A DNA stretch of 45,736 bases from Candidatus Woesearchaeota archaeon CG10_big_fil_rev_8_21_14_0_10_44_13. Lineage in GTDB: Archaea; Nanobdellota; Nanobdellia; Woesearchaeales; UBA12501. Below are positions 1-45,736 of the stretch, in pieces. Below the pieces are notes generated by a model. The model did not search any database, was not told the DNA's origin, and saw only the letters and a list, made by a program, of their open reading frames with translations. Positions within the stretch are counted from its first letter, which is position 1, and each line of letters starts with the position of its first letter. The position numbers and the translations under genes are program-made. Location of the stretch: NCBI GenBank assembly GCA_002762985.1, contig PCXZ01000021.1, positions 1 to 45,736 of the forward strand. Direction: 5' to 3'.

Positions 1-2139
1 TGCAATGTACCCTTTTGTCAATGCGCCTTCATTGAATTCTATAATCGGGGCCTCTTTGTCAGATAATGGGGGGAGCTCGCATTTCGGGATGCCTTCTTCA
101 ATCTTGAACTGGCACCTCTCACCCAGGCTTTTGCACATGTATTCTGTACAGGGCTTAGCATGATCAGCTCCGCACAATACGCAGTAATTCTTCGAAGTCG
201 GCGCTGTCCAGACAGAGCACAGCTCAAAATCAACGATATGTATCTTGGGCATCGAGAAAGGGTTCAGGAAATCTGAGATGTCCAGGTTGACGATCTCATC
301 GATGAATTCGAAGGCGGCGCTGAGCAGCATAGGGATATTGCCTACAGGGGAAGGATAATCCATCATGGCTGTTGTCTGTCCGGCTTTCACTTCAAATTGC
401 ACATCCATCATTATGTGGGCATATTCCTTAACCTCTGACGGCAGCGTTATGCTCCAGTACCTTCCATCTTTCAATGGGTTCCTGTTCCAGCCTTTCGGCA
501 GGTATATGTATTCCCTGACGCTGTCGACAGGGTCAGTCTGGAAAAATCCCTCTTTGGTTATCTGGTCAGCTATGTTCCTGTAGTTCCCGCAGTCAGCCTG
601 CTGGTAGCAGTATCTTGCAGAATCATCTATCATCGTGTTAGGGCAGCTTATGCCTTCACAGTCCATCTTGTTGCTGGCCCTCAGGCAGATGTCCATACCT
701 TCGTTCTCCCAGAACCTTAAGCCAGGAGGGACATAAGGTACGCATTTCTGCTTTATTGTGGTCTCAAAATTCCAGAAGCAGTCCCTGTATCTTATGTCAT
801 TGCAGCACTGGTCGCTCTTGCAGAAGCTGCAGTCATACCACCTGTTCGTCCTGCATACTGCCTTAGGGATCTCATGCGTGCCGTCATCTGTGCAGAACTC
901 CTCCCTGTAATCCCTGCACTCTTCAACATATACCTCGCCGTCGATGCAGCTGTGCTTGTAATGCCTTGAACCCACATAATCATACCCCTTTCCTGTTATG
1001 CCGTCATAGACGCACCATGACTCACCATGTTTTTTCGGGATCTCGAATTCCTTCCCCCAGATATCCTTCGTGCATACTTTGCATTCGTGATCCCCGCACA
1101 TGTCCTTCTTCTGCGCAGGCTGCTTGAAATTGCCTATGCAGCCGACTTCTGTCGAAGGGTTATAGGCCCCTCCGATCTGCCTGCAGTAGACGTCCTGGAC
1201 ATTCTCAAAGCATACTTCGTCATATTTGTTCCTGCACAGCCCATAGAGCTGCTTCTGCCGGGATATCTTCTGCGCTATCGAGGGATTCCTCTGCAATGCG
1301 AACTGGAATTTGATGCTGCCCTGCTTGAATTTCTCCTGGACCTTTTCAGAAAGGAGGTATACTGTGTCTGGATAAGGCCTGTGCTTCTGGATTATTATCT
1401 CTGCGCCATCCTTCACCATCCATTCATCAATGTCAAAATTGCCTTTGCTTATCTCCCTGTTGGTTATGTCCATCGCAAGCTCGTAAAGCTCTCCCAATGG
1501 CAGGTTTATCTCTGAGCTGAAATCCGAGACATTAGTGACCTCGTTCTCTTTTACGATCCTTATGGGGTAATTGACTTCGACGAAGACATCCTTCCTTCCT
1601 ATCTTCGTTGTTGCAGAGATCTTGCCTGCATCAATAGAGTAGCCCTGCGCTTCGAATGGCTTCAGGTTCACGCACCTCATCAGCCTGTTCGCGATCTCTT
1701 TCGCAAGTATCCTCTCCATCTCCTGCCTTGACAGCATGGCATTCACGCAGGAATATTCAAGGCTGGGACCTTCGACAAGGCAGAGATAGTTCAGCTTGGT
1801 CTTGTTATAATATATGTAGGACCCTTCTTTCGGCTCAAGGACGCCGCCTTGCCTTGCAAGCTCGAATATCACTGGAGGAGCTTCTTTCTCTATGCACGTC
1901 TGCACATAGACGCTCAATGGCGGCAGCACTCCAGTCTCCATTAGCTCTTCTGCTGTCTTCCCTGCCTCGCCTTTAACCCTCGTATAGATGAGATAGCTTG
2001 CTACTGATCCGACAATCACTACAATAAGGCCTATTATGACAAAGACGCTTATCTGGGACTTATTGTCTTTTTTATGGGGATGGCTCAGAAAACTCCCAGA
2101 ACTACTAAACCTCTTTTTTCCTGCTCTAAAGCAACGCAT
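1..2139 (-). CDS. Large membrane-anchored cysteine-rich protein, 3' end outside window
   Basis: The minus strand is open from an ATG at 2139 to the window edge, giving 713 residues without a stop, so the C-terminus lies outside. After a basic N-terminus (about residues 1-28) there is one hydrophobic segment (about 30-52) preceded by KSQISVFVIIG, the style of N-terminus common in DPANN pilin-like or surface proteins. The rest reads as an extracellular domain: about residues 320-500 hold many cysteines, some in CxxC pairs, and a second Cys-rich patch lies near residue 680. I do not recognise a catalytic motif. The gene is divergent from nothing obvious; the MITE at 2185 lies just upstream and may have separated it from its original promoter. 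Confident that it is coding; function unknown. Confidence 0.85.
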   Translation of the reverse strand, partial: MRCFRAGKKRFSSSGSFLSHPHKKDNKSQISVFVIIGLIVVIVGSVASYLIYTRVKGEAGKTAEELMETGVLPPLSVYVQTCIEKEAPPVIFELARQGGVLEPKEGSYIYYNKTKLNYLCLVEGPSLEYSCVNAMLSRQEMERILAKEIANRLMRCVNLKPFEAQGYSIDAGKISATTKIGRKDVFVEVNYPIRIVKENEVTNVSDFSSEINLPLGELYELAMDITNREISKGNFDIDEWMVKDGAEIIIQKHRPYPDTVYLLSEKVQEKFKQGSIKFQFALQRNPSIAQKISRQKQLYGLCRNKYDEVCFENVQDVYCRQIGGAYNPSTEVGCIGNFKQPAQKKDMCGDHECKVCTKDIWGKEFEIPKKHGESWCVYDGITGKGYDYVGSRHYKHSCIDGEVYVEECRDYREEFCTDDGTHEIPKAVCRTNRWYDCSFCKSDQCCNDIRYRDCFWNFETTIKQKCVPYVPPGLRFWENEGMDICLRASNKMDCEGISCPNTMIDDSARYCYQQADCGNYRNIADQITKEGFFQTDPVDSVREYIYLPKGWNRNPLKDGRYWSITLPSEVKEYAHIMMDVQFEVKAGQTTAMMDYPSPVGNIPMLLSAAFEFIDEIVNLDISDFLNPFSMPKIHIVDFELCSVWTAPTSKNYCVLCGADHAKPCTEYMCKSLGERCQFKIEEGIPKCELPPLSDKEAPIIEFNEGALTKGYIA

Positions 2140-2184
2140 AAGGGCATTTATTGGAATTTGGTTTTTAAAGGTTGTGGAAAAATT

Positions 2185-2349
2185 GGCTCTGTCCTAAATC
2201 TCGCTTCGCTCGGGTTAGCAGCGGCTCGGCTCTGGTTGTAAAAACTGAAGAGCGGGTCCCTCCCGGAGGGAGCGTCCCCTTCCGCTTGAGACTGTTTTTA
2301 TCAATTGAGCCTCACAATATTGCTGCTAACCTACATTTAGGACAGAGCC
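2185..2349. mobile_element. 165-bp MITE-like element with 15-bp perfect inverted ends
   Basis: The left end GGCTCTGTCCTAAAT (2185-2199) is the exact reverse complement of the right end (2335-2349). A second matched block, GGTTAGCAGC, follows inside both ends, 13 bp in on the left and 3 bp in on the right. The element is flanked by an identical 9-bp sequence GGAAAAATT at 2176-2184 and 2350-2358, the signature of a target-site duplication. The centre carries a perfect hairpin (2257-2271). There is no credible transposase gene inside, so this is a non-autonomous element moved by a transposase elsewhere. I cannot name the parent IS family. The rest of the gap from 2359 to 2476 shows nothing I can identify. 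Confidence 0.85.
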
Positions 2350-2476
2350 GGAAAAATTATCATCATCATTTATTTGGCAAATTCTTGGTATGCCTAGCTA
2401 CTAGATCTGAAAATCCTGCCGAAACCATGCGCGCAAAGCCGAAGAAGACCGAAATCTAATATCTTAATACTCCCAT

Positions 2477-3787
2477 CTAATATCTTAATTTCACATCCTT
2501 CTTGTTCTTGCTGAAAACAATGGCCTCTATATTATAGGTTCCGTATTTCGGGGCTTCTGTAAAACCCTGCCACGCCCCTTCTGCGAGAAATCCGTCATCA
2601 AGCCATTCAAAGAGCCATTCGTTGACGAATCTTGGGTCTTCCTGGGCGAATCCTGTTCCCATCATTGTCAGCCACTGTTCATTGAATTTCTCGTGCGCCC
2701 CTATCGGCGGGGAGATTATTATCGGCAGGCCCAGTGCAGTGTAAAAGCAGAGCTCGCTCGGCTTCGTCCATATTATATCTGTTGTGTGGAGGAGCTGGTT
2801 GAATTTTTCAAAATGGGTTCTCTTGTCAAGCTCGCATAATACATTGACATATGTCCCATACTCGGCCTCCAGACCCAGCTCGCTTATCAGGCTCCTGAAA
2901 TAATTGTATATCTCAAAATGAGTGCCTGCTATGAGATTCAATCTCAACTCATGTTTTTTTATCTTTTCCCTGAGGCTTTTCAGGATTTCGCCGCCTATCT
3001 CCTTCTGCGCGCCTGCGCCTCCGATTACGAATGTCAGGGTCAGCGGATGGTCGCTTCTTGTCCTGTAATCCTTCCCAAGCCATTTTTTTACGATCCCCAT
3101 ATGCCTCTTCGCGTATGCCTTTTTCGGGTCTAGGTTAGGAAGCCTTCTCCCTATGTCTTTTCTTAGTATCTCCATATCCCTGCCCGTGTTCTCCTTCGGC
3201 AATGGGAATCCTGTGAAGAAGATGTTCTCTTTCGGGACGCCGTATTCTGCCAATCTTCTGGTGCTGTGCTCTGTCGGAGTCAGGTAGTATATCCTGTCTT
3301 TCTTGGGGAATTCAGGGGCCCATACCCTGTTTATGTCCGTGTCTGTCACGACGCAATAGACATCCTTTGTTCCGGCGTGGGCCGCTGCGAGGGCAGGAGC
3401 GAAGAATGTGCTCACTATGGGCGCTTTTTTTATCTTTACATAGTCAACGACGCTTCTCACGAAATTTTTCCTGATGAGCCTGTGCGTCAGCATCGAGCCG
3501 AGGGTAGGCTTTGAGAGGTCCCGGAAAGGATAATATGGGGAGATCGACTGGAATTTGTCATAGGCCTTCCACACATACTTCAGTAAGGGGTGGGAGCTGA
3601 ATCTTGACAGCCCTTCGTAATATGCCTGGAGCCTCTGCCACTGCTTTTTCTCTTTCGGCGTGACTATCTTGTCGCTGTTCGCAGTGATTATCCTCTCATA
3701 GGCGATATCTTTCAGGGGGTAAGCGGCCCTCTGGTGGCCGTAGCCCATATCAACAGAGATTATCCATGCCTTTTTTTCAGAAGCCAT
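2477..3787 (-). CDS. MGDG-synthase-like GT-B glycosyltransferase
   Basis: A 436-residue protein with the N-terminal signature GYGHQRAA (residues 15-22), matching the glycine/histidine loop of the monogalactosyldiacylglycerol synthase/MurG-like GT-B families. The C-terminal half has a KPSELCFYTALGLPIIISPP stretch typical of the nucleotide-sugar binding side of GT-B enzymes, followed by an EQW motif. The family moves a sugar from a nucleotide donor to a lipid or lipid-linked acceptor at the inner membrane face; the acceptor here is unknown, and a surface glycolipid is a reasonable guess. No transmembrane segment is evident. It stands alone, with its own upstream T/A-rich promoter region before 3788. 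Family is fairly sure, substrate is not. Confidence 0.75.
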   Translation of the reverse strand: MASEKKAWIISVDMGYGHQRAAYPLKDIAYERIITANSDKIVTPKEKKQWQRLQAYYEGLSRFSSHPLLKYVWKAYDKFQSISPYYPFRDLSKPTLGSMLTHRLIRKNFVRSVVDYVKIKKAPIVSTFFAPALAAAHAGTKDVYCVVTDTDINRVWAPEFPKKDRIYYLTPTEHSTRRLAEYGVPKENIFFTGFPLPKENTGRDMEILRKDIGRRLPNLDPKKAYAKRHMGIVKKWLGKDYRTRSDHPLTLTFVIGGAGAQKEIGGEILKSLREKIKKHELRLNLIAGTHFEIYNYFRSLISELGLEAEYGTYVNVLCELDKRTHFEKFNQLLHTTDIIWTKPSELCFYTALGLPIIISPPIGAHEKFNEQWLTMMGTGFAQEDPRFVNEWLFEWLDDGFLAEGAWQGFTEAPKYGTYNIEAIVFSKNKKDVKLRY

Positions 3788-3887
3788 TTTTCCCTTTTTT
3801 TGAACGAATATCCTCAGATATTCCTGATAAATAAGAAGACGGATTTATAAATTTTTACTTGTCGCTTCAGAACACAAAAACAAGAAA

Positions 3888-3932
3888 CTTTATATATCTA
3901 AAACCTATAATCCCGTCAGCTGAGGTGATATG
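3888..3932 (+). promoter_or_regulatory. TATA box and Shine-Dalgarno of the lipoprotein-lgt pair
   Basis: CTTTATATAT at 3888-3897 is a good archaeal TATA box. GAGGTGAT (3922-3929) matches the anti-SD of archaeal 16S rRNA and sits directly before two adjacent ATG codons (3930 and 3933); the second has the more usual spacing. Confidence 0.6.
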
Positions 3933-4187
3933 ATGAAATTTATGAAACCCAATACCTTTTTCGTTCTGTTGGTCATACTAAGCCTTATCTCTGTTGTGAT
4001 CATGGCAGGATGCGGTTCAAGCGAAGATGATTCGAGCGGATGCGGCGGATGCAACTGCGGCCTTTGCGAAAAGAAAGACCAGGCGCAGACAGCCGGGACA
4101 ACTACGGCATCGCCTGCAACAACTACGACCACGACAACACCCCCAGTAACTACTCCTCCTGCAAATCCTCCACCGGTAAATACTTAA
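3933..4187 (+). CDS. Small cysteine-rich predicted lipoprotein
   Basis: About 84 residues. A hydrophobic signal peptide ends in IMAGC, which fits a lipobox with the invariant Cys as the lipidated residue. The mature part begins with an acidic/serine stretch and then CGGCNCGLC, a tight cysteine cluster suited to metal or Fe-S binding. It ends in a long Thr/Pro-rich tail, a typical extended and possibly O-glycosylated stalk, with no folded domain after it. The start could be 3930, 3933 or 3942; SD spacing favours 3933. The next gene, 23 bp downstream, is an Lgt-like diacylglyceryl transferase, so substrate and enzyme may be encoded side by side. Lipidation is inferred, not shown. I recognise no family beyond this layout. 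Confidence 0.75.
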   Translation: MKFMKPNTFFVLLVILSLISVVIMAGCGSSEDDSSGCGGCNCGLCEKKDQAQTAGTTTASPATTTTTTTPPVTTPPANPPPVNT

Positions 4188-4210
4188 GGGCGGTTTTTAA
4201 TTTCTTTTTT

Positions 4211-5032
4211 ATGCTAATCCTCTACAAGAAATTCGGCACTTATTGGGTGATAAGCAGGGAGATCACGACTTCCCCTTACTTTGTGCTCGCAGCTATCGGG
4301 GCGATCATCGGCATAATCCTGGCCTATCATGAGATGAAGAGGAGGAGATTAGGCGATGAGAAGAAGCACACCCTCTTGTCATCTATAACCATCTACTTAT
4401 TTCTTATCGCCTTCGCGAGGATATTCTATTTTTTCGGCCCATGGTCATGGAAAGAATACCCTGATTTATCATCAAGGATACTTGCCATGTTCAGCTTCAG
4501 CAAGGCAGGCATGGTTTTTTACGGAGGCATGATCGGTGCGGTAGCAGGCATCTTCATTTATTCAAGGATAAAAAAGCTTGATTTCTGGGAATTAGCGGAT
4601 ATATGGGCGCCTTCTGGGGGGATAATATTATTTTTCGGGAGAATCGGGTGCTATACTGCTGGCTGCTGCTATGGCCTGGAATCCCATGCGAATCTGCCAT
4701 GGCTCATACTCAGGGGAGATACAGTGATGCATCCTACACAGATATACTCATCTATCCTGGGGATCATGGTATTCATACTGATGACAGAGCTCAAATACAG
4801 GCAGACAGCAGGAAAACTTTTCAATGGCTATGTGGTATTATGGGGCGTAATCTTCTACTCGATAGGCAGGTTTTTCATAGAGTTTTTAAGGTATTATGAT
4901 ATCAGGTTCTTAGGGCTGAGTTCCTCGCAATTCATCTCATTGGGGTTGGTTATCCTATGTTCAATAGCGCTTTTTTTCATGTATTCAGGGCATAAAGCTC
5001 ACAAACATCTTAAACCACCAAAATATTTATAA
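4211..5032 (+). CDS. lgt: Lgt-like prolipoprotein diacylglyceryl transferase
   Basis: A 273-residue polytopic membrane protein. Motifs in order: FYGGMIG (103-109), which takes the place of the HGGL motif of E. coli Lgt; GRIGCYTAGCCYG (143-155), the GRxG signature; HPTQIY (174-179); and a GRFFIEFLRY segment in the last third. Lgt moves diacylglycerol from a phospholipid to the lipobox Cys of prelipoproteins. This copy belongs to the FYGG/GCCYG branch, in which the catalytic-loop His of classical Lgt is Tyr, so chemistry on archaeal ether lipids or another substrate cannot be excluded. I chose the ATG at 4211 because upstream residues in this frame overlap the lipoprotein gene and do not look like protein. 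Length fits the family (about 260-290). Confidence 0.8.
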   Translation: MLILYKKFGTYWVISREITTSPYFVLAAIGAIIGIILAYHEMKRRRLGDEKKHTLLSSITIYLFLIAFARIFYFFGPWSWKEYPDLSSRILAMFSFSKAGMVFYGGMIGAVAGIFIYSRIKKLDFWELADIWAPSGGIILFFGRIGCYTAGCCYGLESHANLPWLILRGDTVMHPTQIYSSILGIMVFILMTELKYRQTAGKLFNGYVVLWGVIFYSIGRFFIEFLRYYDIRFLGLSSSQFISLGLVILCSIALFFMYSGHKAHKHLKPPKYL

Positions 5033-5166
5033 ATAATCTCCCCAATTTCATATACTGAAAGGGGCCTAATACGGCTTATAGCCTTTTAAAACCGATATTA
5101 ACGCTTTATTGGAGCTAGTCTTATCGTTCCCAACCCTTTAAACCCCAAACAAAGAGATGCTTCATA

Positions 5167-8100
5167 ATGACAAGGATAAACAAACTGGTGATGCACGGGT
5201 TCAAGACCTTTGCAAAGCGCACAGAGCTTCTTTTCGGAAAGGATTTCAACTGCATTCTCGGCCCTAATGGCTCCGGAAAATCAAATGTCCTAGACGCGCT
5301 GTGTTTTGTCCTGGGAAAAAGCTCAGCGAAAGCACTGAGGAGCGAGAAGGCGTCAAACCTCATCTATAATGGCGGGAAATCAAAAAAACCGGCAAAGGAC
5401 GGCGAGGTTTCCATATACTTTGACAATACGAGCAAGATATTCCCTACTGACGACAAGGAAGTGAAGATCACAAGGATAGTCAGGTCAAGCGGCCAGAGCG
5501 TCTATAAGATAAATGATGAGACAAGGACAAGGCAGCAGATCATCGAGCTCTTGTCCCTGGCGAAGATCGATCCTGACGGCTACAACATAATCCTGCAGGG
5601 CGACATCATGAGGTTCGTCGAGATGTCGCCCGAGGAGAGGAGGATGCTTGTCGAGGAGACTGCGGGCATCTCAATCTATGAGGACAAGAAGGTCAAGGCA
5701 GTCTCAGAGCTGGACCGGGTCGAGGAGAAGCTCAAGGAAGCGGAGATAGTCCTTGCAGAGAGGAAGACCCACCTGCACGAGCTGAGGAACGAGAGGGATC
5801 ATGCAATCAAATTCAAGGACCTTAAGGACCAGATAAAGGTCAACAAGGCCTCGCTCATCTACAGGCAGATCGAAAGGAGGGAATCAGAGAAGAAAGAGCT
5901 TGACGCAAAGCTTGACAAGCAGAAGAAGCTTGTGGAAGAGAAGACAAGCGAGATAAGCGCGATAAAGAATGAGATAAAAACATTGAGGCAGAGGATAGAT
6001 GACATAAACAAGGAGATAGAGGAGAAAGGCGAGAAAGAGCAGATCGACATGAATAAGGGCATAGAGAAGCTCAAGGTCGATATCGCCACATCGAAGAACA
6101 GGATCGAATCAGTCAAGAAAGAGCTGTCGAAGATAAAGGAGAGGAAAGGGCAGCTTAAGCAGAACAATGATGATCTCAGGTCGAAGATAAAGAATCTGGA
6201 AGACCAGAAAGCAGACTTGCAGAAGCAGATTTCCAACAGGGATAAGGAGATAAAATCCATAGAGAAGAGCATAACTGAGTTCAGGAAGAAGAACAAGCTT
6301 GATGATGTGGAAGTCCTCGAGAAGGACATAGACAAGATAGACAAGGGCGCCGAGGACAAGCAGAAAGAGATACAGGACCTCAGGCAGAAGCAGCAGGACA
6401 TGCTCAGGGAGAAGGACAGGCTTGAGCTGCAGATACAGGCCATAGACGAGAGGATAAACAAGGTCCTCTCAGTCGAGAAAGAGAACAAGGAGCAGATAGT
6501 GAAGCTCAAGCAGATGAGGGAGGAGTTCAAGAAAGCGACTGCAGAGCTGAACAAGAGATTGAGCGACGATTCAGAGCTTGCAGCCCAGTTGGGGAATGCA
6601 AGGGCGATGATGCTCAAATACCAGGAAGACGTGTCAAAGCTCGAGACAAAGAGCCTTTCCATACAGGAGAGGCTTGGCGCAGAGAGCTCGATAACAAAGA
6701 TACTCAACCAGAAGGACAAGATAAAGGGGATCTACGGCACAGTTTCAGAGCTGGGCAAGGTAAGCTCTAAATATTCTCTTGCGATGGAGATCGCAGCCGG
6801 CCCCAAGATATCATCCATCATAGTGCAGGATGACAAGACGGCGGCAGAATGCATAAAATACCTCAAGACAAACAAGCTGGGCATAGCGACATTCATCCCA
6901 CTGAACAAGATCAAGCCGCAGCCGATAAGGCCGGAAGTCGAGCAGCTGAAATCGGCGAATGGCGCAGTAGGCATGGCAATAGACCTTGTGAGCTTTGACC
7001 CGAAATTCAAGAACGCATTCTCATATGTCTTCGGCAACACGCTCATAGTCGAGAACATAGACGTCGCAAGAAGGATAGGCATAGGCAGCGCAAAGATGGC
7101 GACGCTTGACGGCGACCTCACAGAGGTGAGCGGAGCGATGCAGGGAGGCCACAGGAAGAGGGGAAGCTCAGGCTTGGGCTTCAGCGAGAAGGAGATCGAG
7201 AAGGATCTCAAGGAATGCGAGAAAAGGCTTGATGACACCACTGCCCTAGTCTCAAGGCTCGATAAGGACAAGAAGAGCAATGAGGAAGAGATAGAGAGAT
7301 TAAGGATATTCAAGGCCAATCTCGAGGGAGATACCATAAAGCTCGAGAAATCGCTCCACCTGGATTCCGGCGACATGGAAGCATCAAGGAAGCAGAGGGA
7401 CGAATACAAGAAATCACTGAACGAATCAGAGAAAAAGATAGACCGGATAATCGAGATGATATCTGAATGCAACAAGGAGCTTGCAGAGAACAAGGCGAAG
7501 AGACAGGAAGTAAGGAACAGGATAAATGAGCTCAGGAATCCTGCATTGCTTGCAGAGCTCAATGCATTCGAGGACAAGAGGAACCAGCTCAAGGAGGAGC
7601 TGCTGGGCCTGAACGGCGAAGCGAAGAACCTCGATGCGCAGTCATCCAACATACTCATGCCGGAGCTTGATAACATCAGGAAGATAGACTCCCAGCTCGA
7701 CAAGGAGGAGGATGATTTCAGGAAAGAGATCGAGCTCCTTAACGAGGAGATAACAAACATGGGCGTTGACCTCAAGGAGAGGGAGGAAAAACAGAAGAAA
7801 TTCCAGACAAAATTCAAGGGCCTGTTCGCCGAGAAAGGGAAGATAGACGAGAAGATAAAGAAGGATGATGGGAAGATAGAGGGGCTCTCGGACAGGTCAA
7901 GGGAAGTCGAGCAGAGGGTCAATGAGATAAACATAGAATGCGCAAAAGTTAAGGCGGAATTGTCAGGATTCATGGAAGAGTTCAAGGAGTATGAGGGCGT
8001 CGAGGTCGTTAAGAACAAATCAGAGCAGGACCTCAGGAAGGAGATAGGCACCTGCGAAGGCGTCCTTACAAAGATGGGATCAGTCAACATGAGGGCGCTT

Positions 8101-8664
8101 GAGATCTATGAGCAGGTAGAGAATGAGTACAGCGAGCTTTCGAAGAAGAAAGAGAGGCTGGTGCTCGAGAAGGAAGATGTATTGATCATGATAAACGAGA
8201 TCGAGCTGAAGAAGAAGGATCTTTTCATGGGCTCATTCGATGTAGTGAATGCCAATTTCAAGAACATATTCTCGGCATTGTCGACAAAAGGGGAGGCTTC
8301 CCTTGTCCTTGAGAATGATGAGATGCCGTTTGAGGGCGGGATACTAGTGAAGGTCAGGATAACCGGGACAAAATTTATGGATATAAGGAGCCTTTCAGGC
8401 GGCGAGAAGTCAATGACTGCTCTTGCCTTCATATTCGCGATACAGGAGAATGAGCCTGCGTCATTCTATGTGCTGGACGAGGTCGATGCGGCGCTGGACA
8501 AGAAGAACTCGGAGAAACTGTCGCAGCTGGTCAAGAAGTACTCCGAGAAGGCCCAGTACATACTCATAAGCCACAATGACGGTGTCATAAGCGAGGCGAG
8601 CACGCTTTACGGAGTTTCCATGGACGAGAACGGCATGAGCAATGTGGTCAGTTTGAGGATTTGA
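5167..8664 (+). CDS. smc: Chromosome segregation protein SMC
   Basis: 1165 residues with the full SMC plan: N-terminal Walker A GPNGSGKS (residues 32-39), a long coiled coil, a hinge (about 515-680), a second coiled coil, then the ABC signature LSGGEKS (about 1076) and Walker B YVLDEVDAALD (about 1101). SMC dimers bind ATP between heads and tether or extrude DNA loops for chromosome folding and segregation. Length is normal. The partner ScpA/ScpB genes are not in this window. A TATA-like CTTTAAAC lies about 25 bp before the start, so a very short leader is likely; another TATA-like TATTTATAA overlaps the end of the lgt-like gene. The coding strand is very rich in AAG/GAG codons, as expected from the coiled coil. 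Confidence 0.97.
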   Translation: MTRINKLVMHGFKTFAKRTELLFGKDFNCILGPNGSGKSNVLDALCFVLGKSSAKALRSEKASNLIYNGGKSKKPAKDGEVSIYFDNTSKIFPTDDKEVKITRIVRSSGQSVYKINDETRTRQQIIELLSLAKIDPDGYNIILQGDIMRFVEMSPEERRMLVEETAGISIYEDKKVKAVSELDRVEEKLKEAEIVLAERKTHLHELRNERDHAIKFKDLKDQIKVNKASLIYRQIERRESEKKELDAKLDKQKKLVEEKTSEISAIKNEIKTLRQRIDDINKEIEEKGEKEQIDMNKGIEKLKVDIATSKNRIESVKKELSKIKERKGQLKQNNDDLRSKIKNLEDQKADLQKQISNRDKEIKSIEKSITEFRKKNKLDDVEVLEKDIDKIDKGAEDKQKEIQDLRQKQQDMLREKDRLELQIQAIDERINKVLSVEKENKEQIVKLKQMREEFKKATAELNKRLSDDSELAAQLGNARAMMLKYQEDVSKLETKSLSIQERLGAESSITKILNQKDKIKGIYGTVSELGKVSSKYSLAMEIAAGPKISSIIVQDDKTAAECIKYLKTNKLGIATFIPLNKIKPQPIRPEVEQLKSANGAVGMAIDLVSFDPKFKNAFSYVFGNTLIVENIDVARRIGIGSAKMATLDGDLTEVSGAMQGGHRKRGSSGLGFSEKEIEKDLKECEKRLDDTTALVSRLDKDKKSNEEEIERLRIFKANLEGDTIKLEKSLHLDSGDMEASRKQRDEYKKSLNESEKKIDRIIEMISECNKELAENKAKRQEVRNRINELRNPALLAELNAFEDKRNQLKEELLGLNGEAKNLDAQSSNILMPELDNIRKIDSQLDKEEDDFRKEIELLNEEITNMGVDLKEREEKQKKFQTKFKGLFAEKGKIDEKIKKDDGKIEGLSDRSREVEQRVNEINIECAKVKAELSGFMEEFKEYEGVEVVKNKSEQDLRKEIGTCEGVLTKMGSVNMRALEIYEQVENEYSELSKKKERLVLEKEDVLIMINEIELKKKDLFMGSFDVVNANFKNIFSALSTKGEASLVLENDEMPFEGGILVKVRITGTKFMDIRSLSGGEKSMTALAFIFAIQENEPASFYVLDEVDAALDKKNSEKLSQLVKKYSEKAQYILISHNDGVISEASTLYGVSMDENGMSNVVSLRI

Positions 8665-8696
8665 GAAGATAGTTGCCTCCACTAGCTGATTACATA

Positions 8697-8764
8697 AACT
8701 ATAAAAATGACCTTCTAATACTCATTGAATAATATCGATTGACCAAACAACCAGGGGTGAAACT
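8697..8764 (+). promoter_or_regulatory. Promoter and SD of the rubrerythrin/SOR pair
   Basis: AACTATAAAAATG (8697-8709) contains a TATA box about 60 bp before the rubrerythrin start. AGGGGTGA just before the ATG at 8765 is the SD. Confidence 0.5.
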
Positions 8765-9325
8765 ATGCCTAAAACAGAAGAGAACCTGAAAAGCGCATTC
8801 GCAGGCGAGAGCCAGGCGCGCAACAAATACGACTATTTCGCGAAGATCGCCAGGAATGAAGGCTTCCATTACATAGCGAAGATATTCGAAGAGACCGCAT
8901 TGAATGAGATGCAGCATGCAAAAGACGAGTTCAAGCTTCTCAAGGGATTAGGCAGCACAAAAGCGAATCTCAAGGCTGCAATCGAGGGAGAACATTACGA
9001 GAATACTGAGATGTACCCAAAGATGCAGAAAGAGGCAGAGAAAGAAGGCAATAAAGAAGCTGCAAAGCTCTTCAAGGAGGTCTCTGAAGTAGAAGCGCAT
9101 CACGAAGAGAGATACATAAAGATCCTCGAGATGGTCGAGAAAGGCACAGTCTACAAGAGGGATAAGCCTATAAGATGGAAATGCAGCAAGTGCGGTTATA
9201 TCCATGCGGGAAAAGAACCGCCAGAGAAATGCCCTTCATGCAAGCACGAACGTGCTTATTACGAGCCAGAATGCATGTGCTTCAGCGAGGATTGCGAAGC
9301 ATGCAGCATAAAAACATCGAGGTGA
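8765..9325 (+). CDS. rbr: Rubrerythrin
   Basis: 186 residues. The N-terminal ferritin-like four-helix domain carries the diiron ligands, seen as [23 protein letters not shown] and EVEAHHEE. The C-terminal rubredoxin-like domain has CSKCGY and CPSCKH, the two CxxC pairs for a single iron. Rubrerythrin reduces hydrogen peroxide in anaerobes and microaerophiles with electrons from rubredoxin or a similar donor, in the cytoplasm. It is followed after 4 bp by superoxide reductase, so the two steps superoxide to peroxide to water are co-transcribed. Unusual: a cysteine-rich tail of about 20 residues ([12 protein letters not shown]) follows the rubredoxin domain and is not part of the standard fold. 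Confidence 0.95.
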
Positions 9326-9329
9326 AAGA

Positions 9330-9707
9330 ATGACGGAACTCAATCAGATATACAAATGCAGCGTATGCGGCAATATGGTGGAAGTAGTGCATGCAAGCGG
9401 CGGCCAGTTGGTCTGCTGCGGAAAGGAGATGATCCCCCTCAAGGAGAATTCGACTGATGCAAGCCAGGAAAAGCATGTCCCCGTCATAGAGAAGACAAAA
9501 GACGGATTCAAGGTCAAGATAGGATCAGTGCCCCACCCGATGGAAGAGGTGCATCACATCGAATGGATAGAATTGATTGCCGACGGCATTTCTTACAGGA
9601 GATTCCTGAAGCCAGGCGGCAAGCCGGAAGCCGTATTCTGCATAGCCGCAAAGAAGATAGCAGCAAGGGAATACTGCAATCTGCACGGATTGTGGAAGGG
9701 AAATTAA
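9330..9707 (+). CDS. dfx: Desulfoferrodoxin / superoxide reductase
   Basis: 125 residues. The N-terminal desulforedoxin-like domain has YKCSVCGN and LVCCGKEM, four cysteines for the FeS4 site. The C-terminal neelaredoxin-like domain provides the catalytic Fe ligands: His in [22 protein letters not shown], and the terminal Cys/His pair in EYCNLHGLW. It reduces superoxide to hydrogen peroxide without making oxygen and would feed the rubrerythrin encoded directly upstream. The 4-bp gap implies one mRNA. Length is typical of two-domain (2Fe) SOR. Confident. Confidence 0.95.
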
Positions 9708-9759
9708 TTATTATTAGAAACTGATTGTTTTGTTTTGGGCCGTTGTTATTGATACTTTC

Positions 9760-9825
9760 TTGCACCCCACTCATCCTTCCATTCGCCTCCATCATCACAA
9801 CATCCGAATACGGCTCATGGCCGCT
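9760..9825 (-). repeat. Copy A of a dispersed about 65-bp intergenic repeat
   Basis: Read on the minus strand this stretch contains CATGAGCCGTATTCGGATG followed by ATGGAGGCGAATGGA, clearly related to the sequences at 36114-36179 and 39693-39758. This copy has a 1-bp length change relative to the others. The rest of the gap 9708-10000 holds no gene that I can support. Confidence 0.55.
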
Positions 9826-10000
9826 TCATTTTCTCGCCCAACTAACACAATGCGCACGATTAAATTCTCATGCCTTCCATCTGTGAATCGGGCACCTTGA
9901 GGTGATAGGGCGGGATAGCGATTTGTTCATGGATTTTGGGTGTGGTTATTTTTAGAGGAAACAATGCTCACTAACTAAAAAAATAACCCATATCCCCATC

Positions 10001-11131
10001 TCAAAACCTATCAAGAACCTTCTTTATCTCCCTGGCTGTATTCTCCCACGGATAATCAGCCTGTATGGTCTTCCTTGCCATCGACCCTATCGCCTTCCTC
10101 AGATCAGGATTTACAATCAGCTTGTCAATCTTTTCAGCAAGCTTCCTATGGTCCTTCTTTGGGAATATGTAGCCATTCTTCCCGTCTTTGATATATTCTT
10201 TCAGGTAGCCCACCCCAGTGGTCACGACAGGCAGCCCTGAAGCCATCGCTTCCATAGTGGCCAATGAGCTCGTCTCTGTCAGCGAAGGGAGGACGAAGAT
10301 GTCCATCGCCCTGAGATAATCCTGTATGCTGTTAGAGACAGGGACATGCACCACATCATCAAGGGAATCGAAGATATCCTTCAATCCCAGGCCTTTCCCG
10401 ACGATCAGGAGCTTTATGTCTTTCATGTTCCCGTATTTCTCCTTCAATGACCTGAATGCCTTATACAATGTCTTCAGGTCCTTTTCCCTGCCTATCCTCC
10501 CCGTGTATCCTATCACTAAGCTTTCATGCCCGATCCCTATCTTTTTCTTCGCCGCATCCTTGCTTTCAGGCGGCGAAAATCTCTTCGTGTCGACGCCAAG
10601 ATGGATGACATGCATAGTCGTCTTTATACCTGCTTCCCTCAGCACGTCTGCAGTATCTTCAGAAGGCAGCAGCAGCAATGTCGCCTTGTTGTAGAGCCAT
10701 TTCGCTATCTTCTTCACTTCATACCTGACGACGAACATGACCTTGGAAGCGCTCTTCGGCACAAGCTCCCATTCGATTGAATGGATGAATGATATCACCG
10801 GCTTCCTGAATTTCTTGCCGGCCAGTATGGCCAGCATGCCCACAGGCCCTATGCTCTGGCAGAAGATGATATCATTCTCCTTCACAAGCCGTTTTATCGT
10901 CCTGTGGCTGAATTTCGCAGGAGGGAAATCCCCCCACCTGAAGCTGTATGTCGGAACCCTTACAATCTCTATGCCCTGGATCCTTATCCTGCTACCATCG
11001 AAATCAGGCGCGACAACAGTTATCTTGTAGTCATCTTTTATCTTAGGTATCAATTCAGCGAGAAATCTTGCAACGCCGTCCCATCTGGGCAGGAAACAGT
11101 CCGAAGCTATGAGAAGTTTTTTTGCCGCCAT
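10001..11131 (-). CDS. GT4-family glycosyltransferase
   Basis: 376 residues. The N-terminus SDCFLPRWDGVARFLAEL is the acceptor-side glycine-rich start of GT4 enzymes, and the C-terminal half has GYTGRIGREKDLKTL and ETSSLATMEAMASGLPVV, the EX7E motif that binds the nucleotide-sugar. These retaining enzymes move sugar or sugar-phosphate from NDP-sugars to lipids, proteins or other sugars at the cytoplasmic membrane face. It lies 76 bp downstream of a PIG-L type deacetylase on the same strand; GT4 plus PIG-L partners make GlcN-containing molecules in other organisms (GPI anchors, mycothiol, bacillithiol), so a joint product carrying a deacetylated amino sugar is a reasonable inference. Substrate unknown. 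Confidence 0.88.
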   Translation of the reverse strand: MAAKKLLIASDCFLPRWDGVARFLAELIPKIKDDYKITVVAPDFDGSRIRIQGIEIVRVPTYSFRWGDFPPAKFSHRTIKRLVKENDIIFCQSIGPVGMLAILAGKKFRKPVISFIHSIEWELVPKSASKVMFVVRYEVKKIAKWLYNKATLLLLPSEDTADVLREAGIKTTMHVIHLGVDTKRFSPPESKDAAKKKIGIGHESLVIGYTGRIGREKDLKTLYKAFRSLKEKYGNMKDIKLLIVGKGLGLKDIFDSLDDVVHVPVSNSIQDYLRAMDIFVLPSLTETSSLATMEAMASGLPVVTTGVGYLKEYIKDGKNGYIFPKKDHRKLAEKIDKLIVNPDLRKAIGSMARKTIQADYPWENTAREIKKVLDRF

Positions 11132-11207
11132 CTTGAGCCCGTTTGATGATTTTATGGTGAGTTATAATTATATTTGGGCATATTTTGGATGCCTTGTCCC
11201 AGAGCAA

Positions 11208-11879
11208 TCACCTTATCTTATAAAAAACTTCCGCATACCTGCAGTGGTTCGCAAACCCATTCTTTATCGCCCTGTAATAGACGCTCCAGAGCAATGATGC
11301 CATCGACATCCACTGGCTCCTGAAGCATTTCAATGCGCTGATCTTGAGCTTGAACGTATCGCTGATATCGACAACTATCCTCGGCAGGTTCCTCTCTCCG
11401 AGCTTGAATGGGTTCCATACATCGAATGAGAGCACGTCTCCCTTGTAATCTATGATATTGCAGAATTCAAGGACGAATTGGTTTAGTTCACGGTGGTCCG
11501 GCAAAGGGTCATCTGACGAATGGGTGAATATCCTTGATGGCCTGTACTTGCTGAAAATATTCCTCAGTTTCTGGTCTATCATCCTGCTTATTATCATATC
11601 CTTGAATTTCCCCTCTTCAACGCCATAGAATATCGTCTTTTCAGCCCCGATTATCTCTGAAGCATCATGGCTTTCCTGGACCCTCATCTTTACGGTGATC
11701 TTTCTCTTAAGCCATGGGTGGCTCTTTTCGCCATAGGAGAATACTATTATTATTATCCTCTTGCCTTCCTTGGCATATTTTGCCAAAGTGCCGCCTACGC
11801 CGAACACCTGGTCATCAGAATGGGCGCAAAGGACTATTACAGAATCCCTTTTCCCCTTTCTTGTTTTTTTATCTGCCAT
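11208..11879 (-). CDS. PIG-L family (LmbE-like) N-acetylglucosaminyl deacetylase
   Basis: 223 residues. The metal motif AHSDD (residues 19-23) near the N-terminus, a following glycine-rich GGTLAKYAKEG helix, and THSSDDPLPDHRELN in the middle match the zinc-dependent PIG-L/LmbE deacetylases. These remove acetyl groups from N-acetylglucosamine on lipids, inositol or malate conjugates or related sugars. It is 34 bp downstream of a small conserved gene and 76 bp upstream of a GT4 glycosyltransferase, suggesting a three-gene unit for a glycoconjugate. Length is typical. Which acetylated sugar is used cannot be told from sequence. Confidence 0.88.
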   Translation of the reverse strand: MADKKTRKGKRDSVIVLCAHSDDQVFGVGGTLAKYAKEGKRIIIIVFSYGEKSHPWLKRKITVKMRVQESHDASEIIGAEKTIFYGVEEGKFKDMIISRMIDQKLRNIFSKYRPSRIFTHSSDDPLPDHRELNQFVLEFCNIIDYKGDVLSFDVWNPFKLGERNLPRIVVDISDTFKLKISALKCFRSQWMSMASLLWSVYYRAIKNGFANHCRYAEVFYKIR

Positions 11880-11913
11880 TCTTTCCTATGGTCAATTATT
11901 ATCACATATGCCC

Positions 11914-12153
11914 TCACATATGCTGGAGCGCTTTCTGCATCACAGGGATGACTTTCTCTGCCTCTTCCTTGAGCATCCTGCCGAGCTTTGCGAATGTATA
12001 CTCGCCCGTGGATTTATTGAGGTTCTCCCTTGATACCTGCAGCTTGGGCGTCCCTTCATTATATGCGAAAACACCCACCGTTATCCTTGTGGTCTCGAAA
12101 TTGATCGATTCAGAGAACATCTCCTTGTCCAAATTCTTGTCAAATCCTGCCAT
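11914..12153 (-). CDS. Small conserved-looking protein, function unknown
   Basis: 79 residues from the ATG at 12153, which is preceded by a clear SD (GGAGGTT read on the minus strand). An upstream in-frame start at 12168 lies before that SD and is less likely. The protein begins MAGFDKNLDKEMF, has a central beta-rich stretch (TTRITVGVFAYNEG) and an amphipathic C-terminal helix, and lacks cysteines or membrane segments. It is the first gene ahead of the PIG-L deacetylase and the GT4 enzyme. I do not recognise the family; coding character and SD support a real gene. Confidence 0.65.
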   Translation of the reverse strand: MAGFDKNLDKEMFSESINFETTRITVGVFAYNEGTPKLQVSRENLNKSTGEYTFAKLGRMLKEEAEKVIPVMQKALQHM

Positions 12154-12190
12154 TTTAACCTCCATCATATATCAAGATTTATCATGTAAA

Positions 12191-12225
12191 GAAAATCCTG
12201 ACTCGCAAGCTCGTCTGGGATTTTC
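12191..12225. repeat. Inverted repeat downstream of tRNA-Gly
   Basis: GAAAATCC (12191-12198) pairs with GGATTTTC (12218-12225) around a 19-nt loop. It starts 14 bp past the 3' end of the minus-strand tRNA and could assist 3' end formation. No clear T-run follows. Confidence 0.4.
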
Positions 12226-12238
12226 GAAATTTATTAAA

Positions 12239-12344
12239 TGCGCCAGCCGGGACTTTCACAGCATGGCCGAAATATCTGCCATCTCTTTTGAACCCGGATC
12301 AAAGGCTTGGAAGGCCTCCATCCTAACCATTAGACTACTGGCGC
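12239..12344 (-). tRNA. tRNA-Gly (anticodon TCC) with a 34-nt intron in the T-loop
   Basis: Read on the minus strand, acceptor arm GCGCCAG pairs with CTGGCGC and the discriminator is A; CCA is not encoded. The anticodon stem GAGGC/GCCTT encloses the loop CTTCCAA, giving anticodon TCC. The T stem CCGGG/CCCGG is interrupted: the loop starts TTCAAA and resumes with T only after 34 extra bases (12253-12286). Removing them restores the canonical loop TTCAAAT and a 72-nt tRNA. The junctions fit a bulge-helix-bulge: a 4-bp helix TTCA/TGAA flanked by 3-nt bulges AAA and AGT, each cut after its second base; the intron itself closes with ATGGC/GCCAT. The intron therefore sits between tRNA positions 59 and 60 and needs an archaeal splicing endonuclease of broad specificity. 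Confidence 0.93.
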
Positions 12345-12369
12345 ATATATAGAACTAAAAAATATTGCT

Positions 12370-13404
12370 TTATAAAGCTTTCTTAAACTGATCTATGAAC
12401 CTCTCATTCTCGTCTGCCTTGACACAGGCTCCGCAGGCATGCTCATGGCCTCCGCCATATCCGCTGGTGCCCTCAAGGGCCTTTTTGAGGATGGGCGGTA
12501 TCAATATATGGCTTCCGCGTATGCTGTACTTTATCTCTCCGCCTTTCTCCCTGCCTACAAGGATTATCTTTGAAGGGTTGCGGTATAATATCTCGTTTGC
12601 AAGCTCGCTTGAGAAGCTGAACCTTTCGCCCTTGTACACGAAGATGAAGAACTTCCCTTTTCTTACCCTATGAAGGGCATTCTGCAGTAGTTCGTCATAA
12701 TATGTCTTTATCTTCTCGTACCTCTTATAGACGAAATTCCCCTGTGATGTCGTCCTGTCAAGTATCTCATAAGGGTCTTTCACTCTTGTAAGGACTTTCA
12801 TGCAGTTTATTATGTCCTCTGTCTTCCCCTTGAGCACAAATGAGAATATCTTCACTAATTCCCCGAGCCTTGACCTGAAAAGCGCATCTTCCTGGTTCTT
12901 TATCTCTTTCGGCAGAAGATTAGGGTATTTCTCAGCAAACTCGTCCCAATGGCTCGATTTCTGCCAGTCGCCTACAGAACCGGTCATCTCTATCCACAGG
13001 TCCTGCTTCACGACCTCATAGCATACCCTTGTTATGCATGCATCATCCTTGGGATTATGTTTCCTCGGGTTGAAATAGAGTATGCCCTTGACATCCGCAG
13101 GGTCATGGTGGTCTATCCATATTGTCGGTATCTTCATCTTCAGGACATTGTCAAAGAAATCCTGCTCGACGATGGGGACATCAAGGATGAATATCTTGTC
13201 AGGCTGGTATTCTGTAACTTTCCTCACAGACCTTATGTCCATCCTGGGATGCGTCTTTACGACAACACCCTTTCCCTCGTTCTTGTACCTGTAAAGCAAG
13301 AGGAATGAACTGAGCCCGTCAGCATCATCATGGAAAAAGAACAAGGGTCTTTTGCAGTTGTCTAATTCTTCCTTAATCCTGTTTATCTCGTTTTCTGGAA
13401 TCAT
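12370..13404 (-). CDS. DHH-family phosphoesterase (RecJ-like)
   Basis: 344 residues. HDDADG (residues 25-30) and DHH (98-100) are the metal-binding motifs of the DHH domain, and GYGGGHEHACGA (about 316-327) is the GGGH motif of the C-terminal DHHA1 domain. The family hydrolyses phosphodiesters in single-stranded DNA, short RNAs or nucleotides with Mn2+. In archaea such proteins include the GINS-associated nuclease and oligoribonuclease-like enzymes; the present length is compact, so a nanoRNase or nucleotide-level role is as likely as a replication role. An SD (GGTGAG) precedes the ATG. The gene ends 26 bp before the tRNA-Gly gene on the same strand. Confidence 0.88.
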   Translation of the reverse strand: MIPENEINRIKEELDNCKRPLFFFHDDADGLSSFLLLYRYKNEGKGVVVKTHPRMDIRSVRKVTEYQPDKIFILDVPIVEQDFFDNVLKMKIPTIWIDHHDPADVKGILYFNPRKHNPKDDACITRVCYEVVKQDLWIEMTGSVGDWQKSSHWDEFAEKYPNLLPKEIKNQEDALFRSRLGELVKIFSFVLKGKTEDIINCMKVLTRVKDPYEILDRTTSQGNFVYKRYEKIKTYYDELLQNALHRVRKGKFFIFVYKGERFSFSSELANEILYRNPSKIILVGREKGGEIKYSIRGSHILIPPILKKALEGTSGYGGGHEHACGACVKADENERFIDQFKKAL

Positions 13405-13506
13405 ATTCTCACCGGACGCAATATAAAAAAAATTGAGTGCATATATAACAATAGGTTAAGAAAAATAGGGGTTTTTAAGGTTTGCGGTTTCAGGACAGAG
13501 CCGGTT

Positions 13507-14121
13507 TCACGCCTTAATCCTCTTCAATCTAAATATGCCCTCGCGTTCCATCTCTTCAAGCCTCAGCTTTATGAACGCTTCTGTCTGCTGCATCTTCGGG
13601 ATCACTGCGAATTCCAATGCATTCACCCTTCTCTTCGTCTTCTCGATCTCCTGGAGCATCTTTTTCATCGAGGTCTCTATCTCAGCTGCAAGGATGACCT
13701 TCTCGACGACCTTCTCATACGCCTTTGCAGCCTCGTCGATCGCTGCAGAGCTCCCTACAAACCCATATCCCCTGTCGAACATGCTCTTCTGGATGCCCTG
13801 GCTCTCTATCTGAGGCACTTTGACGCCCATGATGTTCTTCGTCTTCAGGCTTATCTCGGGCTGCTGCTGGATGGCCATGGCCAAAGACTTTATACTATCA
13901 TCCGTGTCTGAAACCCTCGCTATGTTTATCGCATGCAGGGCTTTCTCATATTCCCCGACAAGCTCCTGCCTGAGGGTCTTCGCCCTCTTCAATACCTCGA
14001 AGAATTCCAGGATGAGCCCATCCCTCTTCTTCTTCAGCAGATTATAGCCCGATTTAGCCAGTTTGATCTTCTTCTTGAGCTTTATCAGTTCGCTTCTTGT
14101 CGGTTTTATGTCGAGCGCCAT
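13507..14121 (-). CDS. atpD: A-type ATP synthase subunit D
   Basis: 204 residues. The N-terminus PTRSELIKLKKKIKLAKSGYNLLKKKRDGL is the characteristic start of V/A-type subunit D, the long coiled coil of the central rotor stalk; a matching C-terminal coil (MKKMLQEIEKTKRRVNALE) closes the antiparallel hairpin. Subunit D couples rotation of the membrane ring to catalysis in the A3B3 head. It is the last gene of the operon, separated from subunit B by an additional 282-residue gene, which breaks the usual A-B-D order. Length is standard. Confidence 0.95.
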   Translation of the reverse strand: MALDIKPTRSELIKLKKKIKLAKSGYNLLKKKRDGLILEFFEVLKRAKTLRQELVGEYEKALHAINIARVSDTDDSIKSLAMAIQQQPEISLKTKNIMGVKVPQIESQGIQKSMFDRGYGFVGSSAAIDEAAKAYEKVVEKVILAAEIETSMKKMLQEIEKTKRRVNALEFAVIPKMQQTEAFIKLRLEEMEREGIFRLKRIKA

Positions 14122-14169
14122 CTTTTATCCTTGCTTTCATACTTTTCTTTCATGCTTTTTTCAATCCAA

Positions 14170-15015
14170 TCATATTTTATGCTCCCTTAAATCATAAACA
14201 ATCCCCTTCTCGATGAGATATGCATGTGTTATCAAGGCAGTATCAGAATACTTGCATCTGTTCATCGTGAGCATACCAAATACAAGCTTCTTATCATCAT
14301 GGTCGCTGCCGTGAGAAGGTAATCCTTTCAATATCCCCACTAATCTTGATGTCATCACATCTATATTCTTTCTTACCATGAAATCCATCCCTCTGGACAT
14401 CTTTTCGTCATGATCCGCTCCTGAATCATATATCTTCCTGAATTGGTCCTTGAATGGCATAAGCCCGATAACAATCTTCCCTATCTTATCTTCATCCCAT
14501 TCAGGGAGGTCTTTCGGAACCTCTTCTTTGCCTATAAGCCTGTTTAGCACATGACCCATAGCTCCGCATGTTGGCCTAAGGGTCCCATCACGCTCGCTTT
14601 CAACATAACCGCATAATATCCTCTTGTCAGATGGCCTTTGCCATACTCCATAATGGCCTGAAAAAATGAATATATTTGACGAATGGCCCTTATGCGCCGA
14701 AACAGAGACTGGCTGGCTGAATATATTCGGCCCTATCACATGCTGCGTGAAGGCTTTGCCGAAATAATACCCAAGCTTCATCTTTTCTATCCCATTCTCT
14801 TCATCAGCACAATCCCAGGATGCCACATGGATATCTTTCATCCCAACTCTGTTTGCAACTTTCTTTATCGTGTTATAGACAAATTTTGTGTCAGGCTCTT
14901 TTCCGACATACTCATGTTCCTGGAAAATCAATTTATTTTCCGGAGTCGGCACCAATTCATAACCTTTGACCTTCGTGATATTGGTTTTGTTAGCCATTTC
15001 TTCAAGTCCTCCCAT
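14170..15015 (-). CDS. LCIB/C-type carbonic-anhydrase-like protein in the ATPase operon (tentative)
   Basis: 282 residues from the ATG at 15015 (a GTG at 15024 and an ATG at 14997 are alternatives). It is not an ATPase subunit. The order of motifs resembles the LCIB/C carbonic anhydrase domain: SWDCADEEN (Cys69, Asp71, Glu72), a glycine/phenylalanine stretch, SAHKGHSSNIFIFSGHYGVW (His108, His121), CGYVESERDG and TCGAMGHVLNRL (Cys150). In LCIB proteins a Cys, a His and a Cys bind zinc near Asp/Arg, and the phrase before the second Cys runs like H..dG.n.fi.yGPHvGi...G.v.R....CGA. If right, the enzyme interconverts CO2 and bicarbonate. The match is from memory of the family pattern, not an alignment. 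Position between subunits B and D suggests cotranscription with the ATP synthase. Confidence 0.5.
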   Translation of the reverse strand: MGGLEEMANKTNITKVKGYELVPTPENKLIFQEHEYVGKEPDTKFVYNTIKKVANRVGMKDIHVASWDCADEENGIEKMKLGYYFGKAFTQHVIGPNIFSQPVSVSAHKGHSSNIFIFSGHYGVWQRPSDKRILCGYVESERDGTLRPTCGAMGHVLNRLIGKEEVPKDLPEWDEDKIGKIVIGLMPFKDQFRKIYDSGADHDEKMSRGMDFMVRKNIDVMTSRLVGILKGLPSHGSDHDDKKLVFGMLTMNRCKYSDTALITHAYLIEKGIVYDLREHKI

Positions 15016-15054
15016 ATAAATCACTTCCTATGTTATCTCTTTATTATCCTCTTC

Positions 15055-16563
15055 TTACTTCTTTTTCTTCGTTTTCTGCTTCTGCTTGGGTTTTGCAGCC
15101 TTTTTCGGCTCCTTGTTCGCAGGCTTCTCTCTCTTCTCAGCCTTCGCCTCTGCCTTCACGTCAGCAGATGCAGGAGCGCCTTCATTCACATAATCGGACT
15201 CCTTCCCGTAATACTTGTCTTTCATCTCAGGGCTTATCCTTGTCAGTTCATCCCTGGGTATCGCCTTGAGCATCCTCCATCCTATCGTGAGCGTTCCCTG
15301 TATCGTCCTGTCTTCCCTTCTTCCCTGCCTGACGAACTTGTCCTCGAATTCAGCAGCGAACTTGAGCAGTCTCTTGTCTCTCTCGCTCAATGCCTCTTCT
15401 CCTACGATCGCAACAAGGCCCCTCAAGTCCCTTCCTTCTGCATAGTTGGCATACATCTGGTCTGATACCTGCTTGTGGTCTTCCCTTGTCTTGCCTTTGC
15501 CTATGCCTGCGTTCATCAGCCTTGAAAGCGACGGAAGCACGTCAATCGGCGGATATACATTTTTCCTGTGCAATTCCCTGCTCAATACGATCTGCCCTTC
15601 AGTGATATATCCTGTAAGGTCAGGTATGGGGTGTGTTATATCATCGCCTATCATCGTCAGTATGGGGAACTGTGTTATAGAGCCTTTCCTTCCCTGCACC
15701 ATGCCTGCTCTCTCGTAGATTGTAGCCAGATCAGTGTACATGTAGCCAGGATAACCCCTTCTTCCGGGGATTTCCTCTCTTGCTGCTCCGATCTCCCTCA
15801 GCGATTCGCAGTAGTTCGTCATGTCCGTAAGGATGACAAGGACGTGCATGTCCTTCTCATAAGCGAAATATTCTGCTGCGGTCAGCGCCATCTTTGGAGT
15901 GATGAGCCTCTCGACAGCAGGATCATCTGCAAGGTTCAGGAACACGACGCTCCTTTCCAATGCGCCTGTCTCCTCGAAATCCCTCATGAAATACTGTGCC
16001 TCTTCGTTTGTTATGCCCATCGCTGCGAATATGACCACGAATTTCTCCTGCTGGCCCACAACTTTGGCCTGCCTTGCGATCTGCAGTGCTATCTCATTAT
16101 GGGGCAGTCCTGAGCCTGAGAAAATAGGCAGTTTCTGTCCCCTGACCAATGTGTTCATTGCGTCAATCGTCGAGATTCCTGTCTGGATGAAATCTCTCGG
16201 AGGCCCTCTTGAATAAGGGTTGATTGCTGCTCCCGTTATGTCCATCTTCTTCTCAGGGATGATCTCAGGTCCGCCGTCAATAGGCTTCCCAGCTCCGTTG
16301 AGGATCCTTCCAAGCATGTCCTCTGAGACAGGCAGCTTGATGGTCTCCCCGAGGAATTTCACTCCTGATGCCTTGTCTATGCCCCTGGTGCCTTCGAACA
16401 CCTGCACGACTACGATGTCATCGCTGGTGTCAAGCACCTGGCCGTTCTTTGTTGTGCCGTCAGGCAACGCAATCCTCACAAGGTCCGCATATCCTATCGG
16501 CTCTGTTTTTTCGACGAAAACCAGTGGTCCTGCAATCCTTTTTATTGTCCTGTATTCTTTCAT
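15055..16563 (-). CDS. atpB: A-type ATP synthase subunit B
   Basis: 502 residues. [20 protein letters not shown] at the start, [19 protein letters not shown] in the nucleotide-domain loop that is not a true Walker [15 protein letters not shown], and [21 protein letters not shown] identify the non-catalytic B subunit, which alternates with A in the head. Unusual: after the normal end of the family (about residue 460) there is a 40-residue Ala/Lys/Glu/Pro tail ending in a run of lysines, of low complexity and probably disordered. SD GGTGAT precedes the ATG. The gene is 55 bp from subunit A upstream. Confidence 0.96.
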
Positions 16564-16618
16564 ATTATCACCGTGTTGTTTTGTTTTTTACTTTGATCCT
16601 CTTCCATCCCTGATATGA

Positions 16619-18412
16619 TCATTTTATCAGCCTGTCGAAATCCGCATTCATCTCTTTCTGCACATCAGCCAGCAGCTTCTCGTGCTGCTTCGTGAATTTC
16701 GCATCAGCAATCTTGTTCTTTGACCTTATCTGCAGTATGTCCTTGATCCTTGCCCCCTTGTCAAGGGCATTGTTGGCAAGATCCGAGAAATGCATTATGA
16801 TCTTCATCATCAGATAGCTCTTCTTTAGCTCACAGAAGGTATCTACCTCATGGTATGCGTTCTGCTGCAGCATGAATTCCCTGATCATCCTTGCCACTTC
16901 AAGCACGATCTGCTGTTTTTCCGGCAATGCATCAGAGCCTACAAGCTGCACGATCTCCATGAGCTTCTCCTCCTCCTGCAGTATTGTCATCATCTTGTCT
17001 ACAAGAGGCCTCCATTCTGCAGATACGTTCTGCGCGAACCAGGGTTCCAGCACGTCAAGATACAATGAGTATGATATAAGCCAGTTTATCGAAGGGAAAT
17101 GCCTTCTCTGGGCCAGTTTCGCATCCAATGCCCAGAAAGTCTTCGTGACCCTCAATGTTCCCTGTGTTACAGGCTCTGAGAAGTCTCCTCCTGGAGGACT
17201 GACTGCCCCGATGATTGTGACAGAGCCTTCTTTCGCTTCTTTCTCATTATAGGCCTTCCCCAGAGGGATAACCCTTCCTGCCCTCTCATAGAACTCTGCA
17301 AGCCTTGTAGAGAGGTAGGCAGGGTAGCCTTCTTCGCCCGGCATCTCCTCAAGCCTTGACGAGATCTCCCTCATGGCCTCTGCCCATCTTGATGTCGAGT
17401 CTGCCATCAATGAGACACTGTAACCCATGTCCCTGAAATATTCCGCTATAGTGATACCTGTGTAGACAGAAGCTTCTCTTGCTGCCACAGGCATATTCGA
17501 TGTGTTCGCTATAAGCACTGTCCTGTTCATGAGGGGCCTGCCGTTCTTAGGGTCTATTAGATGAGGGAATTCTGTAAGGACTTCTGTCATCTCGTTTCCC
17601 CTCTCGCCGCACCCTATATAGACTACGATGTCAGCATCAGACCATTTTGCTAGCTGCTGCTGGCTTACTGTCTTTCCTGCACCGAAAGGCCCAGGGATTG
17701 CTGCAGTTCCTCCTTTTGCCAATGGGAAAAGGACATCGAATATCCTCTGTCCTGTTATCAATGGCATCTCGGGGGCCAGTTTTTTCTTGTTGGGCCTTGG
17801 TACCCTAACAGGCCATTTCTGCATCATCATGATCTCTTTTTTTCCGTCGATCACGGCAACAGTCTCCTCGACCGTGAATTTTCCTGATTTTATGTCTGTG
17901 ATCTTTCCGCTAATGCTTGGCGGGACCATTATCTTATGGACCATCCCCTGCGTCTCTTCTACCTCTCCGATGACATCTCCTCCTTTCACACTATCGCCTT
18001 TCCTTGCGATTGCCTTGAATTCCCATTTCTTATGGAGATCAAGGCCGTCTGCATAGACTCCTCTTGAGATGAAGTCCCCTACTTTTTTCTGAAGGACCGG
18101 CAATGGCCTCTGGATGCCGTCATAGATGCTCGTGAGCAATCCCGGACCCAGCTCGACTGCGAGGGGCAATCCTGTGTTCGTGACAGGCTCTCCTGGTTTT
18201 ATGCCTGAAGTATCCTCATAGACCTGTATGACACACTTATCGTCTGTGATCTGGATGACCTCGCCCATCAGTTTCTCATTACCGACCCTGACCACATCAT
18301 ACATCCTTGCTTTGAGACCCTTTGCTACTACGACAGGGCCTGCAATCCTGTACAATACTCCCTTGTCTTTGCCCTCTTTGCCTGATTCTGTTTTTTGATT
18401 CTCCTTTGCCAT
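16619..18412 (-). CDS. atpA: A-type ATP synthase catalytic subunit A
   Basis: 597 residues with Walker A GPFGAGKT, the following [26 protein letters not shown] segment, and [26 protein letters not shown], all hallmarks of the catalytic V/A subunit; the additional non-homologous region of V/A subunits lies between about residues 110 and 200. It hydrolyses or makes ATP at the A/B interface. No intein is present, which is worth noting as this gene is an intein site in some archaea. SD GGTGGT precedes the ATG. Length is standard. Confidence 0.97.
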
Positions 18413-18502
18413 TTTACCACCTTAATCTGTTGTTTTAATGTATGTTTTTGATATCATGTAATGATTATCCATCATCATCCTGCATTGTCTCAATGCAGCT
18501 AA

Positions 18503-18811
18503 TCAGCTCTTCCAAAGGTCCACACCTATTGATTTCAGGATCATCTTCCTCAATGCCTCCTGCGCAGTCGATTCGGCAGACACGATGACTGTGACAGGCC
18601 TTACTGATATCTCAACATCCTCTCTTGTCCTGTCATCAAGGCTTTGGATTGTTTTATCATCGGTTATTATTATCCCTACTTCCGCATCCTGCATCATCTC
18701 CCTGAATATTTTCGCGGCTTCTGCGCCCGATTCCGCATCGAACACTTTCCTTATCCCTGAAATCCTGAACCCGAGCGTGAATTCAGGGATACCTATGACT
18801 GCTAGCTCCAT
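18503..18811 (-). CDS. atpF: A-type ATP synthase subunit F
   Basis: 102 residues. MELAVIGIPEFTLGFRISGIR at the start, EVGIIITDDKTIQSL in the middle, and PVTVIVSA at the end match subunit F, a small Rossmann-like protein that binds the central stalk with D and regulates ATP hydrolysis. It sits in its usual place between C and A in the operon, 16 bp downstream of subunit C and 90 bp upstream of A. Length is standard. Confidence 0.92.
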   Translation of the reverse strand: MELAVIGIPEFTLGFRISGIRKVFDAESGAEAAKIFREMMQDAEVGIIITDDKTIQSLDDRTREDVEISVRPVTVIVSAESTAQEALRKMILKSIGVDLWKS

Positions 18812-18827
18812 CTTCTTGTCCTCTCAC

Positions 18828-19922
18828 TTATCCTCCTATCACAAGCTGGCTCTCGATGAATTCCTCTTTCATGCCGAGCTGCTTCCCTTTGATTATCGTC
18901 TTGAGATTCCTTATCTCGATCTCTTTTGCGAGCATATACCCCAGGATGACCTCTATTGACAATGGGTGCTGGTGCAGAAGCAAGGCTGCCCTGTCAAGCA
19001 GGAACTTGTTCAGCTTCAATTCCATCATGATTATGCTGTCCTTGCTCTTCTCAAGCTCCCTTGATATCTTCCCATACCCTTCTTTTGACAATGATTTTAT
19101 CATCGAACCCAGGTCATCAGCCTCAGAAAGCCTGTTCAGCTCTTGCGGCCCGAGCTTGGCGCCCGGGTAGAAAAGGTATCTTTTTATCTCTCTCTTGTTC
19201 GCCTTCTCTTTCTTCAGCCTGAGCATGACCCTCAGGTTGAGCATGTCTATCTCATTCTCTACGAACTCCCTGAAAAATAGGCCCTGCTTAGGCATCCTTT
19301 TTGCAAATTCAAGCAGGTATGAGTAATAATCATGGTCTATCGCGTTTTCGAGCTCAAACAGGCTCTTTTTTTCCTTGTATGAATGTACAGCCTCCTTCAG
19401 ATTATCAAACCTTATGAAATTAAGCGATCTTACTATCTCTTCGACAGATTCCTTCTTTGAGAGGTCTGTGAAGAAGCTCTCGTCAAGCTTCCCGGTAGGC
19501 ATCACAAGGCTTTTTATGTCCTCTTCTTTCTGTCTGCTGTGCCTTGCCCTGAGTATCGTCTTTATGTTCCAGATGTCCCTTCTCATAGCATATGCATCAA
19601 TCAGCTCTGCAAGGTTCTTATCCTCTGTTATCCTCTTCAGCTTCAGGGAAGTCCTGAGGAGATTCACATTGAGGGCATTCTCTATCAGGCTCACTCCGGA
19701 GTAATCTGACCCTAGCTCGTCTATCTCTTTCTTGTATTCGGTATCCTGCAGGAATTTCGCTATCTCGCTCAATTTCATCTTGAGGAGCTTCGAATACGCA
19801 TCTTTCTTTATGAGCTTGGCCCTCATCGCGCATATCCTTGCGTAGGTATAAGGGTACTCCTTCAGCTTCAGTTTGCCCTGTCTCTTATTTTCTTCTTCAG
19901 GTGATATCTTCCTTTTTGCCAT
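18828..19922 (-). CDS. atpC: A-type ATP synthase subunit C
   Basis: 364 residues from the ATG at 19922. The frame is open further up to 20024, but those 34 residues include two out-of-place cysteines, overlap the end of subunit E and do not resemble the family, so the shorter start is preferred. YPYTYARICAMRAKLIKKDAYSKLLKM at the N-terminus, VNLLRTSLKLKRI, and repeated helical pieces such as DIWNIKTILRAR and EIEIRNLKTIIKGK match the subunit C/d fold, the socket that joins the membrane K ring to the central stalk. Mostly helical and basic, without membrane segments. Confidence 0.92.
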   Translation of the reverse strand: MAKRKISPEEENKRQGKLKLKEYPYTYARICAMRAKLIKKDAYSKLLKMKLSEIAKFLQDTEYKKEIDELGSDYSGVSLIENALNVNLLRTSLKLKRITEDKNLAELIDAYAMRRDIWNIKTILRARHSRQKEEDIKSLVMPTGKLDESFFTDLSKKESVEEIVRSLNFIRFDNLKEAVHSYKEKKSLFELENAIDHDYYSYLLEFAKRMPKQGLFFREFVENEIDMLNLRVMLRLKKEKANKREIKRYLFYPGAKLGPQELNRLSEADDLGSMIKSLSKEGYGKISRELEKSKDSIIMMELKLNKFLLDRAALLLHQHPLSIEVILGYMLAKEIEIRNLKTIIKGKQLGMKEEFIESQLVIGG

Positions 19923-20001
19923 ATTGTTTTCAGCCTTCAAGCCTAATCGAAAAAGCTTATGGTTTCTGACAGCATTTTGACTGCAAAGGCCAATGCCCGG
20001 C

Positions 20002-20556
20002 TCAGTCAAAAAGCATCTTTGCAATCTCCTGCAGGTAAGTCTTCCTTACATTCTGCAGAAGCTCGTCATAGCTAATGTCAACGACAAAGTTGAGGTCAGG
20101 GCTCTCAGCCACTATCCCCCCGATTATGTCGGTCTCCTTGTATTGGACGCCCGAGATCTTCTGGACGATCTTCCTGTCATTCTCGTTCGCATGGACATAC
20201 TTAACCTCTATGTCCTTCTTCGCCTTTGCCAGGAGCTTCTTTATGTTCTCCTCCCTCTTCCTGTCAGGGAGCTCCCGAAGCTCTTTTTCCACCTGTTCAA
20301 AGACGCTGTCTATGATCTCCTTCTTCCTGTCCAGCTTCATCTTCTTGACATCAAACTCTGCTGCAGCCATGACTTTCCTTTCCATGGCCTCAATCAGTTT
20401 TTTCGTGTCCTCATCGGCACCTTTCCTGTAGGCCTCTATCTCTTCCTTTGTCTTTTTCAGTATGCCTTCAGCTTCGTTTTTCGCTTTCTCGACTATCTTC
20501 CCGGCCTCTTCATCGGCCTTGTCCAATATCTCCTTCTTTACCTGTTCAAGTCCCAT
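20002..20556 (-). CDS. atpE: A-type ATP synthase subunit E
   Basis: 184 residues. The N-terminal half is a long charged coiled coil (EILDKADEEAGKIVEKAKNE), and the C-terminal half is the globular E domain with VHANENDRKIVQKI and GGIVAESPDLNFVVDISYDELL, the two most conserved family motifs. With subunit H it forms the peripheral stalks that hold the head against rotation. It lies between K and C as in the canonical archaeal operon. Confidence 0.93.
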   Translation of the reverse strand: MGLEQVKKEILDKADEEAGKIVEKAKNEAEGILKKTKEEIEAYRKGADEDTKKLIEAMERKVMAAAEFDVKKMKLDRKKEIIDSVFEQVEKELRELPDRKREENIKKLLAKAKKDIEVKYVHANENDRKIVQKISGVQYKETDIIGGIVAESPDLNFVVDISYDELLQNVRKTYLQEIAKMLFD

Positions 20557-20642
20557 TTTTTCCTTTCATCTCCTTATCGGCATTGTCTGCCTTATCCTGA
20601 TAATAGCAAGCCTTTGGCAGGCTCAGTCTGTCATGGACAAAC

Positions 20643-20876
20643 TTAAGCCGCGCCTGCTATCCCTATTATCAATATTGCAACAACCAGCCCGAAGATGACG
20701 ATTGTCTCTGGGATGACCGTAAGGATGAGGCCTTTACCGAAAAGCCCTTCCTTCTCTGCCATCGCGCCCACTGCGGCCGCTCCAATCTGTTTCTCTGCTA
20801 TGGCTGTTGCGATTGCTGTCACGCTGATTGCAATTCCTGCGCTCAACGCAATCAATCCTGTTTCTATTCCTGCCAT
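20643..20876 (-). CDS. atpK: A-type ATP synthase subunit K (c-ring proteolipid)
   Basis: 77 residues, two transmembrane helices. Helix 2 carries PETIVIFG, with Glu57 the ion-binding carboxylate. The polar loop between helices is KEGLFGKG. Many copies form the rotor ring that translocates H+ or Na+. Only one carboxylate hairpin is encoded, so each ring subunit carries one ion site, in contrast to the fused multi-hairpin forms of some archaea. I cannot decide ion specificity: the Thr after the Glu is compatible with a Na+ site, but the glutamine expected in helix 1 does not align clearly. Strong SD (GGAGGT) before the ATG. Confidence 0.94.
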   Translation of the reverse strand: MAGIETGLIALSAGIAISVTAIATAIAEKQIGAAAVGAMAEKEGLFGKGLILTVIPETIVIFGLVVAILIIGIAGAA

Positions 20877-20981
20877 TTTTTTACCTCCGTGTTTTATCCG
20901 ATTTTGTTTTGTCCTATCCTTGTTTATTCTTTATATCATCTTAACCTTTTTATCTTTCATCCGCTTTTTTGCTGTTCATCT

Positions 20982-22865
20982 TTACTGTTCATCCCTTGTT
21001 CCGAAAGGAACATATCTCATCCCTCCGCCATGGTAGAATTTCGTGAAAAATTCCACATAATGGAGCCTGAGCGAGTGCAAGAACGGGCTTATAAGGCCGA
21101 GGCCTATGTTTATCACATGGCCGACCACAAGCAATATTGTCCCGCCTATGATCCCTCCGATGCCCGCATGGAATAATTCCCCTGAAAGATCGTTTATGAC
21201 GACTGCAAGTATGACTGAGGCCAATCCTACTGCCATAAGCCTCGCATATGACAGTGTCTGGCTGAATATCGAAGGAAGCTCTACAATCCCCTTTGCGCCT
21301 TCACCCATATATATCATGATGATGGACAATGCAACTATGACAAAACCGACCCATTTTTGCAGAGGCACATAGCCCATATAAGTCAACGCAATGACAGCCA
21401 CTCCTGCCTCAAGGACCATCCAGCTTATCTTCTCGAAGAATGCCGTCCTGAAGCCGTGCGCCCTGAGCTCATTATAGAACCCGACAAGCAGGCCTATGTT
21501 GATATGGACTACGCCGATGGCTATCGCGACATACATCAGCTCGTTCATCTGTTCGTACCTGCTGAGAACGTGCATAAGCTCATATCCGCCGAGCTCTTCA
21601 AAGCCGAAAAATTCCCCGAAGAGGCAGCCGAAGATTATGGCTGAGATGGAGCCGAAGATCATAGCATTAACAAGCCTCCCCATATCACCTTTTATCTTCG
21701 TCCTCAGGTAAAGGAACAGCACCAATGTCACGATGCCATAACCCACATCTCCGAGCATGAAGCCGTAGAACAGCGGGAAAGTCAGGAACATGAGGAATGT
21801 TGGGTCTATCTCCTTGTATTTGGGCAGTGTGTACATATCCATGAAGAATTCGAACGGTTCAATCATCCTTGGATTTTTCAGTTTTATCGGGATATCCTCA
21901 TCCTTTTTGACCTCTTCTGAGAACAGGTGTATCCTCCCTTTTGCGATGTCATCCAGATCATCTGTCACGCTTTTCATCTTTTTTGTCGGAATCCACCCCC
22001 TTATGACGAATGTCTTTTCAGTGGATGCGAATCTCAGCGGCGCTTCTGCCTTCTCAGCCTCTGCTGAAAGGCTCGCTTCTGCATCAATGAGGAAATCCCT
22101 CTCATTTTTTTTCAGGCCGCTTATGGCTGACTCAATGGCTTTCTTTTCCTTTGCCCACCTGCCCATCTCCTCTTTTGCTGCTGACAGGTGTTTCCATGCA
22201 TCGCCTTTCAGCCCTTTGATGCCGCTGACATCGATCTCTGAAAGCCCTCTTCTGGCCAGCACATCTGCAATGTCATTCTTTTTTTCAACATCGAAGAATA
22301 TCGCAATTATGGTTTTTCCTTCGCAATATGCATGATAAATCTCATACTTTGATGTTTTTTTGTTCAGCTCTCTCTTGAGTTCGCCAATGTCCTTCACATT
22401 TTCCATGATGCCTACAATGTATGATAATGTCGAATAATCGGTGAAAGAATCAATATCAACTCCCAGAAGCCTAAGCCTCTCGAACAGGATTCTTTTTTCA
22501 TCAAGCTTGCGCATGTTTTCGTCCGCAGCCTTCATGTTTTCCATGCTCCTGTCAAACTCAGCATGGACCTTCTCGACCCTTCTCCTTATCGAATCGATCT
22601 CTTTCTGGGTCAGATTCCCTTCTGCCGCCTTTTTTTCATTTTTAGCCGGATCAATGCCCATGTTCGTGCATAATGCCCTTATCTTGATGAGGATATCTGA
22701 GATGTCCCCCCCTTGCGCCAAAGGAGAGCCTATATCCAGCTCTTCTGTCTTCTTGTGGTCCACTATATGGTATATCTTGAGAGAATACAGCTTATTTATG
22801 ACCACATCCATCACTGTCTTAGGCCCTATGACCGTAAGCTTTGACATCCTTTCTGGCTTGAACAT
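20982..22865 (-). CDS. atpI: A-type ATP synthase subunit I (stator a subunit)
   Basis: 627 residues. The N-terminal half is cytoplasmic with coiled-coil arms (about 50-330); from the middle, PTFLMFLTFPLFYGFMLGDVGYGIVTLVLFLYLRT opens a membrane domain of about seven to eight helices, with the conserved SYARLMAVGLASVILAVVIN helix that contains the essential arginine, and a HSLRLHYVEFFTKFYHGGG ending typical of V/A a-subunits. It provides the ion half-channels against the K ring. Located between H and K, as usual. Length is normal. Confidence 0.96.
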   Translation of the reverse strand: MFKPERMSKLTVIGPKTVMDVVINKLYSLKIYHIVDHKKTEELDIGSPLAQGGDISDILIKIRALCTNMGIDPAKNEKKAAEGNLTQKEIDSIRRRVEKVHAEFDRSMENMKAADENMRKLDEKRILFERLRLLGVDIDSFTDYSTLSYIVGIMENVKDIGELKRELNKKTSKYEIYHAYCEGKTIIAIFFDVEKKNDIADVLARRGLSEIDVSGIKGLKGDAWKHLSAAKEEMGRWAKEKKAIESAISGLKKNERDFLIDAEASLSAEAEKAEAPLRFASTEKTFVIRGWIPTKKMKSVTDDLDDIAKGRIHLFSEEVKKDEDIPIKLKNPRMIEPFEFFMDMYTLPKYKEIDPTFLMFLTFPLFYGFMLGDVGYGIVTLVLFLYLRTKIKGDMGRLVNAMIFGSISAIIFGCLFGEFFGFEELGGYELMHVLSRYEQMNELMYVAIAIGVVHINIGLLVGFYNELRAHGFRTAFFEKISWMVLEAGVAVIALTYMGYVPLQKWVGFVIVALSIIMIYMGEGAKGIVELPSIFSQTLSYARLMAVGLASVILAVVINDLSGELFHAGIGGIIGGTILLVVGHVINIGLGLISPFLHSLRLHYVEFFTKFYHGGGMRYVPFGTRDEQ

Positions 22866-22934
22866 TTTGATTTTTTACCCTTATTCGCCCCTATCTTATT
22901 ATCCCTGGACCATAATATCTCAATTTATATCAAT

Positions 22935-23255
22935 TCAGCTGTTCAGCTCTTCCTCGAATTTCTTCAGAACGAATGACTGCGCCTTTTTCAGGTTGTTTCC
23001 GGCCTTTGAATTGATCTTATCTGCCTCTATCCTGCCTTTCTCTATGATCTCTCTCTTCTTATTATCGAGCTCTGCAGCCTTTTTCTCAATGGCCCTGTCT
23101 TTGTTTTTTTCGATCTCTTCTTTTTTCTCATTCAGGAGCCTCATCGAATCATGGTTTGCCTTGCTCATTACACCTTCTCTGCTCTTTTCAGCATCCTCAA
23201 TGATCTTTCTTGCTTTCTCTTCGGCATTCTTTATGTCTTTCAGCGCGTTTTCCAT
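22935..23255 (-). CDS. atpH: A-type ATP synthase subunit H
   Basis: 106 residues, almost entirely a charged coiled coil (ENALKDIKNAEEKARKIIEDAEKSREG at the start), which fits AhaH/subunit H, partner of E in the peripheral stalk. It is the first gene of the operon, in the canonical place before I. An SD-like AAAGGTGG lies before the ATG, and the operon promoter with a 19-bp palindrome lies just upstream. Sequence of coiled coils is weakly specific, so the call leans on position. Confidence 0.85.
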   Translation of the reverse strand: MENALKDIKNAEEKARKIIEDAEKSREGVMSKANHDSMRLLNEKKEEIEKNKDRAIEKKAAELDNKKREIIEKGRIEADKINSKAGNNLKKAQSFVLKKFEEELNS

Positions 23256-23294
23256 TTTTACCCACCTTTATTGTCCATATATTTTTTGTGATAT

Positions 23295-23326
23295 CTTATA
23301 AAGTTATACTAAATAGACTATTTAGT
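23295..23326 (-). promoter_or_regulatory. A-ATPase operon promoter with palindromic operator
   Basis: On the minus strand a TATA box CTTTATAAG (23295-23303) lies about 40 bp before atpH. Immediately upstream, 23308-23326 is a perfect 19-bp palindrome, ACTAAATAG-A-CTATTTAGT. It abuts the TFB-recognition side of the TATA box, where archaeal regulators bind. The same 9-mer occurs upstream of the phoU-like gene at 24278. Confidence 0.65.
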
Positions 23327-23395
23327 TTATTAAAAACCCTATTTTTTTGCTGTTTTGTCACCCTACTTCCTGCTTTTTTAGGCCATTCATGCCTT

Positions 23396-24277
23396 TTACT
23401 CAATCTCATTTGTTATGGCCCAATCCATCAGCACTTCGCTTATGCTGCCCATATAATGCTTGACCCTTATCTTATGGTATGATTGGATATCCTTCACTTC
23501 CTCTTCCTTGTTCCTGAACACTTTCCTGACGAATTTTATAACATCATCATAGTTCAGCTTCTTTTTCTGGTCTATTGCAATCTCAATCACGTCCCGGAGC
23601 GAATCCATTAGCTCATGTATACTGTTGAGGAAACCCTTCTCATTTTCGTCTATATTGATCAGATGATCGACCATCCTCTCAAGATCCTTGGCTATTATCG
23701 CGATGTAATACATGTTTATAGTCTTCATATCAGTCTCCCTCTTGAAGGTTATGGAACCTATGACTGATTTCTCTATGAGCAGCCTCGTCTTATCGACCTC
23801 TTCCTCGTATCTCTGTATGAGCTCCTTATTGTAATTCTTTGTCATCACCAACAGCATATTCTTTATCTTATTGACCATTGTCTTCAGTAGCAGGTCCGGA
23901 TCCCCCACTCCCAAAGAGGATTCGCAGCTGATCTTCTTGCCCTCTATCTCCATGAGCTCAACTGAAATCAGCCTTTTCTGGTCAAGAAGCTTCCTCTGGT
24001 CAAGCGGCTTTTCAAGGTTTATCGTGAATGAGTCTATGGGGTTTATGTATGATGCGACAACAATCTTATTTATTATGTCCAGGTTATCTTCATTGATGGA
24101 GATCTCAATTCCCTTATGCTTCTTCTCTATGAGTTTCGGGGTGACTATGAGGCTTCCTCCGCTGCCCTTCGTTATGCTCACCTTTGAAGCAGGACCTACC
24201 TTGTGCTCTTTGCACCACGAAGTGGGCAGATAGAGATAATGCATGTCCCCTGTTCTCTGTATTCTCCTTATATCCAT
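23396..24277 (-). CDS. PhoU-like regulator with N-terminal AbrB-type domain
   Basis: 293 residues. Residues 1-48 (IRRIQRTGDMHYLYLPTSWCKEH, VSITKGSGGSLIVTPK) are a SpoVT/AbrB-type swapped-hairpin DNA-binding domain. The remainder is helical with the repeated PhoU bundle pattern, such as ERMVDHLINIDENEKGF in the second half. Archaeal AbrB-PhoU fusions are annotated as phosphate uptake regulators; no phosphate transporter lies in this window. It is downstream of no ATPase gene but borders the operon promoter, and an ACTAAATAG motif occurs at both. The TATA box lies about 25 bp before the ATG, so the mRNA is probably leaderless. Confidence 0.85.
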   Translation of the reverse strand: MDIRRIQRTGDMHYLYLPTSWCKEHKVGPASKVSITKGSGGSLIVTPKLIEKKHKGIEISINEDNLDIINKIVVASYINPIDSFTINLEKPLDQRKLLDQKRLISVELMEIEGKKISCESSLGVGDPDLLLKTMVNKIKNMLLVMTKNYNKELIQRYEEEVDKTRLLIEKSVIGSITFKRETDMKTINMYYIAIIAKDLERMVDHLINIDENEKGFLNSIHELMDSLRDVIEIAIDQKKKLNYDDVIKFVRKVFRNKEEEVKDIQSYHKIRVKHYMGSISEVLMDWAITNEIE

Positions 24278-24310
24278 ACTAAATAGGTAGTAAATAGCAC
24301 CTATATATAA
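24278..24310 (-). promoter_or_regulatory. Promoter of the phoU-like gene with repeated operator half-sites
   Basis: ACTAAATAG (24278-24286) and AGTAAATAG (24289-24297) form a direct repeat between the TATA box (TTATATATAG on the minus strand, 24301-24310) and the ATG at 24277. A factor bound here would block initiation, so negative autoregulation is the simplest reading. Confidence 0.55.
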
Positions 24311-24400
24311 ATGTTTTCATATTTAGAATATATTTGTTTTAGAAAAAACCTGAGGGGTTTAAATGTCAATTAAAGACAGATAAGACTGATTTTGGGCAGG

Positions 24401-24495
24401 ATATATAAAAATCTATTTGTTCTGCGTAAAATATGCGGACTAAATGCATTTACCTGCAAGTAACCTACGGAAAACATTTCGGTCTGATTGATTAA
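24401..24495 (+). promoter_or_regulatory. TATA box followed by a possible leaderless 20-codon ORF
   Basis: ATATATAAAA (24401-24410) is a good TATA box. The ATG at 24433, at the expected transcription start, opens a 20-codon frame ending with TAA at 24495, 22 bp before the next gene. It may be a leader peptide or chance; there is no SD for either. The region 24311-24400 shows nothing else. Confidence 0.3.
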
Positions 24496-24517
24496 GAACC
24501 TCTTTGCGCATCGATAT

Positions 24518-24670
24518 ATGGATTTCAGGACAACTTACGGGATATTCGTGGATATAAGCATCTTCGTGATAGGCGTGATCATGGGAAGATTGTCAATGGC
24601 CATACAGTATGCTGTAATGTCGGATATTAGCAAGGCGAAGAAAGAGAAGGAATGCAAGGGAGACGAATAA
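24518..24670 (+). CDS. Small single-span membrane protein
   Basis: 50 residues from the ATG at 24518 (a TTG at 24488 is an in-frame alternative). MDFRTTYGIFVDISIFVIGVIMGRL gives one hydrophobic helix, followed by a short basic tail with AKKEKECKGDE. No motif is recognised. It lies 59 bp before a pilin-like gene on the same strand, but that gene seems to have its own TATA box. Coding status is plausible from the hydrophobic plan alone. Confidence 0.45.
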   Translation: MDFRTTYGIFVDISIFVIGVIMGRLSMAIQYAVMSDISKAKKEKECKGDE

Positions 24671-24729
24671 ACCTCCTGACAGGTCTTCTAGAAAAATATT
24701 TAAATAAGATTGCCAAATTAACGCCTAAT

Positions 24730-25242
24730 ATGCTAAAAAGGGGAAGGATAGGCAAGAAGGCGCAGGCAGAGAAGATATTCATGTATGCTGTCGCCCTCAT
24801 AATCGTCGGGATGATACTTCTTTTCGGATATAAGGCCATAGCGAAGCTCACAAAGACGTCTGAATCAGCCACAATGGCCAAATTCAAGAATGAGATAAGG
24901 AACAAGATAGACATAGGCTCTGCTTACGGCAGGATATCGACAGAAGATTTTGAGACTGCAGTCAAGTACAAGTCGATATGCTTCATTGCAGAGAGAGATG
25001 CGAAAAACCTGAACAAGGAATTCATGGGCGATTATCCTCTTGCGGCTGATGTCGCAGAATCTGAGGATAATGCGTTCTTGTATGACGGCCAGACAATAGA
25101 GCCCTTCAAGGTGGACCCTTTCGAAGTTGATGAGAACAGCGCTGATGCTTATGGCCCGGATGCGATATGCATACCTATCGTGAATGGCAGGTTCAGCCTG
25201 AGGCTCGAGGGGCTTGGCGACAGGACATTGATAAGCAGCTGA
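24730..25242 (+). CDS. Pilin-like single-span secreted protein
   Basis: 170 residues from the ATG at 24730; the frame is open from 24652, but the TATA box ATATTTAAAT near 24696 would place transcription start close to 24730, so the short start is chosen. KKAQAEKIFMYAVALIIVGMILLFGY is a charged segment followed at once by a hydrophobic helix, like archaeal type IV pilin-like proteins, though the processing site is not a textbook one. The remaining about 130 residues are a soluble, probably extracellular, acidic domain (DNAFLYDGQTIEPFKVDPFE). I cannot name a family. The large protein at 1-2139 has a similar N-terminal layout. Confidence 0.65.
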   Translation: MLKRGRIGKKAQAEKIFMYAVALIIVGMILLFGYKAIAKLTKTSESATMAKFKNEIRNKIDIGSAYGRISTEDFETAVKYKSICFIAERDAKNLNKEFMGDYPLAADVAESEDNAFLYDGQTIEPFKVDPFEVDENSADAYGPDAICIPIVNGRFSLRLEGLGDRTLISS

Positions 25243-25361
25243 AAACTTGATCTAACCATATCTCACTCTCATCTATTTTATCTTCATCCTGGTTATATAC
25301 ACAAATTATATATACTCTAATCACCCATATATCTTTAGGACAATATTCCGGGGTGGTGATC

Positions 25362-25778
25362 ATGAAAGTCAAGGAGATAATGCATAACATTCTTAGGGTG
25401 CCTCATGACATGACGGTAGCAGAGATAGCCCTGGCAATGAGCAAAAAGCCCACCGGCTCTATACTATTAGAGGATAAAGGTAGCGCAATCGGCATAATCA
25501 CTGAAAGGGACATCTTAAGGAAGGTTGTCGCTGAGAGGAAGAACCCTAATGATATAAAAGGCCATGAGATAGCAAGCTATCCCCTGATAACAATCGATGC
25601 AGACAGCAGCATAGAGGAAGCCGGGGCGAAGATGAGCCAGCATAACATCAGGAGGATCCTGATAACACAGGGCGGCAAGGTCGTCGGCAAGCTCACAGCC
25701 GGTGCAGTCCTTAAGAACATGAAATATATCAAAGTGAACAGCTTGCTGGATTATGAGCGAGGATATGTCAGGGAATGA
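25362..25778 (+). CDS. Tandem CBS-domain protein
   Basis: 138 residues from the ATG at 25362, preceded directly by GGTGATC; a GTG at 25353 is possible. Two CBS modules fill the protein: first KEIMHNILRVPHDMTVAEIALAMSKKPTGSILLEDKGSAIGIITERDILRKV, second EIASYPLITIDADSSIEEAGAKMSQHNIRRILI. CBS pairs bind adenosyl nucleotides (AMP, ATP, SAM) and act as energy or ligand sensors, often in trans. The gene has its own TATA box (about 25304-25315) and stands before the membrane pyrophosphatase. Partner unknown. Confidence 0.9.
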   Translation: MKVKEIMHNILRVPHDMTVAEIALAMSKKPTGSILLEDKGSAIGIITERDILRKVVAERKNPNDIKGHEIASYPLITIDADSSIEEAGAKMSQHNIRRILITQGGKVVGKLTAGAVLKNMKYIKVNSLLDYERGYVRE

Positions 25779-25857
25779 ATGGACATTTCTTATCTTGTAT
25801 GTTTTTACTCTGGATTTTTTGTTTCTAAGTTTTGTTCATCATAACCCTCCCCCACCA

Positions 25858-25946
25858 AAATATTTATAAATCGTCGTTTTTTCTTGCGTTTTAATCAATC
25901 TATACTCATATAGAGTAGACAGAAACAGCAAAAGGGGGTTTGGAAA
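25858..25946 (+). promoter_or_regulatory. Promoter of the membrane pyrophosphatase gene
   Basis: A strong TATA box TATTTATAAA (25861-25870) preceded by purine-rich CACCAAAA as BRE. A leader of about 50 nt leads to the ATG at 25947, with AGGGGG as SD. The same CCACCAAAATATTTATAAAT string occurs at the end of the lgt-like gene. Confidence 0.55.
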
Positions 25947-28097
25947 ATGAGCGAAGTTTTATTGCTAGGCATTGTTTTAGGCATCAGCGTTATCGGTCTT
26001 CTTGCGGCATTCCTGCTCGCGAAGTGGGTCCTTAGGAGGGATACGGGGACCAAGGGCATGCAGGACATATCCAATGCGATCAAGGAAGGCGCTGAAGCTT
26101 TCATGAGGAGGCAGTTCAAGACAATAGTCGTCCTTGCAGTCGCATTCGCGGCAGTACTGTTCATAGGCTATGGCCTCATAAGGTCCCATAGGTCATTTGA
26201 TCCTGTGGATTCTTCATTGGGCCTTGCTTTCTGGATAACATTATCATTCGCTCTCGGAGCATTGTGCTCATTGATTGCAGGCTACATAGGGATGTGGGTC
26301 AGCATAAGGAGCAACATAAGGACGGCAGCAGCGACCATAAAGAGCGTCGATGACGGATTGAGGGTGGCTCTCAGGGGAGGAGCAGTCTCAGGCCTCATGG
26401 TTGTCGCTATGAGCCTTCTTGGAGTAGGCGGTTTGTATGCGCTTGTAAAATACACCACTTCTGTTGTTCCTTCACAAATCCCGTTCCTTATAGTGGGATA
26501 TGGTTTCGGAGCATCATTCGTCGCATTGTTCGCACAGCTTGGCGGCGGAATCTATACAAAGGCAGCAGATGTCGGAGCTGACCTTGTCGGAAAAGTAGAG
26601 GCAGGGATACCAGAGGATGATCCAAGGAACCCGGCAGTCATCGCAGACCTTGTTGGAGATAATGTTGGCGATTGCGCCGGAAGAGGGGCAGACCTTTTCG
26701 AATCCACGGCTGCAGAGAACATTGGAGCCATGATCCTGGGAGCCACAATGGCAATGGCAATACCTGATGTGAATCCAGCATGGGTCATCGGTGTCATGAT
26801 GTTCCCATTGATTGCAAGGGCATTCGGAATCATCGCCTCGATAATAGGCATAATGACGGTCAAAGTGAAAAAAGGCGAAGATCCAATGAAAGCACTGAAC
26901 AGGGGATATTATGTCTCTGCTGCACTGTCGATGATAGGATTCGGCATAGCGACAAGATGGCTTCTTTACAGCCCTACAGCGCCGAATGCGTGGTGGCATT
27001 TCTTCCTTGCAGGGATAGTGGGAGTTTTGGCATCAATCGCTTTTGTCTATATCACCCAGTATTATACTGAATACAAATACAGGCCTACAAAGTCGATTGC
27101 AGAGGCAAGCAAGACTGGGCCCGCGACAAACATAATCACAGGGATCTCAGTAGGCCTTGAAAGCACGGCGCTGCCCGTGATTACGATATCTGTTGCGATA
27201 CTCGCAGCTTATTATCTCGGCAAGACGTCAGGATTCGAGCATGCAGGATTGTTCGGAACAGCAGTAGCCACTATGGGCATGCTTGCGACAGCAGCTTATA
27301 TACTTGCGATGGACACATTCGGACCGATTGCAGACAATGCAGGCGGAATCATAGAGATGAGCCACCAGCCTAAGCAGGTGAGAGACAAGGCTGACAGGCT
27401 TGATGCTGTAGGCAATACGACAAAGGCATTGACGAAAGGATATGCGATAGGCTCAGCAGCGCTGGCCGCATTCTTATTGTTCAGCGCTTATCTTGATGAG
27501 GTAAAGAATTACGGCTCAGCATTGACGGCAGTGGATATAGCAAAGCCTGAAGTGTTTGTAGGAGCATTATTGGGAGCCATGCTCGTGTTCCTGTTCTCTT
27601 CCCTTGCGATAAGGGCAGTAGGGAAAGCGGCTTACTATGTGATAAATGACGTACGCGCTCAGTTCAAGGAGAAGCCGGGCATCCTGAAAGGGACGCAGAA
27701 ACCGGACTATGGAAGGACAGTTGATATTGTCACAAGAGGCGCATTGAAGGAGATGGTCCTGCCGGGATTATTGGCAGTAGCAATGCCAGTTGCTGTCGGA
27801 TTATTGTTCAGGCTTTTAGGAGTAGGCGCTGAGGCAGTCGCAGCATTCCTGATGGTAGGAACTATCGCGGGCATATTGATGGCATTGTTCCTGAACAATG
27901 GCGGAGGAGCCTGGGATAATGCGAAGAAATACATCGAGACAGGCAAGCTAGGCGGAAAAGGCTCTGCTACGCACAAGGCAGCAGTAGTAGGGGATACTGT
28001 CGGAGACCCTTTCAAGGATACTGCGGGGCCATCGCTGCACGTGCTGATAAAGCTGCTGGCGACGATAACGCTGGTACTGGCGCCTCTGTTCATATGA
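25947..28097 (+). CDS. hppA: Membrane-bound ion-translocating pyrophosphatase, K+-independent type
   Basis: 716 residues, about 15-16 transmembrane helices. The active-site loop DVGADLVGKVEAGIPEDDPRNPAVIADLVGDNVGDCAGRGADLFES is diagnostic (motifs near residues 205-250), with a second acidic site NAGGIIEMS and a third GDTVGDPFKDTAGPS at the C-terminus. GNTTKALTKG has Lys493 where K+-dependent enzymes have Ala, marking the K+-independent class, normally proton pumps. It hydrolyses pyrophosphate from biosynthesis and pumps ions outward, which would feed the A-ATPase encoded 2.7 kb away on the other strand. Length is normal. A T-rich terminator follows. Confidence 0.97.
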   Translation: MSEVLLLGIVLGISVIGLLAAFLLAKWVLRRDTGTKGMQDISNAIKEGAEAFMRRQFKTIVVLAVAFAAVLFIGYGLIRSHRSFDPVDSSLGLAFWITLSFALGALCSLIAGYIGMWVSIRSNIRTAAATIKSVDDGLRVALRGGAVSGLMVVAMSLLGVGGLYALVKYTTSVVPSQIPFLIVGYGFGASFVALFAQLGGGIYTKAADVGADLVGKVEAGIPEDDPRNPAVIADLVGDNVGDCAGRGADLFESTAAENIGAMILGATMAMAIPDVNPAWVIGVMMFPLIARAFGIIASIIGIMTVKVKKGEDPMKALNRGYYVSAALSMIGFGIATRWLLYSPTAPNAWWHFFLAGIVGVLASIAFVYITQYYTEYKYRPTKSIAEASKTGPATNIITGISVGLESTALPVITISVAILAAYYLGKTSGFEHAGLFGTAVATMGMLATAAYILAMDTFGPIADNAGGIIEMSHQPKQVRDKADRLDAVGNTTKALTKGYAIGSAALAAFLLFSAYLDEVKNYGSALTAVDIAKPEVFVGALLGAMLVFLFSSLAIRAVGKAAYYVINDVRAQFKEKPGILKGTQKPDYGRTVDIVTRGALKEMVLPGLLAVAMPVAVGLLFRLLGVGAEAVAAFLMVGTIAGILMALFLNNGGGAWDNAKKYIETGKLGGKGSATHKAAVVGDTVGDPFKDTAGPSLHVLIKLLATITLVLAPLFI

Positions 28098-28108
28098 ATT
28101 AAGAATCT

Positions 28109-28146
28109 ATTTTTATCTTTTTTTCTCTTATTTTTTTTCTTGTTTT
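28109..28146 (+). terminator. T-rich terminator after hppA
   Basis: Three long T-tracts (TTTTTATC, TTTTTTTCTC, TTTTTTTTCTTG) directly follow the hppA stop, typical of archaeal intrinsic termination without a hairpin. Confidence 0.6.
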
Positions 28147-28213
28147 CCATATATCCTCTTCTAATACCTCTTTTTTCAATAGTTTTTTATAATACCCTCC
28201 AATAATAAGCTCC

Positions 28214-29233
28214 ATGGGCTTTTTAGATTTAATCAAAGGGAACACTGAGTTTGAGATCAGGGGGAAGAGGATTTTGATAGTTGGGCAAGCGGAGAAAGAG
28301 GTGATTGATCTCATAAAACAGGCATTTGAGGCGATAGCGCAAAAAAGCACGATTCTGAACTATTTTACCGATTTAGAGATTGTTTTGGAGACAAAATCAA
28401 TCAACGAATCGGACCTTCTCCTTTCAAAACCGGATTCATCTCTTATAGCTGAGGTTAGGTCCAGCGATGTGAGGCTAGGCAAAGACAGGATACATTTCTC
28501 TTCAGATGTGCTGAAAGCTTTGGTCGCAGAGAATGCTGCAAAACAAGGCGATATAGGCCTAAGAAAACTGACAAACGGGTTATACCATGAATTGACGCAT
28601 CTTCTGCAATACAAGATAGGCAGGCTTAAGCAGATGAAAGATGCGAATTACAGGATAAGGGGCAAATTCCTTACGACATCATCATTTGCCTCATTCATCT
28701 CATTTTTTAATTCAGATTATGATATAAAAGATCTCAGGAGCCATCTTATGAATTTCATGCAGGCAATCATGGCAGAGGGATTGGCTGATTATTCTGAGGA
28801 GATGATAAGGGGCACGGACATAAATGAGGAATTCTTCCGTGATCACCATCGGTCAGCTGAGATATCGGCGCAGGATATAAAATCAAAATGGGAACGGGTA
28901 TTGGAGCAGCATAAGAAAAAAAGCAAAAGTTCTTTTGACAATGAAGTCCTGAAATCATACCATTCAGCATTGCTCAGGGCGTTTGAGGATAAAAGATATG
29001 CCATGGGCCTGCATATGGTAGATTCAATCCTCCAGTATGATAAAAAGATGAGCCTAGAGAAGTTGATCAGGATGGGCTATCTTAAATTCATAAAGATTTA
29101 CGAGAACTCGATGGGCAGGATGAGACTGCAGCCAGTGGTCTCTGTGAACAGCGGCAGGGGGATACTGGATTATGACAGGATGCTGAAGCAGGGTGCAGAC
29201 GCATTGAAGAAATCCAGATGGAAGTGGTTTTAG
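28214..29233 (+). CDS. Predicted gluzincin-type zinc metalloprotein
   Basis: 339 residues, cytosolic by sequence. LYHELTHLL gives HExxH at residues 125-129, and AEGLADYSEEM puts a candidate third ligand (Glu188) about 60 residues later, the order of gluzincins. N-terminal MGFLDLIKGN is an amphipathic stretch like those that contact membranes. The remainder is helical and basic with no family I recognise. Substrate and activity unknown; a protease is the default reading, but inactive variants exist. The upstream gap 28147-28213 shows no TATA box I can call with confidence, and the next gene has its own TATA box (CTTTATAAAA near 29291). Confidence 0.6.
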   Translation: MGFLDLIKGNTEFEIRGKRILIVGQAEKEVIDLIKQAFEAIAQKSTILNYFTDLEIVLETKSINESDLLLSKPDSSLIAEVRSSDVRLGKDRIHFSSDVLKALVAENAAKQGDIGLRKLTNGLYHELTHLLQYKIGRLKQMKDANYRIRGKFLTTSSFASFISFFNSDYDIKDLRSHLMNFMQAIMAEGLADYSEEMIRGTDINEEFFRDHHRSAEISAQDIKSKWERVLEQHKKKSKSSFDNEVLKSYHSALLRAFEDKRYAMGLHMVDSILQYDKKMSLEKLIRMGYLKFIKIYENSMGRMRLQPVVSVNSGRGILDYDRMLKQGADALKKSRWKWF

Positions 29234-29333
29234 GTTTTCTCTATAATCATTTCTATTTTTACCACCACTTAGTAACTACAAAACCGAAAACTTTATAAAA
29301 CCCAGGTGTTTTAAGGCTTATAGAAGGCTATAA

Positions 29334-30305
29334 ATGCCGAAAAGGGTGGAAATGATACATACAGATTATGCCTCAAAAGAGAGAATACACAGCCAAAAAG
29401 CGGCTTTAAAAGGGTGCAATAGGCGCTTTTCTAATAGGAATTCCCGCAATCCCCATAGCGATGGCTTTCTTTCAGGCCTGAATCAACACAAGTATACTAT
29501 TGCAGCATCAGTGATTACAGTCCTATTGTCAGCAAAAGCAGCCTTTACAGGAATGCAATATCTTCTCAAAGACAGGCCGCAGACTTACCATACAGACCTC
29601 TCAAGAAGCCAGCCGATCAAGGCAGCACAGACAACCGAAAGCAACCTTGAGAGGATTGCGCAGGATAATCATATCATTATCCAGCCTGCACAAGCAGATG
29701 TAAATCCTATTCCTCAGGCAAGGCCTGCAGCTGGAACTAAACAAGAGGCAAAAGCGACAGCAGCTCCAGTGAAATCTGTCGATATTCTCGCAGGCTACAT
29801 AAAGCAGACATATGACGGATGGAACAAAAAACATAATAAGACTATGGGGGGAGATACTGCAAAAACCTATGCAGGATGGATAAACAAATACGCAGCCCAG
29901 TACAAAATCGATCCTCTGTTTCTCGCAGCCCTCATATCCCATGAGAGCAGGTTCACTAATGCGAATGGCGATCTTGATTCGTCAAATTATTCAGAAGGAT
30001 TGGGCCAGATAAGGAAACTAACACAGAAGGATATAAGGAAGCTGATGAAAAAGAAAGGCGAGGATATCAGGCAGAAAGGTGCGAGTGATCCTGAGACCGG
30101 GATCCATATGGCTGCATTCTATCTCAGTTATCTCAGGGACAGCAAGGATATCTCCTTGTGGCGCGCTTTCGGCCATTACAACGGCGGGCCCGGTTTCATG
30201 AACGAAAAATACGCAAACAAGATCATGGGGGAGTATAACGGGATACAGGTATATTTCACCTCGCGTCAGAATTCTGCAAGAAGCAGTGTTGTAGGGATGA
30301 GATGA
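29334..30305 (+). CDS. Membrane-anchored lytic-transglycosylase-like (SLT) protein
   Basis: 323 residues. A basic N-terminus (1-50) is followed by one hydrophobic helix (about 54-78), a disordered Pro/Ala/Gln linker (90-150), then an SLT/goose-lysozyme-like domain: YKIDPLFLAALISHESRF with the catalytic Glu204, SEGLGQIR (220-227), PETGIHMAAFYLSYL and AFGHYNGGPG (279-287). These are the family signature motifs. In bacteria the enzymes cleave peptidoglycan; most archaea have none, so targets may be bacterial neighbours, a pseudomurein-like wall or some other glycan. Orientation with an N-terminal anchor places the domain outside the cell. Start at 29334 follows a TATA box; an alternative ATG at 29352 would keep everything important. 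Confidence 0.8.
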   Translation: MPKRVEMIHTDYASKERIHSQKAALKGCNRRFSNRNSRNPHSDGFLSGLNQHKYTIAASVITVLLSAKAAFTGMQYLLKDRPQTYHTDLSRSQPIKAAQTTESNLERIAQDNHIIIQPAQADVNPIPQARPAAGTKQEAKATAAPVKSVDILAGYIKQTYDGWNKKHNKTMGGDTAKTYAGWINKYAAQYKIDPLFLAALISHESRFTNANGDLDSSNYSEGLGQIRKLTQKDIRKLMKKKGEDIRQKGASDPETGIHMAAFYLSYLRDSKDISLWRAFGHYNGGPGFMNEKYANKIMGEYNGIQVYFTSRQNSARSSVVGMR

Positions 30306-30385
30306 ACATATCTAACAAGAACTTTTAATCTCAAAACAATAATATTTATATTCTATCAGAGAATGTCTTTGGCTAGGGGGTTTCC

Positions 30386-31603
30386 ATGGACATAAAATGC
30401 CTTCAGTGCAAAGGACGTCATTTCTGCGGCAGGAGCTTCTGCCCGATCCAGGTAAAGATAGCTTCGCAGAAGAAGGTGAATCAAGGGGCAAAGCAGGACT
30501 ATTTCGGCGAAGCCCCCAATGTCTTTGTAGGCCATTACGGCTATCCTAATCTCAATGTGGGATTTCTTAATGTTGAGGAATATGCCCAGCATGATGATCC
30601 CCTGTTGTGGAGCAAAGAAGGGTATGACATAAACAGGATAATCAGCCTGAGGAGCGAGCTCATAAACTCTAATTTCAAGGTTGAGATAAGGGATGTCAGG
30701 GGCAATAATAACAAATACCTTGAGATGGGCAAGGAGATAGCCATGGCATCTGAGCCTGTCGATGTCGAGGTGAATCTTGAGAAAAAGCCGCATTTCTCTC
30801 TGAATTTCAGCCAGGACACTGCCCCTTATGGGCCGAGAGTCAAGCTGAAGAAAGCAGAGATCACAGAGAACCCTAAGATCCCGGCCAAAGTCGAGAAAGT
30901 CGTCGATGACATCGACCTCAAGGCGAATGATGCTGTGAACCTTCTGTATGAAAAAGGATTTGACGAGCATTACCTGACGAAACTGTTCAGCGTAGGCAAT
31001 CTTGGCGTGAAGACCCAGAGGAAGATTGTTCCGACAAGATGGAGCATAACTGCAGTCGATGACAGCCTGTGCAAGAACCTGCTTAATGGCATCAGAGAAT
31101 GCCCAGAGACAGGCTATCTTGCCTATTTCGGCGGCCATCTGGGCAATTATTACCTTATCCTTTTCTTCCCTGATGTCTGGAGCTATGAGCTTTTTGAGAC
31201 TTATGTCGGGAATGCCGATTATGCATGGCCTTTTGCGACGGATCATGAAGGCCATAATGGGAGGAAGGATTACGCGGATAACACCGCAGGAGGATATTAT
31301 GCTGCAAGGCTGGCGATCGCTGAAAAGCTCTCTGAGATCAGGAGGCAGGGCTCCTGCCTTTGCCTGAGGTTCATCACGAATGAATATTGGGCTCCTTTGG
31401 GTGTCTGGGTCGTGAGAGAAGCGACAAGGAAAGCCATGAAAGCAAAGCCCTTGGAGTTCGGAAGCAAGGAACTGATGCTCAACTATGCGAAACAGCTCGT
31501 GAAAAGGAAGTTTGGGTATGAGCTGGACAATATCCTTGGGAAGAGCGTATTGCTGAGGCAGATGAAGACGCAGAGGAAGCTAAAAAATTACATTTCTCAA
31601 TAA
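30386..31603 (+). CDS. nreA: NreA-type archaeal DNA repair protein
   Basis: 405 residues. The N-terminal CLQCKGRHFCGRSFC holds a four-Cys zinc site, and the body has conserved phrases of the archaeal Nre family such as VGHYGYPNLNVG, RVKLKKAEI, VPTRWSITAVDD and GGYYAARLAIAEKL. The C-terminus QRKLKNYISQ fits a PCNA-interacting motif (QxxLxxY-I), as known for Nre proteins; NreA is linked to repair of alkylation or mitomycin damage in haloarchaea. The last 24 bp overlap the convergent gene's 3' end, so that this motif is read opposite another protein. TATA AATATTTATA (30341-30350). Well supported by family recall. Confidence 0.88.
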   Translation: MDIKCLQCKGRHFCGRSFCPIQVKIASQKKVNQGAKQDYFGEAPNVFVGHYGYPNLNVGFLNVEEYAQHDDPLLWSKEGYDINRIISLRSELINSNFKVEIRDVRGNNNKYLEMGKEIAMASEPVDVEVNLEKKPHFSLNFSQDTAPYGPRVKLKKAEITENPKIPAKVEKVVDDIDLKANDAVNLLYEKGFDEHYLTKLFSVGNLGVKTQRKIVPTRWSITAVDDSLCKNLLNGIRECPETGYLAYFGGHLGNYYLILFFPDVWSYELFETYVGNADYAWPFATDHEGHNGRKDYADNTAGGYYAARLAIAEKLSEIRRQGSCLCLRFITNEYWAPLGVWVVREATRKAMKAKPLEFGSKELMLNYAKQLVKRKFGYELDNILGKSVLLRQMKTQRKLKNYISQ

Positions 31604-32593
31604 GAAGACGAGGATGATGCAGTTTACGACTTCCATTATCCAAGCCGGCAAGAACCTCTTTTTCTTGTAGTAATAGAAAGCGATGAGCGGGCTTTGCACT
31701 ATCAGGACGACAGCATAGGATATCAAATATATTGCTATTATGCTTCCGAAGAAGACAAAGATTCCGGCATTGAAGATGTAATAAAACACCTTCAGCACAG
31801 GCTTTGCGCTCCTGAAAGCCTTGAAAGTGAGCTGCGCGACTGCATTGTATGTAAGCACCATAGCAAGCAATGTGAACATGCCGCTCGAATCGAAATACAC
31901 AAGCACGACGTCAACGATTGCAACAGCTATCTGGACTCTCTTATTGCTCAGGAAGGTCTTCTCAAGTGTCTTTGAAAGTTCCACTACTACCCTCGAGAAC
32001 CAAGGTATCAATTTCACGCTCAGTATCAGGCCATAAATCGCCAGAAGGAAATAGACCTCATCCTTGCTCGGCGTTGTAAGGAAAACCATGAGGTCGACGA
32101 AGAACAGCATCCACAATGACCTTTCTATGAAATTCGATGAAAAAAGATAATTCTTGAGCATCTCAAGGAAGACATTATGGCCCTTTGAAGATTTATTGTC
32201 ATAGCCGTATTTGAGCTTCGAGTAAGCGATCCAGATGTTTGCTATGAGGAAAACCACTATCAATGCATAATTCGATGTCGTCTTCACAGTCTCGAAAAAA
32301 CCAAGCGCGAAACCTTTTGTTATAAGATAAAATACATAAAGGAAATGACCGTAGATTGTTATCGGATTGTATCCCAATGATTTTATGTGCAAAATCTCAT
32401 TTGAGATGCCGAGTGCAGGGAAATGAGAAGGATTAAGGTTGAAATCGATGAATCCTATGAGGCCCAATGCAGTGAGGACAAGCACTATATACTCGATGTT
32501 CTCTGCGAGCTTTATTATAAGGAACTCGACACTGAGCTTTTCGAAGTTAGGATTATGCTTTAATGCCTCATACCTCTTTTCAAGCGAAGTCAT
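31580..32593 (-). CDS. Polytopic membrane protein, unknown
   Basis: 337 residues, with about seven to eight hydrophobic segments (for example EYIVLVLTALGLIGFIDF, YALIVVFLIANIWIAY, VYFLLAIYGLILSVKLI, IVQSPLIAFYYY). Short charged loops lie between and the extreme N-terminus is soluble (RYEALKHN). I do not recognise a transporter signature. It is convergent with NreA and the two genes overlap by 24 bp at their 3' ends. A small zinc-finger gene lies upstream on the same strand, 55 bp away. Membrane location is secure, function is not. Confidence 0.75.
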   Translation of the reverse strand: MTSLEKRYEALKHNPNFEKLSVEFLIIKLAENIEYIVLVLTALGLIGFIDFNLNPSHFPALGISNEILHIKSLGYNPITIYGHFLYVFYLITKGFALGFFETVKTTSNYALIVVFLIANIWIAYSKLKYGYDNKSSKGHNVFLEMLKNYLFSSNFIERSLWMLFFVDLMVFLTTPSKDEVYFLLAIYGLILSVKLIPWFSRVVVELSKTLEKTFLSNKRVQIAVAIVDVVLVYFDSSGMFTLLAMVLTYNAVAQLTFKAFRSAKPVLKVFYYIFNAGIFVFFGSIIAIYLISYAVVLIVQSPLIAFYYYKKKRFLPAWIMEVVNCIILVFLLRNVIF

Positions 32594-32648
32594 GACAAGG
32601 AAGAAAAATCAGTGGTAAATAAAGGTTGCGGTTATGCCCCTGGCTGCG

Positions 32649-32795
32649 CTATCTGTCTTTCATCTCCATATACTTCTCAGTGCAGTCAGCAGAGCAGAAA
32701 TACTCCTCTTCTGAGTTCATATCTCCGATTGCCAGAAACTCCTTCTTGCATACCTTGCATTTTGCTATCTTCTGCGCTTGTGTAAGAAAATCCAT
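32649..32795 (-). CDS. Small TRASH/YHS-like zinc-finger protein
   Basis: 48 residues, read from the ATG at 32795 with SD GAGGGG just upstream and a TATA box CTTTATATAT further up. The zinc motif is CKVC (Cys13, Cys16), an EF-L-AIGDM spacer, then FCSADC (Cys34, Cys38): CxxC-x17-CxxxC, the treble-clef pattern of TRASH/MYM/YHS fingers. Such small proteins bind metals or other proteins. A related domain with the same FCSxxC phrase ends the protein at 37680-37982, suggesting paralogues. Short but well supported by motif, SD and promoter. Confidence 0.75.
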   Translation of the reverse strand: MDFLTQAQKIAKCKVCKKEFLAIGDMNSEEEYFCSADCTEKYMEMKDR

Positions 32796-32925
32796 CCCAA
32801 CCCCTCTGGCTCTTAGACTCAGATATAACTTAGTATAGGAAGTGAGATATATAAAGGTTTTGGTCGGGGCAATGGCTAAAAATGGCCAAAACAGGGTAAA
32901 AAAAGAAAATAAATATCAGGAAGGG

Positions 32926-33342
32926 TTAATCTCTTTTGTTGAAGATGGGCTCTTCCCTTTCCTCAAGCGTGGTTTCGCAGCTCCTGCATCTGATCTCATA
33001 TGTGTTGTATCTTACTCCTGCCACGCCCGTCACCCTCTCTTCAGTACTCTCAACCTGGGTCAATGGGTCTGTCTTGTCATGCACAAGCACGTGCCCCTCG
33101 ACAATTCCGCAGTTCTTGCATGAGTAATTTGCAGGCACTTTAAGCTGCGTCCTTGGACTCACTGTCCCATCATAGAATTTTCCATCGCTCTCTATGACAT
33201 CTTCCCCGGGATGCGCTGCTCTTACAAGCTCGCCCACATTTTCGAATGTCCTTGGTTTTTCAAGAATATTTGCTGCCAATACCGCTTCTCTTGCCCTTAC
33301 TGATGCTATTATTTCAGGATCAACTCTTATTCCATATACCAT
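32926..33342 (-). CDS. Zinc-ribbon protein, unknown
   Basis: 138 residues from the ATG at 33342, chosen because GGGAGGG lies 7 bp upstream; an in-frame TTG 15 bp earlier is unlikely. CKNC (75-78) and CRSC (119-122) form a zinc ribbon in the C-terminal half, and the N-terminal half carries RVDPEIIASVRAREAVLAANIL and a conserved-looking HPGEDVIE. No catalytic motif. Upstream, minus-strand TATA ATTTATAAATT (about 33400) is followed by an 11-bp palindrome GATACTGTATC (33387-33397), a possible operator. Family not recognised. Confidence 0.7.
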   Translation of the reverse strand: MVYGIRVDPEIIASVRAREAVLAANILEKPRTFENVGELVRAAHPGEDVIESDGKFYDGTVSPRTQLKVPANYSCKNCGIVEGHVLVHDKTDPLTQVESTEERVTGVAGVRYNTYEIRCRSCETTLEEREEPIFNKRD

Positions 33343-33418
33343 ATTAATCCCTCCCAAAATATTTCTGATAGAACCCCTTTTACACTGATACTGTATCGGG
33401 AATTTATAAATATTGCGC

Positions 33419-35920
33419 TTATTCTCCTAGCTCTTTCAGGAATCTCTTGATTGTGCTTATGATGTGTTCAGGCGGCGTCCTCAGGATATCAGAAGTCTTT
33501 GCCAGTATATCCCCATCGAACTTCGCTGTAGAGCTTAATCCCTTTGAATCCGGTTTCTTGCCTTTCTTGACGACATCCTTCCATTTCCTGAAAAGTTCTT
33601 CAACTCTTCCGGGCACTTCATCAGTTTTGCAGCCGAGCAGTTTTGCAGCCTCTTCAAGGACGCCTGTCTTTGCCTTGCCCTCCTTCTCCGCTGCCTTGCC
33701 TGCCGTGAATGTGATCCTTACGATGCCGTCCTGTATCTTAGTCGATTTCAGTATCTTTATCTCCCCTGCCTCTCCAGTGGTTTTCAGGTGGGTGCCTCCG
33801 CATGCCTCGACATCCACTGTAGGGACTTCAACGACTCTTATCATCTTCCCTGGGACAGCCCCTCCCTGATAGATTGCCATTCCATACATCCTCTCTGCTT
33901 CCTCCCTGGGCATGAAGGAGGTCTTTACAGGAAGATTCCTCTTGACTATCTTGTTCGCCTCATCCTCTATCCTCTTCATCTCCTCATCAGTGAGGCTCTG
34001 GTAATGCGTTATGTCAAGATGCGCCTTTTCCTCTGTCTTCTTTGCGCCTGCCTGGTTTATGTGGTTCCCGAGCACGATCTTCGCTGCAGCATTCACTATG
34101 TGCGTCGATGTGTGGTGCTGTGAAAGCTGTTTTCTCTTCTCAAACTCGATCTTCCCATTTACAGCGCTTCCTTCCTTGAAACCAGGCTCATGCTCCATCA
34201 CATGGATTATTATGCTGCCCTGCTTGAACACATCAGCGAATTTTTCCCCATTCAGTGTGCCATTGTCATGCAGCTGTCCACCGCTTGTCGGATAAGCCGC
34301 AGTCCTGTCAAGCACCACATTCTTCCCTATGATCTTCAGGACTTTCCCCTCGAATTCTATGCTGGAGTAATCATCAAAGTAAAGGGCTTTTGTGTCAGGC
34401 AGGCCTTCAAGGTCAAGCTTCTCCTCTTTTACAGTGGCATGGACCTGCTCTTTCTTCTCATGCATCGAGGCCACCTTGGTATAGAAATCATCAGGCACAT
34501 CCACCCTGTTGCCCAGTTTTTCAGCCTCTTCCTTTATTATCTCGGGGGAGATGCCCTGGCTGTCATAAAGCTCAAGCAGCGTCTTTTCGCTTATCGCCTT
34601 CTCTGCCTTTGTTATCTTCCCTACGATCTCCCTTGATTTCTGCTTTGTTGCATTGTACTTTGTTTTCTCGACATCAAGTATCTTCGAGACCTCATCAAGG
34701 TTCTCCATGAGCTCAGGGAACAATGGCTTGAGGTATTCAGCATGCCATTCTGCGACTTCTGGCAGGTCTATCTTCCATCCGTATTTGTCTATGAAAGACA
34801 ATGCTCTCCTCAGTATTATCCTCAGGTTGTAGCCTCCTCCTACATTCGAAGGCAATGCGCCGTCATTGAGAGCAAAAAGAAGGCTTCTTGTATGCTCTGC
34901 GATGGAATATATTGCAGACAATGGGAGGACTTTTTTCTTCAGTTCATTAGCCCCCAGTCCGACGTTCTTTGCGACCATGTCCCATGTCTTGTTTATGTCC
35001 TCGACCTCATCGACATTCAGGTAGGAAGAATAAGGCAGGAACCTCTTCATGACATCCTCATCTACCTTTATCCCAGTCATGCTGTAAAGTTTCTTGCAGA
35101 CTGTCGGGAAAGTGGTCTCATAGCTCGTGCTTTTTGCCATAGTGAACCATGCATTCCTTTCATGGCCCATGCCCATGTCAAGGACCTTAAGCTTGAGCTC
35201 TTTCGGCCCGCTAGGGGTCACTTCATACATCATATAGACCTGATTGCCTAATTCAAGTCCTCTGCTGAAGAATTCCATGCACGGCCCGAAGTTACCGCCG
35301 CCAGCCCATGCGTCCTCGTGGAATGTGATCTCTTTGTTCGGCAATCCTAATCCCTGCTTGAGCCAGTTGTGGATATCCCTGAAGTATTTTGCCTGGTCCC
35401 ATTGCTCGGGCGGGACGAAGGTGTGCTGGCCTATCATCACAAAGCCCGTGTAATGGGCTCCTGTTATACCCACATTGTCTATATCATTGAACCTTAAGCA
35501 GAACTGCGGGACTACAAGAGGGTTTGCAGGCGGTTTCACTTCTCCTGAAACGACATAGGGCTGGAAATCGCAGATAGAAGCCATGACGAAATCCATGTCA
35601 TCGCGCCATCTTGAGACGACGGGATAACGCTCGATCGGAGTATAGCCCCACTTCTTGAATAATTCCGCAAAACGTTTCCATACCTGGATATAATCAAGCT
35701 TGTTCTTTGCAGGCGTCCCTTCGAAGAACCTGAATCCTCCTGAACAGGCAGGATCGCCGCATGTCTTCTGGTCTGCGTTTATGGTCCAGAAGAAAGTGCC
35801 GCATTTGCACTGCTTCCTCATGAAGCCTTCTTCCTTGAGGACTTTAGTGGCGTAGTATTTATCAGGATCCTTTGAGGCCTTTGCCTTGAATTCCTTCTTT
35901 ATTTCCTTGTCTGTTGGCAT
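33419..35920 (-). CDS. alaS: Alanyl-tRNA synthetase, archaeal type
   Basis: 833 residues. The N-terminal zinc-binding extension (KQCKCGTFFWTINADQKTCG, PACSG) is specific to the archaeal form. Class II catalytic motifs are seen in ERYPVVSRWRDDMDF and GGNFGPCMEF. The editing domain has HHTSTH (zinc His pair) and EACGGTHLKTTGE (Cys/His), which removes Ser and Gly from tRNA-Ala. The C-terminal C-Ala region is somewhat short. It charges tRNA-Ala and is essential. TATA box ACTATATAAA (about 35943-35953) is about 25 bp from the start codon, so the message is practically leaderless. A likely essential single gene. Confidence 0.97.
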   Translation of the reverse strand: MPTDKEIKKEFKAKASKDPDKYYATKVLKEEGFMRKQCKCGTFFWTINADQKTCGDPACSGGFRFFEGTPAKNKLDYIQVWKRFAELFKKWGYTPIERYPVVSRWRDDMDFVMASICDFQPYVVSGEVKPPANPLVVPQFCLRFNDIDNVGITGAHYTGFVMIGQHTFVPPEQWDQAKYFRDIHNWLKQGLGLPNKEITFHEDAWAGGGNFGPCMEFFSRGLELGNQVYMMYEVTPSGPKELKLKVLDMGMGHERNAWFTMAKSTSYETTFPTVCKKLYSMTGIKVDEDVMKRFLPYSSYLNVDEVEDINKTWDMVAKNVGLGANELKKKVLPLSAIYSIAEHTRSLLFALNDGALPSNVGGGYNLRIILRRALSFIDKYGWKIDLPEVAEWHAEYLKPLFPELMENLDEVSKILDVEKTKYNATKQKSREIVGKITKAEKAISEKTLLELYDSQGISPEIIKEEAEKLGNRVDVPDDFYTKVASMHEKKEQVHATVKEEKLDLEGLPDTKALYFDDYSSIEFEGKVLKIIGKNVVLDRTAAYPTSGGQLHDNGTLNGEKFADVFKQGSIIIHVMEHEPGFKEGSAVNGKIEFEKRKQLSQHHTSTHIVNAAAKIVLGNHINQAGAKKTEEKAHLDITHYQSLTDEEMKRIEDEANKIVKRNLPVKTSFMPREEAERMYGMAIYQGGAVPGKMIRVVEVPTVDVEACGGTHLKTTGEAGEIKILKSTKIQDGIVRITFTAGKAAEKEGKAKTGVLEEAAKLLGCKTDEVPGRVEELFRKWKDVVKKGKKPDSKGLSSTAKFDGDILAKTSDILRTPPEHIISTIKRFLKELGE

Positions 35921-36017
35921 GATATAAAAGCGTATGATGGGAGTTTATATAGTTTTTGATGTTTAAAAGGGGTTTGAGATTGTGTTTTTACTGATAAAAC
36001 TTATCAACAATATTAAT

Positions 36018-36035
36018 GGGGAACCAAGGTTCCCC
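36018..36035. repeat. Perfect hairpin sequence upstream of alaS
   Basis: GGGGAACC-AA-GGTTCCCC is an 18-bp palindrome about 65 bp upstream of the alaS TATA box. It could be a binding site or the end of the minus-strand transcript from 36605. Nothing else identified in 35960-36110. Confidence 0.35.
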
Positions 36036-36113
36036 CCATCCCCCTCCTACTCTTTGCTAGGTAAGGGAACAGTAGCAGCCAGTTTGTGTGACAGATGTTG
36101 TTTCAAAAATGAC

Positions 36114-36179
36114 GAGGGCATGAGCCATATCGGGTGGTTGTGAAATGGAGGCGAATGGATGGTGGGGTTAGTTGCAAAA
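36114..36179 (+). repeat. Copy B of the dispersed about 65-bp intergenic repeat
   Basis: GAGGGCATGAGCCATATCGG, followed by ATGGAGGCGAATGGATGG and GTTGCAAAA. By hand it matches copy C at about 50 of 66 positions without gaps. The reading frame open in copy C carries a TGA here, so it is not coding in this copy. Confidence 0.6.
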
Positions 36180-36209
36180 GTTGGTGATGCTAATCCAATA
36201 GAAAATAAT

Positions 36210-36605
36210 TCAATCCAGCACCCTCACCCTCCCTCTCCTCTCAATCAATTCACCCTTCTTTATCAGCTCATCGACGATCTCATCGCCAAACTTCTCCATC
36301 AGCTTTACAGAATCAACCTCTCCTTCCTCTTTCACAAACTCGACCGTCTTCATGTATATATCTTCCCCTTTCTTGATCGAACCTTTCCTGACGGCTTTTC
36401 CTGAAGCGTCCTTCGCCCTCTTTTTCCCGGCAAACTCCCTCGCTTCAGCTATGTGCTTGCAAACGCCGTGCTTCTTCATCTCCCTGAACATGAAAGCCGG
36501 GCAGGTGCAGAACGGCTTGTTTATGTCAACCTCATAGAACTTGCCTTTTTTGCTCGAGCTTTCGACTTTGAAGAAGCCCTGTCTCTTGCCTTTGAGAACC
36601 TTCAT
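36210..36605 (-). CDS. SWIM zinc-finger protein
   Basis: 131 residues. FCTCPAFMFREMKKHGVCKHI contains CxC (33, 35) and CxH (49, 51), the SWIM zinc motif used for binding DNA or protein in helicases, transposases and repair factors; here it stands in a short N-terminal domain with an upstream beta-hairpin (QGFFKVESSSKKGKFYEV). The middle (GKKRAKDASGKAVRKGSIKK) is basic, and the C-terminal 60 residues resemble a small helical winged domain (DIYMKTVEFVKEEGEVDS...LIERRGRVRVL). Possible nucleic-acid-binding accessory protein; partner unknown. Confidence 0.82.
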   Translation of the reverse strand: MKVLKGKRQGFFKVESSSKKGKFYEVDINKPFCTCPAFMFREMKKHGVCKHIAEAREFAGKKRAKDASGKAVRKGSIKKGEDIYMKTVEFVKEEGEVDSVKLMEKFGDEIVDELIKKGELIERRGRVRVLD

Positions 36606-36650
36606 ATAGACGGATAAAACCAGTAACTATAAAAAACTTTGTTAAGAGGC

Positions 36651-37592
36651 CTAATTGGATTGCAGTCTTCGAATGATGTCCCTATCCGAAACCTTGAGTT
36701 TCCTGGTATCAACCCACACCTTATTGGTAAGTTTGTTGACGAATTCGATGATTTCATTTTCTTGATCATTGAGCTTTTTTTCTGATAGGGTGATATTGTT
36801 TACTGCCCCTATAACAGCACCTATATCCCACATATACTGCCTTACTAATTGCTCAAACTTACCAACATAAGAATAGAATTCTGTTTCTTTATCTTTAAAC
36901 CTGTTTATCTTATCAAAAACCTCAATGTTCGTTTTTATTAAATTTAGCCGTTCAATCATGCTTTTTCCTGAAGATGTTTCATAAATGAAGTTAGAGATTC
37001 GTTTAAGATATGATTCAAGAAGTTTGTGCTGTGATTCCATCCTCTTTTTATGGTCATTAAGTTTATTAAGGTCCTCCTCTGTCCGGTTTATTGAATTCTG
37101 AACATTCTTATAAAACCCTAAACTATCTGAATCTTTTTCCCCCCCTTTGATTTCACCAAAATGAGGGGTATAAGGTCCTTTAAAATGTTTGTCAATCTCT
37201 TTACATTCCTCAACAACTATCTTGGTGATGTATTGCTCATCGGTTATGCTGCTCGACAAAGTTTTAGAAATATCTGCCATTTCACGGCGTAATATGAAGG
37301 CAATCTCCTCAATTTGTTCAAAAATAAGACTCATGTTCCCGCCATTAGAATAGTTTTCCTGATAAGATTCTTTGAATGTCCTGTCTTTATTTATCGCTTC
37401 AATAACTAGCGTGTTCAGCTTTGAGAATATTTTATATGCATGCTTGCTCGCATGGAATATGATGCGGAGTTTCTTATCATTATCCTTCAAAAGCTTCAGG
37501 TACTTACTATAAGAGTCTTCTATTTCCTGAGAAAGCCTCTCAACCTCAGGATCAATGCTTTTTTTTCCTTTTAAAAAGTCAAAAAATCCCAT
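36651..37592 (-). CDS. Coiled-coil protein, unknown
   Basis: 313 residues, helical and charged throughout, with several heptad-like stretches (VERLSQEIEDSYSKYLKLLK, RTEEDLNKLNDHKKRMESQ). MGFFDFLKGKK at the start is an amphipathic segment nearly identical in style to that of the zincin at 28214. No cysteines cluster, no membrane helix. Codon use is noticeably more A/T-rich than its neighbours (many TTA, ATA, AAT codons on the coding strand), which may point to a different origin. I do not recognise the family. Confidence 0.7.
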   Translation of the reverse strand: MGFFDFLKGKKSIDPEVERLSQEIEDSYSKYLKLLKDNDKKLRIIFHASKHAYKIFSKLNTLVIEAINKDRTFKESYQENYSNGGNMSLIFEQIEEIAFILRREMADISKTLSSSITDEQYITKIVVEECKEIDKHFKGPYTPHFGEIKGGEKDSDSLGFYKNVQNSINRTEEDLNKLNDHKKRMESQHKLLESYLKRISNFIYETSSGKSMIERLNLIKTNIEVFDKINRFKDKETEFYSYVGKFEQLVRQYMWDIGAVIGAVNNITLSEKKLNDQENEIIEFVNKLTNKVWVDTRKLKVSDRDIIRRLQSN

Positions 37593-37679
37593 GTCTCGCC
37601 ATTTAAGTCTCGCTGATATATAAACTTTTTGGGGATATATGCATAAAAAAATGAATAAAAAAGAAATAATGAAGAAGGA

Positions 37680-37982
37680 TCAACCCTCTTTTTCCTCTTT
37701 GGCCTTCTCTTCATACTTATCAACGCAGTGCTCTGAGCAGAACCATTTGATGTCGCCGTCTATCTCCTTTTCGATCGTATTCTGCTTCTTTATCGCTTTG
37801 CCGCAATTCGCGCATTTTGCATGCTGGCCGTTATCCTCTGCGCCTTCCATGAATCCTTCTTCCTCAGCAGAGATCTCATCGTCTTCTACCAGGTCTTCTC
37901 TTCCTTCATCAGAATAAACCCCTTCTTGAGTGGAGCTTTCTTCCACTTCAGGCACTTCATCATCTGCCATGTCATCATCCAT
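37680..37982 (-). CDS. Acidic protein with C-terminal TRASH/YHS-like zinc finger
   Basis: 100 residues from the ATG at 37982, preceded by AGGAGGTG, a near-perfect SD that decides the start; the longer frame to 38057 is rejected. The first 55 residues are strongly acidic (DDDMADDEVPEVEESS, VEDDEISAEEE) and probably disordered. CANC (57-60) and FCSEHC (82-86) form a CxxC/CxxxC treble clef as in the 48-residue protein at 32649. A highly charged tail follows. Function unknown; a DNA-mimic or metal-binding accessory is possible but not shown. Confidence 0.75.
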   Translation of the reverse strand: MDDDMADDEVPEVEESSTQEGVYSDEGREDLVEDDEISAEEEGFMEGAEDNGQHAKCANCGKAIKKQNTIEKEIDGDIKWFCSEHCVDKYEEKAKEEKEG

Positions 37983-38057
37983 ACCAACACCTCCTGCTGA
38001 GCATATTAAAAAGTTGCCAGTATGTAATATATAAATTTTTTGAGTCTCTAGAAGCAA

Positions 38058-38219
38058 TTAGCCCTGCTGCGCCTTCTTTTTCAGGCTTTCAGTTATCCTC
38101 TCTATCTCCTTAGGATCCTCTTCAATCACATTCGGTTTCGCCTGATCCTTCTTTTCGGCGCTCTCAAGCATCCTTCTTACAAAATCCTTCTCGGTTTCGC
38201 CTAGCTGTCTTGTCGCCAT
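38058..38219 (-). CDS. Small charged protein, unknown
   Basis: 53 residues from the ATG at 38219 (SD AGAGGA just before it); the open frame upstream overlaps the S2P gene and is not used. MATRQLGETEKDFVRRMLESAEKK is an amphipathic helix, followed by a Pro/Glu linker and a second helix. No motif recognised. A minus-strand TATA-like TATAAATTTA lies about 40 bp upstream, suggesting its own transcript. It is followed after 75 bp by the acidic zinc protein. Confidence 0.55.
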   Translation of the reverse strand: MATRQLGETEKDFVRRMLESAEKKDQAKPNVIEEDPKEIERITESLKKKAQQG

Positions 38220-38293
38220 ATGATTCCTCTTAACGTATAAATAATCAAGACAAGTATATAAATTTATTGAGTTTTTTGCTTGGTAAGAAGGCG

Positions 38294-39487
38294 CTATTTG
38301 ATGAACCCTGCGCCTAAGTTGACCAATATCAGCGCTATGAAGACCATTGCCACGACCTTCCATATCCTGAATGCCTTCTCTTTTTCAAAGAATCTCTCCA
38401 GTCCGAGCTGAAGCATCCTGCCTCCGTCTGTTATTGGGATCGGAAGAAGGTTGAAAAGGCCTATCCCAAGGTTAAGGGCATAAAGCCAGATCATCAATCC
38501 TACGACCCAGAACATCGCGGAAGCTGCGAATTTGGCATACCCTCCCTCAAAACCTGGCTTGAGTTTTGTGCTCTGCCTGAGATATAACCCCAGGTAAGGC
38601 ATGCTTTTATTCTGCGGGTTCTCCCCGAGGGTGAGATTGTAGCTGCTTACATTAGTCCTTATATTGATATTCTCTCCCGGCACCTTATCCTTTAGATAGC
38701 CCGTTATATTCTCTACAGTGGCTATCTGCACACCACCCATATATGTGATGATCTCTCCTTTGTTCATGCCGGCTGTTTCGCCAGGGAAAACCTTGTCTTT
38801 CTCCTTTACAAGATCCGTCACAAGGACACCATTGTAATCCAGGACCGCATCAACGACAGGGCTTGCGATAAGGGCTACAAGAGCGAATACCAGGAATGCG
38901 ACGATTATGTTTGCGAAAGGCCCTGCTGCCAATATCGAAAGCTGCTCTTTCCTACCCTTTTTCAGCATCTTTTTCTCGTCTGGCTCGACAAATGCAGCAG
39001 GTATCAATGGGATGAGTATCGCGAAGAAAGCCAGCCCGCTCGATTTGATCTTAAGGCCATGGCGCCTTGCCATTATCCCATGGCTGAACTCATGGACTAT
39101 GACCAGGACGAATATCGAGATTATGAGGTAGAAGAAAGGTACGAAGAATGTCCCCGGGATGTTCTGCGAGAAAGGCTGGACTATCGCGACGCTCGGCTTC
39201 GCTTCAGGAACAGAGAAAAGGTCGTATGTCCCCTTTATCATGAGGCCGCCTATGAATATCATTCCGAGGAACCCTATGAAGATCCCCGCATTGCCGGCAT
39301 ACTTCAGGAATTTAGGGTGCTTTTTTGCCGTATTGTCCATGAACTTGAGCCCTATCTTCGTCCTGTACATCAGTATATAGATGACAGACGAGAGTATGTT
39401 CTGCTTGAAGAGCTTGTCGCGCTTTGCATACAGGATTATTGCAAGCAGTACAAGAAAAACGATCGCTGCTTTTGCCTGGAGATCCAT
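38294..39487 (-). CDS. Site-2 protease family (M50) intramembrane metalloprotease
   Basis: 397 residues. HEFSH (132-136) lies in a transmembrane helix, and NLLPIPITDGG (346-356) holds the third zinc ligand Asp354, the S2P/RseP/SpoIVFB signature. Between them is one PDZ-like domain (about 225-305) that normally gates access. Multiple hydrophobic segments flank it. S2P enzymes cut membrane-bound regulators or remnant signal peptides after a first cleavage; the target here is unknown. The surface-protein and lipoprotein genes in this window are plausible clients but there is no direct evidence. TATA TTTTTATAC about 25 bp upstream. Confidence 0.93.
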   Translation of the reverse strand: MDLQAKAAIVFLVLLAIILYAKRDKLFKQNILSSVIYILMYRTKIGLKFMDNTAKKHPKFLKYAGNAGIFIGFLGMIFIGGLMIKGTYDLFSVPEAKPSVAIVQPFSQNIPGTFFVPFFYLIISIFVLVIVHEFSHGIMARRHGLKIKSSGLAFFAILIPLIPAAFVEPDEKKMLKKGRKEQLSILAAGPFANIIVAFLVFALVALIASPVVDAVLDYNGVLVTDLVKEKDKVFPGETAGMNKGEIITYMGGVQIATVENITGYLKDKVPGENINIRTNVSSYNLTLGENPQNKSMPYLGLYLRQSTKLKPGFEGGYAKFAASAMFWVVGLMIWLYALNLGIGLFNLLPIPITDGGRMLQLGLERFFEKEKAFRIWKVVAMVFIALILVNLGAGFIK

Positions 39488-39692
39488 GATATGAATTAAT
39501 TTAATGAGGTAGTATAAAAAGGTTGTTCAATAAAAACTATTTTTTTTAGCTATCAAATTTTTCTTTTCATCAAAAAATACCCCCATCGCACAAAAACCGC
39601 ATTTCCCGCCCACCCTATATCCCAAATGTGCTCAAAAGTTTCATCTAAAAGCATGCTATCTAAGTGAGAAGAGTTAATGGGGGCTCAGTTGT

Positions 39693-39758
39693 GAGGGCAT
39701 GAGGCATATAGGGATGTTGCGCGATGGAGCCGAATGGATTGCAGCATATGTTGCACAA
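39693..39758 (+). repeat. Copy C of the dispersed about 65-bp intergenic repeat
   Basis: GAGGGCATGAGGCATATAGG, then GATGGAGCCGAATGGATTGC and ATGTTGCACAA. This copy is open in one frame for 34 codons (EGMRHIGMLRDGAEWIAAYV and on), which may mark a decayed protein end. The rest of the gap 39488-39805 shows only T/A-rich DNA. Confidence 0.6.
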
Positions 39759-39805
39759 ATTCTTAAAAAAAACATCCAAATTAAAATAATAGAATAAATT
39801 ATAAT

Positions 39806-39967
39806 CTACTTCTTCCTGACAGGTCTCAATGCCCTGCTGTTGCATCTCCTGCACTTGACAAGACCGGCAATCACCTTTGTGTTAGAGGCCCTTATCTTGG
39901 TCTTGCATCTCCTGCAGACGAACATGTTCTTGAATTTCCTTGCTGCTGCTTCCGGGAATTTTACCAT
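39806..39967 (-). CDS. rpl40e: 50S ribosomal protein L40e
   Basis: 53 residues, not found in longer-ORF lists because it is so short. MVKFPEAAARKFKNMFVCRR is the standard archaeal L40e start; CRRC (18-21) and CRRC (39-42) form its zinc finger, and the end is NSRALRPVRKK. It binds the large subunit. It lies 39 bp downstream of the aIF5A gene on the same strand, so translation factor and ribosomal protein are probably on one mRNA. Length is exactly that of the family. Confidence 0.95.
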   Translation of the reverse strand: MVKFPEAAARKFKNMFVCRRCKTKIRASNTKVIAGLVKCRRCNSRALRPVRKK

Positions 39968-40006
39968 ATTATCTTATCTCCTGATGTTTTATAATTGATT
40001 ATGATC

Positions 40007-40405
40007 TTAAGCGCTCTTTATCTGCTTCATGACCCTGCTCTCAAGTATCTCCCAATAGAGTATCTGGCAACCCTCGACGACCTGCCCTTTAAGCTCGTCA
40101 GGTATCTCAAGGTCGAATGTCTCGTATGACTCAGCATCCATCACATTGGCCTTTGTGCCTGATATTGACAGCACCTGTGCCGTCTTCTTCTCTATGATCG
40201 GGACATCGACTTTATCATGGCCTGGCATCACAATATCCCTCTTCTTGCCGTCTATCAATCCGACAGCCTGAAGCCTCACTTTGGCGTGGCCGTGCTTTCC
40301 TGGCCTTGAAGTCTGCGTGTCAGCGACCCTGCACGCAACGCCATCTATCACTATATAACTTCCTTTTTGTAGGTTTCCTACGCTTTCTGGTTTTGTTTCA
40401 GCCAT
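40007..40405 (-). CDS. Translation factor aIF5A
   Basis: 132 residues from the ATG at 40405 (AAGGTGTG SD); three more in-frame residues upstream are ignored. Two beta-barrel domains. The loop TSRPGKHGHAKV contains Lys37, the site of hypusine or deoxyhypusine modification, and the following ends ALMDGK-like QAVGLIDGKKRD match the family. It relieves ribosome stalling at polyproline and helps termination. The hypusine-making enzyme gene is not in the window. It is followed by L40e. Confidence 0.96.
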   Translation of the reverse strand: MAETKPESVGNLQKGSYIVIDGVACRVADTQTSRPGKHGHAKVRLQAVGLIDGKKRDIVMPGHDKVDVPIIEKKTAQVLSISGTKANVMDAESYETFDLEIPDELKGQVVEGCQILYWEILESRVMKQIKSA

Positions 40406-40521
40406 AAAACACACCTTTTATAATCGCTGTAGGAGGTGTTTTTGAGGGGGTTTATAAATATTTTGTTGGTTTTTGGACTTTGGGTTTTAAATGGATTTAA
40501 ACCTTAAAGAAGATTTAAATA

Positions 40522-40562
40522 CTCCCTATATCACTCATATTGGTATATTAGGGAGGTATAAA
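40522..40562 (+). promoter_or_regulatory. Inverted repeat that could sequester the SD of the Kazal protein gene
   Basis: CTCCCTATAT (40522-40531) can pair with ATATTAGGGAG (40545-40555) around a 12-13-nt loop; the 3' arm contains the SD GGGAGGT before the ATG at 40563. Whether the 5' arm is transcribed depends on which TATA box is used: TTTTAAATGG near 40486 (yes) or ATTTAAATA at 40513 (probably not). Confidence 0.35.
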
Positions 40563-42092
40563 ATGAGAAAGATGCTGTTCATTATTCCATTTATATTGAT
40601 TTTTGCTGTATCTTCAGCAATAATCGCTTCAGCGCAGGAATCCATAGATGATGGATACTCAGGCCCATTGAATCTCTCGGAAGGATTCAAGCAAGTAGAC
40701 ATTCCGGCGGCTGAATTAAACACGCCCTATGATGATGGGATGGCATACATAACCCAGGATGGCCTTACGATATATTTCTCCTCCAGGAGGTCATCGCCTT
40801 ACTGGCAGATGTTTACATCAACGAGAACAGATACATCAAGCAGCTTTAATGCCCCGACGCAACTGACTTCGATAACAGTAGGCACGCATAAGAGCTATCC
40901 TTGGCTTTCTGACGACCAGAAAACGATGTACTTTACCCCTCAAGTCGGAGGCGTCAACAGGATTTACCAGGCTGTCCGTCCAGACTTGACTGATAGCTTC
41001 GGCGCTGCAACAGAATTGACCGAGATAACCGGTTCTGTCGGAAGCGTTAATCTGATGCCTGACGAACTGACGATCTATTATCTCCTTAGCGGAAGCATCT
41101 ACAAGGCTACTCGCAGTTCAACAAATCTGCCGTTCAGCAATATCGCTGCTGTGACCGAACTTAACGCAGCAGGTTCTTATGGGAGCTTCTGTCTTAGCAG
41201 GGATGGGTTAACAATAGTTCTTCAATCAACCATTCTTCCTCACCTCGGCGGCGGCGATATATGGTATTCATCTAGGCCCACCCTCTCTTCAGCGTGGTCA
41301 GCCCCCATCAAAATCACAGAACTGAGCACAGACAAACAAGAGGGGTTTGGCGCAGGCTGTATGAACCACCCGGGTGTGTTATATTATCAGCGAGATACGC
41401 TGGGGACCAACTCATTTGATATCTATTACGCCATCATGGATACAAGTTCATCGATACCTCCAATTCCGGACAGCGGAAACGAGACAATATGCCCTTCATT
41501 TACTCCTCCTTATTGCCCTGACGGAAAGATTGTTGACCAGGGGTTAGACATTAATGGATGTCAGAGGCCTCCAAAATGTGTAGAAGATAATATCATAGAA
41601 GATAATATAAGTGATGTATGCCCTGCCTTATACGAACCGGTCTGCGGCTCTGATGAAAAGACATACTCTAACAGCTGCGAGGCAGAGAAAGCAGGGGTCG
41701 GATGGAAGAAAGGTGAATGCAAGGAGAAAAAGAGATGCGATGCCGGCTGCGAGTTCGAGGACACATGCGTGCCTTATGGTTTCAGGACGGCAAAACAGAA
41801 CAATAACAACGAAGTCTACCAGTACTGCAACATAAACGGCCAGTTCAACGAACAGAAGCACGAGAATGCCGAATGCCAGAACAACTATGAATGCGCAAGC
41901 AACCAGTGCAGCAATGGCAAGTGCATTGACCTTGAGAAGCAGATGAAAGAGACAAAAGGCGCTATCGACAGCATAATGGAATGGCTGAAGGGGATCTTCG
42001 GGTTTAAGAAAGATGATAATGGCAACAATGACGACAAATCAGACAATAAGGACAAAGACAAGCCAAAGGATCTGCAGACAATATATGGCTAA
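40563..42092 (+). CDS. Secreted beta-propeller protein with a Kazal-type domain
   Basis: 509 residues from the ATG at 40563 (SD GGGAGGT). Signal peptide 1-24 ends ASAQ. Residues about 30-300 show repeated PD40/WD40-like blades (MAYITQDGLTIYFSSRR, SYPWLSDDQKTMYFTPQ, NLMPDELTIYYLLSGS, SFCLSRDGLTIVLQS). Next comes a Cys/Pro segment (about 310-340) and a Kazal-like domain (about 352-386) with EPVCGSDEKTYSNSCEAE and its six-Cys spacing partly visible. A further Cys-rich piece and a highly charged, disordered tail finish the protein. Kazal domains inhibit serine proteases; the propeller suggests binding. Extracellular. No membrane anchor at the C-terminus. The stop overlaps the convergent gene by 4 bp. 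Confidence 0.85.
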   Translation: MRKMLFIIPFILIFAVSSAIIASAQESIDDGYSGPLNLSEGFKQVDIPAAELNTPYDDGMAYITQDGLTIYFSSRRSSPYWQMFTSTRTDTSSSFNAPTQLTSITVGTHKSYPWLSDDQKTMYFTPQVGGVNRIYQAVRPDLTDSFGAATELTEITGSVGSVNLMPDELTIYYLLSGSIYKATRSSTNLPFSNIAAVTELNAAGSYGSFCLSRDGLTIVLQSTILPHLGGGDIWYSSRPTLSSAWSAPIKITELSTDKQEGFGAGCMNHPGVLYYQRDTLGTNSFDIYYAIMDTSSSIPPIPDSGNETICPSFTPPYCPDGKIVDQGLDINGCQRPPKCVEDNIIEDNISDVCPALYEPVCGSDEKTYSNSCEAEKAGVGWKKGECKEKKRCDAGCEFEDTCVPYGFRTAKQNNNNEVYQYCNINGQFNEQKHENAECQNNYECASNQCSNGKCIDLEKQMKETKGAIDSIMEWLKGIFGFKKDDNGNNDDKSDNKDKDKPKDLQTIYG

Positions 42093-42787
42093 CTAAACCA
42101 TAATATTTTTTTTATCCTTGCCCTTTTCAGGGCATTCTTCAATCTTGTATCAACGCCCTCAAAATCCTCGAACTGCTTCTCTTTCATCCTGAAAGCAGAA
42201 TCATGATACCTGTTCTTGCCCCTATTGTTCCTGAACTTATGGGCCTTGTGCAGCACTTCGTGATACATGACGAAATCAAGCAGCTCAGGGTCCTTCTCAT
42301 TCAGCTTCTCAAAGACCCTGCTTATCCTTATCGTGTCGATCTTGAAATTGTAGCTGCCGAGGCTCGTCGTAGAGTGCTCGCCCCATACAAGGTTGGGGAT
42401 CTCGACCTGGCCGTAGAAATATCTCTCATTCACCCTGTCAAATGATCCCTTCAGCAAAGGCTCGATATTGGTTTTCGGGATCGCGATATGGAGGTTCTTC
42501 ACAAAGCCGTTGTACAGGTCTATATGCATCGTGTTCATGCCCCTCATCTCCATCTTTCTCCTGGCGAAGATCTTGAGCATAAGCTCCTGGAAAAGGCCTA
42601 TCCTTATCTCCTTCGAGACATTCCTCCAGCTCCTGGACAGTCCGAACTCAAGGACATTCCCCCTGAACCTGACATTTGCGCCATAATCATTGAAATGATC
42701 CGTGTATTTTATGGATGCAGAATAGGGGAAATCCCTTTCAGGGTACATAAGCCTGAATGCCTCTTCTACTATCCCTTCTCCGGCCAT
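42089..42787 (-). CDS. SprT-like zinc metalloprotein
   Basis: 232 residues from the ATG at 42787; the frame is open to 43057, but that part overlaps the divergent hydrolase gene and reads poorly. DFVMYHEVLHKAHKF has HExxH (176-180) and RYHDSAF supplies a likely third His (195), the order seen in SprT/YgjP-like peptidases. An upstream beta segment (GQVEIPNLVWGEHSTTSLGSYNFKIDTIRIS) also fits the SprT fold. Relatives include DNA-protein crosslink proteases, but no DNA-binding domain is apparent. Its start faces that of an alpha/beta hydrolase across a shared 103-bp spacer. Confidence 0.75.
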   Translation of the reverse strand: MAGEGIVEEAFRLMYPERDFPYSASIKYTDHFNDYGANVRFRGNVLEFGLSRSWRNVSKEIRIGLFQELMLKIFARRKMEMRGMNTMHIDLYNGFVKNLHIAIPKTNIEPLLKGSFDRVNERYFYGQVEIPNLVWGEHSTTSLGSYNFKIDTIRISRVFEKLNEKDPELLDFVMYHEVLHKAHKFRNNRGKNRYHDSAFRMKEKQFEDFEGVDTRLKNALKRARIKKILWFS

Positions 42788-42890
42788 ATTGCACTTATAT
42801 TCATCCTGCGCATTTAAAAATTTAATGATAGTCCCGTATATATGCCTGAATATCAAAATATTATTATATGCTTCCATATATCCCCTATAT

Positions 42891-43928
42891 ATGCTTGGCG
42901 GGTTAGAGAGACTTTTCAGAAGAAACGGCAGCAGGTTCATAATCGATGACATCTCCCAGCTTATCAAATCTTCAACAAATCCCTGGGAATTGATGCAGCT
43001 CCACAAGTTCCTGTTCGATGCAGTAAGGTACGAGTTCAGGGACCCGCAGAGAGACATGGATTATTCTGCCCTTGATAAGGTAGTTGAGAGGAATAAACAG
43101 CATGTGGCTGAAGGAAGATTGGAGGATACCCATCCGAATGTCGTCCTGCTTGTAGTAGGCCATCTTGAAAACCCAAGGATGTATTACAAATACACTGATT
43201 TCTTCAGGGAGAATGGGATAGCCCATATCTACTGGATACCCCTGCTCCATTTCCAGCATACAAAAGCGAATGCGGTCTTTTTTAACAGGATGGCAGACCA
43301 TCTCCATAAGATAACAGGCAAAGAAAAGATAGATGTCATAGCGCACAGCAGGGGCGGCCTGGTGACCAGCTATGCTGCAATGCTAAAGGACGAGGAGATG
43401 AACAGATTCAACACAATAATAAATGTGGGCACGCCTTTCCATGGGACATTCATCGCAAATGCGGCATATTATGCCCTGATGGGAGGCATAGGCGAGAGGC
43501 TGTTGGAGAAGATGGGGTATAGCATAACCCCCCTCAGGGAGATGATGTATTGCAGCGAGCTGACAGAGACAATATCAAAATACATAAGCACAGTCAAGGG
43601 CGTGGATTTCTATTCAATCTTCAGCCTGAAGCATGATGAGGCGGTCATTCCGGGCGTCTGTTCAATAATAGACAGCAAGAATTTCACTAATATAGACGTA
43701 GATGAATTTCTTAATCTCAAAAGGAGGGTCGGCCATGCCCGCCTGACACAAGACCAGGACATCCTTGACCTTGAGCTCCAGATACTGAAAGGCAGATTCA
43801 ATAAGGAGAGATTCCTGCAAAAACATACCATAATCACCTTTGAAGAATACAGGCGCGAGAGGGATGGGAAGAATCTGGGCCCAAAAGAATATGATGATGT
43901 TTTGAACAGAGAAACAGTGTTTGCCTGA
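42891..43928 (+). CDS. Alpha/beta hydrolase, lipase/esterase-like
   Basis: 345 residues from the ATG at 42891; upstream in-frame starts at 42789 or 42825 lie in the divergent spacer and before TATA-like sequence, so are rejected. VIAHSRGGLVTSYAA is the nucleophile elbow (Ser153), NVGTPFHGTFIAN is typical of GPI-deacylase/triacylglycerol-lipase members, and the remaining triad residues are probable at Asp249 (LKHDEAVIP) and His282 (RVGHARL). No signal peptide. An ester or lipid substrate is likely. The spacing to the TATA-like TTATTATATG suggests leaderless translation. Confidence 0.85.
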   Translation: MLGGLERLFRRNGSRFIIDDISQLIKSSTNPWELMQLHKFLFDAVRYEFRDPQRDMDYSALDKVVERNKQHVAEGRLEDTHPNVVLLVVGHLENPRMYYKYTDFFRENGIAHIYWIPLLHFQHTKANAVFFNRMADHLHKITGKEKIDVIAHSRGGLVTSYAAMLKDEEMNRFNTIINVGTPFHGTFIANAAYYALMGGIGERLLEKMGYSITPLREMMYCSELTETISKYISTVKGVDFYSIFSLKHDEAVIPGVCSIIDSKNFTNIDVDEFLNLKRRVGHARLTQDQDILDLELQILKGRFNKERFLQKHTIITFEEYRRERDGKNLGPKEYDDVLNRETVFA

Positions 43929-43943
43929 TATGACCTGATGTGA

Positions 43944-45047
43944 TCAGCTGTGGACTTCGTACCTTAATATCGCTGCCACTTTCCCAAGCTCCCTGAGCTG
44001 GACACCTTCCCTTGTCTCTGTCGATATTATCTTGACTTCTGTCCTGTACTGCTTCGCTATCTCTTCGAGCTCTTCAATCGCATTGTCTTCAAGGGATTCT
44101 GAAAGGAGGAGGATCTCAACAGCGCCCATCCCGAGACTTTTCTTCACCTCTGCAATTCCATAAGAGACCTTGTTGGGCGTCTTCGCGAGCATGTCAAAGA
44201 ATTTTCCCATCAGCTCTTTCTCTTCTGTTATCTCCTCATTTGCCAGCACATCCTGGCTCTTGTCGACAAGCTCCTGCAGCCCGAAATCACCAGTATAGCT
44301 GAGGTCCTTGATTGCGATTATCTTCTTCTTGACCTGGTCAGTTATCTGGCCTTCGCTCAGGAAATCATATTTTGTCGGTCCAGGACCGCCCAGGATTATG
44401 CCTTTTATGTCCTTCTTGTCAAGGAACTGCTCCTTCATGTATTCTGCGACCTTCCTGAAATGGGCCTTTGCTGCCAGGTCCCTGTTCATCTCAAACCTAT
44501 GGGCCGATTGGCCTCCTGCCCTTGTCTTGCCTGGAACTTCAGAATGCGTCTCAAGCACAGGAACTATGGTCTTCCCTTTCAGCATCGCTATGTTGGCGTC
44601 CCTCCTGTCTATCACTACAAGCCCATAAAGCTCTTTCTCCTCACACATATCCCTCAATGCGTCAAGCACGAATTCCTTGTCGCATCTGTAAAGCCTGAAT
44701 CTGAGCGGGATGGGAGGCTCAAGCGACCATACCCTCAGGTCTGTCTGGCCTTCCCTTGCAGCGACATTGCCCGAGAAGACTGCAAGGCCATGCTCAGGCG
44801 TCCTTCCGATTGTCCTTAAGTGTTGGATCATCCTCTCAAGCGCACCTATGACATTGTTCTTTGTCGCAGCAGATTTTATGTTCGATGCTGTGCCCTGCTC
44901 TTCATACAGGTGGGCTATTATCTTGTTCATGTCATATCCTGCAGGCACATAGACTGTGACAAGCTCAGTATGCCTGCCCCTATACTGCTCAAGTTCCTTG
45001 ACAAACTTCTTCAGTTTGAACCTTTGTGCTGCTGTTATCGTTGACAT
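43944..45047 (-). CDS. prf1: Peptide chain release factor aRF1
   Basis: 367 residues from the ATG at 45047 (seven further upstream residues precede an SD-like GAGG and are not used). NIKS (56-59) and YRCDKEF (120-126) form the stop-codon-reading surface; GGQ (178-180) in RAGGQSAHRF triggers peptide release. Domain 3 reads straight from VEILLLSESL into EDNAIEELEEIAKQYRTEV, so the cysteine-containing mini-domain found in many archaeal aRF1 and in eRF1 is missing, which explains the length (archaeal proteins are often about 410-420). All standard codon-recognition motifs are intact, so the normal genetic code is expected. Confidence 0.96.
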   Translation of the reverse strand: MSTITAAQRFKLKKFVKELEQYRGRHTELVTVYVPAGYDMNKIIAHLYEEQGTASNIKSAATKNNVIGALERMIQHLRTIGRTPEHGLAVFSGNVAAREGQTDLRVWSLEPPIPLRFRLYRCDKEFVLDALRDMCEEKELYGLVVIDRRDANIAMLKGKTIVPVLETHSEVPGKTRAGGQSAHRFEMNRDLAAKAHFRKVAEYMKEQFLDKKDIKGIILGGPGPTKYDFLSEGQITDQVKKKIIAIKDLSYTGDFGLQELVDKSQDVLANEEITEEKELMGKFFDMLAKTPNKVSYGIAEVKKSLGMGAVEILLLSESLEDNAIEELEEIAKQYRTEVKIISTETREGVQLRELGKVAAILRYEVHS

Positions 45048-45145
45048 ATTGATTACATTCCTCTGCAATAATCACTATTTTATAGCATATATTGACAGTA
45101 AGATGAGGATAAGGGTTTATAAAATATTCTATCCTAAAACAGACG

Positions 45146-45565
45146 TCAGAGCCTGAATGGGTCAATGTCCTGCTTGAGAAGATTCTCCATGCATGTGAAA
45201 AGGGGCTTCGGCAGTCTGTCCCATGAGAACCATCCCCATTCCCCTGATTTTTCCGGTTCCATGACTTTCGGCTCCCCTGATTCGTGATCAGCCACGACAT
45301 ATATTGTGACATAATGCCTGTCTTCATCTTCCATTATGTCATTTGTTGTAGTAATGAACCTTATGTTCTTTATCCTGATGCCTGCCTCTTCAAATGTCTC
45401 CCTTGCAGCGCACTCTTCGAAAGTCTCATTGAGTTCGAGATGGCCGCCCGGGAAGCACCATGTGCCTGCTCCGTGGGCATTTTTCCTTCTGCTCAGAAGA
45501 ACCTTGCCGTCTTTCCTGACTATGACCCCCATCCCTACAAGTGGCCTTTTTATTTCTTCGCACAT
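45146..45565 (-). CDS. Nudix hydrolase, NUDT15/MutT-like
   Basis: 139 residues from the ATG at 45565; the longer frame to 45649 adds a poor-looking 28-residue head. GHLELNETFEECAARETFEE (with the G before it and AGI after it, residues 41-63) is a perfect Nudix box with the metal-binding glutamates. RPLVGMGVIVRKDGKVLLSRRKNAHG upstream resembles the dNTP/NTP-cleaning NUDT15/MutT group. Nudix enzymes hydrolyse nucleoside diphosphates linked to other groups; the exact substrate cannot be read from sequence. A short promoter-like stretch separates it from aRF1 downstream on the same strand. Confidence 0.9.
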   Translation of the reverse strand: MCEEIKRPLVGMGVIVRKDGKVLLSRRKNAHGAGTWCFPGGHLELNETFEECAARETFEEAGIRIKNIRFITTTNDIMEDEDRHYVTIYVVADHESGEPKVMEPEKSGEWGWFSWDRLPKPLFTCMENLLKQDIDPFRL

Positions 45566-45658
45566 AAGGGCCTTAATCAGCTGCACTTTTAAATAGTTTT
45601 TGCTAGCTGATTTTTGGGTCCCGGGGCCATAAACCCCTATTGACATCAATAAATTTAG

Positions 45659-45736
45659 TCAACGACATAAGTAACGCATAAAATCTTGCATAAAAATATG
45701 TTCGGCCCAAAAGTTTTCCAATGCTTCCTGCATCTC
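45659..45736 (-). CDS. Possible C-terminal end of a gene entering from the right edge
   Basis: On the minus strand one frame is open from the window edge for 25 codons (EMQEALENFWAEHIF and on) to a TGA at 45659-45661. It reads like a helical protein end, but this length can occur by chance. Confidence 0.2.
   Translation of the reverse strand, partial: EMQEALENFWAEHIFMQDFMRYLCR

Follow-up and report, generated by a model that had tools for sequence, protein, structure and literature searches.

LCIB/C-type carbonic anhydrases (PF18599; PtLCIB4, 5B5Y; CrLCIB, 5K5W; CrLCIC, 5B5X; 6KFS) are known from the CO2-concentrating mechanism of algae or diatoms. Some homologues, namely algal LCIB and LCIC, adopt the fold and contain zinc but show no measured activity (PMC5876011, PMC9614477), and PtLCIB4 is called constitutively active in a review (PMC9614477). 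Carbonic anhydrases (CAs) have also been described at membrane ion machines: in the vectorial CO2-hydrating complex DabA/DabB (DAB2) a β-CA-like Cys2His zinc site with an Asp is tied to such a machine (PMC13144422), and γ-CAs are structural parts of mitochondrial complex I, a proton-pumping complex (PMC2900272). Woesearchaeota have been described as fermentative and as lacking complexes I-IV while sometimes possessing a V-type ATPase (PMC8421398). Here we analyse a gene, X, in a woesearchaeotal A-type ATPase operon, which probably encodes a divergent LCIB-type zinc enzyme that sits in a slot repeatedly filled by CAs and would buffer the protons moved by the ATPase.

The window, a stretch of 45,736 nucleotides (contig PCXZ01000021.1) from Candidatus Woesearchaeota archaeon CG10_big_fil_rev_8_21_14_0_10_44_13, carries on its minus strand the gene order H, I, K(c), E, C, F, A, B, X, D, i.e. 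an A-ATPase operon with one extra gene. That such a gene separates subunits B and D had been the starting point of the original prediction and is confirmed by the open reading frame (ORF) and by the Pfam matches of both flanking subunits:

22935..23255, minus strand: A-ATPase subunit H (position and size, ORF list)
20982..22865, minus strand: A-ATPase subunit I/a (position and size, ORF list)
20643..20876, minus strand: A-ATPase rotor subunit K/c, 77 aa, single hairpin (PF00137)
20002..20556, minus strand: A-ATPase subunit E (position and size, ORF list)
18828..20024, minus strand: A-ATPase subunit C (ORF list; ORF bounds, true start uncertain)
18503..18811, minus strand: A-ATPase subunit F (position and size, ORF list)
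16619..18412, minus strand: A-ATPase subunit A (PF00006/PF16886)
15055..16563, minus strand: A-ATPase subunit B (PF00006, 6e-83; PF22919)
14170..15015, minus strand: gene X, LCIB-like carbonic-anhydrase-type protein (ORF, orthologues, alignment, profile, fold search)
13507..14121, minus strand: A-ATPase subunit D (PF01813, 2e-58)

The ORF of X is intact, ends with the stop codon at 14170-14172 (minus strand) and yields 281 aa from the ATG at 15015 or 275 aa from the ATG at 14997, the upstream ATG fitting the orthologue lengths better. X begins about 40-57 nt past the stop of subunit B, and subunit D starts 48 nt beyond the end of X. Elsewhere in the window, at 5167-8664, 8765-9325 and 9330-9707, lie an SMC-like, a rubrerythrin-like and a desulfoferrodoxin-like gene in this order, as judged by eye.

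Two orthologues of X, 50-53% identical, are present in Woesearchaeota genomes of another GTDB family (JACPMW010000026.1, loci L003/L012; JACPTD010000010.1, loci L004/L013), both between subunits B and D as in the window, so that gene and position are conserved in relatives. The genes are nearly fused in L012, where only 4 nt separate the B stop codon from the start of X and the stop of X overlaps the start codon of D. A third contig (L009) breaks off 53 codons into X, directly behind B. Pairwise comparison of these orthologues gives a dN of about 0.09 and a dS of about 0.87, and hence a dN/dS of about 0.10. No further convincing X was found among 353 genomes of the order; L005, L010, L011, L019 and L020 were set aside as weak matches, being partial stretches with E values of ~1e-3 to 1e-2 or broken frames. 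DNA-pattern scans of genome contigs with a single X protein and of viral contigs with X and LCIB gave no match. Subunit A of L012 (1358-4609) appears to be interrupted in its nucleotide-binding loop (GPFGAGKC...HNTVSQQ) by an intein-like element of roughly 500 aa. A membrane H+-pyrophosphatase gene lies near the operon in the window (25947-28097, plus strand, PF03030) and also past subunit D in several relatives, e.g. L012:8246-10198 (plus strand).

Searches of Pfam, NCBIfam and PDB sequences with window X gave no match even at E 10, and PF18599 likewise failed to match window X and its orthologues at E 10. A direct PF18599 annotation was dropped as the curated Pfam score is not reached, which suggests a divergent LCIB-like branch rather than a scored member. 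A profile made from LCIBs only (six true PF18599 proteins from this order), however, matches the X orthologues at 1.4e-6 and 2.6e-6 among 603 ORFs, the best unrelated ORF lying at E 0.12. Window X itself scores only E~4 with this profile, so its assignment to LCIB rests on the 50-53% identical orthologues. In a profile-profile comparison of X with LCIB (hhalign) we obtained E 1.3e-5 and a probability of 81, and the ligand residues of both fell into register.

An AlphaFold model of the L012 orthologue, computed from three sequences, reached a pLDDT of 65.4 and a pTM of 0.71, residues 65-108 staying below 50 and the surroundings of C63 being modelled with low confidence; a single-sequence model of window X was discarded (pLDDT 34). 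Foldseek of the L012 model against the PDB returned LCIB, LCIC, PtLCIB4 or 6KFS at all of ranks 1-8 (E 1.9e-7 to 1.5e-3) and β-CAs at the next five, ranks 9-13. The predicted LCIB/C likeness is thus supported by the LCIB-only profile, by the predicted fold of the orthologue and by Cys-His-Cys ligand residues that align with those of true LCIBs; of the comparison with PF18599 the structural part held, with LCIB/LCIC as first matches, whereas the Pfam model itself gave none. No other family with a better score emerged. X does not carry the CxDxR...HxxC pattern of PF00484, and at 1e-5 its own genome contains no PF00484 match. Pfam gave no match of X to DabA (PF10070) at E 10; DabA comprises roughly 800-1000 aa, X 275-281. 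Gene X is, judging by these comparisons of sequence, a divergent LCIB-like branch that Pfam leaves undetected, the enzyme family itself being already known.

CADEE, GHYG and CGA motifs are all present in window X, and the resemblance of this pattern to LCIB goes beyond chance: C-x-D-[DE]...H...CGA occurs in 0/582 decoy ORFs as compared to 3/3 X proteins and 6/6 LCIBs. With residues counted from the ATG at 14997 and coordinates computed from the codon numbers, the predicted site comprises:

14803..14811, minus strand: codons of C63-A-D65, first predicted zinc ligand and the Asp positioning the zinc-bound water, invariant with true LCIBs
14653..14655, minus strand: codon of H115, second predicted zinc ligand (GHYG), invariant with true LCIBs
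14560..14568, minus strand: codons of C144-G145-A146, third predicted zinc ligand (CGA), invariant with true LCIBs

In the joint alignment of X and true LCIBs the invariant columns are M1, C63, D65, G89, H115, G130, C144, G145, A146 and P165, and they include the predicted Cys-His-Cys zinc ligand set together with the Asp. Residue 64 of X is small (Ala/Ser) as in PtLCIB4, the motif reading CSDEV in PtLCIB4, CRDEV in its S47R mutant, CSDEEN in the X orthologues and CADEEN in window X. The Arg six residues past the first ligand in PtLCIB4 is replaced by Gly in X, which therefore has no Asp-Arg dyad at the corresponding site; an Arg is absent there from most true LCIBs of the slot as well. In CrLCIB/LCIC His162/161 and Arg194/193 are important (PMC5876011). 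H105 and R136, invariant in X, lie near the region of PtLCIB4 H88 and CrLCIB Arg194, where a shorter loop precludes a clean alignment, and may be their counterparts.

Since true PF18599 genes of the order (L014, L016, L017, L018) were found in the same B-D position as X, we located subunit D order-wide and surveyed the regions between B and D. Searching 353 genomes gave 144 matches to subunit D, and the B-D region was then fetched. A gene is present in 23 of the 113 measured junctions, the other 90 being empty, and no inserted gene was seen in nine further loci inspected by eye. The occupants are β-CAs (PF00484) in nine cases, true LCIBs (PF18599) in five and X in three. Three more are mutually different unannotated proteins (L024:2093-3109, minus strand; L043:712-1485, plus strand; L057:111-644, minus strand), all carrying the β-CA-type pattern C-x-D...H-x-x-C-[GA]-A, which two real β-CAs aside is found in 0/582 decoy ORFs; the L024 protein also matches the β-CA profile (E 7e-5), and the three are possible new β-CA-like families. 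Two occupants, in genomes of different families, are CPA2 cation/H+ antiporters (L033:2113-3267, minus strand; L080:1169-2395, plus strand), which have a pH/ion function as well. The remaining occupant is a hexapeptide-repeat protein of 422 aa (L073:109-1374, minus strand) for which PDB and NCBIfam both give γ-CAs as best, though weak, matches (E 0.003 and 7.5e-4), with apparently two of the three His expected in γ-CA. CA signatures thus occur in 20/23 occupants, and 14 of these exceed the Pfam cut-off of PF00484 or PF18599.

Whole genomes were also searched independently of the slot, and PF00484 was detected in 9/233 genomes of the order, with seven of the nine genes in the B-D slot and two outside (L158, L159). 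If the chance of a random gene to be in this slot is taken as roughly 1/1500, this cannot be coincidence, even considering the shared descent within family f64. Genome-wide, 4/5 PF18599 genes over the cut-off lie in the slot as well; the fifth (G013) lies elsewhere, and the slot of that genome holds a β-CA. The A-B gaps of the same operons (18 seen) contain no CA; four of them hold a class-I glutamine amidotransferase (one genome) or a UPF0114 membrane protein (three related genomes; inserts L055:263-979, L070:310-774, L076:428-898 and L081:359-823). Outside the order, 20 genomes of family f79 showed no B-D insertion. In the host genome neither PF18599 nor PF00484 recognises a gene. Its two matches to the γ-CA model, both in sugar-transferase-like loci, were rejected as γ-CAs, since one falls in a nucleotidyltransferase-like hexapeptide protein of 406 aa and the second in a 143 aa frame among sugar-nucleotide transferase genes.

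A tree of subunit B (120 genomes, FastTree, some B sequences partial) requires at least 16 changes between CA and no CA in the slot. In this tree the window genome is closest to G007 (support 98), which has a true LCIB there, and within genus g129 the slot holds X, an LCIB, a β-CA, an unassigned protein with CA signature, an antiporter or nothing.

These distributions bear on what X does. It is unlikely, though to be taken seriously, that X is an ordinary CA which provides bicarbonate for carboxylases and is merely carried along in a strong constitutive operon, having no functional tie to the ATPase. The universal biosynthetic demand for CA, the empty state of about 80% of the B-D junctions in the order and the fact that X is neither fused to nor obligatorily paired with the ATPase would all suit this view, but it leaves unexplained why one junction takes several CA families plus cation/H+ antiporters, why the neighbouring A-B gap takes no CA, and why seven of the nine β-CAs of the order gather at this junction rather than in other operons of high expression.

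We consider it improbable that X is a catalytically dead protein of LCIB fold serving as assembly or structural factor of the ATPase in the manner of LCIC or the complex I γ-CAs. Relatives with no measured activity and structural γ-CAs are on record (see above), and the gene is placed between those of two head/stalk subunits. A scaffold role, however, would not predict that unrelated folds share the slot, including canonical β-CAs with complete CSDSR...HxxC sites, and in X the predicted zinc ligands and the Asp are invariant and the small residue 64 resembles that of the constitutively active PtLCIB4.

The lineage-clustered distribution of some occupants, e.g. five β-CAs in family f64, could also mean that the B-D junction is simply tolerant to insertions and that the CA enrichment reflects shared descent and loss instead of selection. 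This is very improbable, as a neutral spot should gather unrelated genes, yet 0/23 occupants are clearly unrelated to CO2, pH or ion chemistry, and the CA families swap even within genus g129, in addition to the repeated changes on the B tree. Finally, an unrelated metalloprotein resembling LCIB by chance, for which the missing Pfam, NCBIfam and PDB sequence matches could be adduced, is scarcely credible given the fold search, the profile tests, the specificity of the motif and the position common with true LCIBs.

We therefore favour X as an LCIB-type zinc enzyme with β-carbonic-anhydrase fold that would share a transcript with the catalytic-head genes of the A-type ATPase, in a slot which this order seems to refill repeatedly by whichever CA family is at hand. 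In the cytosol X would most likely interconvert CO2 + H2O and HCO3- + H+, at a rate that follows the level of the ATPase, and CO2/HCO3- could serve as fast mobile proton buffer for the ions moved by the ATPase in fermenting cells, supplying or absorbing protons transported by the ATPase and the nearby H+-pyrophosphatase. This would work in either direction, as proton supply for pumping or as proton removal during synthesis. The original prediction had likewise coupled CO2/bicarbonate conversion to the ATPase; we continue to infer this coupling, and the recurrence of unrelated CAs in the same slot greatly strengthens it, with the qualification that 90/113 genomes leave the slot empty and hence no CA is required there. 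As to the coupling ion, a hand alignment of the rotor subunit shows Glu at the Gln/Glu32 equivalent, Glu57, Thr58 and the aliphatic Ile59, an aliphatic residue at the last ligand position being typical of H+ enzymes (PMC2359735). Ile59 would fit H+ and the other ligands Na+, a mixed set by which proton coupling is tentatively favoured.

The proposal can be widened to a CA-rotary ATPase module of Woesearchaeota that would have arisen convergently from at least two recognised CA families (β and LCIB) and the divergent LCIB-like branch, probably others, and sometimes a cation/H+ antiporter in the same slot, with the CA encoded between head and central-stalk genes supplying or absorbing protons at the ATPase; for this wider version we regard the balance as even. 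That unrelated proteins sharing one chemistry refill a single genome position time after time argues strongly for a functional bond. In this case the bond would be between CO2/bicarbonate chemistry and the rotary ATPase, in fermentative archaea that resist cultivation and have a poorly understood energy metabolism. The recurrence also suggests a likely function for an unannotated protein family, and the contents of the B-D slot offer a way to find unrecognised carbonic anhydrases.

In agreement with the statement that no archaeal case had been described, the open-access literature searched for CAs in ATP synthase operons, CAs in Woesearchaeota/DPANN and LCIB in archaea held no precedent. This is weak evidence that both the divergent LCIB-like branch and the recurrent CA slot in a rotary-ATPase operon are undescribed.

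Among known systems, the animal CA transport metabolons treated in reviews share with our proposal the idea that a CA next to acid/base transporters provides or takes up protons, but they are eukaryotic, employ α-CAs and are not organised in an operon. The γ-CA domain of complex I is a precedent for carbonic anhydrases on a proton-pumping complex, yet fold and complex are different, the system is eukaryotic and no rotary ATPase is involved. DAB2 differs in that DabB is an NADH-dehydrogenase/Mrp-type subunit, again with no rotary ATPase, and that DabA belongs to PF10070. With the LCIB/C enzymes X shares the predicted fold, the C-x-D, H, CGA ligand set, a similar length and the C-terminal β segment, whereas it lies below Pfam detection, has no Arg six residues past the first ligand and a shortened loop before the ligand His, and is encoded in an archaeal ATPase operon instead of acting in an algal or diatom CO2-concentrating mechanism. 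From the canonical β-CAs (CxDxR...HxxC) X is distinguished by a spacing of about 28 residues between the His and the second Cys, as in LCIB, but these enzymes belong to the same superfamily, catalyse the same reaction and, in nine related genomes, lie in exactly this B-D slot.
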